In this document: positions 1 through 64,000 of the stretch, piece after piece
Numbering within the stretch: position 1 is the stretch's first letter
Layout: every line of letters starts with the position of its first letter
Origin: Pseudomonadota bacterium
GTDB lineage: Bacteria > Desulfobacterota > Desulfobacteria > Desulfobacterales > Desulfolunaceae
Direction: 5' to 3'
DNA: 64,000 nt
Assembly (NCBI GenBank): GCA_018818835.1
Contig: JAHIRD010000136.1
Span: 1 to 64,000 of the forward strand
Translations under genes and position numbers: made by a program
Notes under the pieces: model-generated
The model's database searches: none
What the model was told of the DNA's origin: nothing
What the model saw: only the letters and a program-made list of their open reading frames with translations

Positions 1-140
1 GCACGGTTCTGAGAGGGGCCGGTAACAACGGTAATGGCAAAACATAAAACGACTGTCACGTAGTAGCCGCGTGCGGCAAGGCGTCAGTAAAAGCATGTTG
101 TTAATGCGCTGTCATTATTGGAGAAACCGGTCTACTCGAC
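1..140 (+). mobile_element. Group II intron, 3' end (tail of domain V and domain VI)
   Basis: The window opens inside a ribozyme. Bases 1-9 (GCACGGTTC) resemble the 3' strand of group II intron domain V, and 131-140 (TCTACTCGAC) resembles a group II intron 3' terminus. A domain VI-like stem can be drawn: GAG 11-13 with CTC 135-137, AGG 14-16 with TCT 131-133, and CCGGT 19-23 with ACCGG 126-130. This leaves A134 bulged, seven bases before a splice site after C140, the expected place for the branch-point adenosine. The loop of the stem is long, about 100 nt. Any intron-encoded reverse transcriptase would lie left of the window. The assignment rests on motif and fold by eye. Confidence 0.6.
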
Positions 141-147
141 ACGAAAA

Positions 148-169
148 CGGGGACCGAAAACGGGGACAG
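148..169 (+). repeat. CGGGGAC repeat, left flank of the RAYT element
   Basis: CGGGGACC at 148-155 and CGGGGACAG at 161-169 are two near-copies in direct orientation, just right of the intron end. The inverted form CTGTCCCCG occurs twice on the far side of the transposase gene, so the gene sits between inverted copies. Confidence 0.6.
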
Positions 170-261
170 GCAAATAGTACACTTCCCAAATAATGTTCCT
201 TGTGCTATGGTCACTCACATTTAAACAACAACCCCATTCTCACGGTCTATGGAGGTATCCT

Positions 262-1188
262 ATGCCACGAACAACACGAATGGTTATTCTGGATGAAAAG
301 AGTGTTTATCATGTGATCTCCCGAACCGCCCTGGACGGTTTCCCCTTCGGGGCGGTGGAAAAGGAAAAATTTGTATCAATTCTCAAATGGTTTGCTCGAA
401 TCTATTTTACTGAAATTCTTGGTTATGCTGTTTTAGGCAATCACGTTCACATCCTCGTCAAAATGCTTCCTGAACGGAACTATTCCGATGACGAAATAAA
501 AAAAAGATACACTGCCTGTTATGGTGATGATGCCTTGTTTCCTGTGGGCCGCATCGACCATTTCAGGCGGAAATGGGCCAGCCTTTCGGAATTCATGAAG
601 GAGGTCAAGCAGACGTTTTCACGGTATTACAACAAGGCTAAAGGACGTCGGGGAACGCTCTGGGGCGAACGTTTCAAGAGTCTAATCGTTGAAAAAGGTG
701 ATACCCTGATCCATTGCCTGGCCTACATCGACCTGAATGCAGTTCGGGCGGGAATCGTGAAACGGCCCGAGGATTACCGCTGGTGTTCGCTGGGTTATCA
801 CAGCCAGACCGGCAACACGGATGATTTTCTTTCAACGGATTTCGGGATTGTGGAATTCAACGATGTGGATGAAAAGGAACGGTTCCGCCGCTACCGGCGA
901 TATGTTTATGAAGCCGGAGCCCTGGGCAGAGCTGACGGGAAAAGAAGCCAGGTCATAGGAAAAGACATTGTCACCGCAGAGCGTGAAAAAAATTTCGAAT
1001 TCACCAGAACCGAACGGTTTATGAACCGAACGCGGTATTTTACCGACTCCGGGATCATCGGATCAAAGGCCTTTGTGGCTGAACAATACCTGCGATTTAA
1101 ACATATGTTTCAGTCAAAACATGAAAAAATACCCAAGCCCATCAAGGGCCTTGAGGGCCTGTATTCCTTGAAACGGCTTTCATCCTGA
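262..1188 (+). CDS. REP-associated tyrosine transposase (RAYT, Y1/HUH family)
   Basis: Predicted single-strand DNA transposase of the IS200/REP-associated group, which cleaves at palindromic REP hairpins through a tyrosine. The HUH motif is GNHVHILVKM, with metal-binding histidines at about residues 61 and 63, and the candidate catalytic tyrosines are in FSRYYNKAKGRRG at about 122-123. The C-terminal part carries the ALAYIDLNAVRAG-type segment common in the family (here CLAYIDLNAVRAG). I start at the ATG at 262 because GGAGG lies just upstream at 251-255; an upstream ATG at 193 has no such site. The 308-residue length is intact for this family. It is a single gene between inverted CGGGGACAG repeats, next to a group II intron end, so this is a mobile-element insertion hotspot. 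Confidence 0.9.
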   Translation: MPRTTRMVILDEKSVYHVISRTALDGFPFGAVEKEKFVSILKWFARIYFTEILGYAVLGNHVHILVKMLPERNYSDDEIKKRYTACYGDDALFPVGRIDHFRRKWASLSEFMKEVKQTFSRYYNKAKGRRGTLWGERFKSLIVEKGDTLIHCLAYIDLNAVRAGIVKRPEDYRWCSLGYHSQTGNTDDFLSTDFGIVEFNDVDEKERFRRYRRYVYEAGALGRADGKRSQVIGKDIVTAEREKNFEFTRTERFMNRTRYFTDSGIIGSKAFVAEQYLRFKHMFQSKHEKIPKPIKGLEGLYSLKRLSS

Positions 1189-1583
1189 CCCATACGTTTC
1201 AAGATCTTTTTTGATAGTCCCTTCTTTTTGGTGTGTCATAAAAAGTGCCGTCGAGTTGTTTTTTCTTTTCATTGAAAATGGATCTACCGTGTTTTAATGA
1301 GTTGATTCCGGCAGGTCAATTCACTTTTCCCATTCAAAAATGAGTTTATGGCGAGCTTTTCTTGAGGAGCCTATTATTTAAACCACCTTTTTTTCTTTTT
1401 TCGTCGCTTGTATGCCCCCAAGTTATAATTTTCTGAGAACCTTCTTTACAGCCACACCAACGGTGCTGGAAACACCACCAAAATTTCATTCGCCGAAAAA
1501 CGATTGAAAACCCAGGTCAACCCGTGCTGCGAGACTTAAGAGTTCATGCATGTTAATGTCGGATGCCTATTTGTATAATTGGT

Positions 1584-1633
1584 CTGTCCCCGATTTTCCC
1601 GATTTCGTCCCGATTTCAATTTGTCTGTCCCCG
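1584..1633 (-). repeat. CTGTCCCCG pair, right flank of the RAYT element
   Basis: CTGTCCCCGATTT occurs at 1584 and again at 1625. CTGTCCCCG is the exact reverse complement of CGGGGACAG at 161-169. The pair probably marks the right end of the transposase-bearing unit, about 1.5 kb from the left copy. Confidence 0.55.
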
Positions 1634-1730
1634 ATTTCAATTTCAATTTCATGTCTCTTCGTGTTCGTAAGCGACCACCGGGATCGGGGGTGCCTGGGAA
1701 CGTGTATGATTTTCCCCGTGAATAAATAAA

Positions 1731-1763
1731 AAATAAAGCAGAGCCATTGGCTCTGCTTTATTT
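1731..1763 (-). terminator. Rho-independent terminator of the barrel gene at 1791-2741
   Basis: A perfect 15-bp inverted repeat (AAATAAAGCAGAGCC, loop ATT) lies 27 bases past the stop codon. On the minus strand the stem ends in a T-rich arm. Confidence 0.85.
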
Positions 1764-1790
1764 TGATCACTAAAATTTGCACTATTTTTT

Positions 1791-2741
1791 TTAGAAGGGT
1801 TTGGATGCACTGACGCTGAAGGACATGCTTCGATCAGGGTCATAGGACGGTTCGAATCCCTTGTCAGAATTCCAGGAATCCATGACAGGAATGGTTGCGG
1901 ATGCAATCAATTCCACGTTATACTTGCTGTAAAAATAGGTGAAGTTCGGGATAAAATCCAGGGTGTTCATGCCCGGGCTATAGCCCATGGTTGTGCCGGC
2001 ACTTTCGAATTCATCTTCAGCTCGGGATTTATAGACGAAAAGTCCGCCTGCTTTCATGGTATCGTTGATTTTATAATCCGCTCCACCTGAAATAAGGTAT
2101 TCATCGCCGTAAAGAACCTTGGTGCTGATCTGGGACTGGTCATAATCACCGTTATACCCGTAACCCAGGCCACCTTTAAGGATCAGTTTGTCCAGGTACC
2201 AGGTCCCGTTCACATACAGACCCACATCCGTGGAGCCAGTTCCAAGGGGAACGTCTGCATCTTCAACTTCTCCGGTGGGCGTCTTGATAACAAGCTTGGT
2301 ATCAAGGAGCAGCTGGGGAAAACGGATCAGGTAATTGGTTGTCACGGAGATATCACCCAGCCCACTGTCACTGAGGGTACCGACTTCTCTGCTGGTATAG
2401 GGAATCACCAGTTTGAAATTCATAAGTTCCTTGTTGCCTGTAAGAGATAAGGGGAACCCATAGGAAATCGGGATGTTGTATGTCTGGATGTTATCGCTGT
2501 ACATGGCTTCCACACTGATGGCTTTAACAGGCGTCTCGGAAACCTGACCATCCATTGTGACAATAGAAGCGGGAGGTGCTGTGGTTGTTCCTTCGGAAAT
2601 ACGCCCCGTGTTTGTAAGGTTGTCCTGGTCTGATTGATACGGTGATTCGTTATAGGGGTCCGTATAAATAATTTCAGCGGCATTGACGCTTGTTACGCCC
2701 ATAATGATCAGTAAGCTTGTCAAAAAAAGTCTTTTTTTCAT
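1791..2741 (-). CDS. Exported outer-membrane beta-barrel protein (phenol-degradation MetA-like transporter family)
   Basis: The 316-residue product starts with a clear signal peptide (MKKRLFLTSLLIIMG, cleavage near NAA-EI) and ends in a terminal Phe (SKPF), the usual signature for insertion by the Bam complex. The body alternates short amphipathic strands, with segments such as VPLGTGSTDVGLYVNGTWYL and repeated Gly/aromatic pairs, as in the MetA-like family of outer-membrane proteins. The ATG at 2741 is preceded by GGGAG on the minus strand; the longer reading frame lacks a signal peptide at its start. It is monocistronic, with a terminator upstream (2831-2868) and its own terminator downstream. 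The substrate is unknown; the family link is by general pattern only. Confidence 0.7.
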   Translation of the reverse strand: MKKRLFLTSLLIIMGVTSVNAAEIIYTDPYNESPYQSDQDNLTNTGRISEGTTTAPPASIVTMDGQVSETPVKAISVEAMYSDNIQTYNIPISYGFPLSLTGNKELMNFKLVIPYTSREVGTLSDSGLGDISVTTNYLIRFPQLLLDTKLVIKTPTGEVEDADVPLGTGSTDVGLYVNGTWYLDKLILKGGLGYGYNGDYDQSQISTKVLYGDEYLISGGADYKINDTMKAGGLFVYKSRAEDEFESAGTTMGYSPGMNTLDFIPNFTYFYSKYNVELIASATIPVMDSWNSDKGFEPSYDPDRSMSFSVSASKPF

Positions 2742-2830
2742 TGTACTCCCTCTGTCCATTGATGCATGGCCTATAAATAATGTTCTCTCCATCCCCGCCA
2801 TAACGGTTTCTCAATGGCTGGTGGGACAGA

Positions 2831-2868
2831 ATAAAAAAGGCGGCCCGTGACAAAAACGGGGCCGCCTT
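2831..2868 (-). terminator. Rho-independent terminator after the 792-residue lipoprotein gene
   Basis: The stem AAGGCGGCCC (2837-2846) pairs with GGGCCGCCTT (2859-2868) around a 12-base loop and is followed on the minus strand by a T run. It lies immediately after the stop codon at 2880, so it ends the operon that starts at 6121 and insulates the next gene. Confidence 0.9.
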
Positions 2869-2879
2869 AAGGTAACATG

Positions 2880-5258
2880 TTATTCCACGGAAAAACCCAC
2901 GATGGTGGCATCGTCGATGATGGTTTGTCCGTTCTGATTCACGGCATCGATGATGTCGGTGCCTTCATCGATGATTCCGTTACGGTTCACGTCCACGATC
3001 ACGTAGTAGCGACCGGGTGTCATGGTGGCTGGCCAAATGGTCATCATGCCGGCTCCGTTGTAGCAGGAGGGCTGGACAGCGATGGTGGAATGGCGACCTG
3101 TGACATCCACTCCGTCATTCAATTCTCCCAGATTTCCGTATTCTCCCAGATCAAAGGTGGCTGCATTGACAATGTAGACGTCTACATACAGGCCATAGTA
3201 GAGACCTTCCACCGGGATTTCGGGGTTGGGGTTGCTGAACCATGAGAAATAGGGGTTGAACACGGCTTTCACGCCATAGCCCCCGCCGGCTGCGTTGGTG
3301 TCCAGACCACTTTTGATGAACACATCCCGGTAATCGCAGAATTCCGAGTACAGGGTCCAGTGCTGGTTGTAGGTATTTCCAAAGGCCCCACCCGATGCGA
3401 TATTTAAATAAGTCAATCGGGGATAGCTGTTGGCGTTGGTGTTCAGGATCATGATGGTGAGCTTGGAATCTCCTGCATCATACAACCCGTCTGCGTTATT
3501 ATCCATGATCAGATAAAAAGTATTGTTTGCAATGCTTGGGTTGATCACCTGGAATTCACCGTTAATATCCCAGATTTCCGTTGTCACCGTGGTACTATCT
3601 CCACCCACGGCTGAAACAGAAAACAAGGATGCTCTGAGCAATGGATCATTCACAGACAGCCCTGCAACTTCAGTGGCTTTCATCACGTACACATCATAGG
3701 CCAGAGGAGCGTCCACCGCATGAAGATAGACCACGGTGTTGCCTTCTGAATTTGTTTCTCCAAAATATTTGGTAAGGGCTGTTCCCGCTTCATCTGAGCA
3801 GGTGTCGTATTTGGGATTCAGATCCACGTTCAGAATGGTCACAGCATCGGCCAGAAAATAGTCGGTATCTTCGTTGAAAATGCCGTTATTGTTCATATCG
3901 ACAATCAGATCAAGATGCACATCTTCGGTAAGCGTACCCGCGTCGGGGTAATCGTAATTACCGATGTTACTTGTGTCTATAAGGGCATGGCCCGTGATGT
4001 ATGGGAGGTATACCAATGCATCTTCCGAAAGTGCCGGATCACTCACTCCAACTCCAACATCTTCGCTTCCAGACCTTACATCCGCAGGAATCGGATCAAG
4101 ATTAATTCCCGTGAATGAATCGACCAGATAGATCGTGATTGTAGTACCAAGAGCCACGGGCACATTTTCAATGTTGATATTAAGGTACTGGCTGGCTGTA
4201 GCTCCGATTTCCGGAATGGAGTTGACCACATTACCGTCGGCATCTTTGATGGTCACAAACATGTCATTGGCCGGGGTGTTCTGGATGATAAAACCGGGAA
4301 GACCGTTTCCATCCACGCCGTCGATAAAATAATCCGAAACACCGTCACTGTCGGTGTCGATGCCTTCATCGTAGATCCCGTCCCGGTCCACATCCATGAC
4401 AATGCTATAGGCCATGGTGTCGTCGGTGGGGTTGATCACCTGAGGCGTGTCGTTCACGTCCCACAACTTGGTTGCAGCCACGGCGCCGGCTGTTACGGCC
4501 ACACCGATCTTTTCCGTGACCTTTTTGGTCGAGCTGTAAAGTGCATCTCCATTTTTAAAGGCTTCGCCTGTAAACCGGAGCACATAGAAATCCACGGCCG
4601 TCACATCCACATTGTTTCCGATTTTTGTGGGGACTTTGTCAGCTTTCACGTAAACCACGGTTTTGGGATCAGCTATCCCATCCACATCCAGAGTCCCTGT
4701 TTCTTTAAAGGCGTTTTCCGGATAAAAAATGGTATCAACATCGGGTACCAGATCCGGGGAATAACAGGAATAAATAACCGGCTTGGCATTGGTGTCCAGG
4801 TTGTTTTTCAGGACAAAAAACATATCCTGTGTGAAATTGGTTGAATCACCATTGTCATATAGGCTTTTAACGTTCACTTTAAACCCCACCGGAGTCAAGC
4901 CGCCAAAGGAATCAAGATAGGGCGGAAGACCTGCTGTCTCGTTTTTCTTAAGCCCCATGTCATACCAGAGGGGAATCGCGTCAATGACACCATTCGCATC
5001 GGTACGGGCTTCGATCATGGAGATAAGGACGCCATTCGCATCCAGGGCGCTGACCCGGTAGTGACTCTCAGCTCTCATGCCCGCCACCTTGACGTAAAGG
5101 GTATCCATGGGGGAAAAGCTCTTGGTGACTTCCATGTCCGAATTATAGGTGGTCAGGATCAGGTCGCCGGGTATGGGCCTTGTATTGCATGCGGCAAAGG
5201 AGACGAACATCGCTGCTGCCGCGAACCATAATAGCATTGCATTGGATCTTATTTTCAC
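2880..5258 (-). CDS. Large lipoprotein with repeated Ca2+-loop-like modules
   Basis: A 792-residue exported lipoprotein: the signal sequence ends in the lipobox SFAAC (Cys24), so it should be anchored in a membrane from the periplasmic or outer face. Four acidic loops recur at about residues 287, 451, 583 and 755 (DVDRDGIYDEG, DMNNNGIFNED, DNNADGLYDAG, DVNRNGIIDEG), matching the D-x-[DN]-x-[DN]-G pattern of EF-hand/dockerin-type calcium loops. At least three sit at the end of a longer module with a WD[VI]N...QVINP line before the loop. The start codon is probably GTG (5256-5258), with GAGGTG seven bases upstream. It is cotranscribed with the exported protein at 5270-6121 (11-base gap). No enzyme motif is visible; I infer a structural or surface-binding role. 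Confidence 0.75.
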   Translation of the reverse strand: MKIRSNAMLLWFAAAAMFVSFAACNTRPIPGDLILTTYNSDMEVTKSFSPMDTLYVKVAGMRAESHYRVSALDANGVLISMIEARTDANGVIDAIPLWYDMGLKKNETAGLPPYLDSFGGLTPVGFKVNVKSLYDNGDSTNFTQDMFFVLKNNLDTNAKPVIYSCYSPDLVPDVDTIFYPENAFKETGTLDVDGIADPKTVVYVKADKVPTKIGNNVDVTAVDFYVLRFTGEAFKNGDALYSSTKKVTEKIGVAVTAGAVAATKLWDVNDTPQVINPTDDTMAYSIVMDVDRDGIYDEGIDTDSDGVSDYFIDGVDGNGLPGFIIQNTPANDMFVTIKDADGNVVNSIPEIGATASQYLNINIENVPVALGTTITIYLVDSFTGINLDPIPADVRSGSEDVGVGVSDPALSEDALVYLPYITGHALIDTSNIGNYDYPDAGTLTEDVHLDLIVDMNNNGIFNEDTDYFLADAVTILNVDLNPKYDTCSDEAGTALTKYFGETNSEGNTVVYLHAVDAPLAYDVYVMKATEVAGLSVNDPLLRASLFSVSAVGGDSTTVTTEIWDINGEFQVINPSIANNTFYLIMDNNADGLYDAGDSKLTIMILNTNANSYPRLTYLNIASGGAFGNTYNQHWTLYSEFCDYRDVFIKSGLDTNAAGGGYGVKAVFNPYFSWFSNPNPEIPVEGLYYGLYVDVYIVNAATFDLGEYGNLGELNDGVDVTGRHSTIAVQPSCYNGAGMMTIWPATMTPGRYYVIVDVNRNGIIDEGTDIIDAVNQNGQTIIDDATIVGFSVE

Positions 5259-5269
5259 GGGTCACCTCT

Positions 5270-6121
5270 CTATTTGTCTTCTTTTGTAAATATTTTTCCC
5301 AAGGGCACTTCCACAAGGCCATAGACACGAAGATCCGTGGAATCATCCGAAAATCCGGGATCACCGGTTGAAACATCCTTCTGGATGACATTGTATCCGG
5401 CAAGGCCCAGGCTGAACCAACCCATTTTCACCTTGGCACCGATATTGACCACATAATCTTCCTGGTCCTTGTCGATTCCCTGGACTTCGGCCATCAGATA
5501 CACCATGTTGAACAGAACAAGATCCGTACCGGCACTGAAGAAAAGGTCACTGGACTCGCCTTCGTTGTAGATGGATTCAGCCACGGCTGTGGCTGACAGG
5601 ACAGCTTTATCTGTGAACAGGGGGACCTGGATGGTGGCGGTCAGATAGGGGTTGAACAGGATGTCTTCCTGATGATCGAATTCATTGTTTGCCAGAGATA
5701 CGGCATTGACGCCCAGGGCTACCTGGGGAATGATGCTGTCGGTCATATGAAAGATCCGCGCTTTAAAGCTGTATGTATCCATGGACAAATCGGTTTTATC
5801 GAAATTATCCCAGATAAACTGGCGCCGGGTATAACCGAATTCCACATCGTCGGAGGTCCCGATCATAATCGTGGTTGATGTAAGAAAAATACGGTCTCCT
5901 TCAATAGAGCCCGAATCCTGGGCACTTGCGGCTGCATAGATATTCCACTTGCCGGTCGGTATCGCTTTGGGAATGGTGATGACACCGTTTTCACCCCATT
6001 TGTAATCCGGACTGATGCTTCGTTTGAACAAAGCAAACTCCGCTTGTTTGGATGCAGCCGAGGCAGTCTGACACATCCAAAACAAAACGACTGCTGTTAG
6101 AGCCATTTTTTTCCATTTCAT
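5270..6121 (-). CDS. Exported protein of unknown function, probable beta-barrel
   Basis: A 283-residue product with an N-terminal signal peptide (MKWKKMALTAVVLFWMCQ, cleavage near ASA-AS). The remainder is a run of short alternating strands (VEFGYTRRQFIW, QVALGVNAVSL, VNIGAKVKMGWFSLGLAGY), suggesting a small barrel or a periplasmic beta protein. It ends in charged residues rather than a terminal Phe, so standard Bam targeting is less clear. The ATG at 6121 has GGAGG nine bases upstream and is preferred to an upstream in-frame start. It is the first gene of a two-gene operon with the large lipoprotein, which suggests the two products work together at the envelope. I do not recognise a named family. 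Confidence 0.65.
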   Translation of the reverse strand: MKWKKMALTAVVLFWMCQTASAASKQAEFALFKRSISPDYKWGENGVITIPKAIPTGKWNIYAAASAQDSGSIEGDRIFLTSTTIMIGTSDDVEFGYTRRQFIWDNFDKTDLSMDTYSFKARIFHMTDSIIPQVALGVNAVSLANNEFDHQEDILFNPYLTATIQVPLFTDKAVLSATAVAESIYNEGESSDLFFSAGTDLVLFNMVYLMAEVQGIDKDQEDYVVNIGAKVKMGWFSLGLAGYNVIQKDVSTGDPGFSDDSTDLRVYGLVEVPLGKIFTKEDK

Positions 6122-6573
6122 CAAGGCACCTCCTGTTAAATTAAACGTTCCTTTCTCCATACCAATAAAAAAGCTTAAACTCCCGGTCTTCATTCAAATC
6201 AGCAACCGACTGTTTATTAGCCGCAAGCTTTCACATCCTTGGACAAATGCATAAATCAACGGTCTGCCACCCGGTGGTAAGTTACTATTTATCATTAATT
6301 TTTTGAGATTATTTTGTGGTGCCCCCCCACAGGCTTTTTCCACATGATGAGCTGCCCCCCTTAAGGAAAAATTTTCTCTTGGGAATACTTACATCACGTT
6401 AAAACAACGTCGGCTCCGAACAGCCCCCCCATTACCGACGTGTCTCATTTGGGCTTATCTGAGATATAGACGTTTTATAAATAATGTGTATATTAGCAAA
6501 TAGAATCCTTAAAATGCAAGTCTTTTGATTACCCAAGGCCTGAGTTTTCAAAAGATTTCATGAAAATTATTCA
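6122..6573. other. Gene-free leader and promoter region upstream of the 6121 operon
   Basis: About 450 bases between the caspase-like gene stop and the exported-protein start. It contains C-rich runs (6331-6337, 6354-6360 and 6424-6430) and, on the minus strand at 6195-6275, elements that resemble parts of the GEMM (c-di-GMP-I) riboswitch consensus: GGCAGACC, GAAAGC...GGCTAA and GGTTGCT. No helix equivalent to the tetraloop stem is evident, so the riboswitch reading is tentative and reported only as a finding. Confidence 0.4.
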
Positions 6574-8721
6574 TCAGTACACGGTCACCCGAAGGTCATC
6601 AAAATATATCTTCTGCATGTTTTCAACAAACAGGCCGACACGAAGACTGTCATGGGGCATGGTGATATACACCGTGCCCACCAGCTGATTGTTCACATAG
6701 TAATCACAACGGGTGCCACGGACCTGGACTCGAAGTTGGTTCTGTATAAAGCCGTCACTGACCGCAACGGTTCCGAACTTCCAGGGCATGGGTTCCGGTG
6801 AAACCACCTGGTTGTTCCGGTGGGCACTGACATAGCTCCATCCATTGGCGCTCACGCCAAAATTATACCGGCTCTGGGGTTCCGTGCCCAGGGCAATCCC
6901 ATAGGAAAAATTGTTCGCCCCTTTTTTCCAGGTTGTTGTCACCTGGATATCAAAATTTTCAGGTAGACGAATGCGGTCATTTGGGAACTCTGCCGAACTC
7001 ATGGAATTTTTCGTTTCCATGGCATAGGCCCCGTTTTCAAAAATGGCGTTATAGTACTCCCCGTTGGGCCAGACATTCCATCCATGGGCATTGTCCGTAA
7101 ACGAATCAAAAAAACCCGGAGGGCCTGTATGGGTGACAGCCTTAACCGTGAGATCATCAAAGGCTATCCGTTGCTTGTTTTCAACGAAAAAACCCAGACG
7201 TATCTGGCTCCGGGGGATGGGGATGAAAACGGTCCCGACCATCATGTTGTTCACATAAAATGAGTAGGATCCCCCACGGGCCTGAATACGAAGCTGGTTT
7301 TTTGTGCGGCCGTTGCCCACATATGCCATGCCCGCTTTCCAGGGAATGGGAGACGGCTCGAGCAACTGATTGTTTTTATAACCGCTGACCATGGCCCATC
7401 CATTTCCGCTCACACCGAAACTGTACCGGTTCTGGGGGTCTGAACCCAAAGATACGCCATAGGACCTGTCATCCACGCCGTTCAACCAGGTGACGCTGAC
7501 CTCGATGTCGTAGTTCTCGGGCAGGGCAAGGGCACGCCCCAGAAACTCGGCTGAATTCAATTCATTCCGGGTTTCCATGGCAAAGACTCCGCCTTCTATG
7601 GAGGTGGTGTAGAATTCACCGTTGGGCCAGAGTGCCCAGGCGTTTTCATTGGAGTCAAAAGTGTCATGGAATAAAACCTTATCCGAGGAGGCGGGAGTGA
7701 CAGGTAACGGTCCTTTTTTTTCAGGAGTTTTTTTGGCCGGGGCAAGCTGGCGAATCTTAATTTTGGCTATCTTCTTGAATCGCCCATCAGGATACATGGC
7801 CATGTAATCCTTGAAATCCTCCGGGTAGGTCGAGTTTTTGATGGCCAACCAGAATTCTTCTTCTTCATCAAGACTGCTGCTTTTTAAAGGGGCACGATCA
7901 AGGCTGCTGTTTTTTTCCTGCTTGGCCGGATCTTTCCTGTTAAAAAAGAAATCACCGGTAATGGAAGAGGACACCCAGGGAACTTGCATTTTCCCGGATT
8001 CGGTCTGAACCCCTTTTCCCACCCTTTTCATCAGTTGGCTGAGTTCAAGGTTCCCTGACTTATCCAGTGTCTTTAATAAATGTTTGGTAAACAGGCCGTT
8101 TCGTCCATCTCCGTCCAAGGCGGTATTCCCTGGAGATGTGGCGTAGGAAATCATGCTTCCGGAAGGGGCGTCCATCTGGGCCAGCCCCCGTTCCATGCTC
8201 CTGAAACTCCGCGCATAGGGGTTGTTTCTGCAGGCATCCAGAAGAACGATGTTGAGGCGGTTTTCTGCGCTCTGCATTTTCCGAAGAACCATGGCTGCAT
8301 CCACGGCATAATCCTGGACTTCATCCTCTTCCTTGATATCCGCTCCCACGGGAATCAGATAATTTCTGCCCTGGACCTGCATGCCGTGACCCGCATAATA
8401 AAAAAGGCCCACGCCCCCTTTTTTCAGTCGGCTGCCAAAATCTCGAATGCCTCGCCGCATGTCCGCCTGGTTGGCATTGAGCAGACGTGTCACCTCAAAC
8501 CCGAGATTTTGTAATTTTGCAGCCATATCTGTGGCGTCGTTGACAGGATTTTTCAAGGGGCTTGAGGCATAGTCCCCATTGCCGATCACCAGGGCCACCC
8601 GCTGTTCGGAATAGGCCTCACTTCGGGACACTTTAAGGGCCCTTTCAGAACTGGCATCTGGGATGAAAAGGCATGAACAGATAAGGCAGAGTGTTATCAC
8701 TTTGGTCATCATAAGATTCAT
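6574..8721 (-). CDS. Secreted caspase-family (C14) protein with twin C-terminal modules
   Basis: A 715-residue exported protein. After a signal sequence (about 1-25) comes a caspase p20-like domain (about 40-270) with the catalytic dyad His112 in YYAGHGMQ and Cys164 in LLDACRNNP, so it should be an active cysteine protease cutting after basic or acidic residues as in bacterial orthocaspases. A short segment at about 290-325 (FWLAIKNS...YMAMYPDGRF) matches a motif often seen beside bacterial caspase domains. Two homologous modules of about 180 residues follow (350-530 and 535-715), each with W-x-x-WPNGE[FY]Y near the start and a jelly-roll-like strand pattern (YSFGVSGNGW / YNFGVSANGW; R[LV]G[LF]FVEN). 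They probably bind carbohydrate or another ligand. It stands alone in transcription; no obvious substrate gene is adjacent. Confidence 0.85.
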   Translation of the reverse strand: MNLMMTKVITLCLICSCLFIPDASSERALKVSRSEAYSEQRVALVIGNGDYASSPLKNPVNDATDMAAKLQNLGFEVTRLLNANQADMRRGIRDFGSRLKKGGVGLFYYAGHGMQVQGRNYLIPVGADIKEEDEVQDYAVDAAMVLRKMQSAENRLNIVLLDACRNNPYARSFRSMERGLAQMDAPSGSMISYATSPGNTALDGDGRNGLFTKHLLKTLDKSGNLELSQLMKRVGKGVQTESGKMQVPWVSSSITGDFFFNRKDPAKQEKNSSLDRAPLKSSSLDEEEEFWLAIKNSTYPEDFKDYMAMYPDGRFKKIAKIKIRQLAPAKKTPEKKGPLPVTPASSDKVLFHDTFDSNENAWALWPNGEFYTTSIEGGVFAMETRNELNSAEFLGRALALPENYDIEVSVTWLNGVDDRSYGVSLGSDPQNRYSFGVSGNGWAMVSGYKNNQLLEPSPIPWKAGMAYVGNGRTKNQLRIQARGGSYSFYVNNMMVGTVFIPIPRSQIRLGFFVENKQRIAFDDLTVKAVTHTGPPGFFDSFTDNAHGWNVWPNGEYYNAIFENGAYAMETKNSMSSAEFPNDRIRLPENFDIQVTTTWKKGANNFSYGIALGTEPQSRYNFGVSANGWSYVSAHRNNQVVSPEPMPWKFGTVAVSDGFIQNQLRVQVRGTRCDYYVNNQLVGTVYITMPHDSLRVGLFVENMQKIYFDDLRVTVY

Positions 8722-8832
8722 ATCTCTATACGTCAGTTATCGATGATTCATATGCTTACATTCCCATGGTTCAACACAGGAGCCCCTCAAGGATCAGGTG
8801 GAAATCATCCACCCGCCCAAAGGGGCAGCGAT

Positions 8833-9147
8833 TTAGGCAATATATGAACAGCAATAATCCGTGATGGATAAAACCTTCATGCTGAACGTGGATGCGGCAG
8901 GAACCTCGAAAGATTCACCGGCCTTAATCCGGACCCATGTGGATGAACCCGGCAGAAGAGCGTCCAACTCTCCTTCGAGGATCTCCATGATTTCCTTAAG
9001 GTCGGTGTTGAATGTGTACTCCCCCGGAATCATAATTCCCAGGGTTTTTTTGGATCCGTCCGAAAAAAGAACAGTCCGGCTTGTCACCGCTCCGTTCGAG
9101 TAAATATTCGCTTTCTTGACCACCGTGACATTATCAAACCTGCTCAT
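8833..9147 (-). CDS. ppnP: Pyrimidine/purine nucleoside phosphorylase (PpnP, DUF1255)
   Basis: A small cupin-fold enzyme that splits nucleosides with phosphate into base and ribose 1-phosphate. The 104-residue product carries the family signatures [15 protein letters not shown]-x-E-G-x-L-x-A-L-L-P and [14 protein letters not shown], and ends with the YCCSYIA tail equivalent to YLCRYL of the E. coli protein. I start at the ATG at 9147, where GAAAGGAAA lies upstream; a longer frame adds 26 residues foreign to the family. It is a single gene, with about 110 bases to the caspase-like gene. Cytoplasmic, nucleoside salvage. Confidence 0.9.
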
Positions 9148-9761
9148 TATCATTTTCCTTTCAAGCATAGGGGTATAAGCAGAAGAATTTTGATGGCCCT
9201 TGGCCATGAAAAATACCGTCTGCATGATTCTCTTTAGAGAAGTACCCCGAATATATAGTAAACAAAAAGGAAAAATTCAAGGATCAGGCTGTAACTTCAT
9301 AAAAATTAACGTCCGGAATGGTTTCTTCTCGCTTATGCTCCAGCCTGGGAGTGTATACCGCATGGATCCTGCCATGCCTCTGGAGGCAAGAGCCTGGGAA
9401 CGAAGCGGCAAAGCCTCCCCAAAAACAATTCTCTATAGGACTTATGTCATTTTATCTCGTCTTTATTTGGGTATTATTTCAGGCCACGTTAATCGTTCCC
9501 AATCCCCAACTCATTTGCTTGTCGGTGCATAGGCGGGGAAGCTGGTCCTCAAAAAGGTTGCCAAACATGAATTTTGGGATGAGTCAAATGTCCGGTGCCA
9601 AGATGCAAGCAGGGGCACGACGCATCGTGCCCCTACCCTCCGTACGATGATCTCACGTGTGTGATCTTTGTGCCTCTGTAAGAGGCGAGGCTGTTGGTTG
9701 TGGAAAAGGGGGGTGTGGCCCGCAGGTGTTAGCCTGCGGCTCCCCAAACAGGTCTATGACC
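9148..9761. other. Repeat-rich intergenic region
   Basis: About 600 bases with no gene. The left part (9340-9402) holds a degenerate CCAGCCTGGGA / GAGCCTGGGAACG pair typical of dispersed intergenic repeats. The right part holds a dispersed repeat copy (9551-9654) with a REP-like hairpin inside, and a further hairpin (CCGCAGG 9720-9726 with CCTGCGG 9733-9739) just past the end of the barrel gene, without a T run. Confidence 0.6.
9551..9654 (+). repeat. Dispersed repeat copy A with REP-like hairpin
   Basis: This stretch aligns over about 105 bases with the reverse complement of 44737-44841, by eye at roughly 85 percent identity. Inside is a perfect 10-bp stem AGGGGCACGA (9611-9620) with TCGTGCCCCT (9625-9634) and loop CGCA. 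The other copy keeps most of the stem with a changed loop (TGCT) and one mismatch. Confidence 0.8.
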
Positions 9762-10877
9762 CTACCACAGCCACCCCATGGAGACCTGACCCACGAAGCG
9801 CCGGTCTTCTTTTTGGCCCCCAACAACCCCGAGTTCTTCCCCGTAGGTCGCAAGATCAAGCTTAATCAATTTAAAATCCAGCGTGGCCCCAGCTGTGTAA
9901 TATCCCTGATTCAACCCTGCCCGGACACTTAAAATTTTAGGAAAGGCCATTTCCACACCCATGTGGAGTTTCTTTTCATAGGACTCGTCGTTGCCGGCAT
10001 TATCGGTCAGGTCATAGAGATCCAACGCCTCGGTAAATGTGATCCCCAGAACCTTCTGCGTCATGGCCAGACCCATGTTATACTGGGTCTTGGAATCCAT
10101 GGCATCTCCAAAATCCATCTCGGGGATATTCTGGGCCACCAGGGCCATGTTCAGCCGGGTGACCTTCAGGGCATCGGTTGTGTACAAGAGGCCCAGGTCC
10201 GCTGAAACGCCGGTGCCGTCCATCATATCAGCATCCACGATATCATCGAAATTATCATCGGCGATCACATCCGCTGTATAGAATTCATTCAACGATTTCC
10301 GGGCAATGCCTTTGAGGGTGAGTCCGACCTTTAATCCTTTCAGAAAGGGCATATCCATACCTGCCCCCACCATCATCCCGTAATCGGCAATGAGATCCAC
10401 CTGGGCTTCGGGGTTCACAAGATTTCTGATTCTCATATTCATGGTTGCCTGGCCAATGGGGCTGACCATCACACCCACATTGCCTGCCTTAAACCCAACG
10501 TACACGTCGGTGGCCACTTTAATGTGGTTATTCTCTCCAATATATTTCCGCATGACATCGGCCACGGCCTGGCTGTCATCTGTATCGACATCGGAAAAAT
10601 CCTTGTACAGGTCCAGGCTGTTTTCAGACACCTCCACCTGGGGATTTAAAATACCCCAACGAATGCCCGGAATATAAGACAGGCCCGCAGGGTTGAAATA
10701 AAGAGCGTTCTGATCATCGGCAACGGCCGTGAAGGCCCCCCCCATGCCCAGGGTTCGTGTACCCCGGTGAAAGCCCTGATATTCGGAGGCATAGGAACTT
10801 GAACCCCAGAAAATAACCATGATGAAAAACCCGATCATCCTAAACGTAACGTTGCCTCTATTTCTAAAAAGCGCCAT
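9762..10877 (-). CDS. Outer-membrane beta-barrel protein (PorV/TraF/FadL-like)
   Basis: A 371-residue product with a signal peptide ending near SYA-SE, then the motif RTLGMGGAFTAVADDQ followed by ALYFNPAGLS, the N-terminal hallmark of FadL/PorV-type and TraF-like barrels. The rest is long amphipathic strands with conserved turns, ending in GQVSMGWLW; an aromatic last residue fits Bam insertion. The ATG at 10877 has AGGAGA upstream and lies 26 bases past the lipoprotein gene stop, so the two are one operon. Possible roles are hydrophobic-compound uptake or a scaffold for surface proteins; the sequence does not decide between them. Confidence 0.75.
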   Translation of the reverse strand: MALFRNRGNVTFRMIGFFIMVIFWGSSSYASEYQGFHRGTRTLGMGGAFTAVADDQNALYFNPAGLSYIPGIRWGILNPQVEVSENSLDLYKDFSDVDTDDSQAVADVMRKYIGENNHIKVATDVYVGFKAGNVGVMVSPIGQATMNMRIRNLVNPEAQVDLIADYGMMVGAGMDMPFLKGLKVGLTLKGIARKSLNEFYTADVIADDNFDDIVDADMMDGTGVSADLGLLYTTDALKVTRLNMALVAQNIPEMDFGDAMDSKTQYNMGLAMTQKVLGITFTEALDLYDLTDNAGNDESYEKKLHMGVEMAFPKILSVRAGLNQGYYTAGATLDFKLIKLDLATYGEELGVVGGQKEDRRFVGQVSMGWLW

Positions 10878-10903
10878 TAATATCTCTCCTTGAAATGAGT
10901 GGA

Positions 10904-11716
10904 TCACAGGTTTGTCAAATAATCGTTGATTTCATCTGCCGAAGTCACGCCGTCGCCATTGGCATCCAGTTCATCTTTGAAGGCCAGGTAGTCATCCTTC
11001 AAATCGCTGGTATCGGAAAATATATCAATGGCGTATCCGATAAACAGAATATCTTCATCAATTCGGTCGATCTCATCCTGGGTCGGGCTAACCGGTAAAA
11101 AATTATCCCTGTTGGCCCGGATCCATGCTTCTGCCATGGTCACAGGATTCCCTCCCGTGGCCCTGCAAATCTGATCGGCCATGGTCAGCACTGTCCGGGT
11201 GATGGAAAGAAGGCCCAGCTGCATTTTCTGATTATTGGTCAAGACCACGACATCAATGGCCTTGGAACCTGTACTGTTCATATCGGCAATGGTTTTGAAC
11301 AGTTCAATGGCTTCGGTGGCGGACGCAAGTTTAGTGGCAATCTCTTCTTCAGTCAGCTGATCGTCCCCACCTGCGATGATCAGGCCCACCATGTCAATAC
11401 TTCCCTGGTTGTTCGAGTCCTCCAGATCACCCAGGGTGGAAATGATGTTCAGGGTGTCCAGGCCGAGCTCTCCGCCTGCAATGGCGTTGCTCATATACTC
11501 GAGAACCTCTTCGGTTTGGGGAAGGGTTTCCAGAATGGATTTTGCCTGGGCGTAATCCCCGTCATCCATGGCAATTTTTGCATCTTCAAGTTTCGCTTCA
11601 TAGGAGCCGCCATTATCGCAGCCTGTAAAGAAAATTCCAGCTATGCCCAGACACAGGCAGAGCGTCATCCCGACCATAAACGCATTTTTTTTCAAAGGCA
11701 TGTCACATCGTTTCAT
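10904..11716 (-). CDS. Lipoprotein with TPR-like start and a C-terminal EF-hand-like loop
   Basis: A 270-residue lipoprotein: lipobox FFTGC near residue 33. Right after it, the segment EAKLEDAKIAMDDGDYAQAKSI looks like a single tetratricopeptide helix pair. The middle is helical and Leu-rich. The C-terminus has the calcium-loop pattern DANGDGVTSADE at about 255-266. It lies directly upstream of the FadL/PorV-like barrel gene in the same operon, so an assembly-partner or periplasmic plug role is a reasonable inference. The ATG at 11716 has GAGAGATG upstream. Function is unknown. Confidence 0.7.
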   Translation of the reverse strand: MKRCDMPLKKNAFMVGMTLCLCLGIAGIFFTGCDNGGSYEAKLEDAKIAMDDGDYAQAKSILETLPQTEEVLEYMSNAIAGGELGLDTLNIISTLGDLEDSNNQGSIDMVGLIIAGGDDQLTEEEIATKLASATEAIELFKTIADMNSTGSKAIDVVVLTNNQKMQLGLLSITRTVLTMADQICRATGGNPVTMAEAWIRANRDNFLPVSPTQDEIDRIDEDILFIGYAIDIFSDTSDLKDDYLAFKDELDANGDGVTSADEINDYLTNL

Positions 11717-12178
11717 AAATCATCTCTCTTTTTTATTTTGGTCCAAAAACAGTCAAAAGCCTTAAACCACAGATTTGCACAACAGTTGTCTCTTCTGTTC
11801 TAATATAATATGGTGAGTGTAAGGTGGATATCCGCTGCGGATGATGGCAGGTTCTTTGTGGCGGCAGACCTGCAAATTTCAAAAAAAACGTACTATGTTT
11901 AATCATATCCCGATACATATCTATTTCTATCGGTACGACCTGATCATCAGTTTAATAAAGTTTTTAATTTTATTTGGGTCAAGATAAAATAAAGCCCCAT
12001 ATTCGTGTGTTTTCAAACGGCTCCTTTTTTTACACGGCACCGGGTCGCCGGGAGGATAAATTTTCGTGGAATTTTTATCCATTCTAAGATACAGAAAATA
12101 AATCATGGGATATTCTTTTTTTTAAACGTCATTCATGACGGATTTCTTCTTATTCATTCAACCAGTTGAGGGGAAAAA
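11717..12178. other. Divergent promoter region between lipoprotein and UPF0158 genes
   Basis: About 460 bases without a gene. A hairpin-forming pair GCAGGT (11853-11858) / ACCTGC (11868-11873) lies in the leader of the minus-strand operon. GGATAAA (12053-12059) with TTTATCC (12073-12079) forms a hairpin upstream of the plus-strand gene. I cannot assign either to a known regulator. Confidence 0.4.
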
Positions 12179-12595
12179 ATGAAAAAAATTTCATACGATG
12201 CAATTGACACTGCGATTATGTTTGTGAGTGTCGAACCATTTTTTACAAGTCAGGCCTTGATTTCCAAACATACAGGAGAAATTTTTTATGCTTCCGAATT
12301 TGGTGATTCCGAGGGCTTACCCGATGATTTTGAAAACGAAAAAAAATACATTGATGTCCCCCATGAAAAGGAACTGGGTTTGGGGCAACCCCTTGTCTTT
12401 GATTTTGTGAGTGAGTACATACCCGATCACGAAGATACGATTCATCGGATATTTCGAGGACCTGGGGCTTATTCCAGATACAAGGAGTTCCTTGATGATA
12501 AAGGTTTGTTGGATAAATGGTATGAATTTGAAAATCGTGAACGCAAAGAGGCCATTATGGAATGGTGCCATGAAAATGGCATTGAGCCCATATAA
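12179..12595 (+). CDS. UPF0158 family protein
   Basis: A 138-residue cytoplasmic protein of the UPF0158 family, function unknown. Family features visible are GLGQPLVFDFVSEYIP in the middle and the conserved C-terminal line YSRYKEFLDDKGLLDKWYEF followed by E-W-x-x-x-NGIE at the end. GAGGGG precedes the ATG at 12179 with normal spacing. It stands alone, with about 150 bases to the next gene. Confidence 0.8.
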   Translation: MKKISYDAIDTAIMFVSVEPFFTSQALISKHTGEIFYASEFGDSEGLPDDFENEKKYIDVPHEKELGLGQPLVFDFVSEYIPDHEDTIHRIFRGPGAYSRYKEFLDDKGLLDKWYEFENRERKEAIMEWCHENGIEPI

Positions 12596-12748
12596 ACTTC
12601 CGGGCTGACTTTCTTTGTTCATGGGCATCTTTCATTTCGCCCTGATCAGATACCTGCTGAAAATCTTGACAAAGGGGATAAAAAAACACTAAAAAGGGTC
12701 ATTATCGTTCGCCAAGGAACCCTTAACAAACAAGGTCAGGCAATAACC

Positions 12749-13675
12749 ATGAAATCATTCATGCTGGCATTATGCAGCGTTTTAATTCTTTCTTGTCAAA
12801 CATCGGCCGGAGTCCATGGGGCTCTGACCAATCCCAATGATGGGAAAACGGTTCCGGAGTTGACCCAGTCTTTGATGGAAAAATGCGGCATCAACGAACA
12901 GATCGAAAATGTTCCGGAAAAAACCAAGGCCGAAGTCCTTGATTGTTTCAAACGAAACGAACCCATGCTTGGTAAAATGTCAGACAAGGTCATAGGCGAT
13001 ATCAACGGGATTATTACCACGTCTTTCAAGCCTGAAACCATTCGATCAATTCTTGCCGATCATATTTCATCCCAATTGAGCGCAGATGACATGATTTCCG
13101 TGATCAACTGGCTTGACTCACCCCTGGGAAAAAAAATCACCCATATGGAGGAAATCGCTTCCACACCCGAAGCATACAATGAAATGATCTCCATCGTCCC
13201 ATCGCTTAAACTATCCGAAGACTACGAAGAACGACTGGAACTGGTTCATGAAATCGATAAAAGCGTCAATGCCACAGAGCTGATCCTTGACAGAATGCTG
13301 AACATGCAGATCATCACCCTGACGGCCATGGCTTCGGCCTTCCCTGCCATGAACCTGCCCTCGGAAGACCTGATCCGGTCAAACTTCGAGAAAAACCGAA
13401 ATGATATCTCCCAGGCCATTTCACGGGAAATCGCTTTGAGCATCCTCTACACCTACCGCGACATTTCCAAGGATGATCTTCAGGATTATATCCGGTTCAT
13501 GAAAACCGATTACGGTAAGCGCTACCACGAAGTCATTCAGGACGGAACAAACAAGGCCTATGCCGATTGCGGGAAAAAATTCAGTGAATCCGTTGTCAAG
13601 CGGATCAGCGACAAATCATCCCCACCCGAAGATATAAACCCGACATCCAGCGCCCAGTACCCCCAGGAGCGGTAA
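12749..13675 (+). CDS. Predicted lipoprotein with DUF2059-like repeats
   Basis: A 308-residue exported protein: a short signal sequence with lipobox LILSC (Cys16). Two related helical lines are visible, MISVINWLDSPLGKKITHME at about 111-130 and DLQDYIRFMKTDYGKRYHEV at about 246-265, each a [LI]-x-W/F-[ML]-x-[ST]-x-x-G-[KR] pattern as in DUF2059. Function is unknown; I infer periplasmic location. The ribosome site upstream (AAGGTCAGG) is weak. A TTGACA at 12665-12670 could be the -35 of its promoter, but the -10 is poor. Confidence 0.7.
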   Translation: MKSFMLALCSVLILSCQTSAGVHGALTNPNDGKTVPELTQSLMEKCGINEQIENVPEKTKAEVLDCFKRNEPMLGKMSDKVIGDINGIITTSFKPETIRSILADHISSQLSADDMISVINWLDSPLGKKITHMEEIASTPEAYNEMISIVPSLKLSEDYEERLELVHEIDKSVNATELILDRMLNMQIITLTAMASAFPAMNLPSEDLIRSNFEKNRNDISQAISREIALSILYTYRDISKDDLQDYIRFMKTDYGKRYHEVIQDGTNKAYADCGKKFSESVVKRISDKSSPPEDINPTSSAQYPQER

Positions 13676-13763
13676 GTTCCACGGCGCAATATTTAAACAT
13701 GCCATAGGGTTATCCGGTTTAATCTGCGAAAATTCGGGGAATTTCTCCAACGGAGTTTAAGCC

Positions 13764-15179
13764 ATGGGCAAAATCATTTATCGGACATGCGACATTCTGA
13801 TCGTTGGGGCCGGGCTTGCGGGCCTTCGCGCCGGGATATCGGCCCTTTCATGCGGGAGGGACCTGCACGTCCGGCTGGCCTCCCAGGCATGGGGACCTTC
13901 GGGGTCCTCATTCACCAACCCCAATCATGCCCTGGGGATGATTGTCTGCCATAATGACAAGGAAAAAGAGCGTTTTGTTAAAACCGCCACCGCCATGGCC
14001 CCTCCCGGAATCATCCAACCGGACCTGACCATGGCCCTGGCCGAAGAAAGCGGGGCCTTGTATCAGGATATGGTGCAAGCGGGACTTTCCTTTAAGAAAA
14101 ACCCTCGCGGAAAAAACCGCCGCCATTCCGCCTGTTTTTTACAAAAACCCCGTATGGCCTATGTTTTTACCGGCCTTGCCTCGGCATTTTTCATTATGAA
14201 AAAACGTTTTTTACATCAAAAAGGACAGATCTGGGAGGGCTTGAGCCTTATTGACCTCGTGAAAAACGATGAAAACAGAATCATCGGGGCCATATTCGTT
14301 CATCAGCCATCAAAGCAGATCTGGGCCATTCATTGCCAGGCCCTGGTCATGGCAACAGGAGGAAGCACCGGACTTTTCCCCAGATCACTCACGGATCATG
14401 GAAACCTGGGGATCCCCCTGGCCCTGATGCACGGAGCCGGTGCTGAAATGATCAATATGAATTACCTCCAATATACCTGGCATGATCAAGAAAATCTCCG
14501 GCCATGGCCATGCTGGCAGATCCATATTCCAGGAGTTCTGATCCGAACCCGGGACAACAGGGAACTCCCGGTGCCGCGGCAGATTGCAGACCTGTGTGCC
14601 CAGAGACAGACCCATGTCCCCCTGGCCCACGGCACAGACGATTCAGCCCTGGATAACTATCTCCTTGACCACGCCACATCCCATGGAACCCTTGGGGTAA
14701 AGTTACCTGACCAGGACTGGAAGAGTGTCGCCCTCCATGCCCATGCCATGAATGGGGGCGTGCGTATCGATACCATGGCCCGGACAGGGATTCCCGGACT
14801 TTTTGCCTGCGGCGAATGCACAGGTGGCATGCATGGGGCCAATCGTGTGGGAGGAGCCATGGTTTTATCCACCCAGGTTTTCGGGAAAAAAGCCGGTGCC
14901 TCGGCTGCCCGCTTTGTCCATGACCCTGATTTTGAAACGGGTAAACGGTTCAAGGAAAGGGTGAAACACCAAAAAGCCAGCCATTATGATGATCCCATGG
15001 AATTCGAAACCGGCCTTGCCCGATTGAAAACGATTTTAACGGGCTGTGAGGGGCCTATGCCCAGGCCCGACATCACCCCCCGTTTGGACATGATCCGATC
15101 CATGAAAGCCCAGGCCCGCGACCGCCGTCTTCACCTGGCCCTGTCATGTGCGGTTCTCATTCTGGAAAAAAGCACTTGA
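13764..15179 (+). CDS. FAD-dependent oxidoreductase, fumarate reductase/AprA-like flavoprotein
   Basis: A 471-residue flavoprotein. The N-terminal dinucleotide fold is DILIVGAGLAGLRAGISAL, and the C-terminal FAD segment has GIPGLFACGECTGGMHGANR followed by GGAMVLSTQVFGKKAG, the ending common to succinate dehydrogenase, fumarate reductase, L-aspartate oxidase and AprA. HAMNGGVRID before it is the substrate-side line. It is shorter than AprA (659 residues in this window) and is not next to an iron-sulfur partner of the AprB type. The following gene, 54 bases away, is a NifU-like scaffold. The ATG at 13764 has GGAG upstream. The true substrate is unknown; fumarate/succinate-type hydride transfer is the family norm. 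Confidence 0.75.
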   Translation: MGKIIYRTCDILIVGAGLAGLRAGISALSCGRDLHVRLASQAWGPSGSSFTNPNHALGMIVCHNDKEKERFVKTATAMAPPGIIQPDLTMALAEESGALYQDMVQAGLSFKKNPRGKNRRHSACFLQKPRMAYVFTGLASAFFIMKKRFLHQKGQIWEGLSLIDLVKNDENRIIGAIFVHQPSKQIWAIHCQALVMATGGSTGLFPRSLTDHGNLGIPLALMHGAGAEMINMNYLQYTWHDQENLRPWPCWQIHIPGVLIRTRDNRELPVPRQIADLCAQRQTHVPLAHGTDDSALDNYLLDHATSHGTLGVKLPDQDWKSVALHAHAMNGGVRIDTMARTGIPGLFACGECTGGMHGANRVGGAMVLSTQVFGKKAGASAARFVHDPDFETGKRFKERVKHQKASHYDDPMEFETGLARLKTILTGCEGPMPRPDITPRLDMIRSMKAQARDRRLHLALSCAVLILEKST

Positions 15180-15233
15180 ACTTCGTAACAGATTCCATCA
15201 TATTAACGTTTTAAATTAATATGAGGTCGGATC

Positions 15234-15665
15234 ATGGACAAAAACGAATTGGATTTTCTTGACAGACATTCACCTGAATTTATTGAGATGGCCTACGATT
15301 ACAAAAGGCTCGAACGACTTGATCATCCGGACGGCTACGGGAAACGAACCGGTGACTGCGGAGATACGGTTGAAATATTTCTCACGGTGGATCAACAGGA
15401 TCGCATCGAATCCGTATCCATTCAGGTGGATGGTTGCCTGAACACCGTGGCCACCGCCAACACCGTGGCCCATTTGAGCGAGGGCCGAACCGTGGACCAG
15501 GCCTGGGACATAACACCTGAAAAAGTGGCGGATTATCTGAAAACCCTGGAAGAGGACCATTTCCATTGTGCTGAGCTGGCTGTGGGCGCATTCTGCCTGG
15601 CCCTGGTCAACTACAAGGATCTTAAAAAAAAACCCTGGAAAAAAACCTACCGGAACATGCACTAA
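15234..15665 (+). CDS. NifU/IscU-like iron-sulfur scaffold domain protein
   Basis: A 143-residue single-domain protein of the NifU N-terminal family, on which Fe-S clusters are built before transfer. The three ligand cysteines are visible in GDCGDT (about 41), VDGCLNTVATA (about 64) and HFHCAELA (about 108), in the normal order and spacing. It differs from housekeeping IscU by lacking a cysteine desulfurase or Fdx neighbour and by the C-terminal basic tail KKKPWKKTYRNMH. It follows the flavoprotein gene at a 54-base distance, so the pair may be coexpressed. Confidence 0.8.
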   Translation: MDKNELDFLDRHSPEFIEMAYDYKRLERLDHPDGYGKRTGDCGDTVEIFLTVDQQDRIESVSIQVDGCLNTVATANTVAHLSEGRTVDQAWDITPEKVADYLKTLEEDHFHCAELAVGAFCLALVNYKDLKKKPWKKTYRNMH

Positions 15666-15841
15666 AAACAGCACGTTAATTTACCAATTCATTCTTGCAT
15701 TTTCCATTGTTTAACGCTAATAATAGTATAGTTTTTCAAGCCTTATAATTCAAACCATTTCAACTATTTACACATTCATTTAAAGCTGTATAGTCCCTGG
15801 GTCTGTGCTGTTCATCTTTTTTATTTATTAAAGGAGGAGGT

Positions 15842-17578
15842 ATGGGTACTGAAAGCGACGTTGTCAGCAACACAGGAAAGTCAACGATATCGGATTTATG
15901 GAAACTTGAAGATTATTGGGCCATCTGGCTGGGGTTTGCGCTTTTGATCATTGGGTTGATTATTTTTCTTCCCAAAGCGGATCAGGACATTCGAGCCAAA
16001 ATCGATGCGGCCAATGCCATTTTAACAACCGAATCCCAAAAAGCACCGTTCAAAACCATTGAGTGGTACAATGCTGTGGCAGCCAAAGAAAAACTCAAGG
16101 CCACGGACACAGCCATCGCCAAAAAAATCAAATCCATAGCCAGTGCTCCCCAGGGGTGGAAAACCAACCCCCTCCAGGCATTTTTCATGGACAGCAGCAC
16201 CGCTGAAAATCTAAAAATAAAGGCCACGGAAAAATACGAACTCCTGCACCAAAAAGAGACCGAAGCCCTTGCTGGGGCTGCCGTGGCCCAGACCGCGGCT
16301 GCCTTAGCCGGATACGCTAACAAGGACTTGAACGAGGCCGCCGTTTCCGCCATAGACACCTGGCGTTCTGCCCATGCTGCCGCATCCAAGGCCAAAAAGA
16401 AAACATCAGTCAAACAATACAACATCATCGGTTCATTGATTATCCTCATGGTCTTTCTTGCTGTTTTTTTTGGTATTGGAAAAGCCGTGATGGGAGAGTC
16501 CTTTATCAAATTCCTACTGGGTTTCGCCTTTGTTTTCGTGATCGCCGTGCTGGCCTATGCCGCTGAAAACAACGCCACCATGAAACATTACGGCATTGGG
16601 TACGCCGCCTGGGCCATCATATTCGGTCTTTTGATCAGTAACACGGTGGGAACCCCCAAATGGGTCATGCCAGGGGTTCAGACCGAGTATTATATTAAAA
16701 CAGGACTGGTTCTTCTGGGTGCCGAAATATTATTCGGGAAAATCCTGTCCATCGGGATTCCCGGTATTTTCGTGGCCTGGGTGGTCACCCCCATTGTTCT
16801 TGTCACAACTTACTGGTTTGGTCAGAACATCATTAAAATGCCGTCAAAAACCCTGAATATCACCATTTCCGCGGATATGTCGGTCTGTGGCGTCTCGGCT
16901 GCCATTGCCACGGCGGCGGCATGCCGTGCCAAAAAAGAAGAACTGACCCTGGCCGTGGGCCTGTCCCTTGTTTTCACATCCATCATGATGGTGGTGATGC
17001 CCATCGTGATCAAAGCCCTGGGCATGCCCCATGTTCTGGGTGGGGCCTGGATGGGCGGCACCATTGACGCAACCGGTGCCGTTGCAGCCGCAGGCGCATT
17101 TTTAAGTGAGCGGGCCTTGTATGTCGCCGCCACCATCAAAATGATCCAGAATGTCCTCATCGGCGTGATTGCCTTTTTTGTGGCTCTCTACTGGGTGGCC
17201 AAAGTGGACCGCGCCGAAGGGAAGACCGTGGGAGCCATTGAAATCTGGCACCGCTTCCCAAAATTCGTTATCGGTTTTATCGTTGCCTCCATTGTTTTTT
17301 CAATGATCTACCAATCCATTGGAAAAGATGTGGGCTATGTGGTGGTGGAACACGGGGCCCTCAGGGGATTTTCCCGGCTCGCCAGGGAATGGTTTTTTTG
17401 CCTGGCTTTTGCGAGCATCGGCCTGGCCACGAATTTTCGCGAACTTAAATCCTATTTCAAGGGGGGGAAACCCCTTATACTTTATGTCTGCGGCCAGAGC
17501 CTCAATCTTATTCTGACACTAGTGATGGCCTATGTGATGTTCTATATTGTATTCCCTGACATCACGGCCGGTATTTAA
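15842..17578 (+). CDS. Putative sulfate exporter family transporter (UPF0324/YeiH-like) with long N-terminal extension
   Basis: A 578-residue membrane protein. The C-terminal two thirds (about 200-578) are typical of the UPF0324 family: many membrane helices and motifs [41 protein letters not shown] and [16 protein letters not shown]. Unusual is the first 200 residues: one membrane helix at about 27-44, then a soluble Ala/Lys-rich helical stretch, probably coiled coil, before the transporter core. Members without it are about 330-350 residues long. A strong AGGAGGAGG-type site precedes the ATG. The small gene at 17588 follows by nine bases. In a sulfate reducer a role in sulfur-anion or small-anion export is plausible but the family's substrate is not established. 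Confidence 0.85.
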
Positions 17579-17587
17579 AGGAAAGCC

Positions 17588-17848
17588 ATGACTCAAAACA
17601 TTGATCAACCCCAGGCATCGCTGGCACGCCGCATCGCGGGCCTTGTGGCAGGAATCGCCATTATTCTGATATTCATGCTGGTGATCGCGCCGTATATGGA
17701 TGACAAACCCTTTATCAAACCCCTGGTGGATTTCATCGAATACAGAGACATCGATGCCTCGGCCCTGTATTACACCGAAATCGAAGAGTTTTCCCATGCC
17801 AGTGTATTCATGGACAACTCCAGGCGATTCAGTCCAAAACCATTATAA
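17588..17848 (+). CDS. Small membrane protein cotranscribed with the exporter
   Basis: An 86-residue protein with one hydrophobic helix (about 17-35, GLVAGIAIILIFMLVIAP) and a hydrophilic C-terminal half containing DKPFIKPLVDFIEY. AAAGGA stands before the ATG. The tight 9-base spacing after the UPF0324 gene and the terminator directly behind it place it in the same transcript, so I infer an accessory subunit. No family recognised. Confidence 0.65.
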   Translation: MTQNIDQPQASLARRIAGLVAGIAIILIFMLVIAPYMDDKPFIKPLVDFIEYRDIDASALYYTEIEEFSHASVFMDNSRRFSPKPL

Positions 17849-17850
17849 TA

Positions 17851-17885
17851 AACAAGCCCCCTTTCTTCTGAAAGGGGGCTTGTTT
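17851..17885. terminator. Terminator, probably bidirectional
   Basis: A perfect 14-bp stem AACAAGCCCCCTTT (17851-17864) with loop CTTCTG. It lies between the convergent small membrane protein gene and the permease gene at 17900, and carries A/T-rich arms on both sides. Confidence 0.85.
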
Positions 17886-17899
17886 ACTGATGCACCCCC

Positions 17900-18733
17900 T
17901 CAGCCCTTACGGCTGAGGGCCAAAGCGGACAAAAGCACAAGACTACCCCCAGCAATGATATTCCATGAAAGAGTTTCATTGAAAAAAACAACGCCGAAGA
18001 TAATTCCGCTGACAACTTCAACGTAGGTGAGAAAGGAGGCCCGTGATGCGTCGATTTTTTGAAGGCCTGAAAAAAAAAGCCCGAACCCCACCACCCCGAT
18101 CAGAAAGGCGTATGTGACAGCAAGCCCACTTTGCCATACAAGGGGAAAGGGACGGTTGATCACCACGAAGGGGAAAAAGGCAAAGGAGCCGATACAATTT
18201 TGAAACCACAAAGTTTCAAGTGGATCGTAACGCAGGGATTTTTTCTTAAAAATAACGATGGTCATGGAATAGATGAACGCTGATAAAAGAATGAAAACCG
18301 CACCGATAAATTTTTGGTTTGTAAGGGACAGAGTCTGGTTCAACGTGATCAGCGCGACCCCTGAAAAGGTGGTCACAAATAAGCCCAGGCGGTAGAGGGA
18401 AAGTGTTTCACCGAGAAACAGGCAGCTCCAGAAGGTGGCAAAGACTGGCCAGGTGTAGAGAAGAATCACCGTGGTGCTGATATTTCCATAGGCATAACCC
18501 GCAAAATAAAAAAACAGCCGTATGGCATTCAGACAAGATGCCAGAACCATGGGTTTATCGTTGATGGATGGAAACGTCTTTTTCCGGAACAGAAAGACCA
18601 GGGACATCAATGCAAAGGGGACAGCCATTCGGAAAAAAGTGATGGTAGAGACTGGTAAATCAAGGGTTTTGATAAAAACCCCAGAGGAGCCGAAAATAAT
18701 GGCTGCCATTATGATTGAAAGATAATGCTTCAT
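17900..18733 (-). CDS. EamA/DMT superfamily permease
   Basis: A 277-residue inner-membrane protein with about ten hydrophobic helices arranged as two EamA repeats. The first has AAIIFGSSGVFIKTL and ends near VFATFWSCLFLGETLSLYR; the second ends with GVVFFNETLSWNIIAGGSLVL, each showing the F-x-E-x-[LI]-S line of the family. Members export amino acids, nucleotides or drugs; the substrate here is unknown. The next minus-strand gene, a GlxA-type regulator, starts upstream with an 85-base gap, so the regulator could control it. Confidence 0.85.
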   Translation of the reverse strand: MKHYLSIIMAAIIFGSSGVFIKTLDLPVSTITFFRMAVPFALMSLVFLFRKKTFPSINDKPMVLASCLNAIRLFFYFAGYAYGNISTTVILLYTWPVFATFWSCLFLGETLSLYRLGLFVTTFSGVALITLNQTLSLTNQKFIGAVFILLSAFIYSMTIVIFKKKSLRYDPLETLWFQNCIGSFAFFPFVVINRPFPLVWQSGLAVTYAFLIGVVGFGLFFSGLQKIDASRASFLTYVEVVSGIIFGVVFFNETLSWNIIAGGSLVLLSALALSRKG

Positions 18734-18818
18734 GGGCAGACTATTACAGCCTTATCTTGAACACGTCCAGTTAAATTCCTGAATTCAATGTCGCTTGTTG
18801 ACCCTCGCACTGCGCGTC

Positions 18819-19811
18819 TTAAAAACTCTGCCGGGGTTGAAAGGAAAACTTGTCACGATAGTCCCGGGGTGACATGCCCGTATGTTTTTTAAACAGGCGC
18901 CGGAACGAATTGATATCCTCGTAGCCCACCTTCCATGTAATTTCATTGACCGAATCCCGGGTGGTTTCCAACCGTCGTTTGGCGTTTTCAATGCGCAACA
19001 GCTGGAGATAGGCCAGGGGCGGCTCCCCCGTGGCTTTTTTGAATCGCCGGATAAAATGACGGGGGCTGATTCCCGCCTTCTCAGCAATTCCCTGGATGGA
19101 CAACTTGAGGGCGTAGTTGTCTTCCATCCAGGTCTGGGATTTCAGCACATCGGTATCACTGTGTTTTTTCCAGAAATCATAGACAATATAGGGGGTTTGC
19201 TCCTGACGGTCCGGGTCGATGAGAAGGGATTTGGCACAGCGGCGGGCAAGATCCCGGGAACCGAATTTTTCAATAAAATGAAGACAGAGATCCATAAAGG
19301 CCGTGGCGGCACCCGTGCAGTAAATCCCCCCATCCTCCGTGAAAATCCGGTCGATGCGCAGGTGGATATCCGGATACCGTTTTTGAAAATAATGGGCAAA
19401 CTGCCAGTTGGTTGTGGCGAGACGGCCGGAAAGAAGGCCTGACCGGGCCAGAAGAAAGCTGCCTGTGCAGGTTGAAGCGATCAAGGTTCCTTTTTCATGC
19501 TGGGCCCGAAGCCAACCACAGATCGCATCACCACGGTCATTGTCAAAGGAAAAGGGGGCGAAAAAAGCCGGGATGATAATGACATCCGTGATGTGGCTGT
19601 CATCCATGACATGGTCAGGCTGAACAATCAACCCCCCATTGGCGGTGACAGGTTTGCCATCCACGGTGACCACATGGGTTTGAAATAAAGGTTCTTCTCC
19701 TTTTCCCCCCAGGATCTTCCAAAAAATATTGGCAATGGAAAATGCATCCACGGCCCCATTGATGGAAGATGACAGGCAGGCATGTTCGGCAAGAAATGTC
19801 ATGGTTGTCAT
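18819..19811 (-). CDS. GlxA-type transcriptional regulator (DJ-1/PfpI domain plus AraC helix-turn-helix)
   Basis: A 330-residue DNA-binding protein. The N-terminal half is a DJ-1/PfpI-like sensor with the nucleophile-elbow line LIASTCTGSFLLARSGLL (Cys about 118). The C-terminal half (about 215-325) is an AraC-type double helix-turn-helix with SIQGIAEKAGISPRHFIRRF and EITWKVGYEDINSFRRLFKK then TGMSPRDYR. I start at the ATG at 19811 because AGGAG precedes it; a 14-residue longer form lacks a ribosome site. It points toward the EamA permease gene, a common regulator-exporter arrangement, though the effector is not known. Confidence 0.9.
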   Translation of the reverse strand: MTTMTFLAEHACLSSSINGAVDAFSIANIFWKILGGKGEEPLFQTHVVTVDGKPVTANGGLIVQPDHVMDDSHITDVIIIPAFFAPFSFDNDRGDAICGWLRAQHEKGTLIASTCTGSFLLARSGLLSGRLATTNWQFAHYFQKRYPDIHLRIDRIFTEDGGIYCTGAATAFMDLCLHFIEKFGSRDLARRCAKSLLIDPDRQEQTPYIVYDFWKKHSDTDVLKSQTWMEDNYALKLSIQGIAEKAGISPRHFIRRFKKATGEPPLAYLQLLRIENAKRRLETTRDSVNEITWKVGYEDINSFRRLFKKHTGMSPRDYRDKFSFQPRQSF

Positions 19812-20198
19812 AGGGTGCTCCTTGTATGTCGTTTTCGGCATGAAATAAGTCATGTTTGCCTCTTTTATAAGGGTCTGTCAATAGGTTAGTGTACAAACAA
19901 GAGTTCACCATGAACATGAAGTGCATGAAGAAAAATAGGCCTCTATCGGCCAGTTTTTAAAAAGCTGGCCCGGTCTTCACCAAGGCTCCGCACAGACACG
20001 TAAATGGGTTATGGTGTTTGGAGAGTAAAAACAATATGTGCGTTTAAAAATTAGCGGCATTCGCGGCAAGAAAAATTGTTTGTCAAACTTTTCAAAAGTT
20101 TGGCTCCCGGCAGGGCCGCCGGAGGCCCATTTTGCCCTTCTTCGTGTTCTTCAGTGAGCTACGCGAACGGGTGGTGAAAGAAACAAAAGGAGGAAAAC
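19812..20198. other. Intergenic region with a TTCACCATGAA motif and a palindromic repeat copy
   Basis: About 390 bases between divergent genes. TTCACCATGAACATGAAG begins at 19904 and recurs in similar form at 44960. The 19-bp palindrome copy at 20084-20102 with its GC-rich tail fills the right side and reaches almost to the ribosome-binding site of the activase gene. Confidence 0.6.
20084..20178 (+). repeat. Palindromic dispersed repeat, copy with CAAAC stem
   Basis: CAAACTTTT-C-AAAAGTTTG (20084-20102) is a perfect 9-bp inverted repeat with one centre base, followed by GGCTCCCGGCAGGG and CCGCCGGAGGC. The right end (CTTCAGTGAGCTACGCGAACGGGTGGT) matches the reverse complement of 44658-44685 with one visible difference. 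Confidence 0.8.
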
Positions 20199-23100
20199 AT
20201 GGACCGCAGAATCGCAGCATGTGACCTGGGAAAAGCCAGTCTGGGACTGGCCATTGCCAGGGTTTCGGATTCGGGAGATCTTCAGGTGGAGCAGATGGAA
20301 AGCATTCCCCACGAAGGTCGGGTATTGGACCTGTTCGCCAACTGGTACCGGCAAAACGATATTGGTTCATGCTCTGTGTTGACCGCCACCGGACTGTATT
20401 CGGAACAACTGGCCGATCCGGTGATTGTCCTTCCCGAGGATATCTGCCAGGAGGTGGCCCTGGAAGCCTGCCCTGATTTTCCGGACACCCTGAATCTGGT
20501 GAACATCGGTGCCAGGGGATACAGCGTCTTATCCCGCCATTCCAATGGAAACAAAGGCCATCTTTACCGCTTCATGGAAAACGATAAATGCTCGTCCGGA
20601 ACCGGAGAAAATCTCAAGAAACTGGTGGCCCGGTTCGGATTCAGCCTGGAAGAGGCAGACGCCCTGGCCCGGTCTGCCCGCCAGGCTGTTCCCATCACGG
20701 CCCGTTGCTCGGTGTTTGCCAAGAGCGAGATGACCCATTACGCCAATCAGGGTAAGGACCTGCCCGACCTCCTCAAGGGCTATTTCCATTCCATGGCCCG
20801 GAACGCCAAAGCCCTGATCAACAGAAACCAGGCCCAGGGTCCTGTGTACCTGATGGGGGGATGCACCCGGATCAGCACCTTTATCGATGCCTTCAGGGAA
20901 AATATGGATCAGGACATCATCGTGACAGACCATCCCCTGACATTCCAGGTCATGGGAGCCCTGAGGATCGCCGGAGAAAAAGCCAAGGACAAAAACAGGC
21001 TGCCCCTGCCGGACAGTCCGGACACCATGATCCGCATACGCCGAAAAGGCTTCAGGGTCCTGGCCCCCTCTGTTCAGGCCAAAGACCGGGTTCGCCTCAT
21101 GCCCGCCATCACCCAAAATGAAAATTGGGAAACCATTCCCGCTGTTCTGGGCCTGGACCTGGGATCCACCGGAGCCAAGGCTGTTCTCACCGGTATCGAA
21201 AACGGTGAGCCCTTAATGGATGTTTACGACCAGACACGGGGAAATCCCGTGGATGCGGCCCGGCGACTGATATCAGCCATTCTTGAGCAGGGCAGGCCGG
21301 ACATCCGCGCCCTGGGCCTGACCGGATCGGGCCGGGAAGCCGTGGCCACCCTGATGCGTACTGTATTTGGTGACCAGGGCCGTATCGTGGTGCAGAATGA
21401 AATCGTGGCCCATACCCGTGCGGCCGTGGCCTGCGACCCTGAAAAGGGCAACGATCTGTCCATCATTGAAATCGGTGGTCAGGACGCCAAATATGCCCGG
21501 ATCATTGGAGGTCGGATCATTGAAAGCGATATGAACAAAGCATGCAGCGCCGGAACAGGATCTTTCCTCGAAGAGCAGGCCGCCTTTTATGATGTGAAAG
21601 ACATCGGCACCTTTGTCTCCCTGGCCGAATCGTCAACCCGGCCCCCGGACCTGGGCCAGATGTGCACCGTGTTCATTGCCGATGCCGGAGCCGAAGCGTT
21701 GAAAGACGGATTTGACCTGGCTGATATTTTTGCCGGTTTCCAGTATTCGGTGATCCACAACTACCTGAACCGGGTCATGGGTCAACGGACCCTGGGCAAA
21801 ACAATTTTCTTTCAGGGGAAACCCGCATCCAACCCCTCCCTGGCCTGGACCCTGTCCGCCGTCACGGGCCGGGACATTGTGGTTCCGCCCAACCCCGGTG
21901 CCATGGGGGCCTGGGGTATCGGCCTCTGTGCTGTCCAGGAACAGGGGAAAGCCGAACTTCTTACCCAAACATCCATAAACCTCACCATGATTCTTAATGC
22001 AACCATTGTGGATCGATCGGAATTCATCTGCCGGGATAAATCGTGTCAGACATTGTGCCCCATCGAACGCACCACCATTTCCTTTGGGGGCCAGAGCCAT
22101 GTGGCCACCTCGGGCGGCGCCTGCCCCAAGTATGAAATGTCAACCCGGCAAAGCATCAAGCTCCCACTGGACGCCCCCCATCCATTCAAGGAAAGGAAGG
22201 CCTTGCTGGACAGCTATGAAACAATCATTCCCGGCAAACCCCAAGTGGCCATTCCCCTGACCGGGGGGCTGAGCGGGTACATTCCTTTTTTGTCCACATT
22301 GATTCATGAACTGGGCTATGGCGTCACCTTGCTGAAATCAGACAGCCATTCCCTGGCCAGGGGGGAATACCTGTGCAACAGTTTCGATTCCTGCGGGCCG
22401 GTAAAAATCGCCCATGCCTTGTGCGATACCGACGCACCCTTTCTCTTCTTTCCCAAGATCATGGATTTTCCGGATCGTCAAGGACCGGGGGGAATGAGCT
22501 GTGTGACCGAACAAGCCATGCCTGAAATCGTGGAGCAATCCCTGAAAAGCAGGAACAAAGACCTCACCGTGATCCGTCCCCGCCTATCCCTGCTCAAAGG
22601 ATTCCATGGAAAGACACTGATCCGGGACCTTGCACCGCTCGCAGAGACCTTGCATGTGAGTGGAGACGCCCTGAGCCAGGCCATAGGCAAAGCTGTTTCC
22701 GTACAGACCGATTATGAAAAAAAGTTGGACACCCTGGGCGAACAGGCCCTGGCCTATGCCAGTGACCATGACATTCCGGCGGCACTGGTCTGCGGTTCCC
22801 TTCATGTGATCCATGACAAAGCCGCCAGCTCAGGCATTCCGGACCTGCTTCGCCAGAACGGAGCCATGGCCATTCCCATGGACTGTTTTCCCATATCAGC
22901 CGAGGTCCAACCCATGAAAAAAATCTATTGGGGCGATGCCAACCGCTATCTTCGCGCTGCGGAATCTGCCCGGACCATGAACACCGCGTTTCCTTTGATG
23001 CTCTCATCCTTTGGCTGCGGACCGGCGTCCTTTACAGAACAGGTTTTTCAATCCCTGCTGGAAGGCTACCCCCACACCATCCTGGAAAGTGACGGACATG

Positions 23101-24458
23101 GCGGAACCGCAGGATTTGTCACCCGCATCCAGGCCTTTCTTCATTCCGTCCGTCAGTACAGGCAGACAGAGCAGAACACCACGTGCTTTGATTCGTCCTG
23201 CATCCGATCCTGTATCGACAGCGGAACCTACAAAAGCAAATATCTGGACGCATCGGTTCGCTATGTATTTTTGAGCAGTATGGACTACATGGGAGATCTG
23301 TTTGCCGCGGTCTATCGTGCCTATGGCTTTGATGCCGTATCCGCCCCTCCCATCAGCAAAGATAATCTGGCCTTGGGGAAAAAAGACTGTTCCGGGAAAG
23401 AATGCCTGTCCTATCAATTTATCTGGGGAGCCTTCAAAGATTATCTTCTAAACCATAAAACTGATAAGGAAACCCGATTGCTTCAACTGTCCGGCCGCAT
23501 GTGTCGCGGGGGGATGTTCGGCATCAAAGACCGCATGTCCATGGAGCGTCTGGGCCTGAGCGACCAGGCCACGGTCTCGTCCATGCGAATCGGGGCAGGT
23601 CCTGGCATGGCAGCCCGGTCCATCGCAGGATTGGCTGCCCTGGATATCGTTCGCCAGTTTTATCTGTACTATCAGCCCGATGAATCGGAAAAAGGGGAGG
23701 CCCATCACCTGTATCGCCGTTACAGTGAAGCCATTGTGGCCCTGATCGCAGAGCCCGCCGATAAGAGCGGTCTAAGCGGAGCCCTGGTAAAACGAAAACA
23801 CTGGAAACGGTTGAAATCCCTTGTGCAAAAAGCATCCGAAGAATTTATCCGTATGGGTCAGACATCAAAGAAAAGGCTGTCACGCCCCAGTGTCTTTGTT
23901 TCCGGTGACCTGATGACCAAGGGAAACGATGTGGCCAATGCAGGAATCTACACCTGCCTAAGCGACAATGGCATCCGGGTGATCATGGAACCGGGGTGCG
24001 ATTTCATTGACTACAGCGCCCGTATCCACCCGGACCTGATTTTCGGTAAAGGAACGTCCCCTGGCCAGAACGCCATGTATGTGTTCGTGATGGATCGAAT
24101 CAGAAACAGCCTGTACGCCTCGGTGAAAAAACAGCATCCCTGGCTTCCCATGCCCCAAATGAAGGCGGTCATTAAGCGATCCAAGCAGATGATAGACCCC
24201 CAAACCGTTGGGGGATCAGGCTATGCCGTGGGCAGCGTCCTTCATTACTGGGATCAGCTGAAACCCGACGGGGTTCTTATGACCAGCTGCTGGGGCTGCG
24301 ACAACAGCCTCATCGAGGAAAGCCTGTTGCGTCACAGAAAAGATATTCCCTTTTACTTTTTCTACGACGACGGCGACCCCCTGGATGAAAAACGGGTCAG
24401 CAGCTTTGCCCATCGTCTGCACCGGAACAAGGAGCGATCAACGTTGATGGCGTCGTAA
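20199..24458 (+). CDS. Acyl-CoA dehydratase activase-related fusion protein (two BadF/HgdC ATPase domains plus DUF2229 and HgdB-like parts)
   Basis: A 1419-residue cytoplasmic protein of the giant activase group related to the ATP-dependent activators of 2-hydroxyacyl-CoA dehydratases and benzoyl-CoA reductases. Two actin-like ATPase domains are visible: about 1-270 (CDLGKASLGLAIAR at the start; KCSSGTGENL near 127) and about 315-575 (GLDLGSTGAKAVL near 317; KACSAGTGSFLEEQ near 447, the line carrying the Fe-S cysteine). A cysteine segment CRDKSCQTLCP lies near 610, then a DUF2229-like region (about 690-900) and a C-terminal HgdB/FldC-like region with FGCGPASFTEQVF and KDCSGKECLSYQF. AGGAGG precedes the ATG. 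The last codons and stop (ATG GCG TCG TAA) are inside a 63-bp repeat also present at 54979, so the natural C-terminus may have been altered. The substrate is unknown; no dehydratase subunits are adjacent. Confidence 0.85.
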   Translation: MDRRIAACDLGKASLGLAIARVSDSGDLQVEQMESIPHEGRVLDLFANWYRQNDIGSCSVLTATGLYSEQLADPVIVLPEDICQEVALEACPDFPDTLNLVNIGARGYSVLSRHSNGNKGHLYRFMENDKCSSGTGENLKKLVARFGFSLEEADALARSARQAVPITARCSVFAKSEMTHYANQGKDLPDLLKGYFHSMARNAKALINRNQAQGPVYLMGGCTRISTFIDAFRENMDQDIIVTDHPLTFQVMGALRIAGEKAKDKNRLPLPDSPDTMIRIRRKGFRVLAPSVQAKDRVRLMPAITQNENWETIPAVLGLDLGSTGAKAVLTGIENGEPLMDVYDQTRGNPVDAARRLISAILEQGRPDIRALGLTGSGREAVATLMRTVFGDQGRIVVQNEIVAHTRAAVACDPEKGNDLSIIEIGGQDAKYARIIGGRIIESDMNKACSAGTGSFLEEQAAFYDVKDIGTFVSLAESSTRPPDLGQMCTVFIADAGAEALKDGFDLADIFAGFQYSVIHNYLNRVMGQRTLGKTIFFQGKPASNPSLAWTLSAVTGRDIVVPPNPGAMGAWGIGLCAVQEQGKAELLTQTSINLTMILNATIVDRSEFICRDKSCQTLCPIERTTISFGGQSHVATSGGACPKYEMSTRQSIKLPLDAPHPFKERKALLDSYETIIPGKPQVAIPLTGGLSGYIPFLSTLIHELGYGVTLLKSDSHSLARGEYLCNSFDSCGPVKIAHALCDTDAPFLFFPKIMDFPDRQGPGGMSCVTEQAMPEIVEQSLKSRNKDLTVIRPRLSLLKGFHGKTLIRDLAPLAETLHVSGDALSQAIGKAVSVQTDYEKKLDTLGEQALAYASDHDIPAALVCGSLHVIHDKAASSGIPDLLRQNGAMAIPMDCFPISAEVQPMKKIYWGDANRYLRAAESARTMNTAFPLMLSSFGCGPASFTEQVFQSLLEGYPHTILESDGHGGTAGFVTRIQAFLHSVRQYRQTEQNTTCFDSSCIRSCIDSGTYKSKYLDASVRYVFLSSMDYMGDLFAAVYRAYGFDAVSAPPISKDNLALGKKDCSGKECLSYQFIWGAFKDYLLNHKTDKETRLLQLSGRMCRGGMFGIKDRMSMERLGLSDQATVSSMRIGAGPGMAARSIAGLAALDIVRQFYLYYQPDESEKGEAHHLYRRYSEAIVALIAEPADKSGLSGALVKRKHWKRLKSLVQKASEEFIRMGQTSKKRLSRPSVFVSGDLMTKGNDVANAGIYTCLSDNGIRVIMEPGCDFIDYSARIHPDLIFGKGTSPGQNAMYVFVMDRIRNSLYASVKKQHPWLPMPQMKAVIKRSKQMIDPQTVGGSGYAVGSVLHYWDQLKPDGVLMTSCWGCDNSLIEESLLRHRKDIPFYFFYDDGDPLDEKRVSSFAHRLHRNKERSTLMAS

Positions 24459-24507
24459 AAAGTCCCATATGCGGCGTTATAGTGTTTGGCCGGACGTTCG
24501 ACATACG
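24445..24507 (+). repeat. 63-bp perfect repeat, copy 1
   Basis: Identical to 54979-55041 over 63 bases, starting TGATGGCGTCGTAAAAAGTC. This copy overlaps the end of the activase gene and provides its final three sense codons and TAA stop. Similarity weakens after CATACG at 24507. Confidence 0.95.
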
Positions 24508-24571
24508 AATAAGTATGCGTTCATAACCCGTGGGGGCTCTGCGCTCTTTTCGCCTGAGCTGTCCTTTACGC

Positions 24572-24952
24572 TCACACGGCCAGGAGGTAGATGGTAAAGA
24601 GCACACCGACCAGGAGGTTGGACACACCAAAAAGAAGGAAGGCATCGTTTGGCATGTTATACCTGATTTTTGCAATAAGGCTTGAAGCGAATGCCCAATA
24701 CTTGAGGCCCATACCAAAGAAAAGAAAGGGAATGGCATGCTGGGGATGACGGTATAAATACAGGTACATGGTGCCAAATGAAAAGGCTGTGCCCACGCAA
24801 AAGAATCGGAACTGCATATAATCCCTGGGCACAATGTCCCCTGCCGGAGGGATTCCCGGATAACCAAAAGGAATACGTATAAAGATAGAGAGTAAAATCC
24901 CTATCCCGCCGATCAGGTTGAACACTCCGCCAATAAGAAGAATAGATTCCAT
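24572..24952 (-). CDS. Small polytopic membrane protein of unknown function
   Basis: A 126-residue inner-membrane protein with about four hydrophobic helices (ILLIGGVFNLIGGIGILLSI; FFCVGTAFSFGTMYLYLYR; AIPFLFFGMGLKYWAFA; FLLFGVSNLLVGVLFTIYLL). The ATG at 24952 follows AAAGGAGG at ideal spacing; a 12-residue longer form exists without a site. It is convergent with the activase gene and alone. No family recognised. Confidence 0.65.
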   Translation of the reverse strand: MESILLIGGVFNLIGGIGILLSIFIRIPFGYPGIPPAGDIVPRDYMQFRFFCVGTAFSFGTMYLYLYRHPQHAIPFLFFGMGLKYWAFASSLIAKIRYNMPNDAFLLFGVSNLLVGVLFTIYLLAV

Positions 24953-25182
24953 GGTGCCTCCTTTGAGCTTGATTATTGAGACGTTCAAAAACCGATGTCT
25001 GTCACCCTGAATAAATATTCACTATTTCAAGCCTTTCCGTCACCGTGCCGCAGGTGCACTGAAGAACACTGCTCGTGTGAAAGATTCTGACCGAACACCG
25101 ACTTTCACGGATGGCCGATGCCCACGGCCTCCGTGTTTGCCCATGCTCGTCCGTGTCAGTCCACACACTCAACCAGAAACGA

Positions 25183-26748
25183 CTAGAACATCCGCGGCCA
25201 TCCAGCCAAAAGGCGTTCACTCATGGCGTGCTTGTCCGAAGGTCCCCGGGTTCGCCTCAGGGTCCTGACCAGCTCCATACGGGTGTCTTCCGGATGAATA
25301 ATTTTGTCGATAAGATTCTGTCCGGCTGCGTCCCATGGACCGCTACCCTTGGTAAGCTCAGCCAGCATAAGCTTCTTCATGGCGTCAGCGTCTTCCATGC
25401 CTTTCATCTTCCTGCCAAAGGCCACATTCACGGCCACATGGGGGTCCATGAATGAAATATCCGCCGTGGGCCAGGCCAGAAGCTGTTCGTTTTGCATATT
25501 CCCCCCGGACATGTTGCAATGGGCCATACCGTAGGATTTCCGGATAATCACGCTGATCCGGGGCACGGTGCTTTTGTGCAGGGCCTCAATAAAGGTCATG
25601 ATCTTCAATGGCATTTTCCGCTCTTCCGCAGCCTTGCCCACCAGAAAGCCCGGCGTGTCATGGAGAAAAATCATGGGGATATGAAAGGAGTCACACAGGC
25701 AGATAAAACTCACGGCTTTTTCACAGGCCCCTGGCCCCATGGCACCGGCAATGCATGCGGGGTTGTTGGCCAGAAAGCCCACCACATGGCCATCCAGCCG
25801 AGCCAGGCAGGTGATCAGACTGCCGTCGTAATAGGGCTTCAGCTCCAGCATGGAATCCCTGTCTGCAATCATTTCGATGACCTTGTGCATATCATAAGTT
25901 TTACGCGGATTTGCAGGCACAAGATCAAAGATATGATCAAGACGTTTGTTTTCAGGCTCAGGACAGGATGTAACCGGAGGTCGTTCGTCGGAATTATTGG
26001 GAAGATAGGACAACACCTTGCGAACCAGTTCCAGGCAGTGGTCATCGTTTTCAGCAAACAAGTCGACCTGGCCTGTGACTTCGGCATGGAGCTGCCAGCC
26101 GCCCAGGTCTTCCTTGTCCGGGCATTCTCCGGTGGCCACTTCCAGTATGCTGGGGGCGGCCACGGCCATGACAGAGCCTTTGACCTGGATAACAATGTCC
26201 GAGACTGATGCTTCCCAGGTGGGGCCTCCGTAGCATTCGCCCATGATGGTTGTGATCAGGGGAACCCGTCGGTCCCGGCATGGGCCTTTGATGGGATAGG
26301 TCATACTCATCATGCCGACGGATCCCATGATATCAGGAAGACGTGCCCCGCCCCCGTCACCCAGGTGGATGCAAGGGTATCCCCTCAATGCGGCCAGATG
26401 GGCGTTTCTTATAAGTTTCTCAACGCCCTTACGGCCTCCTGCTCCAGCCAGCACGGTCACGTCATCCCCGGACACAAACACCCGTCGTTTATCGATTTCC
26501 CCATAACCCAGAACCTTGCCGTCAGCCGGTGTTTTTTCCCGGACCTCGGGGATGTCGCTGTGGGCAAGCATACCCTGCTCGTCAAAGGTACCCGGATCAA
26601 GAAGTCTCTCAATGCGCTCACGAACAGTCAAAAGACCTTTTTCATGCTGCTTGGCGATCTTTTTTTCACCACCCATGGCCCTGGCCTTGGCTTCAAGGGC
26701 GGCAAGCTTTTCGATTCCGTACAGATCATTTGCATCCTGGGTCGTCAT
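25183..26748 (-). CDS. Biotin-dependent acyl-CoA carboxylase, carboxyltransferase (beta) subunit
   Basis: A 521-residue carboxyltransferase of the PccB/MmdA/GCD-beta class, which moves CO2 between carboxybiotin and an acyl-CoA. Seen: the N-terminal RERIERLLDPGTFDE line, GDGGGARLPDIMGSVGMMSM (first acyl-CoA loop), MGECYGGPTWEAS, the second-half FLANNPACIAGAMGPGACEK and HDTPGFLVGKAAEE. The loop normally reading GG-A-A/G here reads GGARLPD. It is a single gene with no biotin carboxylase or biotin-carrier neighbour. It has low identity to the second carboxyltransferase in this window (31890-33443), so the two probably act on different acyl-CoAs. A TTGACA and a palindromic operator core lie upstream at 26820-26845. 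Confidence 0.9.
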   Translation of the reverse strand: MTTQDANDLYGIEKLAALEAKARAMGGEKKIAKQHEKGLLTVRERIERLLDPGTFDEQGMLAHSDIPEVREKTPADGKVLGYGEIDKRRVFVSGDDVTVLAGAGGRKGVEKLIRNAHLAALRGYPCIHLGDGGGARLPDIMGSVGMMSMTYPIKGPCRDRRVPLITTIMGECYGGPTWEASVSDIVIQVKGSVMAVAAPSILEVATGECPDKEDLGGWQLHAEVTGQVDLFAENDDHCLELVRKVLSYLPNNSDERPPVTSCPEPENKRLDHIFDLVPANPRKTYDMHKVIEMIADRDSMLELKPYYDGSLITCLARLDGHVVGFLANNPACIAGAMGPGACEKAVSFICLCDSFHIPMIFLHDTPGFLVGKAAEERKMPLKIMTFIEALHKSTVPRISVIIRKSYGMAHCNMSGGNMQNEQLLAWPTADISFMDPHVAVNVAFGRKMKGMEDADAMKKLMLAELTKGSGPWDAAGQNLIDKIIHPEDTRMELVRTLRRTRGPSDKHAMSERLLAGWPRMF

Positions 26749-26819
26749 GGTCTTCTATCCTCCATCATCATGGTTGCTGACTGGTTAAAAGAGAAATTAC
26801 TGTCATGACACTCAGAAGA

Positions 26820-26845
26820 TGTCAAGAATTTTGGAACGAGCGTTC
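26820..26845 (-). promoter_or_regulatory. TTGACA -35 box and adjacent GAACGAGCGTTC operator core
   Basis: On the minus strand the near-palindrome GAACGCTCGTTC (26834-26845) lies eight bases upstream of TTGACA (26820-26825), about 75 bases before the carboxyltransferase start. The same core recurs at 33607-33618 upstream of the other carboxyltransferase. The -10 match (CAGTAA at 17 bases) is weak. The pattern fits a TetR-family acyl-CoA-responsive operator, by inference. Confidence 0.45.
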
Positions 26846-26874
26846 GTTTTTTGGAAAAGAAAAAAATGGACGGA

Positions 26875-26911
26875 CACGGACAGACACGGACTATCACGGA
26901 CGAACACGGAT
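26875..26911 (-). repeat. Short inverse array of CACGGAC at 10-bp phase
   Basis: CACGGAC starts at 26875, 26885 and 26895, with a variant CACGGAT at 26905: four copies exactly 10 bases apart. It is the reverse complement of the GTCCGTG unit and faces the larger array. Confidence 0.9.
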
Positions 26912-26944
26912 ATCCAAACCATACTCCACGATTCGAATTCCCCC

Positions 26945-27139
26945 GTCCGTGCAAGTCCGTGTTCGTCCGTGTGAGTCCGTGCCCGTCCGTGTGAGTCCGT
27001 GCCCCCGTCCGTGCAAGTCCGTGCCCGTCCGTGTGAGTCCGTGCCCCCGTCCATGCAGGTCCGTGCCCGTCCGTGTGAGTCCGTGCCCCCGTCCATGCAG
27101 GTCCGTGCCCGTCCGTGTGAGTCCGTGCCCCCGTCCGTG
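26945..27139 (+). repeat. GTCCGTG heptamer array (42-bp higher-order unit)
   Basis: Seventeen GTCCGTG and two GTCCATG heptamers, separated mostly by three bases (10-bp step) and at every fourth unit by CCCCC (12-bp step), giving a 42-bp repeat of 10+10+10+12. The copies are nearly identical, so the array is probably young or homogenised. It begins eight bases after the sulP stop. There are no unique spacers, so this is not a CRISPR array. Confidence 0.95.
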
Positions 27140-27147
27140 CAAACCCA

Positions 27148-28806
27148 CTAAACAAGCCCCCGAGCACGCTCCAAGGCACTCTCAATGGACGGAAAGATGT
27201 TCTCCTCACCAAGCCTTTCCATAACGCCGGATTTTACCAGAATTTTTTTAAGCTCAGGTCGAACCCCTGACAAAAGCACCCGGGTTCCATCCTGTCTTGA
27301 TTTATCGAGCACTTCTTCAAAGGCCCGAAGTGCCGTGGCATCGATGAACAGGATATGCCTCATCCTCAAAATCAGCACAGAGGGAGTTCCTTTCACAATA
27401 CTCAAGGTGTCTTTGAACTTGTTGGCCGCTCCAAAGAAAAAAGGGCCATGAATCTCAAAGATCTGGACTCCCCGGGGTATATCTTTCGGTTGAACTCCGC
27501 GGAAATCGTTGGGATCATACGTTTCATTCATTTCGGCGCCAATCGTTTGAAACTCAGTCGTATCAGCCATACGTTTCATAAACAAAAGGGAGGACAAAAC
27601 AACACCGACTTCAATGGCCACGGTCAGGTCTACAAACACGGTCAGGCCGAAGGTACTAAGCATAACCAGAATATCGGATTTGGGTGAATGAAAAAGTTTA
27701 ATAAAATGCCGCCATTCACTCATATGGTAGGCCACTACCAGAAGGATGGCCGATAATGTGGCAAGGGGAATCAGGGAGGCCAGGGGGGCCAGGAAAAGTA
27801 GCAGCACCAGCAGTGTAAGGGCATGAACCATGCCTGCAACAGGAGAGCTGCCCCCGTTTTTGATATTGGTAGCTGTACGGGCAATGGCTCCAGTGGCCGG
27901 AATCCCTCCAAAGAGAGGGGATACCATGTTGGCAACTCCCTGGCAAACCAGTTCCATGTTTGAATTGTGGCGTGTACCGATCATGCCATCAGCCACCACC
28001 GCCGAAAGCAAGGATTCAATGGCGGCCAGTAGGGCAATGGTCAGGGCCGGTGAAAACAATTTCCGTATGGTGTGAAGATCGAATGTCGGAAGAGTCGGGG
28101 AAGGCAGAGACCGGGGGATCTCACCAAACTGGGTTCCAATGGTGGGCACATCGAGATGAAGCAGGTGAACACCTGCCGTACACACGATAATTGCAATGAT
28201 AGACCCGGGAATAATTTTATTGTATTTCTGCCATATCAGAATAATCGCAAATGACATGAGGCCGATCATACACGTCTCGGTGTTCATCATGGGAAGATCC
28301 TGGATGTAAAGAGCCATTTTCTCAATAAAAACGTTTGAGCTTGCTGTGGTGGGCAAACCCAGCAGATCTTTGATCTGAGATCCGGCTATGATCACAGCGA
28401 TGCCCGATGTAAAGCCCACGGTCATGGGATAGGGAATAAACTTGATCACCGTTCCAAGGCGGGCAAGACCCATCAAAATCAAAAGTATACCGGCCATAAA
28501 GGTGGCCGTGGCCAAGCCCTGGTATCCGAACCGATGCACAATATCGAAAACAATAACAATAAAGGCGCCTGTGGGTCCTCCGATCTGGACTTTGCTCCCG
28601 CTGAGGGCCGACACAATAAAACCCGCCACAACCGCCGTAAATATACCCTGGGCAGGTTCAACTCCCGATGCGATGGCAAAGGCAATGGCCAGGGGCAATG
28701 CCACAATCCCCACAATAACACCGGCCATAACATCCTTGGGAAGCTGCTGAATGCGGTAGCCCCTTTTTAACAGGGAAAAAAGCTCCGGAACAAACATCCT
28801 GGTCAT
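27148..28806 (-). CDS. SulP/SLC26 family sulfate permease with STAS domain
   Basis: A 552-residue inner-membrane anion transporter. The N-terminal signature is the line ALPLAIAFAIASGVEPAQGI, followed by GGPTGAFIVIV and PYPMTVGFTSGIAVII; a dozen or so helices fill about 20-410. A STAS domain occupies about 435-545 (IFEIHGPFFFGAANKF; ILRMRHILFIDATALRAFEE). In this organism import of sulfate for respiration is the natural role, although SulP proteins also carry bicarbonate or other anions. The ATG at 28806 has GGAGG upstream at five bases. It is monocistronic. The heptamer array begins just past its stop. Confidence 0.9.
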   Translation of the reverse strand: MTRMFVPELFSLLKRGYRIQQLPKDVMAGVIVGIVALPLAIAFAIASGVEPAQGIFTAVVAGFIVSALSGSKVQIGGPTGAFIVIVFDIVHRFGYQGLATATFMAGILLILMGLARLGTVIKFIPYPMTVGFTSGIAVIIAGSQIKDLLGLPTTASSNVFIEKMALYIQDLPMMNTETCMIGLMSFAIILIWQKYNKIIPGSIIAIIVCTAGVHLLHLDVPTIGTQFGEIPRSLPSPTLPTFDLHTIRKLFSPALTIALLAAIESLLSAVVADGMIGTRHNSNMELVCQGVANMVSPLFGGIPATGAIARTATNIKNGGSSPVAGMVHALTLLVLLLFLAPLASLIPLATLSAILLVVAYHMSEWRHFIKLFHSPKSDILVMLSTFGLTVFVDLTVAIEVGVVLSSLLFMKRMADTTEFQTIGAEMNETYDPNDFRGVQPKDIPRGVQIFEIHGPFFFGAANKFKDTLSIVKGTPSVLILRMRHILFIDATALRAFEEVLDKSRQDGTRVLLSGVRPELKKILVKSGVMERLGEENIFPSIESALERARGLV

Positions 28807-29015
28807 GATTCCTCCAATCATAATGAAAATAAATCATCGTTTTGGAGATAAATATCAGTGGTCGAGCGTCTTTTGAATCAAACGGAAAAGGCGGGCCAGA
28901 TGATAGGTATCTGATCGAATGAAGATATACAAAAAGTGGGTGTCCTGTCAATATCGCCTTGCTGTCGATCCAGGGCACCCGTACTCGAATATTATTTTAG
29001 AAACAGAACCATTTT

Positions 29016-29264
29016 TTAAAAAATAATATCCCCTTTGAGAAGTATATTGCATGAATTTAAATGAGAGTCATAAACAAGCACCGCAATTCCCCGGTCAAGG
29101 TCCATGAGCACCGATTCGATTTTACGGTCAAGACTTACGTCGGCATGACCTGAGTCAGGCCCGTCCCTTGAGACAAACTGCTCAATCAACGAACGAAGGG
29201 TTTCAGGGCTCAAATCCCGGTGGGGAATGATCAGGGCCTGCTTGGAGAGTTTCTGCTTTGTCAT
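29016..29264 (-). CDS. UPF0270 (YheU) family protein
   Basis: An 82-residue protein of the YheU family. Seen: IIPHRDLSPETLRSLIEQFV and SRDG near 32, then a D-R-K-I-x-x-V-x-x-x-L line and AVLVYDSHLNSCNI at the end, as in the E. coli homologue. It overlaps the thioesterase gene by ATGA, so it is translationally coupled as second gene of the operon. Function unknown. Confidence 0.85.
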   Translation of the reverse strand: MTKQKLSKQALIIPHRDLSPETLRSLIEQFVSRDGPDSGHADVSLDRKIESVLMDLDRGIAVLVYDSHLNSCNILLKGDIIF

Positions 29265-30025
29265 GGCTTTATCCCATGTTCATCTTTATGCCAAATGGTT
29301 TTCAACCGAGTCAGCTCCCTCTGTTCTTCACCGCCCAGAATCTGATGAACATAGGCGATATCGTCATGGGAACTGTCTTTTTTGATCAGGGAATAGATTT
29401 TGTGACCGTAAGAAATTTCATCAATGTAATTGACCTCCACCTGCTTGAGGCTGTGGGTGGTGAAAATATCCTGGGGAACCGTTTCAGCAGCCCAGCCGAT
29501 ATACACGGAATTGTTCACATGATTATTGAAATCAATGTCCTGCATACGCACATTGAATTGCTTTTCATATTCAAAATCCCGGAAAGAGACGAGTCTTGAA
29601 AATTCATCGTCCACGGGGCTCTGGTTCTCCATCAGTTTTTTGGGGATAAAGCGATCCAGCCGGACGGGTTTCCGGCTGTTGAAATTCATCATGACCCAGG
29701 AACTCAGACCCCGGATCATCATGTTTCCATCCATATCCAGAATATCAAATTCCCGGAGTTCATAAAGGTTCTTGTGGGGGTAACGCCAGGTTTTCATCAC
29801 CACCCGATCATTCCAGCGTGGCAAACGCTCAATGCGCACATTGTACTTGAGCATAACCCATGTATAATTCTTTGTCAGCAAATCCGGAGCAGAAAGACCC
29901 AGTAAGGCTGCATGTTCACTGCCCACATCCTGAAAGCAGTCAAACATGCTGACCACTTTAAAATTTCCACGGTTATCCGTTTCAGAAAAGCGGATTGTCA
30001 ATTCTTTGGTAAATGGTTTATCCAT
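29261..30025 (-). CDS. Acyl-ACP thioesterase family protein (FatA/FatB-like)
   Basis: A 254-residue double hot-dog enzyme that hydrolyses acyl-ACP (or acyl-CoA) to free fatty acid. The first half has ETDNRGNFKVVSMFDCFQDV and WVMLKYNVRIERLPRWNDRV then TWRYPHKNLYELREF; the second hot-dog carries the active-site line DIDFNNHVNNSVYIGWAAET with the Asn and His of the family. Length matches bacterial members. It heads a two-gene operon with the UPF0270 gene (4-base overlap). Cytoplasmic; chain length not predictable here. Confidence 0.9.
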   Translation of the reverse strand: MDKPFTKELTIRFSETDNRGNFKVVSMFDCFQDVGSEHAALLGLSAPDLLTKNYTWVMLKYNVRIERLPRWNDRVVMKTWRYPHKNLYELREFDILDMDGNMMIRGLSSWVMMNFNSRKPVRLDRFIPKKLMENQSPVDDEFSRLVSFRDFEYEKQFNVRMQDIDFNNHVNNSVYIGWAAETVPQDIFTTHSLKQVEVNYIDEISYGHKIYSLIKKDSSHDDIAYVHQILGGEEQRELTRLKTIWHKDEHGIKP

Positions 30026-30220
30026 GATGCTGTTATTATCCCGATAGTGAGAGATTTTCGAGTTGAACCCAAGCGAGGATCAAATGCTCTATAACAGCTA
30101 TTTTCATTATGTCTGTCAAGTTTTTATTTGAATTTTAACACGCTCTGATATACCGTTCTTGATCATATAAAAAACCTATGAACTGTATCCATGGTTTTAC
30201 ACCCAGACAAAGGAGTTCCC

Positions 30221-30838
30221 ATGAAATTCTTCAAACCTGTTACCGTTTTGTTTATCATGATGCTTTTCTTTTTTTCAGTGCCCGCATTTTCTGAAAAAAC
30301 CGCGACAGCACCTTCGGATAAAGGGCTTACAGCCCTCATGAACACATCCAAGGGCATGATCCGCCTGAAACTCTTTGACAAGGAGGTTCCTTATACGGTT
30401 GCTAATTTTGTCAACCTTGCCAAACGGGGCTACTACAACGGCCTCAGCTTCCACAGGGTCATCAATGATTTCATGGTTCAGGGCGGCTGCCCCTTGGGAA
30501 ACGGCACCGGCGGTCCGGGCTATGCCTTTAACGATGAATTCGTACCCACACTGATCCACGATCAACCGGGGATTCTATCCATGGCCAATGCCGGACCCGG
30601 AACCAACGGCAGCCAGTTTTTCATCACCCATGTGCCAACGCCCTGGCTAAACGGAAAACATACGGTATTCGGGAAAGTCTGGGGCAAGGAAGATATGGCT
30701 GTGGTAAACAGCATCGTCCGGGGCGATACGATTATCTCGGTCAGAATCGATGGTGACACGGCCCCCCTGCTGGACAAGGCCAAAGATAAAGTTGCACAAT
30801 GGAATAAAGTTCTGGATGTATCATTCCCTATAAAATAA
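30221..30838 (+). CDS. Exported cyclophilin-type peptidyl-prolyl cis-trans isomerase
   Basis: A 205-residue isomerase for prolyl bonds in folding proteins. A signal peptide (about 1-24, MFFF...PAFS-EK) predicts periplasmic location. The cyclophilin core is intact: [20 protein letters not shown] with the catalytic Arg, [23 protein letters not shown] and [21 protein letters not shown] before the ATG at 30221 decides the start over an in-frame ATG at 30191. Single gene. Confidence 0.95.
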
Positions 30839-30927
30839 GTCCCAAACAGTTCGGCCCGGGATTATATGCATCGATCCGGGAAGTTTCCCGGATCGAAGGT
30901 AACAATCTTTATTTTATGGCGTCTTTC

Positions 30928-31332
30928 CTACAGCCAGTTTTCAACGGCCAAACCGGGTATTCGAGAGAATTCCCGGACATTATCCGTAACCAGAATCAAA
31001 TTTAATGAACGAGCATGGGCCGCTATAATAAGATCATTCCACCCGATGGGTTGTCCCATCCGGTTCAGGTGTGCACGAATATCTCCATAATGTTCATCTG
31101 CGGGGGATTCAAGCGGCAGAACATCAATGACAGAAAGAATCAGTTCTGCCTGTTTTATCAATTTTTCAGAAGCCTTCTTCTTAAGTCCGAAATGGATTTC
31201 GGCAGAAGCCATAATACTTGTACACGCTGTCGCAGGCAGAATTGTTTCCAAATGATCAAAAACTGGGCCTTGGGGATTACGAATCACATGAGATATGATA
31301 TTGGTATCAAGCAGGTATCGATGGAACTCCAT
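30928..31332 (-). CDS. vapC: VapC-type toxin, PIN-domain ribonuclease
   Basis: A 134-residue PIN-domain protein. The acidic metal-binding residues are present: Asp in YLLDTNIISHV (about 9), Glu in MASAEIHFGL (about 45), Asp in IGWNDLIIAAHA (about 99) and Asp in LVTDNVREF (about 117). It should be a Mg2+-dependent RNase, neutralised by the antitoxin encoded just upstream, whose stop overlaps this start (TGATG). The target RNA is not inferable. Confidence 0.9.
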   Translation of the reverse strand: MEFHRYLLDTNIISHVIRNPQGPVFDHLETILPATACTSIMASAEIHFGLKKKASEKLIKQAELILSVIDVLPLESPADEHYGDIRAHLNRMGQPIGWNDLIIAAHARSLNLILVTDNVREFSRIPGLAVENWL

Positions 31333-31571
31333 CAGAATATGTCCTCATCCTGTATTGGAGGGTCATCGATTTCAGGGAAGGGCTCATCAATAGACGTGAG
31401 TGTTTTGAGCAATTCAACCAGGGAATTTTTCATGTTAACCGGCTCGACAATCAGACGGTTTCCCTCTTTACGAATAATGGCTTCATTACCTTCAATCTCA
31501 AATTCTCTAGGTATCCGCAAGGCCTGATTCCGGCCGTTACGAAACAAACGAATATGACGTTCGGTTTGCAT
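31332..31571 (-). CDS. vapB: VapB-type antitoxin, AbrB/SpoVT fold
   Basis: A 79-residue antitoxin. The N-terminal half has the swapped-hairpin AbrB line HIRLFRNGRNQALRIPREF followed by AIIRKEGNRLIVEPV, and the acidic C-terminus (PFPEIDDPPIQDEDIF) should wrap the toxin. The ATG at 31571 with AAGGGGGT upstream is preferred to an in-frame start eight codons earlier that lies inside the operator. It probably represses its own promoter. Confidence 0.9.
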   Translation of the reverse strand: MQTERHIRLFRNGRNQALRIPREFEIEGNEAIIRKEGNRLIVEPVNMKNSLVELLKTLTSIDEPFPEIDDPPIQDEDIF

Positions 31572-31590
31572 AATAACCCCCTTCGTTACT

Positions 31591-31632
31591 GGCATATGTT
31601 AAAGCATATGCCAGGAGTCAAGCGGTGTCAAT
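31591..31632 (-). promoter_or_regulatory. vapBC promoter with overlapping palindromic operator
   Basis: On the minus strand TTGACA (31627-31632) and TATGCT (31604-31609) are separated by 17 bases. The perfect 9-bp inverted repeat TGGCATATG (31591-31599) / CATATGCCA (31606-31614), with a six-base centre, covers the -10 box, so binding there would block transcription. Confidence 0.7.
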
Positions 31633-31682
31633 AGAAATAATGCACCGGGATTCAGGCTGTCAAATCCTACACCATGAACGAT

Positions 31683-31868
31683 TCATTTCAACCGTTCAAA
31701 GGCTTTCAACTGCATCATGGTCCGGATCTGCATCTGGGCCTGCCGGCCGCTTATCCCCCAGGCATTGGTTTTTGCGTCCTGGATCTTAACCGTTTTCGTT
31801 TCAACGCTCTTTTCCGGTTTCCCGGAAAAGATGTCTTTAAGCCTTGCCATCATGGTTTTTTTTTCCAT
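31683..31868 (-). CDS. Small hypothetical protein downstream of a carboxyltransferase
   Basis: A 61-residue Lys/Gln-rich protein (MARLKDIFSGKPEK at the start; GRQAQMQIRTMMQLKAF near the end), probably helical. It starts 21 bases after the carboxyltransferase stop with a modest GAAGGTG site, so it is likely its operon partner. Its size and place resemble the small accessory subunits of decarboxylase operons, but it has no membrane helix. Reality as a gene is probable, not certain. Confidence 0.5.
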   Translation of the reverse strand: MEKKTMMARLKDIFSGKPEKSVETKTVKIQDAKTNAWGISGRQAQMQIRTMMQLKAFERLK

Positions 31869-31889
31869 TTCACACCTTCAAAAAAGAGC

Positions 31890-33443
31890 CTACAGAGGAA
31901 TATTCCCATGTTTTTTGGCAGGTTTAATTTCACGTTTCGTGCACATGATTTCCAGGGCATCGATTAAATTGGCTCGTGTTTCACTGGGCACAATCACCCG
32001 GTCAATAAAGCCACGTTCGGCGGCGCAGTAAGGATTGGCAAACAGATCGTTGTACTCCTCGATTTTTTCCTGGCGCTTGGCAGCCTGATCCGGGGCCTCT
32101 TTGATCTCTTTTCTGTGGATAACATTGGCAGCGCCTTCAGCACCCATCACGGCCACCTGGGCCGATGGCCAGGCAAAGGCCATGTCTGCGCCCAGATGTT
32201 TGGAACTCATGGCCAGGTAAGCTCCTCCAAAGGCTTTTCGTGTGATCAGAAGCAATTTGGGAACCGTGGCTTCGGAATAGCTCCACAAAAGTTTGGCCCC
32301 GTGCCGGATGATCCCCCCATGTTCCTGGGTACTTCCGGGCAGGTAACCCGGCACATCGGCAATGGTCAACATGGGGACATTGAAGGCATCGCAAAACCGA
32401 ATGAAACGAGACGCCTTGTCCGAGGCATTGATGTCCAGGCAGCCCGCCATAATCTGGGGCTGATTGGCAATGATACCGACGCTCCGTCCGTTCAAACGTG
32501 CAAATCCCGTGAGGATGTTTGTGGCATAAAGTTCATGGGGCTGAAAAAATTCGCCCTTATCCACGATAAGACGAATCACCTCCAGCATATCATAGGCTTT
32601 TCGGGGATTATCCGAAACCATGGTGTTCAGAGATTCCTCACTGCGAGCTCTGTCATCGGTGCAGGGGACCATGGGAGGATCTTCCATATTATTGGACGGT
32701 AGATAGGACAAAAGAATCTTGATTTTTGCGATGGCCTCCTGATCGCTTTCACAGGCGAAATGGGCCACACCGCTTTTGGTGCAATGGGCCACGGCACCAC
32801 CCAGATCTTCAAAATTGATCTCTTCTCCGGTCACCGAACGAATCACGTCTGGACCTGTTATAAACATATAACTGGTATTTTTCACCATAAAGATAAAATC
32901 GGTCATGGCCGGTGAATAAACCGCCCCCCCTGCTGTGGATCCCATGATGGCGGAAATCTGGGGAATCACACCCGAGGCATTGGAGTTTCTGAAAAAAATA
33001 TCACCGAATCCTGACAGGGCATCAATCCCTTCCTGGATCCGGGCGCCCCCGGAGTCGTTGAGCCCGATAAAAGGAACCCCTGCTTTGAGGGCCATATCCA
33101 TGACTTTACAGATCTTCTTGGCATGCATCTCACCCAAACTTCCTGCCCGGGCTGTGAAATCCTGGGCAAAGGCAAAGACCGGACGGCCATTGACAAGTCC
33201 ATGGCCTGTCACAACCCCGTCAGCGGGGATATCCACCTTGTCCATACCGAAATGAACACATCGATGGGTGACAAACATATCGATTTCCCGAAAAGTTCCG
33301 GCATCAAACAGGACATCCAGACGTTCCCGGGCCGTCAGCTTTCCATCACGTTTATGTTTCTCAACACCTTTAGCCCCGCCCATTTGCAGGACCTTATCTT
33401 CCCGGTCTTTCAATTCCTGAATCATTTCCGCAACGGTTTTCAT
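31890..33443 (-). CDS. Methylmalonyl/propionyl-CoA carboxyltransferase (MmdA/PccB-like)
   Basis: A 517-residue carboxyltransferase subunit. Seen: KLTARERLDVLFDAGTF, GLNDSGGARIQEGIDALSGF (acyl-CoA loop), QISAIMGSTAGGAVYSPAMT, and in the second half GIIANQPQIMAGCLDINASD and ADVPGYLPGSTQEHGGIIRH. These are the standard lines of propionyl-CoA carboxylase beta and methylmalonyl-CoA decarboxylase/transcarboxylase 12S subunits. The ATG at 33443 has AAAGGACAG upstream; a 14-residue longer frame lacks one. It lies after the terminator of oadGAB, so it is a separate transcript, but next to a carboxyltransferase/biotin protein and a Na+ pump. This fits methylmalonyl-CoA decarboxylation or transcarboxylation. 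Confidence 0.9.
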   Translation of the reverse strand: MKTVAEMIQELKDREDKVLQMGGAKGVEKHKRDGKLTARERLDVLFDAGTFREIDMFVTHRCVHFGMDKVDIPADGVVTGHGLVNGRPVFAFAQDFTARAGSLGEMHAKKICKVMDMALKAGVPFIGLNDSGGARIQEGIDALSGFGDIFFRNSNASGVIPQISAIMGSTAGGAVYSPAMTDFIFMVKNTSYMFITGPDVIRSVTGEEINFEDLGGAVAHCTKSGVAHFACESDQEAIAKIKILLSYLPSNNMEDPPMVPCTDDRARSEESLNTMVSDNPRKAYDMLEVIRLIVDKGEFFQPHELYATNILTGFARLNGRSVGIIANQPQIMAGCLDINASDKASRFIRFCDAFNVPMLTIADVPGYLPGSTQEHGGIIRHGAKLLWSYSEATVPKLLLITRKAFGGAYLAMSSKHLGADMAFAWPSAQVAVMGAEGAANVIHRKEIKEAPDQAAKRQEKIEEYNDLFANPYCAAERGFIDRVIVPSETRANLIDALEIMCTKREIKPAKKHGNIPL

Positions 33444-33605
33444 ATGCTGTCCTTTCATGAACCAAGCCAAATCAGCCTTTTTCAAAGGAGTATCAGGCTT
33501 TCTTAATAAATCATGTTTCGGTTTGAAATCATAAAACCACTGAGATCATGTTAATGATACCATATATCCATGGGACATCTATTCTTGTTCCTTGGGGGAG
33601 CCGCC

Positions 33606-33623
33606 TGAACGAGCGCTCAGTCA
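33606..33623 (-). promoter_or_regulatory. Palindromic operator upstream of the carboxyltransferase gene
   Basis: TGAACGAGCGCTCAGTCA is an 18-bp near-palindrome, about 160 bases before the start at 33443. Its core GAACGAGCG[CT]TC matches 26834-26845, upstream of the other carboxyltransferase gene. The shape is that of a TetR-family operator; the regulator is not in the window. Confidence 0.5.
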
Positions 33624-33694
33624 GCCTTGTTTGTTAACACACAGGGATCTTTTCTGTCAAGACCAGACACCGGACCGAGTCCATAAATTTCTGA

Positions 33695-33732
33695 TAAAAA
33701 AAACCGCACCAGGAAACGGTGCGGTTTTTTTA
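33695..33732 (-). terminator. Rho-independent terminator of the oadGAB operon
   Basis: The stem AAACCGCACC (33701-33710) pairs with GGTGCGGTTT (33718-33727) around AGGAAAC; on the minus strand it runs into a T tract. It lies 22 bases past the oadB stop. Confidence 0.9.
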
Positions 33733-33754
33733 TAGCATCATATATGAAATAATA

Positions 33755-35110
33755 TTATCCGCAAAGGGCCAGAAGAACACCCGCTGCCACGGCAGATCCG
33801 ATAACACCGGATACATTGGGGCCCATGGCGTGCATCAGAAGAAAGTTGTGTGGATTTTCTTCCAAGCCGACACCATTGGCCACCCTGGCTGCCATGGGAA
33901 CGGCCGATACACCGGCTGCACCAATCAGAGGATTGATTTTCTCGGTGCTTAGTGCATTCATCAGCTTGGCCAAAAGAACACCGCAAGCCGTGCCCACGCA
34001 AAATGCGATGAGGCCCAGAATAAGAATGCCCAGGGTTTCCGCCTGGAGAAATTTATCTGCAGCCAGCTTGGACCCCACGGAAAGGCCCAAAAGGATGGTC
34101 ACAATATTGATCATCTCATTGGCGGCTGTTTTGTAAAGTCGATCCACCACCCCGGATTCCTTGAGAAGATTCCCGAACATCAGTACTCCCAGCAAGGGTG
34201 TGGCATCGGGAAGCAGAAGAATACAGAGTCCAAGAACCATCAGGGGGAAAATGATCTTTTCGATCTTCTTCACATGGCGGAGCTGTTTCATTTCAATGGC
34301 CCGTTCCTCCTTGGTGGTGAGCAGACGCATGATGGGGGGCTGGATAATGGGAACCAGGGCCATATACGAATAGGCTGCCACAGCGATGGCCCCCAGAAGA
34401 TCCGGAGACAGGCGGCTGGCCAGAAAAATGGCGGTGGGCCCGTCCGCCCCCCCGATGATACCGATGGATGCGGCATCTTTCACAGAAAAATTAATGGATT
34501 CGAAAACGCCTGAAATCCAGAGTGCCCCAAGAACGGTGGTGAAAATCCCGAACTGCGCCGCTGCGCCCAAAAGTGCTGTTTTGGGGTTGGCGATCAGGGG
34601 ACCGAAATCGGTCATGGCCCCTACCCCCATGAAAATCAGGAGTGGGAAGAGGCCGGTCTTGATGCCGAATCCGTATATCAGCCCAAGAAATCCATTGGGC
34701 CCTGCAATTTCAGCCACCGGAATATTGGCAAGAATCCCGCCGAACCCGATGGGAATCAAAAGCAGGGGTTCAAACCCTTTTTTGATGGCCAGGTAAATCA
34801 AAAGACAGCTGACCATAATCATGATGATCTGACCGATTCCAAGGGGGAGGAGGTCATGACCATTTCTTTGTGAGCCGTTAAACATGTCTTTCGCCCCCTG
34901 GACAAAGGCGTTAAGCCCTGTGGATGCCCAGAGTTTTCCTATTTTTTCGGCTGTGGTTGTTTCATGCACAGCCTGATCCGTGGTGGCATGGATGTCCTGG
35001 GACAGGTTCACGCCTTCGGCCCTGGGGGTCGAAGGCGTGATGCAAAATCCCATCATCACAGCTGCCAGAAGGATCATACTCAGAAAAGATCGTCCTAGTA
35101 GTGTTTTCAT
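33755..35110 (-). CDS. oadB: Na+-translocating decarboxylase, beta subunit (OadB/MmdB)
   Basis: A 451-residue membrane protein that couples decarboxylation of carboxybiotin to Na+ export. Family lines seen: [37 protein letters not shown], and [20 protein letters not shown], the last holding the conserved Asp used in Na+ binding. Normal beta subunits start about at [14 protein letters not shown]; here about 90 residues precede it, including a signal-peptide-like helix ([19 protein letters not shown]) and an acidic/polar stretch. I take the ATG at 35110; a TTG two codons earlier is less likely. It is the third gene of oadGAB, followed by a terminator. Confidence 0.9.
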
Positions 35111-35153
35111 GATCAACTCGTTTTCTATTTTAAGTATGTTTTACCAAAAATAA

Positions 35154-37271
35154 CTATCCAATATAAACCAGCACCTGACCCGTGCTCACCTGGGCTCCGG
35201 CATTCACCTCAATGCCTGTGACCGTTCCGTCCACCGGAGATTTAACCTCAACCTCCATTTTCATGGCTTCAAGCACAAGCAGGGTGTCCCCGGATTTCAC
35301 GGCGGTACCTTCAGTCACCTCAAGCCGGACAACGGTCCCGGGCATCTGGGCCTTGACTTCTTTGCCGCCGCTCTGAACCGGAGCCGCTGCGGGTGCAGCT
35401 GCCTGGGGAGCGGGGGAAGGTGCGGCTGCAACGGGTGCCGATGCACCCTCGGCTGCGATGTAAATCAGATCCTGGCCTGTGTTCACCTGATTCCCGGCTG
35501 CAACTGCAATGTCCGTGACGGTCCCGGATATGGAGGCTTTCACTTCCACTTCCATTTTCATGGCTTCAAGCACAAGAAGGACGTCCCCGGCCTGGACCGA
35601 TGAGCCTGCACTGACCTCAATTCGGACCACCGTACCGGGCATCTGGGCCTTGACAGCCTTGGCAGGTCCGGAAACCTGTGCCGGAGCTGAGGCCACAGCG
35701 GCCGCAGGAATGGCTGACAGCCCTTCCTTCACGTCAACGGAGTAAGCTTTTCCGTTCACAACGGCGGTGTTTCCATCAAGTTTTACAGCATACTGTTTCC
35801 CGCTGACCGTCACGGTATAGCCGTCCACCTGTTTTTTGGGGGCTGCGGCTGGCGCTTTTTCTTCAGCAACGTTTTTACGAACACCGATGGTGGCTTTGCC
35901 CAGAAGATAGGCAATGCCTTTATCTCCACAGGATGCTGCGATGAATATGTTTTCATCGGTCATCGGCAGATTGTTTTCTTCGAGTTTTTTCTTTGCAGGG
36001 GCAATCCCTTTTTTCGTATCTTCTTCGATGATGTCCAGAGGATTACGTGTGGTGGGTTCCAAGCCCAGCTGTTCGGCAGCGATTTTAACGATCCCTGCAT
36101 CCGGCGGAACAGGCGTTTTACCGAAATAACCCAGAATCATTTTCCCGTATCCTTCGGCAATCTTTTTCCAGGGTCCCATCATCACGTTGTTGAATGCCTG
36201 CTGATAATAGAACTGGCTCACGGGGGTCACGGAGGTACCAAAACCACCAAGACGTACCACCTCGCCCATGGCCCGGATCACTTCGGGGAAGCGGTCCATA
36301 ATGTTGTTATCACGCATCATTTGGGAATTTGCAGTCAAAGCGCCCCCAGGCATGGGAGACCAGGGAATGATCGGCTCAACTGTTTTGGCTTCGGGAGGCA
36401 TGAAATAATCTTTCATGCAGTCTTTAAAGACTTCCTCAGCGACCATGACCTTGTCGATATCAATATCCAGAGTATACTCGGTACCGCGCAGGGCATGCCA
36501 CATGGTGGCAATGTCTGTCTGGCAGGTTCCGCCCGAACAAGGTGCCATGGACAAATCGATGACATCTGCACCGGCTTCAATGGCCGACATGTAGCCCAGA
36601 AGGCCGATACCCGCTGTTTCATGGGTATGGAACTGGACAGGGATATCTGCGGGCAGAAGCTTTTTGGCCCGTTTGATGGTGTCGTGAATAACCGCCGGAG
36701 TGGATGTTCCGGATGCATCTTTGAAGCACACAGAATGATAGGGAATATCTGCTTCCATGATCCGCTTGAGGATCATTTCATAAAAATCCGCATCATGGGC
36801 ACCGGTACACCCCGGAGGGAGGGCCATCATGGACACGACCACCTGATGTTTCAAACCGGCATTGGCAATGCACTGACCGCTGTATATCAGATTGTTCACG
36901 TCGTTCAAGGCATCGAAATTCCGGATGGTGGTGATGCCGTGTTTTTTGAACAGATCCGCATGGAGCTTGATGATCTCCTTGGGCTGTGAATCCAGAGCCA
37001 CCACGTTGATGCCCCTGGCCAATGTCTGGAGATCCGCATTGGGGCCCGCCGCTTTTCTAAAGCGGTCCATCATGTCAAAGGCGCATTCGTTGCTGTAAAA
37101 ATAAAGTGCCTGGAAACGTGCTCCGCCTCCGGCTTCAAAATAGTCTATTCCGGCGGCTGCAGAGGCTTCCACTGCAGGCATGAAATCGTCTGTAAATACC
37201 CGGGCACCAAAAACCGACTGAAACCCGTCACGAAACGCCGTATTCATGAATCTGATTTTCTTTTTCCCCAT
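35154..37271 (-). CDS. oadA: Oxaloacetate decarboxylase/pyruvate carboxylase-type carboxyltransferase alpha subunit with two biotinyl domains
   Basis: A 705-residue TIM-barrel carboxyltransferase. The barrel (about 1-460) has the FRDGFQSVFGARV line, VCFKDASG and the metal-binding FHTHETAGIG. After an Ala/Pro linker come two biotinyl domains in tandem, each with EAMKMEVEVK; the biotin lysines are near 570 and 670. Each has the same VKAQMPGTVVR start. Most relatives have only one such domain. AAAGGA precedes the ATG at 37271. It lies 15 bases after oadG and 43 before oadB. The reaction is transfer of carboxyl between oxaloacetate or malonyl-type substrates and biotin; which one is not settled by sequence. 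Confidence 0.9.
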   Translation of the reverse strand: MGKKKIRFMNTAFRDGFQSVFGARVFTDDFMPAVEASAAAGIDYFEAGGGARFQALYFYSNECAFDMMDRFRKAAGPNADLQTLARGINVVALDSQPKEIIKLHADLFKKHGITTIRNFDALNDVNNLIYSGQCIANAGLKHQVVVSMMALPPGCTGAHDADFYEMILKRIMEADIPYHSVCFKDASGTSTPAVIHDTIKRAKKLLPADIPVQFHTHETAGIGLLGYMSAIEAGADVIDLSMAPCSGGTCQTDIATMWHALRGTEYTLDIDIDKVMVAEEVFKDCMKDYFMPPEAKTVEPIIPWSPMPGGALTANSQMMRDNNIMDRFPEVIRAMGEVVRLGGFGTSVTPVSQFYYQQAFNNVMMGPWKKIAEGYGKMILGYFGKTPVPPDAGIVKIAAEQLGLEPTTRNPLDIIEEDTKKGIAPAKKKLEENNLPMTDENIFIAASCGDKGIAYLLGKATIGVRKNVAEEKAPAAAPKKQVDGYTVTVSGKQYAVKLDGNTAVVNGKAYSVDVKEGLSAIPAAAVASAPAQVSGPAKAVKAQMPGTVVRIEVSAGSSVQAGDVLLVLEAMKMEVEVKASISGTVTDIAVAAGNQVNTGQDLIYIAAEGASAPVAAAPSPAPQAAAPAAAPVQSGGKEVKAQMPGTVVRLEVTEGTAVKSGDTLLVLEAMKMEVEVKSPVDGTVTGIEVNAGAQVSTGQVLVYIG

Positions 37272-37286
37272 AATAGTCAATCCTTT

Positions 37287-37523
37287 CTAACTGCCTGCGC
37301 AGGCTTTTGCCGCTGCAATGGCCACCGCAACTGCAGCAAGTTCATCATCCGACTGTCGAACGACTGCCGCCTTTGATTTCACCACCGGCACCACTTCCAC
37401 AAAATAGTCTGCAAAAATCTCAAAAAACTTTGCAGATGCATTCATGGATAGAACCAGCAGTGTCAAAAAGGCAAACACAACGCCCATTCCTGCGACCATC
37501 AATCCCAGTCCTTCTGTCAACAT
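37287..37523 (-). CDS. oadG: Decarboxylase gamma-like small membrane subunit (OadG)
   Basis: A 78-residue protein with one membrane helix (GLGLMVAGMGVVFAFLTLLVL) at the N-terminus and a polar/Ala-rich tail. The helix start with G-x-G-x-x-x-x-G-M-G-x-V-F is the gamma-subunit line that links alpha and beta in the membrane. It is the first gene of oadGAB, with AAGGAGAG before the ATG at 37523. Confidence 0.85.
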   Translation of the reverse strand: MLTEGLGLMVAGMGVVFAFLTLLVLSMNASAKFFEIFADYFVEVVPVVKSKAAVVRQSDDELAAVAVAIAAAKACAGS

Positions 37524-37758
37524 ATTATCTCTCCTTAAAAAATAATATAGTAAAACATACCGAAATTCACAGAGTCTTATGCAAATCTATAGAATAAGGC
37601 CTCATGCAAATCCCGGTGAATCAACGATTCTGCTTATCCTACGTGCACATTCATCAAAAAAACGCACATTGTATGATTTTACACGAATTTATCAAAATTG
37701 TACAAATCACTCATCTTGTCAAGAAAAATTCTGAAGAAAACTAAAAAGAGTGTCCCTT

Positions 37759-38940
37759 CTATTTGTATTTTGCCATGACTTTTTGAAAGCCCGGCAAGGC
37801 TTTCACTATGGAGGCTTCATCACAGCAATAGGCGATACGAAAATGGCCAGGACCTCCAAAACCACTTCCGGGGACAACCAGAATCAATTCCTCCTGGAGT
37901 TCCCGAACAAAGGCCACATCATCCTCAATGGGGCTTCTGGGAAACAGGTAGAAGGCTCCCGGAGGAACCGTGAAATCATACCCCGCCCGGGCCAGTCCCT
38001 CACAGAATAATTTTCTGTTTTTTTCATACTGGGTGATATCCACGGTAACGCCCTGGATTTTCCCCATGACCCGCTGCATCAGTGCCGGAGCGTTCACAAA
38101 ACCAAGAATACGGTTGCACAGGGCCATCCCGCTCAACAGTTCGGATTTAAAGGTGGCCCCGGGATGAACCGCCAGAAAACCGATTCGCTCACCGGGCACG
38201 GAAATATCCTTGGAATAGGATGTGGCAATGATGGTTTCCGTGTAACTTGAAAATATGCTGGGGACCTGCTGTCCATCATAAACGATCTTCCGGTAGGGCT
38301 CATCGGAAATCAGGTAAATGGTCCGGCCAAAGGCCTTGCCCTTTTCCCGGAGCAGGGCGCCCAAAGCGTCCAGACTTTCCTTTGAATAAATCTGGCCCGT
38401 GGGGTTGTTGGGTGAGTTGATCAGAACGGCCTTGGTCTTTTCCGTGATCGCCTCATCCATGGCCGGAAGATCCAGCGTGAAATCCGAATGGGTTGTAACG
38501 GTTTTCAGGGCTCCCCCGTGATTGTCCACATAAAAATTGTATTCCACAAAATAGGGTGCCGGTGTGAGCACCTCATCGCCGGGATCCAGAAGGGTCTTGA
38601 ATACCACGTTCAGAGCGCCGGCCGCACCACAGGTCATGATCAGGTCATTTTCACCCAGTCCAATGCCATGTTCTATTGAAAGATATTCCGCCAAAGCCTT
38701 TCGAACAAAAGGATACCCCACATTGGGCATATACGAGTGGGTCCCTGCCCCGGATTCTTCCACCGCCTCAAAAAGAGCTGCCTTGAATTCCGGAGGGGGA
38801 ACAAGGTTGGGGTTGCCAAGACTGAAATCAAACACATTTTCAGCCCCATGAAGTGCCTTCAAGCGAGCTCCTTCCTCAAACATCTTCCGGATAAACGATG
38901 ATTTGTTCATGGACTCACTGATTTTTTTTGCTATGGCCAT
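37759..38940 (-). CDS. Pyridoxal-phosphate aminotransferase (class I/II)
   Basis: A 393-residue fold-type I aminotransferase. Seen: the FSLGNPNLVPPPEF start line, NSPNNPTGQIYSKESL, the SDEPYRKIVYDG line and the PLP lysine in SYSKDISVPGERIG, with the phosphate-binding Arg in FRIAYCC near the end. Similar proteins are often annotated as aspartate/alanine/branched-chain aminotransferases; the specificity is not clear here. AGGAGGT precedes the ATG. It is a single gene. Confidence 0.9.
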   Translation of the reverse strand: MAIAKKISESMNKSSFIRKMFEEGARLKALHGAENVFDFSLGNPNLVPPPEFKAALFEAVEESGAGTHSYMPNVGYPFVRKALAEYLSIEHGIGLGENDLIMTCGAAGALNVVFKTLLDPGDEVLTPAPYFVEYNFYVDNHGGALKTVTTHSDFTLDLPAMDEAITEKTKAVLINSPNNPTGQIYSKESLDALGALLREKGKAFGRTIYLISDEPYRKIVYDGQQVPSIFSSYTETIIATSYSKDISVPGERIGFLAVHPGATFKSELLSGMALCNRILGFVNAPALMQRVMGKIQGVTVDITQYEKNRKLFCEGLARAGYDFTVPPGAFYLFPRSPIEDDVAFVRELQEELILVVPGSGFGGPGHFRIAYCCDEASIVKALPGFQKVMAKYK

Positions 38941-39010
38941 TGGGACCTCCTGTTAACCGGTTATTTTTTATGGACTTCAGTCGCTTGGAATACTTGTTTT
39001 TTAGTCACCA

Positions 39011-40183
<1,173 letters not shown>

Positions 40184-40381
40184 TTAATTTAATCCGGCAG
40201 AGTATCATAAAATTCCCTGTTTATACAAAGACAAATCATCCGGGAAAGCAAGGATTTGATTTCTTTCTCTTTTGCAGACAGACAAAAAACATGATAGTGA
40301 GTATCCTTACAGCCCCGCCATGGAACAGGGACAGAATATACATGGTTGCCTCCGGCGGCCAGCTCCCTCTCTTCGCTGGGG

Positions 40382-40399
40382 CAAGCTTTAAAAAGCTGG
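40382..40399 (-). repeat. Palindromic dispersed repeat, imperfect copy
   Basis: CAAGCTTTAAAAAGCTGG is an imperfect copy of the palindrome with the AGCTTT/AAAGCT core. The upstream GCCTCCGGCGGCCAGC and downstream GGCAAATGGGTTG match the copy at 54438, so both are in the same orientation. Confidence 0.7.
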
Positions 40400-40479
40400 G
40401 CAAATGGGTTGAAAGGGATGGGCAACGATAATCGACCGACCCAAGGTGACAGCATGCCCTCACCTAAAAGCCTATTTGG

Positions 40480-40498
40480 CAACCTTTTTAAAAGGTTG
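40480..40498 (+). repeat. Palindromic dispersed repeat, CAACC stem
   Basis: CAACCTTTT-T-AAAAGGTTG is a perfect 9-bp stem with one centre base and is followed by ACCCCCCAGGGTCGCCGAAGGC-like GC-rich tail. The 19 bases are identical to 44832-44850. Confidence 0.85.
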
Positions 40499-40579
40499 AC
40501 CCCCCAGGGTCGCCGAAGGCAGATTGCCCTTTCAGGTGAAACGTCATTTTTGACAAGGAAAATTAAGGAAGACGATGAT

Positions 40580-41008
40580 ATGAGTGACCAAGCGGACATA
40601 ATTTACATTCCTGATCACGAGATAAAAATGGATTTTGTCCGTGCATCCGGACCTGGGGGCCAGCATGTCAACAAAGTGTCCACGGCTGTGCACCTGCGTT
40701 TTGATGTGATCAACTCCCCCACCCTGCCCGAACGTGTCCGCCAGCGATTGATCCGGCTGGCCGGCAAACGCATGGACAGCCAGGGTTTTCTCCATATCAA
40801 TGCCAGTTCGCATAGGACCCAGCACATGAACCGTGAAGACGCCAAAGCCCGTCTTAACGAACTGATCCAAAAGGCACGCATCCGGCCAAAAAAACGCATC
40901 AAAACCAAACCCACCGCCGCTTCCAAACGACGGATCCTGGACAGCAAAAACCGAAAAGGCCTCATCAAATCCCTAAGAGGCCGGGTCCGAGATCGGGGAG
41001 ATGAATAA
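40580..41008 (+). CDS. arfB: Alternative ribosome-rescue factor B (YaeJ-like peptidyl-tRNA hydrolase)
   Basis: A 142-residue codon-independent release factor that frees stalled ribosomes. The catalytic GGQ is in RASGPGGQHVNKVSTAVHLR and the basic C-terminal tail (KKRIKTKPTAASKRRILDS...) should enter the empty mRNA channel. AAGGAAG lies upstream of the ATG at 40580; the longer frame starting in the repeats is rejected. It is single and convergent with queA. Confidence 0.9.
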   Translation: MSDQADIIYIPDHEIKMDFVRASGPGGQHVNKVSTAVHLRFDVINSPTLPERVRQRLIRLAGKRMDSQGFLHINASSHRTQHMNREDAKARLNELIQKARIRPKKRIKTKPTAASKRRILDSKNRKGLIKSLRGRVRDRGDE

Positions 41009-41034
41009 CAAAGGGAGGCAAAGCCCCCCACAGA

Positions 41035-41077
41035 CTGTCCACCCCGTCCACTCAGTCCACCCCGTCCACTCAGTCCG
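41035..41077 (+). repeat. 18-bp tandem repeat (CAGTCCACCCCGTCCACT)
   Basis: About 2.4 copies lie between the convergent arfB and queA stops. Unlike the heptamer array at 26945 it is short, but it uses the same GTCC word. Confidence 0.85.
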
Positions 41078-41086
41078 CCAAATCCA

Positions 41087-42151
41087 TCACCCAATAAACA
41101 TGGCATCCCCATAACTATAAAACCGATATTTTTCTTTGACAGCATCTCTGTAGGCACTCAGAATTGAATCCCGCCCCGCAAAAGCCGACACAAGCATCAA
41201 AAGTGTGGATTCGGGAATATGAAAATTGGTGACCATGGCATCGATGATTTTAAACTCATAGCCGGGATAGATAAACACATCGCAGACCCCGAAACCCGGT
41301 CGAACCTCATTGTTTTCATGAACTGCATATTCCAGGGTCCGGACCGTGGTGGTGCCCACGGCAATGATGCGCCGTCCTTCTTTTTTGGCCTGGTTGATCA
41401 GGTCTGCACTTTTTTCAGGTATCTGAAAGCGTTCACTGTGGATCTGGTGGTCCCGGATATCCGAGACCCGGACCGGCACAAAGGTGCCGTAACCCACATG
41501 GAGGGTGATCTGAGCTGTTTCAACCCCTTTTCCCCGAATTCGGTCAAGGAGGTCTTCCGTGAAATGAAGCCCGGCCGTGGGGGCGGCCACCGCCCCTTTT
41601 TCCGAGGCATAGACCGTCTGATAGCGCGTCCTGTCCTCAAGGGCCCAGGCATCCGGGTCCTCTCGTTTGATATACGGCGGCAAGGGCATCCGCCCCAATT
41701 GGTCCAGCCGGGACTCAAAACCGCCCAATACATGGAAACGCACCGTGTAAATACCCTGGTCAAAGCCAATGACTTCGGCTGAAAAGTCCTGATCAAACCG
41801 AATCATGGTTCCCGGCTTTGACCCTTTGGACGCCTTGATCAGACACTGGCACTCAAAGGGTTCTCCTTTTTCATACCGGGCCATGCCTCCCACATAATCG
41901 ATGATCAGAACTTCGGCTTTGCCCCCACTGTCCTTGAACCCTAAAAGTCGTGCGGGAATCACCCGGGTATTGTTCATAACCAGCACATCACCCGGCAGAA
42001 GCTGATCAATCACATCAGCAAACATCCGGTGATCCATGTCACCGGTCCTCCGGTTCAGGCACAAAAGGCGGGACGCATCGCGGGTTTGTTCTGGATGGCT
42101 TGCAATCAGATCTTCCGGAAGATCATAGGCATAATCGGACAACAAATACAT
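41087..42151 (-). CDS. queA: tRNA preQ1 S-adenosylmethionine ribosyltransferase-isomerase
   Basis: A 354-residue enzyme that adds the epoxy-cyclopentanediol of queuosine to preQ1-tRNA from S-adenosylmethionine. Seen: LPEDLIASHP at the start, VMNNTRVIPARLLG, LPPYIKREDP, AAPTAGLHFTEDLLD, LHVGYGTFVPV and HIPESTLLMLVSAFAG. The ATG at 42151 has GGAAAGCAG upstream; an 11-residue longer frame begins inside the preceding gene. It starts four bases after the DUF2065 gene stop, so the two form an operon. Confidence 0.95.
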   Translation of the reverse strand: MYLLSDYAYDLPEDLIASHPEQTRDASRLLCLNRRTGDMDHRMFADVIDQLLPGDVLVMNNTRVIPARLLGFKDSGGKAEVLIIDYVGGMARYEKGEPFECQCLIKASKGSKPGTMIRFDQDFSAEVIGFDQGIYTVRFHVLGGFESRLDQLGRMPLPPYIKREDPDAWALEDRTRYQTVYASEKGAVAAPTAGLHFTEDLLDRIRGKGVETAQITLHVGYGTFVPVRVSDIRDHQIHSERFQIPEKSADLINQAKKEGRRIIAVGTTTVRTLEYAVHENNEVRPGFGVCDVFIYPGYEFKIIDAMVTNFHIPESTLLMLVSAFAGRDSILSAYRDAVKEKYRFYSYGDAMFIG

Positions 42152-42155
42152 CAAA

Positions 42156-42341
42156 TCACTGCTTTCCAAAAAAAACCAGCACAAGGCCCACCAGCATCAG
42201 GGCGATTCCCATGACCCTCAGCTGGGACTCTTTCTGGGTAAATAACATGGCCAGGACCTGTTTCATTTTTTCGGGAAAGGCAAACCAGGGCAGACCCTCA
42301 AGGATCATCACCATTCCCACCACACACAAAAAAAACTTCAT
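42156..42341 (-). CDS. DUF2065 family small membrane protein
   Basis: A 61-residue protein with two hydrophobic helices (FFLCVVGMVMILEGLPWF; GIALMLVGLVLVFFG), as in DUF2065 proteins. AAAGGCAG precedes the ATG at 42341. It is upstream of queA in the same transcript. Function unknown. Confidence 0.8.
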   Translation of the reverse strand: MKFFLCVVGMVMILEGLPWFAFPEKMKQVLAMLFTQKESQLRVMGIALMLVGLVLVFFGKQ

Positions 42342-42615
42342 CGATATCTGCCTTTCGTATCGTTCCATCCAACCCATTTAAAAACATTTTATATTAGTGG
42401 AGACCCCTGGCTTTGTCAAAAAGAAATCCCCATGGAAAATCAATAATTGATTGAAGCCGCGTCCACTTAATGGTAAATCCATTGAGGCAGTGGATCTTTT
42501 TATCACATTGAGCATGGGAAAAACCTGCCTCCCGATTTTTTTAAACGCAGGCGATCCCCGGCCCAAGCCGGAGGAAACGTATTAAAAAACCGTCAATCTA
42601 TAAGGAATTTTGACT

Positions 42616-44046
42616 ATGACATACGAGGTGGTCATCGGCCTTGAAATTCATGCCCAACTGAAAACCGACACCAAAATATTCTGTGGTTGTTCCACCCGCT
42701 TTGGTGCAGCCCCCAACTCCCAGACCTGTCCTGTGTGCCTGGGCATGCCCGGCGTGCTTCCTGTGGTTAATAAAAAAGCCGTGGAATATGCCATCAAAGC
42801 AGGCCTTTCCATGAACTGCGACATTCTCATGGACAACCGCTTTGCCAGGAAAAATTATTTTTACCCGGATCTGCCCATGGGCTACCAGATCACCCAGTTC
42901 GATCTGCCCATTGCCCAGAAGGGATACCTGGATATCACCCTTGGCAACGGAAGCAAAAAACGCATCGGCATCACCCGGATTCATATGGAAAATGATGCAG
43001 GCAAATCCAACCATGATCCCCACAGGCCCATCAGCCTTGTGGACTTGAATCGTGCCGGAACACCTTTGATCGAAATCGTTTCCGAACCGGACATGCGTTC
43101 GGCCGAAGAGGCCGGTGCCTTTATGCGGCAGATCCATGCCCTTGTCAGATATGTGGGGGTCTGTGACGGCAACATGGAAGAAGGGAGCCTGCGCTGTGAT
43201 GCCAATGTATCCTTGCGCCGGCCAGGAGCCAGCCAGTTCGGAACCCGCACGGAAATGAAAAACCTGAACTCCTTTCGAAACATCGAAAGGGCCATTGTTT
43301 CCGAAATCAACCGGCAAGCCGATATTCTGGATGACGGGGGTGCAATTGTCCAGGAAACTCGTCTGTGGAATGCTGATGAAGGGAAATCCGTGTCCATGCG
43401 GAGCAAGGAAGATGCCCATGACTATCGCTACTTCCCTGACCCGGATCTGCTGCCCATCATCATCGACGAGGTCTGGCTGGCCCGGATCAAAGACAGCATC
43501 CCCGAACTTCCCGAAGCCAAAAAAGAACGCTATTCCAGCGAGCTTGGGCTATCTGCTGAGGATGCCGCTGTCCTGACCTCATCCATTGAACTGGCCCGCT
43601 ATTTTGAACGTTGCCTGGCTATGATTAACAAACCCAAGCTGGTTGCCAACTGGGTCATGGTCTCATTGCTGGCATTGATCAATGCCCAGAATATTTCCAT
43701 TGACGATGCTCCGGTTTCCCCGGAATCCCTGGCTGAACTCCTGGCCCTGGTGGATACGGATGTCATCAGCGGCACCATGGCCAAGACTGTTTTCGAAGAC
43801 ATGGCTAAAAGCGGAAAAAGTCCAAAGCTGATTGTGGAGGAAAAGGGCCTTGCCCAAGTGTCTGACACATCAGAAATAGAGGCTATTGTGGATCGCATCC
43901 TTAATGAAAACCCATCTGAAGTTGATGCGTTTAAAGGGGGAAAAACAAAGCTCATGGGTTTTTTTGTGGGCCAGATCATGCGGGCCACCCAGGGAAAGGC
44001 AAACCCGGCCGTTGTCAATCAGCTTCTTGCAGACAAACTGAAATAG
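42616..44046 (+). CDS. gatB: Aspartyl/glutamyl-tRNA amidotransferase subunit B
   Basis: A 476-residue kinase/amidotransferase subunit that, with GatC and GatA, converts Glu-tRNA(Gln) or Asp-tRNA(Asn) to the amide. Seen: [37 protein letters not shown] (Zn site), [42 protein letters not shown] and the C-terminal tail [13 protein letters not shown]-like (here [17 protein letters not shown]). The ATG at 42616 follows AAGGA at nine bases; the in-frame TTG two codons earlier is less likely. gatA and gatC are not in this window. An exported-protein gene follows 16 bases later. Confidence 0.95.
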
Positions 44047-44062
44047 TTTTTGGAGGTCCTTT

Positions 44063-44647
44063 ATGAAAAACCCTTGTTATGCCCTTTTTATTCTGATCAA
44101 TGTTTTCTTTCTCTGCCTGGTACAGACCGGCAATGCGGAGATCCGCACCATGGTCATCACTCCTTTTACCGTGACATCGGAATCCGGATTGACCGACCTT
44201 GACACCGGGCTCATCGATCTTTTTTCATCACGGATTGCCTTGAAAAACCAGATTGACATCGTGGATAAATCCACGGCCATCGCCATTTACCGAAACTCTG
44301 ACAAGGCCCCCCAGGAACGTATTCTTGAGGTGGGTATTCAAACCCATGCCGATTATATTCTGACAGGCAGCCTGGACGAATCGGTTAAAGGCATTTCTGT
44401 GCAGGCCTTTGTTCTCGATACACTTACGGGGAAACCCATTCTTGAACTGTCAGAAAAAAGCGGCCAGTACGAAAACGCCGACGCCATCATCCCCATCGTG
44501 GATGTCATCGCAGCCAAAATCAACCGGGATCTTTTTTCACGGGACATCCCGGAAGACATAAAACCCCAGCAACAGGACGTTCCATTCAACGTCTATGCAC
44601 ATCCGGATAAACTGCTTGAATTAATTCCCAAGAAAGAAAAAAAATAA
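44063..44647 (+). CDS. Exported TolB/FlgO-like domain protein
   Basis: A 194-residue protein with a signal peptide (about 1-25, ending GNA-EI). The mature part is a mixed alpha/beta domain (IRTMVITPFTV, LDTGLIDLFSSRIALKN, DIVDKSTAIAIY, ADYILTGSLDE, FVLDTLTGKPI) like the TolB N-terminal/FlgO domain. Related starts occur in the products at 48150 and 49744 (ILVMPFRV, ILVFPFSI). It is short, has no FG-GAP part, and follows gatB in the same direction. It probably acts in the periplasm; no partner is evident. Confidence 0.7.
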   Translation: MKNPCYALFILINVFFLCLVQTGNAEIRTMVITPFTVTSESGLTDLDTGLIDLFSSRIALKNQIDIVDKSTAIAIYRNSDKAPQERILEVGIQTHADYILTGSLDESVKGISVQAFVLDTLTGKPILELSEKSGQYENADAIIPIVDVIAAKINRDLFSRDIPEDIKPQQQDVPFNVYAHPDKLLELIPKKEKK

Positions 44648-44736
44648 ATGGTTACCACCCGTTCGCGTAACTCACTGAAGAACGCGAAGAGCACAGCGCG
44701 GCAAAGCCACAACCAAAAAGCTGGTCTCTCACGTAG

Positions 44737-44841
44737 GAGATCATCGCACGGAGAGTAGGGGCACGATGCTTCGTGCCCGTGCTTGCATCTCGACAGCGGA
44801 CATTTGACTCAGCCCCAAAATGAATATTTGGCAACCTTTTT
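44737..44841 (-). repeat. Dispersed repeat copy B with REP-like hairpin
   Basis: Reverse-complement partner of 9551-9654. The inner stem here is GGGCACGA (44759-44766) with TCGTGCCC (44771-44778), loop TGCT. Confidence 0.8.
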
Positions 44842-44850
44842 AAAAGGTTG
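44832..44850 (+). repeat. Palindromic dispersed repeat, CAACC stem
   Basis: CAACCTTTT-T-AAAAGGTTG, perfect 9-bp stem, followed by GCCCCCGGCAGGG. Identical over 19 bases to 40480-40498. Confidence 0.9.
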
Positions 44851-44962
44851 GCCCCCGGCAGGGATAAATCTTTTGCCCTTCTTCGTGCTCTTCGTGCCTC
44901 CGTGGTTAAAACGTTTTTTTATTTCGTTTCCAGGCAAAGCCTGGAAACTTAACTTTTTATTC

Positions 44963-45037
44963 ACCATGAAGTTCATGAAGGGCATGAAGTTTAGGGTGGA
45001 GATGTTTTCTTTTCTTCATGAACTTCATGCTTCATGG
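44963..45037. repeat. CACCATGAAGTTC inverted-repeat pair
   Basis: ACCATGAAGTTCATGAAG (44963-44980) faces CTTCATGAACTTCAT...CATGGT (45014-45037), whose right arm has an extra GCTTCAT unit. On both strands the word is the start of a TTCACCATGAA dispersed motif also found at 19904. Confidence 0.75.
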
Positions 45038-45055
45038 TAAACTTGTTTCATTAAA

Positions 45056-46201
45056 TCAGAAACTGAATTCGATTTCATTACCCAGATATAAAATAGGGTC
45101 TGCCAGAGCGTCCACATCCCCGTAGGCCAGGGCCACGGAATAGGTCAGGGCATCGGTGATTTTATACGAACCCGTGATGTCAAATTCGGTAAGGCCTGTG
45201 TCCGATGTGCCCACAGCATCTTCTTCAAAATCACCGTAAGCTATGGCAGCGCCCAGGCTGAGTTTTTCATTGACGGTGTATTCACCATAGACTTTTACGA
45301 ACATCATGGCGCCAAGGCCTGATATATCACCGTCATTGTCCATCAGTTCCATGGGGGCGAAGTCAACTCCAAAGTCCACATAGTGTCCGTCATCTTCCGT
45401 ACCATAGGCAAGGGCAAGTCCTGCTTTGATGGCGTCCATGGTCGTCCAGACATCGGCATAAAGGTTGATGTTGCTGAAATCACTGTCACCAGGCACATCG
45501 GTGGAAACGTCAAAATAGTTGATTTCAGCCTCAAACCCGATGGCTCCCATGTCACCGCTAACAGCCAAATCAACCAACACTGTTTTAGTGCCTTCACTGC
45601 CCTGGTCCATAACCGTTGAGCTGTCATCAGCGTAGGAAACCATGGGCATGATGGTGACATTACCGGCTTTGACAATCATCCCCACTGAATATTCATCCGC
45701 ATCATCTTTTTCCCCGTCGACAACAGTGGTATCGCTGGCACCGATTTCATTGTTTTTCTGGACATAGCCGCATAAGGTTCCAATGGTATAATCCTTGGCC
45801 AACCGCAATCGAAGATATCCGTCATCAGCATCACCCAGCATGGTTCCCCAGGTGCCCCCATCCATCAACCCGGCTTCGACCGTATATCCGCTCATGAATT
45901 TATGGGTGAGCCAGACCCTGTCCAATGTAAAATCAGATGTATAGATTGTTGCCGGGTCATCGCCCCAGGTCCGGTCCACAATCCCGAAGGAGGTTTTCAG
46001 GTACGTGTTTTCATCTGTTTTAAACATAACGGCAATATCAAGCTCATGGCTGTAATATCCGTAATCCACATCCCCGGTGTCGTAATAGTCACCATCCACA
46101 ACGTAGGTCCCCTCCACTGTCATCTCAGCCCCAACCAGTCCTGGTGAGAACCATGCCATCGCCGCAAGTACAATCATCCCAATCTTCTTAACCATGTTCA
46201 T
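45056..46201 (-). CDS. Porin-like outer-membrane protein
   Basis: A 381-residue beta-barrel protein with a signal peptide (about 1-25, LVGA-EM) and a terminal Phe (EIEFSF). The mature chain alternates strands with acidic loops (GDYYDTGDVDYGYYSHELD; YADDSSTVMDQGSEGTK), typical of anaerobe porins of Desulfobacterota. GGAGACAG precedes the ATG. It is similar in style but not closely alike to the porin at 46609. The substrate is probably small solutes. Confidence 0.75.
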   Translation of the reverse strand: MNMVKKIGMIVLAAMAWFSPGLVGAEMTVEGTYVVDGDYYDTGDVDYGYYSHELDIAVMFKTDENTYLKTSFGIVDRTWGDDPATIYTSDFTLDRVWLTHKFMSGYTVEAGLMDGGTWGTMLGDADDGYLRLRLAKDYTIGTLCGYVQKNNEIGASDTTVVDGEKDDADEYSVGMIVKAGNVTIMPMVSYADDSSTVMDQGSEGTKTVLVDLAVSGDMGAIGFEAEINYFDVSTDVPGDSDFSNINLYADVWTTMDAIKAGLALAYGTEDDGHYVDFGVDFAPMELMDNDGDISGLGAMMFVKVYGEYTVNEKLSLGAAIAYGDFEEDAVGTSDTGLTEFDITGSYKITDALTYSVALAYGDVDALADPILYLGNEIEFSF

Positions 46202-46608
46202 CTGTCTCCTGTTTCAAAATGTCATTTAGTATGTTCAGTCGGGCCCGACTGTATCCTCCCCTTACCAGGGTAAACTGTTACACAAGACTCATTCATGGAG
46301 TATGCCAGGATATGCATTCATGACATAAAACAATATATATAACTGTTTTTAATATGAATAAATTCATTTCGCACCAAACATTGTTTGTAATAATAATTAT
46401 ATATAAAGACATTTATGTCATTTAAAATAATAATTTATGCATAAATGTGAGTTTGTAGTCCTTGAAAATATCAGAGTGATCACAAATCGAATAGAAGGGT
46501 GTTTAACTTAAAAAGGGGATACCTGGAATTTAAAAAAAGAAACCCGGGCAGGAGAACTCCCGCCCGGGTTACATATCAAATCAATTCATGCATATTCGAA
46601 TGGTCTTA
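46202..46608. other. AT-rich intergenic region between two porin genes
   Basis: About 400 bases. Contains a perfect 12-bp palindrome TTTATGCATAAA (46434-46445) and GACATTTATGTC (46408-46419), possible regulator sites for the porin at 45056, and the terminator of the porin at 46609. The regulators are unknown. Confidence 0.5.
46541..46570 (-). terminator. Terminator of the porin gene at 46609
   Basis: AACCCGGGC (46541-46549) pairs with GCCCGGGTT (46562-46570), extended by GGAG/CTCC inside, and is followed on the minus strand by a T run. Confidence 0.85.
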
Positions 46609-47820
46609 TTAGAAGCTGAAAGAAAGCTGCGTACCCAATTCGATGGGGTCTTCAGTACCTGTGGCGTCACCTGCGATGAGATAAGCTGCGACAACATCCA
46701 GTTTCAGATTGTCGAGGATCATGTACGTTGCTTTCACATCAACTTCAAAACCCAGATCTTTTTGCATGTCCGGCACGGCAACAGTACCCATATTCGTGTC
46801 TTCGGAAAGCTGGGCATACCAGAGGTCAGCTGCAAGTGTCAGCTTATCCATGGGTTTGATCGTGACTCCAACATTAAGGGCCATGACATCACTGACTGCA
46901 GTTCCGGGAGCATTGTTGGAGTTTGTGTCATCAAAGATACCCTTACCCATGATTTCCGACCAGTAGTAGCATGCTCCAGCAGGTCCGGCAAATGTGTTAT
47001 CTTCTGTTGCATCCGTTCCATCATCACCGCTTGCATAGAAGAACTGACCATGAACAAGACCCGCATCTGCACCCACTGCCATAAGATATGCAGCATTGTC
47101 CACATTTGCTGTTTCACCGGTTTCGTAGATGGCTGTACCCCACGCGGAAACTGTATCGATTTTTGCATCCACATTGGCACCCACATAGTAAACCGCAGTG
47201 TCGGTGCTTTGTTCTTTATCCAGAAGGATAAAGGGATTCACGGTCAAGGTGTCATTGACAGTGAACTTAGGATTAAATGCATAATAATCACGGGTTGTTC
47301 CTAATTTTGATCCAATTGTCGGATTATAATCGGTATCAAGGTCTTTATCGGAAGTTTTCATCCAGATAAAAGGAAGGGCCATGGAACCGATATTACACGT
47401 TGCTGTGACGCCGGCAAAATCATCATCGAACATAAAACCACGAGCAATCACTGCGGGCTGGATACCAATTTTAAAATTATGATTGGCGGCGTTAAAATCA
47501 ATGTAGGTATTTTTCACTTCAATAATTTTTCCGTCAGCTCCGATATCACCACCGGTGTCATCGCCCCAGTAATTGTCAATTTCAAATTTATTGACGAATT
47601 TGAAATTTTCATTGAATTTTGCTGTGTAATAAAGCTTGGTCCGTGTATCAACGCGTGAATTTGTCCCACTGTGCGGGCCGTTTTCCGTTCCATCAAAATC
47701 AATTTCACTGGAAGCGCGTGTCCGCCAATAACCGCCGAATTCGTTTTCAACCGCTGCTGCCGGCATGGAAACAGCGACACCAAGTGTAACCGCCATCGCA
47801 ATCAGTAACATTTTTTTCAT
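46609..47820 (-). CDS. Porin-like outer-membrane protein
   Basis: A 403-residue barrel with a signal peptide (MKKMLLIAMAVTLGVAVSM, cleavage near AAA-VE) and terminal QLSFSF. Early strands read GGYWRTRASSEIDFDGT and RVDTRTKLYYTAKFNENFKF, the pattern of porin families in sulfate reducers. AAGGAGAGG precedes the ATG. It lies divergent from the TolB/FG-GAP genes with a 330-base gap and ends at a strong terminator. Confidence 0.8.
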   Translation of the reverse strand: MKKMLLIAMAVTLGVAVSMPAAAVENEFGGYWRTRASSEIDFDGTENGPHSGTNSRVDTRTKLYYTAKFNENFKFVNKFEIDNYWGDDTGGDIGADGKIIEVKNTYIDFNAANHNFKIGIQPAVIARGFMFDDDFAGVTATCNIGSMALPFIWMKTSDKDLDTDYNPTIGSKLGTTRDYYAFNPKFTVNDTLTVNPFILLDKEQSTDTAVYYVGANVDAKIDTVSAWGTAIYETGETANVDNAAYLMAVGADAGLVHGQFFYASGDDGTDATEDNTFAGPAGACYYWSEIMGKGIFDDTNSNNAPGTAVSDVMALNVGVTIKPMDKLTLAADLWYAQLSEDTNMGTVAVPDMQKDLGFEVDVKATYMILDNLKLDVVAAYLIAGDATGTEDPIELGTQLSFSF

Positions 47821-48149
47821 TTCAGCCTCTCCTTTTTTACATGTTTGTTATATGAACGTCGTTAAACTTGTTAATAGCCTTCGCTATAGATATGGAGTGG
47901 TGCGCATGGAATTCATAAGTACAATTTTATAAGGCATGACCCGTATAATTTCAAGGATAAAATACATGGACTCACGATACTAACGGTATTCTAACACAGG
48001 GGATTAACACGCTCAACCTGCCCTTAGCCTTGCCCTGTTACCTTATAGGCAATAGGCTTTTAAATATTCTTTCAATTCAACACAGACTTGTGGTATTTAC
48101 AAAAATCAAACCTGTCTAAAACCATCAGTTATCTCCGGGAGAAATGATC
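47821..48149. other. Divergent promoter region, porin and TolB/FG-GAP genes
   Basis: About 330 bases. I see no repeat, no gene and no convincing conserved operator here; both ribosome-binding sites are at its edges. Confidence 0.4.
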
Positions 48150-49703
48150 GTGAGCATATGTATTAGAACCATCACCTATACACTTATAATCGTCTGTTTC
48201 ATGGGTCTGCCCCTTCCTGTTATGGCATCAGAGCCCCCTTCGATCCTTGTCATGCCCTTTCGCGTTGTTTCCTCGGACAAACCGGACCTGGTTCAATCAG
48301 GGGTCCAGGCATTTTTAAGCAGTCGGCTGGCCAGCGACACCTGCTCACTTATGACCACCCCCAGTGCCTCAACGATCCCCATGGATGTGGCCAGTCCAAG
48401 CCCCGAGGAAGCCCTTGCCATTACCCAAAAACGTGACGCAAATTTTCTGATATACGGAACCGTGGTCAAGTTCGGCCAGACCCTGACCACCGATGCCTTT
48501 CTCTTTGACCGGGACGCAAATAAAACACGTCTTCATTTTCATGATCTGGGCACAGGAGACGAGGCCCTTTTGGGCCACCTCACAGTCTTTTCAGAGCAGG
48601 TGGCCTCCTTGCTTTGCGCACCGTGTTACCCCAAATCAAGGCCCATGGACACCCCGCCTGAAAAAGAAAACAATCGCCTTGGTCTTTCTTCGGGATCCTT
48701 ATGGAAAAGCCCCCCCATAAATGATGAAATCATCGGCATGGCCACGGGTGATCTGGACGGTGATCAGGCACAGGATCTTGTCCTGGCCCACAAGGATGCC
48801 ATCTCCATCTGGGCCATGGCTCCAAAGGCCCTGACCCCTCAGGCAAGGTTTCAAATCCCCGGCGATGATAGTGTGGTGGGTGTGGATGTTGCGGATGTCA
48901 ACAAAGACGGTCACTGTGAAATTTTTGTTTCATTGATTCAAAGGGATCATAAAAGCATCAACTCCCTTATCCTTGAATGGGACGGACATGTTTTTAAAAC
49001 CATTCAATCCGGCTTGAAATGGGTATTTCGCAGTCTGATCTTCCCCGGTGAATCATCCCCGGGAATTGTGTCTCAGAAAAACAAGAATCTTTCAAGCCTT
49101 CTGGGCAGCCCACTTTGCCGGTTTGATTATAGTGCCGACAACTACAGTCCCGGGCCCCCTATGTCCACACCCGCAGAAGCCATCAATCTGTTTTCCTTCA
49201 CACTGTCCAGGGATACCATGGACACCAGCTATGCCATGTATGCCTTTAATAACCGGCTCAGGGTCTATGACGGAACCCTGAACCTTTTGTGGGAAAGCGA
49301 GGAACCCATGGGCGGGGGGACCTCGTTTATGTCCATGACAGACCCCATGGACAGAGATAAAACCAACCGATTATACATAGAGCCCCGGCTTCTTTTTTGT
49401 GACCTTGACAAGGATGGAGTGAACGAGCTGATCACCGTAAAAAATCAAGAATTAACAAACCATCTTTTTTCAGGTATGAAAAACTACACCAAGGGCCAGA
49501 TCATTGTTTTCAAGCGAACCGGTTTGGGGTATTCATCCCTTTTCGAAACGGAGAAAGTCACGGGGTTTATCACTGATTTCTCACAGGTCGATACAGATGG
49601 CGATGAACACCCCGAGTTGGTTTATTCCGTGATCAATCGAGGAAAAAACCTGTTTTCCAAAAAAACAAGCTATGTTGTCATCCAGACATGGGCGCGAAAA
49701 TAA
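48150..49703 (+). CDS. Exported protein, TolB/FlgO-like domain plus FG-GAP/VCBS-like repeats
   Basis: A 517-residue protein. Signal peptide at about 1-27 (ITYTLIIVCFMGLPL, PVMA-SE), then a TolB-like domain (about 30-165: ILVMPFRVVSS, VQAFLSSRLAS, FLIYGTVVKF). From about 190 come beta-propeller-type repeats: TGDLDGDQAQDLVLAHKD near 198, ADVNKDGHCEIFVSLIQ near 248, FCDLDKDGVNELITVKN near 420 and QVDTDGDEHPELVYSVI near 480, each with the D-x-[DN]-x-D-G calcium loop. GTG at 48150 has GGGAG at eight bases; the ATG at 48144 is too close to that site. The following homologous gene starts 40 bases later. Confidence 0.8.
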   Translation: MSICIRTITYTLIIVCFMGLPLPVMASEPPSILVMPFRVVSSDKPDLVQSGVQAFLSSRLASDTCSLMTTPSASTIPMDVASPSPEEALAITQKRDANFLIYGTVVKFGQTLTTDAFLFDRDANKTRLHFHDLGTGDEALLGHLTVFSEQVASLLCAPCYPKSRPMDTPPEKENNRLGLSSGSLWKSPPINDEIIGMATGDLDGDQAQDLVLAHKDAISIWAMAPKALTPQARFQIPGDDSVVGVDVADVNKDGHCEIFVSLIQRDHKSINSLILEWDGHVFKTIQSGLKWVFRSLIFPGESSPGIVSQKNKNLSSLLGSPLCRFDYSADNYSPGPPMSTPAEAINLFSFTLSRDTMDTSYAMYAFNNRLRVYDGTLNLLWESEEPMGGGTSFMSMTDPMDRDKTNRLYIEPRLLFCDLDKDGVNELITVKNQELTNHLFSGMKNYTKGQIIVFKRTGLGYSSLFETEKVTGFITDFSQVDTDGDEHPELVYSVINRGKNLFSKKTSYVVIQTWARK

Positions 49704-49743
49704 AGCGCCTCAATTTGTTACCTTTATATTTGGAGATCCATCC

Positions 49744-51276
49744 ATGACAAAACCTGTGACGAATCGTTTATTCTTTGTTTTGGTCCTACTTACCGGCCTC
49801 CTTCATACCACTCTGGCCATGGCGGAATCAGAACGTATCCTTGTATTTCCCTTTTCAATTCATTCAGAAACCCCCATGGATTTTCTTAAAAGCGGCCTGG
49901 GCGATCTGATCGAAACACAACTTTCAGCCAAGGGCTTCACCGTTGTCCGCAGTGACAAAGAGACAGACAAGGCTGAAGCCATCAAACAGGCGTCAGAACA
50001 GAGCATGGATTCCTTGGTCATGGGGAGCCTGACCTTCCTGGGTGAGCGCATCAGCATCAATACCTTTTGGATCGATACAGCCACAGGCAAAACCCGCATC
50101 GCATTTTCCAGAATTGAACCGGATAAGGAAAAGCTTTTTGAAGATATGGAAGCCTTTACCGATCAAATCCATCCTGAAAAAAATGACACGGTTGCCTCAC
50201 CACCGGCACAAGCCATAGCGCCATTGCCTGTAAAATCAGACGCACCAAGCTCGGCTCTAACCGGGCCCCTGGTCCGGTCCCCGAGAATAGAGGCTGAAAT
50301 CAATGCCGTGGCCATCGGGGATGTGAATGGAGATGGAAAAAAACAAATTGTGGTCACAGATCGCCATTCCATCTTTATCGAACATTTTCAAGAGGGTGTC
50401 TTCAGCCTCGAAACCCGACTTGAAGGCAAGTCATACCTGATCAATCTGTTTGTGGATACCTTTGACAGCAATCACAACGGAATTGATGAGATTATCGTCA
50501 GTGCGGTTCATTCACGAAGCAATCAAGTCTCTTCCTATGCCTATGAATGGGACGGGAAAACCTATGCCTTGATTTATCAGAACATGGACTTTTTTTTCAG
50601 AACCGGGAAACGACCCGACACCGGTGAGCGAGCCCTTTTAGGCCAGCAACAATATTTTACCAATAAGGTATTCGATGACAAGATCATGACCATGGGAAGG
50701 GATACCGCCGGGAAAAGCTATATCCCCATTGAAACCTGTGCCATGCCTGATAAGAATCTGAACATATACGCCTTTGACACCGCAGATATCTTTAATAAGG
50801 GGTCTCTGCTCACCCTGACCTATACCCCCAGTGATTACCTGAAGATCTTGGATTTTAAAGGAGAGGAAAGCTGGTTAAGCAGTGACCGCTATGGCGGATC
50901 GAACAAATTTACCGAGCCCTTGAAACAAACAGATCAGGAACGCATGTATTTTTCTGTGCGCATCATGGCCGGTGATTTTGATAAGAACGGAAAAATTGAC
51001 GTTGTCACCCTTTTAAACAAAAATTCTTCGCCACGGATGTTCAGTAATTTGAAAAATTTTGTGGAAGGGTCTGTGGAGTGCATGACCTGGGACACACTCG
51101 GCTTTAAAACACAGTGGTCCACCCAGAAGATATCCGGGTACATCCCTGATTTTTATATAGACGACGTGGACTCAAATGGTGTGAATGACCTTGTTTATTG
51201 CCTGGTGCCAAAAAAATCTTCATTTATTGAAAAACAGATATCTTATATTGTCGTGCAGCCCATCACCCATCCTTAA
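49744..51276 (+). CDS. Exported protein, TolB/FlgO-like domain plus FG-GAP/VCBS-like repeats (paralogue)
   Basis: A 510-residue product with the same layout as its neighbour: signal peptide (about 1-26, ending AMA-ES), TolB-like domain (ILVFPFSIHSE; MDSLVMGSLTFLGERIS), then repeats with AIGDVNGDGKKQIVVTD, DSNHNGIDEIIVSAV, GDFDKNGKIDVVTLL and DDVDSNGVNDLVYCL. The ATG at 49744 with GGAG upstream is preferred to a longer frame starting inside the previous gene. The two genes are a tandem duplication that has diverged widely. They probably share a transcript. Extracellular or periplasmic calcium-binding, function unknown. Confidence 0.8.
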   Translation: MTKPVTNRLFFVLVLLTGLLHTTLAMAESERILVFPFSIHSETPMDFLKSGLGDLIETQLSAKGFTVVRSDKETDKAEAIKQASEQSMDSLVMGSLTFLGERISINTFWIDTATGKTRIAFSRIEPDKEKLFEDMEAFTDQIHPEKNDTVASPPAQAIAPLPVKSDAPSSALTGPLVRSPRIEAEINAVAIGDVNGDGKKQIVVTDRHSIFIEHFQEGVFSLETRLEGKSYLINLFVDTFDSNHNGIDEIIVSAVHSRSNQVSSYAYEWDGKTYALIYQNMDFFFRTGKRPDTGERALLGQQQYFTNKVFDDKIMTMGRDTAGKSYIPIETCAMPDKNLNIYAFDTADIFNKGSLLTLTYTPSDYLKILDFKGEESWLSSDRYGGSNKFTEPLKQTDQERMYFSVRIMAGDFDKNGKIDVVTLLNKNSSPRMFSNLKNFVEGSVECMTWDTLGFKTQWSTQKISGYIPDFYIDDVDSNGVNDLVYCLVPKKSSFIEKQISYIVVQPITHP

Positions 51277-51632
51277 TCTGTTCCTATGATGTTTAGGTTG
51301 CCCGGCCTTAACAAGGCCGGGCTCCCAATGACCGTTAAGGGTACAAACCCCGCACAATCCACTGATTTTCTTAAACGTTCAAGCCCTAAGGATCTGTCGT
51401 CATTCAAAGGGTCTAAACGATTACCCTTGACACAAGGGCAATCAATTGATATTAAAATTTGGCTTTAAAGTAGCATCAGCCCCATAAAAAACACAAACCC
51501 GTTTTTAACATGGTTAGTCCCCATGGGGTGTCATGGTGTGTTTTTTATTTATTTGAGGTCATATTGGTTAGCAAAAAACCTTTATATTAAATACTTTAAT
51601 TGGTTGTGATTATACAGCCAGAGGAGAAACTC
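51277..51632. other. Intergenic region upstream of sat
   Basis: About 355 bases. GCCCGGCCTT (51300-51309) / AAGGCCGGGC (51313-51322) is a strong hairpin but lacks a T run. A second structure, AAAAAACACA (51486-51495) with TGTGTTTTTT (51537-51546), ends in a T-rich arm and may be the terminator of the FG-GAP genes. The sat leader follows; no clear -35/-10 pair stood out. Confidence 0.5.
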
Positions 51633-52817
51633 ATGATTAAACCACTTGGTTCAGACAAATTGATTCCCTTGTATGTGGCAGACGACGCAAAACGCGCTGC
51701 ATTGCTCAAAGAAGCTGCAGGTCTTCCTTCAATTCTCATCAGCTCTGCTGCTGCCGGAAATGCCGTTATGCTCGGCGGTGGTTACTTTACGCCCCTTAAA
51801 GGCTACATGAATGTTGCTGACTCCATGAGCGTTGCCGAAACCATGAAAACCACATCCGGTCAATTCTGGCCCACTCCGGTTATCAACGTTGTTGAAGATG
51901 CTTCCGCCATCAAAGGCGCAAAACGCATTGCTCTTAAAGATCCCAACGTCAAAGGCAACCCCATCATCGCCATCCAGGATGTAACAGCCATTGAAGAGTT
52001 CACCGCTGCACAAATGGCAACCATGACCAAAGCCATCTACGGAACAGATGATATGGAGCACGTGGGTGTTTCCACATTCAACACCGTTGGAAAAGTATGC
52101 ATCTCCGGCCCGATTCAGGTACTGAACTTCTCCTATTTCCCCAGCGAATTCAAAGGCACCTTTAAAACTGCCGTTGAAATCCGTGAAGAAATGGGAAAAC
52201 TCGGCTGGGAAAAAGTTGTTGCTTTCCAGACCCGTAACCCCATGCATCTTGCCCATGAAGAACTCTGCCGCATGGCTTATGAAGATGAAAAAGCAGACGG
52301 TATCCTTATCCACATGCTGCTTGGTAAACTGAAAAAAGGTGATATTCCTGCTGACGTTCGTGATGCCTGCATCCGTAAAATGGTTGACGTTTACTTTCCG
52401 CCCAATACTGTTCTGGTTACAGGCTACGGTTTTGACATGCTTTATGCCGGTCCCCGTGAAGCTGTTCTTCATGCATGCTTCCGTCAGAACTGCGGTTGTA
52501 CACACCTGATCGTAGGTCGTGACCACGCAGGTGTTGGCGACTACTATGGTCCTTTTGATGCACAGACCATTTTTGACGGCATCTCAAAAGACGATCTTCA
52601 GATCGATATTTACAGAGCTGATCATACTGCTTACTCAAAGAAACTTGACAAAGTTGTTATGATGAACCGTGTAACCGACCATACCAAAGAAGACTTTGTT
52701 CTTCTTTCAGGTACAAAGGTTCGTGAAATGCTGGGCAAAGGTATCAAGCCCCCCAAAGAATTTTCACGCCCCGAAGTTGCTGACATTCTGATTAAATACT
52801 ATCAATCAATCGAGTAA
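51633..52817 (+). CDS. sat: ATP sulfurylase (sulfate adenylyltransferase)
   Basis: A 394-residue enzyme, sulfate + ATP to adenosine 5'-phosphosulfate + pyrophosphate, the first step of sulfate respiration. Catalytic lines: VAFQTRNPMHLAHEELCR (the Q-x-R-N-P-x-H-x-x-H site), LLGKLKKGDIP, GPREAVLHACFRQNCGC, LIVGRDHAGVGDYYG and FVLLSGTKVREMLGKG. GAGGAG lies before the ATG at 51633; an in-frame TTG earlier is discounted. It is monocistronic, ends in two hairpins, and lies about 2.4 kb from qmoC, pointing toward it. Confidence 0.97.
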   Translation: MIKPLGSDKLIPLYVADDAKRAALLKEAAGLPSILISSAAAGNAVMLGGGYFTPLKGYMNVADSMSVAETMKTTSGQFWPTPVINVVEDASAIKGAKRIALKDPNVKGNPIIAIQDVTAIEEFTAAQMATMTKAIYGTDDMEHVGVSTFNTVGKVCISGPIQVLNFSYFPSEFKGTFKTAVEIREEMGKLGWEKVVAFQTRNPMHLAHEELCRMAYEDEKADGILIHMLLGKLKKGDIPADVRDACIRKMVDVYFPPNTVLVTGYGFDMLYAGPREAVLHACFRQNCGCTHLIVGRDHAGVGDYYGPFDAQTIFDGISKDDLQIDIYRADHTAYSKKLDKVVMMNRVTDHTKEDFVLLSGTKVREMLGKGIKPPKEFSRPEVADILIKYYQSIE

Positions 52818-52860
52818 TTCTTAGTGTGCTTCAAGCACACTAAAATAGAGATTAAAAAAA

Positions 52861-52889
52861 ACCCCCGTTTATAAAACGGGGGTTTTTTT
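52861..52889 (+). terminator. Rho-independent terminator of sat
   Basis: ACCCCCGTTT (52861-52870) pairs with AAACGGGGGT (52874-52883) around ATA, followed by a run of seven T. A first hairpin TAGTGTGC (52822-52829) / GCACACTA (52835-52842) precedes it. Confidence 0.95.
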
Positions 52890-52949
52890 GTTTAAGATTA
52901 TACTTCAAAAACAGATCACATATCCAATTGCAACGCATTTCATGAGGAG

Positions 52950-53113
52950 ACGGTCTATTTGGTGGGCACAGCCCACCCTACGATAGGGTGTTATTGTTTT
53001 TGATTGATTTCGTGGTTTGGAATGGTGACATCCATACCCGTAGTCGAACAACGAGGACCTACTATCATGCGTAAACCTATGGTAAGGTGGGCTGTGCCCA
53101 CCGATAAGACCAT
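52950..53113. repeat. Inverted pair of REP-like palindromes (BIME-like)
   Basis: GGTGGGCACAGCCCACC (52961-52977) and GGTGGGCTGTGCCCACC (53086-53102) are each palindromic. They and their flanks (GGTCTATTT before, CCTACGATAGG after) match in inverted orientation, giving arms of about 38 bases separated by about 90. This is the arrangement of paired REP elements. Confidence 0.85.
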
Positions 53114-53218
53114 TTTCCTTTTAAAATTTTCCACCCTCCGTCATATCGTGGACAGGCAAATCATGCGCTCATTAATAGAATTAATCGATAGATAGATAGA
53201 TATAAGACATCTAAAAAA

Positions 53219-54115
53219 TTAAATAAACTTCTTCAAATCGGACACAACCTCATCAACCGATTCATAGAAAATCTCGGCCCCTTGGGTAAAGTGGGCTAAA
53301 ACATCGTTCAGTCCATTGGGGATGTAAGGATACAGTTTCTTCAGATTCATAAACCGCCATTTATGAAGGATTGAAAAATCCTCCGGCTCTGCAATTTCAC
53401 GCAGCGCTTTGTACACCAAGGTCCCCTTGTCTTCTTCCTGGAGGTTGTGAAATCCCTTACCTATGGTAAAAAGCAGGATATTCCCCAGCCCCATAATATC
53501 CAGACTAAAGGGGTTTTCCATGGCTTGATAATCATAATCAAAATCGATCCAGACATAATTTCCTGTGCTGCTTTCAATGATGATGTGGTCATTTCGAACA
53601 TCACCGTGCCTAAGTCCGTGCATGTGAAGCAATCGCAGTGCCTCGAAAGCCTTGATAAGATTTTTGAGGATGTGAGGAAAGACCTCGTTGAAATAGTGTT
53701 TATGGTCCATGGTAAGGGTTTCAATGTACCTGTAAAGATTGAGACCCGGAACAATATCGATCACCCGGACGCTGTTGCCTTTTATATCAACGTATGCTTT
53801 GCCATGCATGAAATGGGGATGATCGCCAACAAGGTTAAGCACAGCCCCTTCTTTTTCAGGATTTCTGAAACAGGGTATCCTGACCATGCCGATACTTGTT
53901 TCAAAGGTTTCCGAAAAAGATAATTTAATAATTTTCCGCTCATTTGTCGTAAGATCCAAAGCCTTTTTAACCCAGAATTTTGGTTCATCAAGACCAAAAC
54001 GATCTTCCCGCTCATGGCCTTTGATAAGATACCGATTGCCATTGACCTCAATGATATCTCCATAATCAATGCCAAAAAAATTACTTGTATCCGTAAATAT
54101 TCGAGGCTCTCTCAT
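53219..54115 (-). CDS. Protein kinase-like protein
   Basis: A 298-residue protein with the catalytic half of a eukaryotic-type kinase. Seen: a Lys in ERKIIKLSF that could be the ATP lysine (about 62), the catalytic loop HGLRHGDVRNDHIII (about 175; HGD-x-R-N-D-H in place of HRD-x-K-x-x-N) and a metal line VWIDFDYDY (about 193, D-F-D for D-F-G). The departures from canonical motifs suggest an atypical kinase or phosphotransferase rather than a pseudokinase, since the Asp and Asn/His positions are mostly kept. It is a single gene between sat and the antitoxin. Targets unknown. Confidence 0.7.
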   Translation of the reverse strand: MREPRIFTDTSNFFGIDYGDIIEVNGNRYLIKGHEREDRFGLDEPKFWVKKALDLTTNERKIIKLSFSETFETSIGMVRIPCFRNPEKEGAVLNLVGDHPHFMHGKAYVDIKGNSVRVIDIVPGLNLYRYIETLTMDHKHYFNEVFPHILKNLIKAFEALRLLHMHGLRHGDVRNDHIIIESSTGNYVWIDFDYDYQAMENPFSLDIMGLGNILLFTIGKGFHNLQEEDKGTLVYKALREIAEPEDFSILHKWRFMNLKKLYPYIPNGLNDVLAHFTQGAEIFYESVDEVVSDLKKFI

Positions 54116-54437
54116 GAACGTCTTTTCCAGTGACTGTGGTTTGAATGAAATCAGATAATCCTATGGAATAAATTGTAAGCACACCCATCGTTTTCTTTAA
54201 CAATGTACTTCTAATATGAATCAAGAATCTGAAATATTCAAGCGCTTTCCCCATTGAGATATCATAGAGCTATGAAATACTGACCTTTAAAGAAAAGAAT
54301 ATAACGAATAGCACTCCCAGGCGTTGCCTTGGTTTGAAAAAAAAACGGTTTTACCATGAAGAAAAACGATTAAATAGTTTAACCACCCACTCCCTTTGGT
54401 CGTTCAAGAACACGAAGAAAAGCATGCCTCCGGCGGC

Positions 54438-54456
54438 CAGCTTTTAAAAAGCTGGG
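54438..54456 (-). repeat. Palindromic dispersed repeat, CCAGC stem
   Basis: CCAGCTTTT-A-AAAAGCTGG is a perfect 9-bp stem with one centre base. GCCTCCGGCGG to its left and GCAAATGGGTTGGG to its right match the copy at 40382. Confidence 0.9.
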
Positions 54457-54509
54457 CAAATGGGTTGGGGTCTTTCTTCTCGTCCATAGGATAGACAACA
54501 AATAATAAT

Positions 54510-54538
54510 TTTTCATTTAGCTAAATCAAATGTATAAT
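54510..54538 (+). promoter_or_regulatory. Antitoxin promoter with palindromic operator in the spacer
   Basis: TTTTCA (54510-54515) and TATAAT (54533-54538) are 17 bases apart. The perfect 12-bp palindrome ATTTAGCTAAAT (54515-54526) lies at the left end of the spacer. This is a natural place for autoregulation by the following antitoxin. Confidence 0.55.
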
Positions 54539-54576
54539 TATCGTATTATATGATCAATTAATAAAAGGATGCTAAA

Positions 54577-54849
54577 TTGATAGAACGCATGAGTGTAACA
54601 CACGCTGTCAGAACCTTTTCTGACCTGTTGAACAGAGTTTATTACCAAGGCATCACTGTGGAATTGGAGCGGGGCAATAACGTTGTCGCGAAACTATCGC
54701 CAGCTGATCCCGTATCACCCCTAAACGTGAAAGACCTAAACAAATTTTTTGCAGAGTTACCGTCCCTTGCTGATGATGTAGAGGCCTTTTCAAAAAATTT
54801 AACTGACATTCGCAAGCACATCCCAATTGAGCAGAACCCATGGGATTAA
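54577..54849 (+). CDS. Phd/YefM-type antitoxin
   Basis: A 90-residue antitoxin. The N-terminal DNA-binding part is MSVTHAVRTFSDLLNRVYYQ with the strand GITVELERGNNVVAKLSP; the C-terminal tail (about 50-90, LPSLADDVEAFSKNLTDI) would bind a toxin. AAAGGA is 8 bases before a TTG start at 54577, while the first ATG (54589, MSVTH) is 20 bases from it; I use TTG. Its toxin partner is only a fragment, so the pair is broken: the antitoxin survives without an active toxin. Compare the intact vapBC at 30928. Confidence 0.85.
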   Translation: MIERMSVTHAVRTFSDLLNRVYYQGITVELERGNNVVAKLSPADPVSPLNVKDLNKFFAELPSLADDVEAFSKNLTDIRKHIPIEQNPWD

Positions 54850-54950
54850 TACTATATACAAACGTATTTATTCATTCCGAACGATCAGGCAGCCCCATAG
54901 ACTTTTCAAAATGGGAGAATCAAAGAATTCAAAAGGGTACCAGGGCTTGA
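54840..54950 (+). pseudogene. Truncated VapC-like PIN toxin remnant
   Basis: The ATG at 54840 overlaps the antitoxin stop by ten bases, as expected for an operon partner. The 36-codon frame reads MGLILYTNVFIHSERSG then SPIDFSKWENQ, clearly the start of a VapC-type PIN domain in which the first catalytic Asp (LDTN) has become Tyr. It stops at TGA (54948-54950) long before the other acidic residues. The 154-bp inverted-repeat element starts 28 bases later. Confidence 0.75.
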
Positions 54951-54978
54951 CGTCATCTCATTCCTAAACCCCTAAAAA

Positions 54979-55132
54979 TGATGGCGTCGTAAAAAGTCCC
55001 ATATGCGGCGTTATAGTGTTTGGCCGGACGTTCGACATACGCATCAAGTATGCCTTCACGCCCGACCAAACACTATGCCTTGCCTATGGACCTTTTTCCA
55101 TAGCCATACGTTGACTTTTTGCGAGTTCATCA
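54979..55132 (+). mobile_element. 154-bp inverted-repeat (MITE-like) element; holds the 63-bp repeat copy 2
   Basis: The first 63 bases are identical to 24445-24507. Its ends are inverted repeats: TGATGGCGTCGTAAAAAGTC at the left, and GACTTTTTGCGAGTTCATCA at the right, whose complement TGATGAACTCGCAAAAAGTC matches 16 of 20. The inside also folds (TATAGTGTTTGG with CCAAACACTATG). It has no coding capacity. Confidence 0.8.
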
Positions 55133-55170
55133 AAAATGAATCTCTTCCCCAAAACACCCTGCACAAACAA

Positions 55171-55200
55171 AAAAAGGAGAGGGTTTCCCCTCTCCTTTTT
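55171..55200 (-). terminator. Terminator of qmoABC
   Basis: GGAGAGGG (55176-55183) pairs with CCCTCTCC (55188-55195), extended by A/T pairs, with a T run on the minus strand. It is 25 bases past the qmoC stop. Confidence 0.92.
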
Positions 55201-55224
55201 CACATAAATTTTTTGAAAAAAAAT

Positions 55225-56409
55225 TTATTTACGGTTCGCGTATTCAGCGTAAGTCATAGCAGCCAAACGGTATACAATATGAGCCAGTTTTGAGAAAGGC
55301 AGGTAGGCAAACAGATGAAAGATAGCAATCAGATGCACATAATAAATGGCATAGGTCACATATTCCATACCGGCCAGACGAGCCATCTGAGTCATAAGAC
55401 CTGTGGCACCCAGAGTCAGAACGAGCCCAAGAAGATACCAGTCTTTGTAAGCACTCAAATCGGTTTTTGAAAGGCGTTCCTTGATCATCAGGGCCGAGCC
55501 CATAACAATGGATATACCGGCGATGTTCCCCAACCATTTAAAGGGCCAGAGCTGTGAATATGGGCCGGGTTTGCCAAGAATGTAAAGGAAGAAAAAGCCG
55601 ATGGTGGTCACGATCAAGCAGCCGATAAATCCAAAAAGGACCATCATGTGGGCGGTTCCACGGCTCTTGTTTTCACCACATTCATTAAACTGAGTGTGTG
55701 CCAGAACTTTCTTAAGAACCGTCGGGATGGTTTTGAAATATTCTTTGTAATCCAGTTTCTCCTTATCGGTTTTGCCTTCAAGAACTGCATTGGTGTGCAT
55801 ATCGGTAAGCATCTTATATAAGGTATAAACAAAGATCAAAATGCTGATGTTAAACACCGGAACAAAGGTGAAATCCACAAGCCAGGTCGAAACAAAACGG
55901 GCCTGGGCGATAGGTGCATCCGTCACATGTGCCCAGTGGAGACCGATCGCATGGAAAATTTTCTCCATGGTTCCGCCCATAAACACCGTGATAAATGCCA
56001 TCAAGGCAAACCAGACCGCCGGAACGGCTGTCAAAAGGGCCAGTTTTTTCGGATCCGTGACCATCTTGGACAGTTTCCCCAGAACAGGGACAGAGCCGGA
56101 ATATTCACTGATGGCATAAGACCGAATGGCTGAAAGTGTTGCACCCGGTTTGGCACCACGTGGGCAAAGGGCTGTGCAGTCACCGCATTCATGGCAAAGC
56201 CAGATATCGGCACTTCCCACCAGCTTGTCTTTCAAACCCCAGGATGCCGCGATCATTTCTTTTCGTGGGAAAGGGCTGTTTTCCGGCGCAATGGGACATG
56301 CAACCGAGCATGTGGCACACTGGAAACATTTTTTCAATGTATCACCGCCGAGTCCGATCACTTCATCGATGAAGGTCAGATTCGGCTCTATAACGTATTG
56401 ATTCGACAT
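55225..56409 (-). CDS. qmoC: Quinone-interacting membrane-bound oxidoreductase subunit C
   Basis: A 394-residue subunit that anchors the Qmo complex and takes electrons from the quinone pool. N-terminal half: two 4Fe-4S motifs, CFQCATCSVACPIAP (about 31) and CHECGDCTALCPRG (about 71), as in HdrC. C-terminal part (about 110-394): six or so membrane helices with haem-ligand-type His in the NarI/HdrE-like region (FNECGENKSRGTAHMMVLFG, YYVHLIAIFHLFAYLPFSK). GGGAGG precedes the ATG at 56409. It is the last gene of qmoABC. Confidence 0.96.
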   Translation of the reverse strand: MSNQYVIEPNLTFIDEVIGLGGDTLKKCFQCATCSVACPIAPENSPFPRKEMIAASWGLKDKLVGSADIWLCHECGDCTALCPRGAKPGATLSAIRSYAISEYSGSVPVLGKLSKMVTDPKKLALLTAVPAVWFALMAFITVFMGGTMEKIFHAIGLHWAHVTDAPIAQARFVSTWLVDFTFVPVFNISILIFVYTLYKMLTDMHTNAVLEGKTDKEKLDYKEYFKTIPTVLKKVLAHTQFNECGENKSRGTAHMMVLFGFIGCLIVTTIGFFFLYILGKPGPYSQLWPFKWLGNIAGISIVMGSALMIKERLSKTDLSAYKDWYLLGLVLTLGATGLMTQMARLAGMEYVTYAIYYVHLIAIFHLFAYLPFSKLAHIVYRLAAMTYAEYANRK

Positions 56410-56512
56410 GTTAATGCCTCCCAATTTCTCTGATATTTATAAACTTTGCAAAACCTGCACAGTGTTAAAACTGTGCAGGCCGTTCATCATCATCTGTTTG
56501 TTGAAAAAGCGT

Positions 56513-58837
56513 TTAGAAACCTTTAAAGGGGTTGGGACCCAAGGCGACAACTTGATCAACAAATGCGTTTATAATTCCGGGAACTTTATCATAATCATCA
56601 ATGGCCACTTCAAACTGACCGACCCTCTCAAGTTCAAGGGCAAGGCTTCCAAGGGCATCACCGATTTTCGCCATACGAACATCAGCAAGCTCACTGCCTT
56701 TGACAAAATGGCACTGGTAATCATCACCGTGTTTACAACCCAGAAGGAAAACACCGTCCATGCCCTGTGCCAGAGCATCCTTGATCCAGATCGTATTCAC
56801 TGAACCAAGACAGCGGACAGGAATAAAACGAACCTGGGGATTGATCTGCGCTTTCTTCATGGCTGCCATTTCAAGGGCGGGCATGGCGTCATTTTCACAG
56901 TAGAGGCAAAGGATTCGCATGGGAGCGCCGTAGTAATCATCTTCCGAGGGAACCCAGACGGATTTGACCATGGAACCGATGCTGTCAATGTTGTAATCAG
57001 CAAACCCGATGATACGCTCAGGACAAGCACCCATGCAGGTACCGCAACGGCGGCAGCGTGTGGGATTGGGCTTCGGAGTCCCTTTTTCATCATCATCCAG
57101 AGCACCGAAAGGACATTCCTGGGTACAGCGTTTACACTGAGTGCAGCGCTGGAAAAAGAAATCAGGAAAGGTCATATCGCCGGATCTGGGGTGAACCGAA
57201 ACGCCTCTGTTTACGGAATCAATACACTGTATGGCTTTAAGTGCCGCACCGGCTGCATCTTCCATGGATTCTTCGATGGTCATGCTTCGACGGACACAGC
57301 CTGCGGCATAAATACCTGTACGCTGGGTTTCATAGGGGAAACAGATGAAATTGGAGTCTGCATACCCATCATAAATATCGTTATCCCGGAAACCAGGACC
57401 CTGCCTGTATGCCATGTTGACGACAGGATCATCAACGGTTGCTGGAACCATACCGGCCGCAAGAACAACCAGATCTGCCTTGATACCGATATTTTCACCC
57501 AGAAGGGTGTCTTTGGCAGATACAAGCAGCTGGCTGCCTTTCTTTTCAACGGATGTGACATCTCCTTTGGTCATGAACACGCCTGTGTCCTGCTGCATGT
57601 TCTTATAAAAGCCTTCGGTGAGTCCCGGTGTTCTCATGTGCTGATAAATCACATAAGCCTTTCCGTCTTCATAATCTTCACGAACGTATTTGGCCTGTTT
57701 CAAAGCCACCATGCTGGTCACGGAACCGGCATAGTTGAAATCCCGGTCATCACCTGCACCCGGGCTCTGAATAAACACAACATTCTTTGCTTCTTTTCCA
57801 TCGGAAGGCCGGACGATCTTTCCTTTGGCCGCGATTTCTTCGAACTGTGCGTTGGTAATCACGTCTGCATCACCCACACCAAGATGGGCAAACCCATCGG
57901 CCGTCAGGACATCCGGTCTCCAGCCTGCTGCAAGGATAACCGCACCAAAAAGCTCGCCATTGGGATCCAGGGTCAGAACGTCTTTTTTGCCTTTGTTGTA
58001 TTCTTTATAAATTTCAAAGAGTTTTTCCGCATCATACTCTTTGCCGTTCGCATCAACTTTCATGTCATCTGGAAGAGGAAAGGGAACGTCAAATTCAATT
58101 TTTTCGCTGGGATTCTTCAGCGTCACAGTGAACTCACCCGGTTGACCGGCAAGACGAGCCACGACCGTATTGGTTTTCACTGTGATGTTTTTCATGGATT
58201 GAACGTCTTTGATGGTCTCAGCTACCATGGTGGGGATGAGGGTCTCATAAGGCTCGCCCACGGGAATCTGCTTGCGCATCTTGCTGGCATAGCCGCCAAG
58301 GGTGCTGTTTTTTTCAACGATGGTCACCTCATAACCTGCCTTGGCTGCATCCAGAGCCGAGGACATGCCGGTCATACCACCACCGATCACGAGGATTTTC
58401 TTGGAAATGGATTCAAGTTTAAACGGTTCGGGAATTTTGACTTTTTCAAGACGGGCCAGACTCATACGAATGTAGTCATCTGCAGCCAGCTGGACATGGT
58501 CGATAAAATACTCGTCGTCATTTTCCGTTTTGGCAGGATAGTTTTCCCGAGAAATGGTCCAAACGACGTTTTCCCTCATGGCGACCCTGTCAATCATACA
58601 GCCTTCAAACTGGAAAATATCAAAATTCACGCGTTTGGAGCAGCCCACAATGGAAATAAAATTAATGCCTTCGGCAATTCCTTTTTTTATGACTTCAACC
58701 CCTTCAGCGCCGCACAGACAATCATGAATCACGGCAGGAGCACGTTTTTCAGCAGCCACTTTGACAAGCTGATCACAATCGAGGGATTCACCGATTCCAC
58801 AACCTTTGCATATATATACACCGAGTTTATTACTCAT
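56513..58837 (-). CDS. qmoB: Quinone-interacting membrane-bound oxidoreductase subunit B
   Basis: A 774-residue HdrA-like flavoprotein with an MvhD-type end. Order: VYICKGCGIGESLDC (N-terminal cysteines); FAD fold KKILVIGGGMTGMSSALDA (about 146); LLVLAAGMVPA-type line (here DLVVLAAGMVPATVD); two 4Fe-4S motifs CTQCKRCTQECPFGA (about 569) and CRRCGTCMGACPERI (about 605); and a C-terminal domain with CLYCENDAMPALE and GVFLLGCKHGDDYQCHF. It passes electrons between QmoA/C and AprBA. It follows qmoA after 6 bases with GGGGAGG upstream. Confidence 0.96.
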   Translation of the reverse strand: MSNKLGVYICKGCGIGESLDCDQLVKVAAEKRAPAVIHDCLCGAEGVEVIKKGIAEGINFISIVGCSKRVNFDIFQFEGCMIDRVAMRENVVWTISRENYPAKTENDDEYFIDHVQLAADDYIRMSLARLEKVKIPEPFKLESISKKILVIGGGMTGMSSALDAAKAGYEVTIVEKNSTLGGYASKMRKQIPVGEPYETLIPTMVAETIKDVQSMKNITVKTNTVVARLAGQPGEFTVTLKNPSEKIEFDVPFPLPDDMKVDANGKEYDAEKLFEIYKEYNKGKKDVLTLDPNGELFGAVILAAGWRPDVLTADGFAHLGVGDADVITNAQFEEIAAKGKIVRPSDGKEAKNVVFIQSPGAGDDRDFNYAGSVTSMVALKQAKYVREDYEDGKAYVIYQHMRTPGLTEGFYKNMQQDTGVFMTKGDVTSVEKKGSQLLVSAKDTLLGENIGIKADLVVLAAGMVPATVDDPVVNMAYRQGPGFRDNDIYDGYADSNFICFPYETQRTGIYAAGCVRRSMTIEESMEDAAGAALKAIQCIDSVNRGVSVHPRSGDMTFPDFFFQRCTQCKRCTQECPFGALDDDEKGTPKPNPTRCRRCGTCMGACPERIIGFADYNIDSIGSMVKSVWVPSEDDYYGAPMRILCLYCENDAMPALEMAAMKKAQINPQVRFIPVRCLGSVNTIWIKDALAQGMDGVFLLGCKHGDDYQCHFVKGSELADVRMAKIGDALGSLALELERVGQFEVAIDDYDKVPGIINAFVDQVVALGPNPFKGF

Positions 58838-58843
58838 CGATCT

Positions 58844-60115
58844 CTACCTCCCCACAACGGTTTGAATCGCTTTCAGGGCCATGCCTGTCGCATTCTGGTT
58901 TGAAGATACAACATCAGCCGGTTTATTCGCACATCCGGCAGCAAACATACCGCCTTTTTTGAAATCGTTAACGATAAACCCGTCTTCTGTAAACGTCAGG
59001 TCAGCATTGGGTTTATCCGATGCGGCAGATGGCTCCATGCCCGTGGCAAGAACAACGAGATCAACGGTCTGTCGAACTTTTTCACCGCTCACTGCGTTTT
59101 CGGCAGTGACGGTGATATTGCCATCTTCAACCTCAGCCACCTCAGCCACTTTTCCTTTTACAAAGAATACCTTGGGATCATCCTTCAGTTTCTTGTAAAA
59201 TTTTTCATATTTCTGGCCTGGAGCTCGAAGATCAATATAATAAATTGTCATTTCAGCATCCGGATACTGTTCACGCACATAGGTGGCGTGTTTCAGGGAT
59301 GCCATGCAGCAGATATAAGAACAATAGGGAAGATGGTTTTCATCCCTGGATCCTGCACATTGAACAAAGGCGATGGTCTTGGGTGCTTTCCCATCCGAGG
59401 GTCTCTGGATCTTGCCCTGGGTGGGGCCATTCAAAGAAGCCATACGCTCAAGCATCATGTTGGTGATGATATTCTGATGTCGTCCATATCCCAAATTGTC
59501 GATTTTGGTCGCATCATAGGGTTTCCAGCCTGTTGCCCATACCACGGCCGCAACGTTAACGGTGATGGTTTTGCTTTCCATTGAAAAGTCAATGGCATTG
59601 TATTTACAGGCATCCTGAACACGTTTTTTATCATCGGAACTGATTTCGGGTGAAATAACAAACTTTGGCGGATAAGCCATTTCTGCTGGAAGATACGCGG
59701 CTTTGGACCTGTTCATTCCAAAATTGAATTCGTTTTCGATTTCCGTTTCACAAACATCTGAACAGGCTCCGCAACATGTGCAGTTTTCATTCACATAACG
59801 GGGGCTGATTTTAAGGGTGACAGCATAATTCCCTTTGCTGCCTTCAACCTTTTCAACTTCCGTCATGGTCAAAACTTTGATTTTCTTATTTTCCCGAATT
59901 CTCCTGAAGTTGATTTCAAGCCCGCAGGTCGGAGGACACAGCTTGGGGAAATACTGATTAAGCTGCATTACTCGTCCACCAAGATACGGATTTTTTTCAA
60001 CCAGAAGCACCTCATAACCTGCTTCCGCGGTTTCGAGGGTCGTGGTCAGTCCGCTAATTCCGCCGCCAACAACCAAAACACTCGCACTAGCAGGGGCTGC
60101 TTTGTCTATTGTCAT
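58844..60115 (-). CDS. qmoA: Quinone-interacting membrane-bound oxidoreductase subunit A
   Basis: A 423-residue HdrA-like flavoprotein. The FAD fold is SVLVVGGGISGLTTTLETAE (about 12); the cysteine segment CPPTCGLEINFRRIREN follows, then one 4Fe-4S motif ENCTCCGACSDVCETE (about 108) and the second FAD line DLVVLATGMEPSAASD (about 353) and GGMFAAGCANKPADV. With QmoB it forms the soluble arm that gives electrons to AprBA. GGAGGG precedes the ATG. It starts a qmoABC unit separated from aprA by a terminator. Confidence 0.96.
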   Translation of the reverse strand: MTIDKAAPASASVLVVGGGISGLTTTLETAEAGYEVLLVEKNPYLGGRVMQLNQYFPKLCPPTCGLEINFRRIRENKKIKVLTMTEVEKVEGSKGNYAVTLKISPRYVNENCTCCGACSDVCETEIENEFNFGMNRSKAAYLPAEMAYPPKFVISPEISSDDKKRVQDACKYNAIDFSMESKTITVNVAAVVWATGWKPYDATKIDNLGYGRHQNIITNMMLERMASLNGPTQGKIQRPSDGKAPKTIAFVQCAGSRDENHLPYCSYICCMASLKHATYVREQYPDAEMTIYYIDLRAPGQKYEKFYKKLKDDPKVFFVKGKVAEVAEVEDGNITVTAENAVSGEKVRQTVDLVVLATGMEPSAASDKPNADLTFTEDGFIVNDFKKGGMFAAGCANKPADVVSSNQNATGMALKAIQTVVGR

Positions 60116-60345
60116 GCTATCCCTCCATGCAAAAAAATTAAATAAAATGTAATGATCATATCGTTAAAACCTATATAATCTGGAACACATCAAAAGGGGC
60201 TTTTTCAGGTCATACCTCCTGTGTGCCCATATTCCGAAGGGTTTTATATGGATGACCTTATCCTAATAAAACCCTTAAAAATCTGGACACGGTGGTTTTT
60301 TACAACACCATTTGAATGCGCTATGACAGCAATAGGTCCTAATGA

Positions 60346-60379
60346 AAAAAGCCTCCAGGCATCGGTGACACCTGGAGGC
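60346..60379 (-). terminator. Terminator between aprA and qmoA
   Basis: GCCTCCAGG (60351-60359) pairs with CCTGGAGGC (60371-60379) and is followed on the minus strand by TTTTTT. It lies 35 bases past the aprA stop, so qmoABC must have its own promoter or depend on read-through. Confidence 0.9.
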
Positions 60380-60413
60380 CTGCAATACTACTCAATCAGA
60401 GTGATTCACAAGA

Positions 60414-62393
60414 TTAGGAAATAATCTTAATATAATCCTGTTTCTTGAGTGTCCACTCTTTGTTTGCTTTATTATAGGTAGAATTTACGAAACAGAACCA
60501 GTTTTCATCATCCTGTCCGGGGTAGTCTGCCTGATAATAGAAGCCGGGGTAACGCGTTTCCTTACGGAAACGGATGTGACGTACATGAGCTTCAACGGTA
60601 TAGATTCTGTGGAAGATTTCCCAGCATCTCATCAGTTCATGAAGGTCACCAGCTGCGAGTTTCTCAGTATCTTCGTGCATCATGAAAAGAAGATCGTCGA
60701 TAAGGATGTCAAGAGCCTTGCTGCTTGTCTGATAGTATGTTGCAGTACCACCACCGTATTCATTGGTGGCTTTCATCAGACGAAGAGCCATACCAGCGGG
60801 TTTCGCATAGTTGGGGTTAACATCTTCAGCTGTGGTGTAAGTGCAGTTGTCAAGGTAAGTACGAACGGGTTTCCATACGAGGTTAACCAATTCGTCTTTG
60901 GACTCTGCAAGCTCAGGTTTGAGGCCAGCGTTGTCACGGATGTATTTAACCATTTCCTTGGCAACGATTCGACCTTCGGCATGTGAACCGGAGGAGAATT
61001 TATGACCGGAACAACCAATACCATCACCGGCAGTAAAGAGACCGTCAACAGTTGTCATACGGTTGTAGACTTTACCATTGGCAGCTTTGATTTTGTATGA
61101 ATCGGGAACCCATGCTTCATCCGGACCGGATACCCAGATACCGCAGCAGCCGGAGTGTGAGCCCAAGAGGTAGGGTTCGGTCGGCATGATTTCCGAGTCT
61201 TTCTTTTCAGGTTCGGTGTTTGTTGCACACCAGAGGTTCGCCTGTCCACAGGTCATGTCAAGGAAATCTTCCCAAGCTTCTGATTCCAGATGTTTGAGTT
61301 CTTTCTTATCCATGGTCTCGCCCAGTTTCTGAAGAGCAGAAGAAGTCTTCATGATGATGGGACCGCGTCCTGCTTTCATTTCGAACAGCATCAAATGGTT
61401 ACGGAGGCAGGTCGGAGTGATTGCTGCTGTTCCGTAAGGAGCGTAGTTAGCAAGTTCAGCTTTGGATTTATCAGAACCGGCATAATTTTCGCCAAGACCG
61501 TTTTCAAGATGCGCTTTGAAAAGAAGGAACCATGCACCAACAGGACCGTAACCATCTTTGAAACGGGCTGGGGTGAAACGGTTTTCCATCATTGAAAGCT
61601 CAGCACCTGCTCTAAGAGCCATGGTGTAAGTAGAGCCGGCATTCCATACGGGATACCATGCACGGCCTTTTCCCTCACCAACGGAACGGGGCTGATAAAT
61701 ATTAACAGCACCACCGCAAGCAACCATCATTGTTTTACATTTGATGATATAGACTTTGTTTTCACGTGTTGAGAAACCAACAGCGCCAGCGATTCTCTTG
61801 GGATTGTTCTTGTCAGTAAGAAGTTCAACAATGAACACTCTTTCAAGGATATTGTCAGAACCAAGAGCTTTTTTAGCAGCTTCAGCAACGATTCTCTTGT
61901 AAGATTCACCGTTGATCATGATCTGCCATTTACCGGTACGAACAGGAGACGCACCTGATTTAAGCGTGCCGTACTGCTGACCTTTTTTACCGTCGATGCT
62001 TTTGCCTTCGGGTGATTTTTTCCACATGGGGAGACCCCATTCTTCGAAAAGATGTACGGAATCATCAACGTGACGGCCCAAGTCATAGATAAGGTCTTCA
62101 CGAACGATACCCATAAGGTCATTTCGAACCATACGGACGTAATCTTCGATGGCGTTTTCACCAACATAGGTGTTAATCGCTGAAAGGCCCTGAGCTACGG
62201 CGCCGGATCGTTCCATGGCTGCTTTGTCGCAGAGGAGGATCTTGGTGTCATCGCTTGCCCATTTTTTTACTTCAAATGCGGTACCGCATGCTGCCATACC
62301 ACCACCAACGATAAGAATATCAACTTCTTTTTCAATAACTTCAGGATCTCTAACTGCTTTAAGCTCTCCCAAAGGTTTATTCGGTAATGCCAT
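60414..62393 (-). CDS. aprA: Adenosine 5'-phosphosulfate reductase, alpha subunit
   Basis: A 659-residue flavoprotein that reduces APS to sulfite and AMP. FAD lines: VDILIVGGGMAACGTAFEVK (about 27), ERSGAVAQGLSAINTYVG (about 60), TMMVACGGAVNIYQPRSVGE (about 220) and TVDGLFTAGDGIGCSGHKFS (about 455). Active-site segment: GSHSGCCGIWVSG. It ends with the aromatic-rich RYPGFYYQADYPGQD tail. AAGGAGGAAG precedes the ATG. It follows aprB in the same transcript. Confidence 0.98.
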   Translation of the reverse strand: MALPNKPLGELKAVRDPEVIEKEVDILIVGGGMAACGTAFEVKKWASDDTKILLCDKAAMERSGAVAQGLSAINTYVGENAIEDYVRMVRNDLMGIVREDLIYDLGRHVDDSVHLFEEWGLPMWKKSPEGKSIDGKKGQQYGTLKSGASPVRTGKWQIMINGESYKRIVAEAAKKALGSDNILERVFIVELLTDKNNPKRIAGAVGFSTRENKVYIIKCKTMMVACGGAVNIYQPRSVGEGKGRAWYPVWNAGSTYTMALRAGAELSMMENRFTPARFKDGYGPVGAWFLLFKAHLENGLGENYAGSDKSKAELANYAPYGTAAITPTCLRNHLMLFEMKAGRGPIIMKTSSALQKLGETMDKKELKHLESEAWEDFLDMTCGQANLWCATNTEPEKKDSEIMPTEPYLLGSHSGCCGIWVSGPDEAWVPDSYKIKAANGKVYNRMTTVDGLFTAGDGIGCSGHKFSSGSHAEGRIVAKEMVKYIRDNAGLKPELAESKDELVNLVWKPVRTYLDNCTYTTAEDVNPNYAKPAGMALRLMKATNEYGGGTATYYQTSSKALDILIDDLLFMMHEDTEKLAAGDLHELMRCWEIFHRIYTVEAHVRHIRFRKETRYPGFYYQADYPGQDDENWFCFVNSTYNKANKEWTLKKQDYIKIIS

Positions 62394-62454
62394 ATTACTT
62401 CCTCCTTAATAGTGTCATAGTCGTAATTTGACGATAGATTGTTCAACTCACATT

Positions 62455-62892
62455 CTAAGCAAGCTGAGTAGGCCCAGACAGAGTCTTGCCATCAGCTTCT
62501 TCGGTTGAAAGAAGGCCGCTATCCAGGTCTTTACCTTTAAGACTTCCGTATTCGTTCGAAGCACCTTCCGGTGTGGTTCGAATGGGGAACTTAAAGCGTT
62601 TTACAACGCCGTTACGGAATTTGCAGGTCCACATTACATCTTCGGTACCCATCATTGGTACGATGCTGCTTCCCAGCGGTACAAAGTCAGAGTATCCACG
62701 AACTTCAATGGCCTGAGACGGACAGATTTTTACGCATGAAAAACATTCCCAACAAGCATCCGGCTCTTGGTTGTAGGCTTTCATTTCGTTAGGATCAAGC
62801 ACCATCAAGTCATTCGGACAAATGTACATACATGCAGTTTTGTCCCCGCCTTTACAGCCGTCACATTTTTCTGCAATTACATAGCTTGGCAT
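62455..62892 (-). CDS. aprB: Adenosine 5'-phosphosulfate reductase, beta subunit
   Basis: A 145-residue ferredoxin-like subunit. Two 4Fe-4S clusters are bound by CDGCKGGDKTACMYICP (about 10) and CWECFSCVKICP (about 47), the first with the long loop typical of AprB. A C-terminal tail (SLKGKDLDSGLLSTEEAD) wraps AprA. It passes electrons from Qmo to the FAD of AprA. GGGAGG precedes the ATG. Confidence 0.98.
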   Translation of the reverse strand: MPSYVIAEKCDGCKGGDKTACMYICPNDLMVLDPNEMKAYNQEPDACWECFSCVKICPSQAIEVRGYSDFVPLGSSIVPMMGTEDVMWTCKFRNGVVKRFKFPIRTTPEGASNEYGSLKGKDLDSGLLSTEEADGKTLSGPTQLA

Positions 62893-63537
62893 TAATATAC
62901 CTCCCTAATTCGGCATTGATCTTAAACACCGGATCAACACCTGCGTTAACTGTTTGGCGATACAGGCCCAACAGCCGTATCACCCCTCACATCAATCGCC
63001 GGAAGATTGTTCACTTCCTGGCTGTTTCCAAAAACTAAACTGTTTTCTTATTATCCTGGGGGAAGCCGCTGATCAGCCGACACCCCAATTTTCAAAATTA
63101 TAATGCATTGATTATTTTGACAAAGATGGCCTTATAAACACCTCTACCATACAATAATCAAAGGGCAAAGTTATCACCGGGCATTATCGATGTCAAGAAT
63201 TTTCGGCCCCCTGTATCCATTAAAACGGACCATGGATTATTCATTGAAAATGCATCCCCATATCTTGGAAAAATCGAACCCATTACCACCATATATGCCC
63301 AAAATCCCCATTTTTTTTCTTACCCCTTTTCTGCCAAATAAAAAACATGCTCAACACCTCGGCCCCGGTTCATTTGAATTTTAATTTATGAGCGTGTTTC
63401 ACTTTTCCATGTTAAAAAAACATTGACATACAACCCAGACATGGTAGCTGTTGGCCATTCAACGGCTTTTTCGGCCGGGCATTTCCCCGAACGGGAAAGG
63501 GCCTTCCGGGAAAATCATAACCCTATGGGAGAATACC
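62893..63537. other. Divergent promoter region, aprBA and YkgJ-type gene
   Basis: About 645 bases without a gene. It carries the aprBA promoter candidate at 63097-63123. Farther right are AT-rich text, a TTGACA at 63423-63428 (16 bases before TAGCTG) that may serve the plus-strand gene, and the hairpin-prone stretch CCCGAACGGG / CCTTCCGGG near 63490-63510. Short reading frames on the plus strand lack ribosome sites. Confidence 0.5.
63097..63123 (-). promoter_or_regulatory. Candidate aprBA promoter
   Basis: On the minus strand a consensus TATAAT (63097-63102) lies 15 bases after TTGTCA (63118-63123). This would give a leader of about 200 nt. The spacer is short by two bases from the ideal. 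Confidence 0.45.
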
Positions 63538-64000
63538 ATGAGTGTCGAACCTGAATTAATAAGCATTGACGATTCGTTTATGTTTTCATGCAACTCCGGT
63601 CTGGACTGCTTTAATATGTGCTGCAAAGATGTCAACCAGTTCCTATACCCTTATGATATCATCCGGCTGAAAACAAACCTGAACCTTGGCTCCGAAGAAT
63701 TTCTGGACACCTATACCATCATTTATGCCGGGGGCACAACAGGACTTCCCGTTGTATCGTTTAAAACCCATCCGGCCAATGGTCACACCTGCCCCTTTGT
63801 GGGCGAAAATGGGTGCCGTGTTTACCCGGACCGCCCGTCCTCATGCCGAATTTTCCCCCTTGCACGGGCCATATCACGGTCTCGTGAAACCGGTGAAATA
63901 AAAGAGCATTTTGCCCTGATCAAGGACCCCATCTGCAAGGGTTTTCAAGAAAATTCCACCATGACGGTTCGACAGTTTAGCTCTGATCAGGACCTTGCGG
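63538..64000 (+). CDS. YkgJ-type cysteine-cluster protein (partial, runs off the window)
   Basis: At least 154 residues without a stop. The start is an ATG at 63538 with GGGAG six bases upstream. The protein has the cysteine cluster SCNSGLDCFNMCCKDVN (about 17-33), i.e. C-x5-C-x3-CC, then C-P-F-V-G-E-N-G-C-R-V-Y-P-D-R-P-x-x-C near 83-100 (HTCPFVGENGCRVYPDRPSS), the pattern of the YkgJ family, which binds zinc or iron or an Fe-S cluster. Function unknown; the missing C-terminus prevents length comparison. Its promoter region is shared with aprBA. Confidence 0.85.
   Translation, partial: MSVEPELISIDDSFMFSCNSGLDCFNMCCKDVNQFLYPYDIIRLKTNLNLGSEEFLDTYTIIYAGGTTGLPVVSFKTHPANGHTCPFVGENGCRVYPDRPSSCRIFPLARAISRSRETGEIKEHFALIKDPICKGFQENSTMTVRQFSSDQDLA

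Follow-up and report, generated by a model that had tools for sequence, protein, structure and literature searches.

In CRISPR arrays, repeats of ~20-50 bp alternate with unique spacers of about the same length. The described systems closest to the locus analysed here are of three other kinds. REPIN/RAYT systems comprise short, dispersed, gene-less palindromic hairpins that are tied to a dedicated single-gene protein encoded nearby (PMC3116915, accessible part). Intervening sequences of 23S rRNA genes comprise an S23-family ORF between inverted repeats, and occur in forms with and without the ORF (PMC4990558, accessible part). BrickBuilt, a dispersed intergenic MITE of Porphyromonas gingivalis, contains a minisatellite that has a 23-nt unit and no spacers (PMC4596501, accessible part). 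The locus analysed here is, with a probability that we put at about 0.6, an expanded, gene-less representative of a class of miniature, mobile-like elements that each have a small cognate protein; opposed heptamer arrays around widespread small genes suggest that such miniature mobile DNA has been overlooked as a class.

The window, that is, the whole 64-kb stretch of DNA that was analysed, contains the following features:

25149..25155, plus strand: lone, exact GTCCGTG heptamer
25183..26748, minus strand: neighbouring gene for a carboxyltransferase-type protein (best NCBIfam match mmdA, under its cut-off)
26875..26911, minus strand: opposed array, GTCCGTG on the minus strand, consisting of three CACGGAC and one CACGGAT at steps of 10 bp
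26912..26944, no strand: gene-free gap separating the opposed arrays
26945..27139, plus strand: main array of 19 GTCCGTG-type units, 17 of them exact, at steps of 10 and 12 bp, containing a 42-bp higher-order repeat
27148..28821, minus strand: neighbouring gene for a SulP-type transporter (TIGR00815 above cut-off)
41037..41078, plus strand: array of the related GTCCAC family, with units at 41037, 41046, 41055 and 41064, then GTCCGC, at a 9-bp step
44881..45036, no strand: gene-less hairpins around a short TTTCCAGGC palindrome, comprising a CTTCGTG pair and arrays of CATGAAG/CTTCATG in opposed orientation

An earlier note on this DNA had described nineteen GTCCGTG heptamers in a rhythm of 10, 10, 10 and 12 bases, a small opposing array with steps of exactly 10, and a single unit near 25150. 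The number of units stands, with two of the nineteen (at 27049 and 27091) being GTCCATG; the 18 steps are all 10 bp (14 steps) or 12 bp (four steps), but the rhythm starts only after five initial steps of 10. The opposing array is exactly as described (CACGGAC at 26875, 26885 and 26895, CACGGAT at 26905), and the single unit is real and probably a relic. Exact GTCCGTG occurs 28 times on the two strands of the window vs. 5.66 times expected, a number reached in none of 100 shuffles. The main array contains, in addition to the 42-bp higher-order repeat (4.8 copies, 92% match), an 84-bp duplication (2.0 copies, 96%). Both arrays are located upstream of the carboxyltransferase-type gene, and 8 bp separate the SulP stop codon from the end of the main array. 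Positions 26860-27139, folded as single-stranded DNA, yield a z of -4.7, with none of 200 shuffles folding equally well. A search against RNA families returned nothing at gathering score, and its top match, a microRNA family on the stem (34.9 of 150 bits, E 0.00096), is read as chance; no rRNA matches were found within 24500-29000, and no S23-family ORF was found within the array. The GTCCAC array at 41037 has the unit found around a suffix gene on contig C78 of the same genome, and the repeats at 44881-45036 have the type of unit seen around two GxxExxY genes in that genome (contig C233). The window also contains a PIN-domain (VapC-type) gene (30928-31332).

The window locus belongs to a dispersed family: a genome-wide count finds 110 tandem pairs of the form GTCCGTG-N3-GTCCGTG in the 6.75-Mb genome (66 forward, 44 reverse) vs. 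1 and 0 for the reversed control. The triple GTCCGTG pattern is present in one of eight genomes of the taxonomic family that were searched, the source genome, and is absent from the seven others. Successive exact heptamers in 31 genome loci plus the window are separated by 110 steps of 7-16 bp, of which 99 measure exactly 10 bp; information content is 1.45-2.00 bits at heptamer positions and 0.20-0.51 bits at the three spacer positions, many of the units in both counts being near-identical copies and hence non-independent. A DNA search with a 144-bp hairpin as query gave 53 match rows, some of which are pieces of one locus; several copies are >90% identical at unrelated sites, often nested within other repeats. 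The window array is not among the matches of this search, and the features that it has in common with them are the heptamer and the step only. A 16-bp direct repeat beside each hairpin is, by eye, identical across different sites and hence no target duplication; at hairpin copies nested in other repeats, inspection by eye likewise revealed no clear target-site duplication. Contigs C79 (L017 1-118) and C289 (L043 1-118) start with identical hairpin sequence, indicating that the assembly breaks at the repeat and that copy numbers are lower bounds. A second dispersed palindrome, AATCCCAGGC..GCCTGGGATT or TTTCCAGGC..GCCTGGAAA, is present beside most displayed GTCCGTG hairpin copies (upstream flanks of L045-L057). 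At one locus (L026 5110-6027; G000:C146), two same-direction GTCCGTG arrays flank a VapB/PIN (VapC-type) toxin-antitoxin pair.

A search of the genome with PF05635 (S23-type) identified three places, including C99:89064-89273; a 'four helix bundle suffix' gene, C99:89010-89705, lies on the same contig as the window, ~61 kb from the array. The 231-aa ORF of this gene (L282 1447-2142) scores above the cut-offs for both TIGR02436 (31.5 bits, cut-off 24) and TIGR04258, and under the cut-off for PF05635 (28.9 bits, cut-off 33.8). A 95-nt GTCCGTG unit is present at the gene in six copies: four upstream, one within the ORF and one downstream. The copy within the ORF is in frame, is located between the four-helix part and the suffix, and has 60% identity to the reference copy. 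The sequence linking the opposed arms at this locus resembles a stretch beside the dispersed hairpins, and the 144-bp hairpin query also matches the locus. With the six unit copies around and inside it, C99:89010-89705 is the most likely cognate gene of GTCCGTG in the source genome. The remaining two suffix genes of the genome have other units: GTCCAC arrays surround the gene on C78 and also occur within its ORF, and GTCCCAT arrays surround the gene on C243.

In a test looser than our other tests (1.6-kb tiles, gene included), opposed phased arrays were detected at 19 of 30 TIGR04258 loci (11 failed). The same test was positive for 4 of 68 far tiles and, of the 39 window tiles, for 2, one of which is the window array itself. 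By eye, the interdomain linker in the suffix family often consists of three-residue repeats, that is, of in-frame 9-bp arrays. On a tree of the suffix family (29 rows, 7 unlabelled, heptamer classes set by eye), the heptamer class of the 22 labelled rows requires 6 changes (minimum 5) vs. a shuffled mean of 13.4, a difference inflated by relatedness; the GTCCGTG gene shares one clade with GTCCAC genes (support 100/99). The tree omits L283 (same gene as L291) as well as L291, L295 and L312, which the motif used for extraction missed, so that the GTCCCAT gene of the source genome falls outside it. In one suffix locus (L290 1087-2311), the suffix-family gene lies immediately upstream of a Cas4 gene (PF01930, E 3e-25), and several further suffix loci have, by eye, a Cas4-like downstream context.

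The genome contains three GxxExxY genes (PF13366/TIGR04256), two of them clearly amid CTTCGTG repeats with 9-bp steps and the third (L011) near CTCCGTG/CTTTGTG-type repeats. A public genome collection contained at least 591 stretches matching GxxExxY patterns, at least 552 of which encode relatives; the best 80, with titles from many phyla, were combined with 29 loci from the phylum sample described below and the genome's own three to yield 112 loci, or 111 after removal of L145 (short flank). We scored each gene by a both-flank test, which calls for two or more units of the heptamer NTYHGYG at steps of 8-11 bp, in opposed orientation, on both sides of the gene. The test was passed by 87 of the 111 GxxExxY genes vs. 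3 of 2220 control positions in the same loci; 24 genes failed, including L011. With steps narrowed to 9-11 bp, 72 of 111 passed vs. 0 of 2240 controls, and 0 of 111 passed with the heptamer reversed. A heptamer-free version of the test was passed by 85 of 111 genes vs. 4 of 1110 controls. Genes for PIN proteins, a small, common family present in the same genomes, passed in 0 of 30 cases vs. 21 of 29 for the GxxExxY loci of that sample. We conclude that the arrays frame the genes and that the two arms are inverted copies of each other.

Steps in the 87 two-armed GxxExxY loci are 9 bp (201 steps), 8 bp (73), 10 bp (38) and 11 bp (5). On a tree of 86 GxxExxY proteins, which leaves out L139 (broken frame) and the 24 loci that lack one or both arms, the heptamer consensus requires 37 changes vs. 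a shuffled mean of 57.4 (0 of 200 shuffles as low) and the step requires 16 vs. 26.2, both differences again being inflated by relatedness; the 11 heptamers that do not begin with C fall on one side of a single branch (1 change, support 97/98). Heptamer type tracks the protein tree, and the GxxExxY and suffix trees together show co-inheritance of arms and gene; recognition of the arms by the protein does not follow from this. Among the pairs listed in a search for residues that covary with the heptamer, Asn at residue 4 and heptamer position 6 are a possible case (p 2.7e-8, uncorrected for descent), with only 5 independent pairs on supported branches. The earlier note had suggested that ten-base spacing puts the heptamers on the same face of the helix and that the array could be a cooperative protein-binding platform. 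The 10-bp step holds for this family but is no general rule, inasmuch as GxxExxY steps are mostly 8 or 9 bp; the platform idea gains from the retention of heptamers and 10-bp step while spacers vary, and from the tracking of heptamer and spacing by the protein tree. A special status of the window locus is not supported.

Residues D67, E77 and K79 of GxxExxY are invariant in 72 sequences, and the structure model has a pLDDT of 95.6. The best VIA match of the model is to 4ic1 (Z 9.7), and its VIA neighbours include SSO0001 (4ic1), which we take to be a Cas4, together with Cas4, restriction enzymes and Holliday junction resolvases; VIA re-examines Foldseek hits, and families missing there could still be relatives. 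Foldseek with the same model gave 0 matches at E <= 0.001, and the sole sequence match to solved structures is weak (E 0.37). By PF13366, the invariant D...ExK residues, the model and the VIA match, GxxExxY proteins are of the PD-(D/E)XK type. The invariant D67, E77 and K79, the confident model and the VIA neighbours are such that GxxExxY fits a DNA-cutting enzyme, the cutting activity being a prediction.

At PF05635 loci, opposed phased arrays with steps of 7-11 bp were found in 18 of 30 cases (12 failed) vs. 4 of 600 controls, the step of 7 having been admitted after the sequences had been inspected; with steps of 8-11 bp the corresponding numbers are 4 of 30 vs. 1 of 300 and 0 of 600 controls. 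Of 198 sampled genomes of the phylum, 31 contain the triple RTCYRTG pattern, 72 contain PF13366 and 110 contain PF05635; TIGR04258 occurs in 52 of 395 sampled genomes of the phylum. PF13366 is present in 29 of the 31 RTCYRTG-bearing genomes vs. 43 of the 167 others (Fisher p 5.8e-13, uncorrected for shared descent), and in two genomes (G019 and G170) arrays are present and PF13366 is absent. Thirty fetched array loci contained one intact GxxExxY and one 29-aa remnant; thus most observed arrays are gene-less, and gene-less shells are dispersed.

A single junction in five sister species, with a histidine kinase gene on one side and a response regulator gene on the other, presents full and gene-less forms side by side. 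The junction is occupied in G091 by a 514-bp GxxExxY element whose arms are of the CTCTGCG type, in G055 by a hairpin without a gene (153 bp), in G148 by a shell containing an S23 gene (558 bp; PF05635 E 4.8e-29), and in G120 and G017 by a G148-like shell without a gene (212 and 228 bp). The comparison shows that the ORF was gained or lost inside a retained shell and that the same junction has been occupied repeatedly; it accommodates gain and loss alike.

According to the explanation that we propose, a full element would consist of a small gene between opposed arrays of a 7-bp unit at a fixed step, with heptamer and step specific to the encoded protein. An oligomer of the protein would bind its own heptamers cooperatively, the repeat distance of the oligomer setting the step, and the protein would help to copy or paste the hairpin into new intergenic sites. 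Gene-less shells would be mobilised in trans or else would be relics, and arrays would later lengthen by slippage or unequal exchange, as the 42- and 84-bp duplications of the window array may illustrate. Binding, cutting and movement by the element proteins are thus steps that we infer. The role of the four-helix proteins, for which we know of no enzyme activity, is the least certain part of the proposed mechanism.

An unrelated transposase (e.g., RAYT) could instead mobilise these hairpins as MITE- or REPIN-like DNA, with the GxxExxY, S23 and suffix genes as passengers. The vast majority of copies are indeed gene-less, as in the 30 array loci, and REPINs likewise are dispersed palindromic hairpins (PMC3116915, accessible part); heptamer and step nevertheless track the protein tree in two unrelated families, as passengers would not need to do, and we regard this alternative as unlikely, although worth keeping in view. 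We consider it distinctly improbable that the elements act at the level of RNA, as hairpins that are transcribed and then either cleaved by RNase III or copied via RNA, in the manner of 23S rRNA intervening sequences with S23 ORFs. Shells of this kind can hold S23 ORFs, the window array is able to form a stem (DNA parameters), and rRNA intervening sequences, in which inverted repeats flank an S23 ORF, are RNase III substrates (PMC4990558, accessible part); against this, GxxExxY elements enclose a protein of DNA-nuclease type, and stem formation does not need strict unit spacing.

The two other alternatives concern the window array itself. The earlier note had allowed for slippage noise, and a functionless minisatellite produced by slippage and unequal exchange would account for the 42-bp and 84-bp duplications, which do indicate growth by duplication; but if a 10-bp unit had simply slipped, its spacers would be conserved as well, whereas here heptamers stay and spacers vary, and three gene families are specifically framed by opposed arrays, so that we assign this possibility a very small chance. 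Smaller still, to the point of being barely credible, is the chance that the array is a regulatory or terminator platform serving the transporter and carboxyltransferase genes, between which it sits, 8 bp past the SulP stop codon and able to fold: the same repeat family occurs at many other sites in the genome. The earlier note's association of the array with these neighbours also fails by comparison with relatives, and local regulation of the neighbour genes was rejected: 11 SulP relatives (six with ~60% identity, one of these partial) have 0-1 heptamer each, at loci without a carboxyltransferase match.

We return to the reading of the window array as a gene-less member of a class of elements with cognate proteins. 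That class may be a categorically new form of mobile DNA, in which each element is a few hundred bases long, has heptamer-array ends with protein-specific step, and is built around one of three small proteins that are unrelated or only loosely related to each other (GxxExxY nuclease, S23 four-helix bundle, four-helix plus suffix) and that each read their own heptamer and spacing, with no known transposase, and present in many phyla. We put this broader proposal forward tentatively, at somewhat less than even odds. Proteins of the GxxExxY, S23 and suffix types are widespread, and to our knowledge no role has been established for these families; tying each family to its own phased repeat provides a testable substrate, accounts for many dispersed hairpins as a group, and suggests how rRNA intervening sequences may have originated. 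If the proposed binding is true, heptamer and step together would provide a natural series on how proteins read repeat spacing.

Comparison with known systems places the elements as follows. The enclosed proteins match curated HMMs: GxxExxY (TIGR04256/PF13366), four helix bundle (TIGR02436/PF05635) and suffix (TIGR04258). Among the open-access papers searched, we found no description linking the GxxExxY, four-helix or suffix families to opposed phased arrays; one of these papers mentions GxxExxY in passing. The window array differs from a CRISPR array in having 7-bp units, 3- or 5-bp spacers and two opposed arrays. The terminal inverted repeats that define a MITE are present, as opposed arms at 87 of 111 GxxExxY loci and as opposed arrays in the window. 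The likeness to BrickBuilt is in the array-in-MITE form only, and the accessible part of its description (PMC4596501) describes no cognate protein family. With 23S rRNA intervening sequences, as far as the accessible account of them extends, the elements share the S23 ORF family and a stem, with and without an ORF; they differ in being located outside rRNA genes and in having phased heptamer arms, the window array lying between protein genes. With REPIN/RAYT, as represented in the accessible part of its description, they share short, dispersed, gene-less palindromic hairpins, namely the copies of the GTCCGTG family, together with a dedicated protein from one nearby gene, and the window array is also able to form a stem; they differ in having ends that are fixed-step arrays of 7-bp units and in enclosing proteins of PD-(D/E)XK type or four-helix type.
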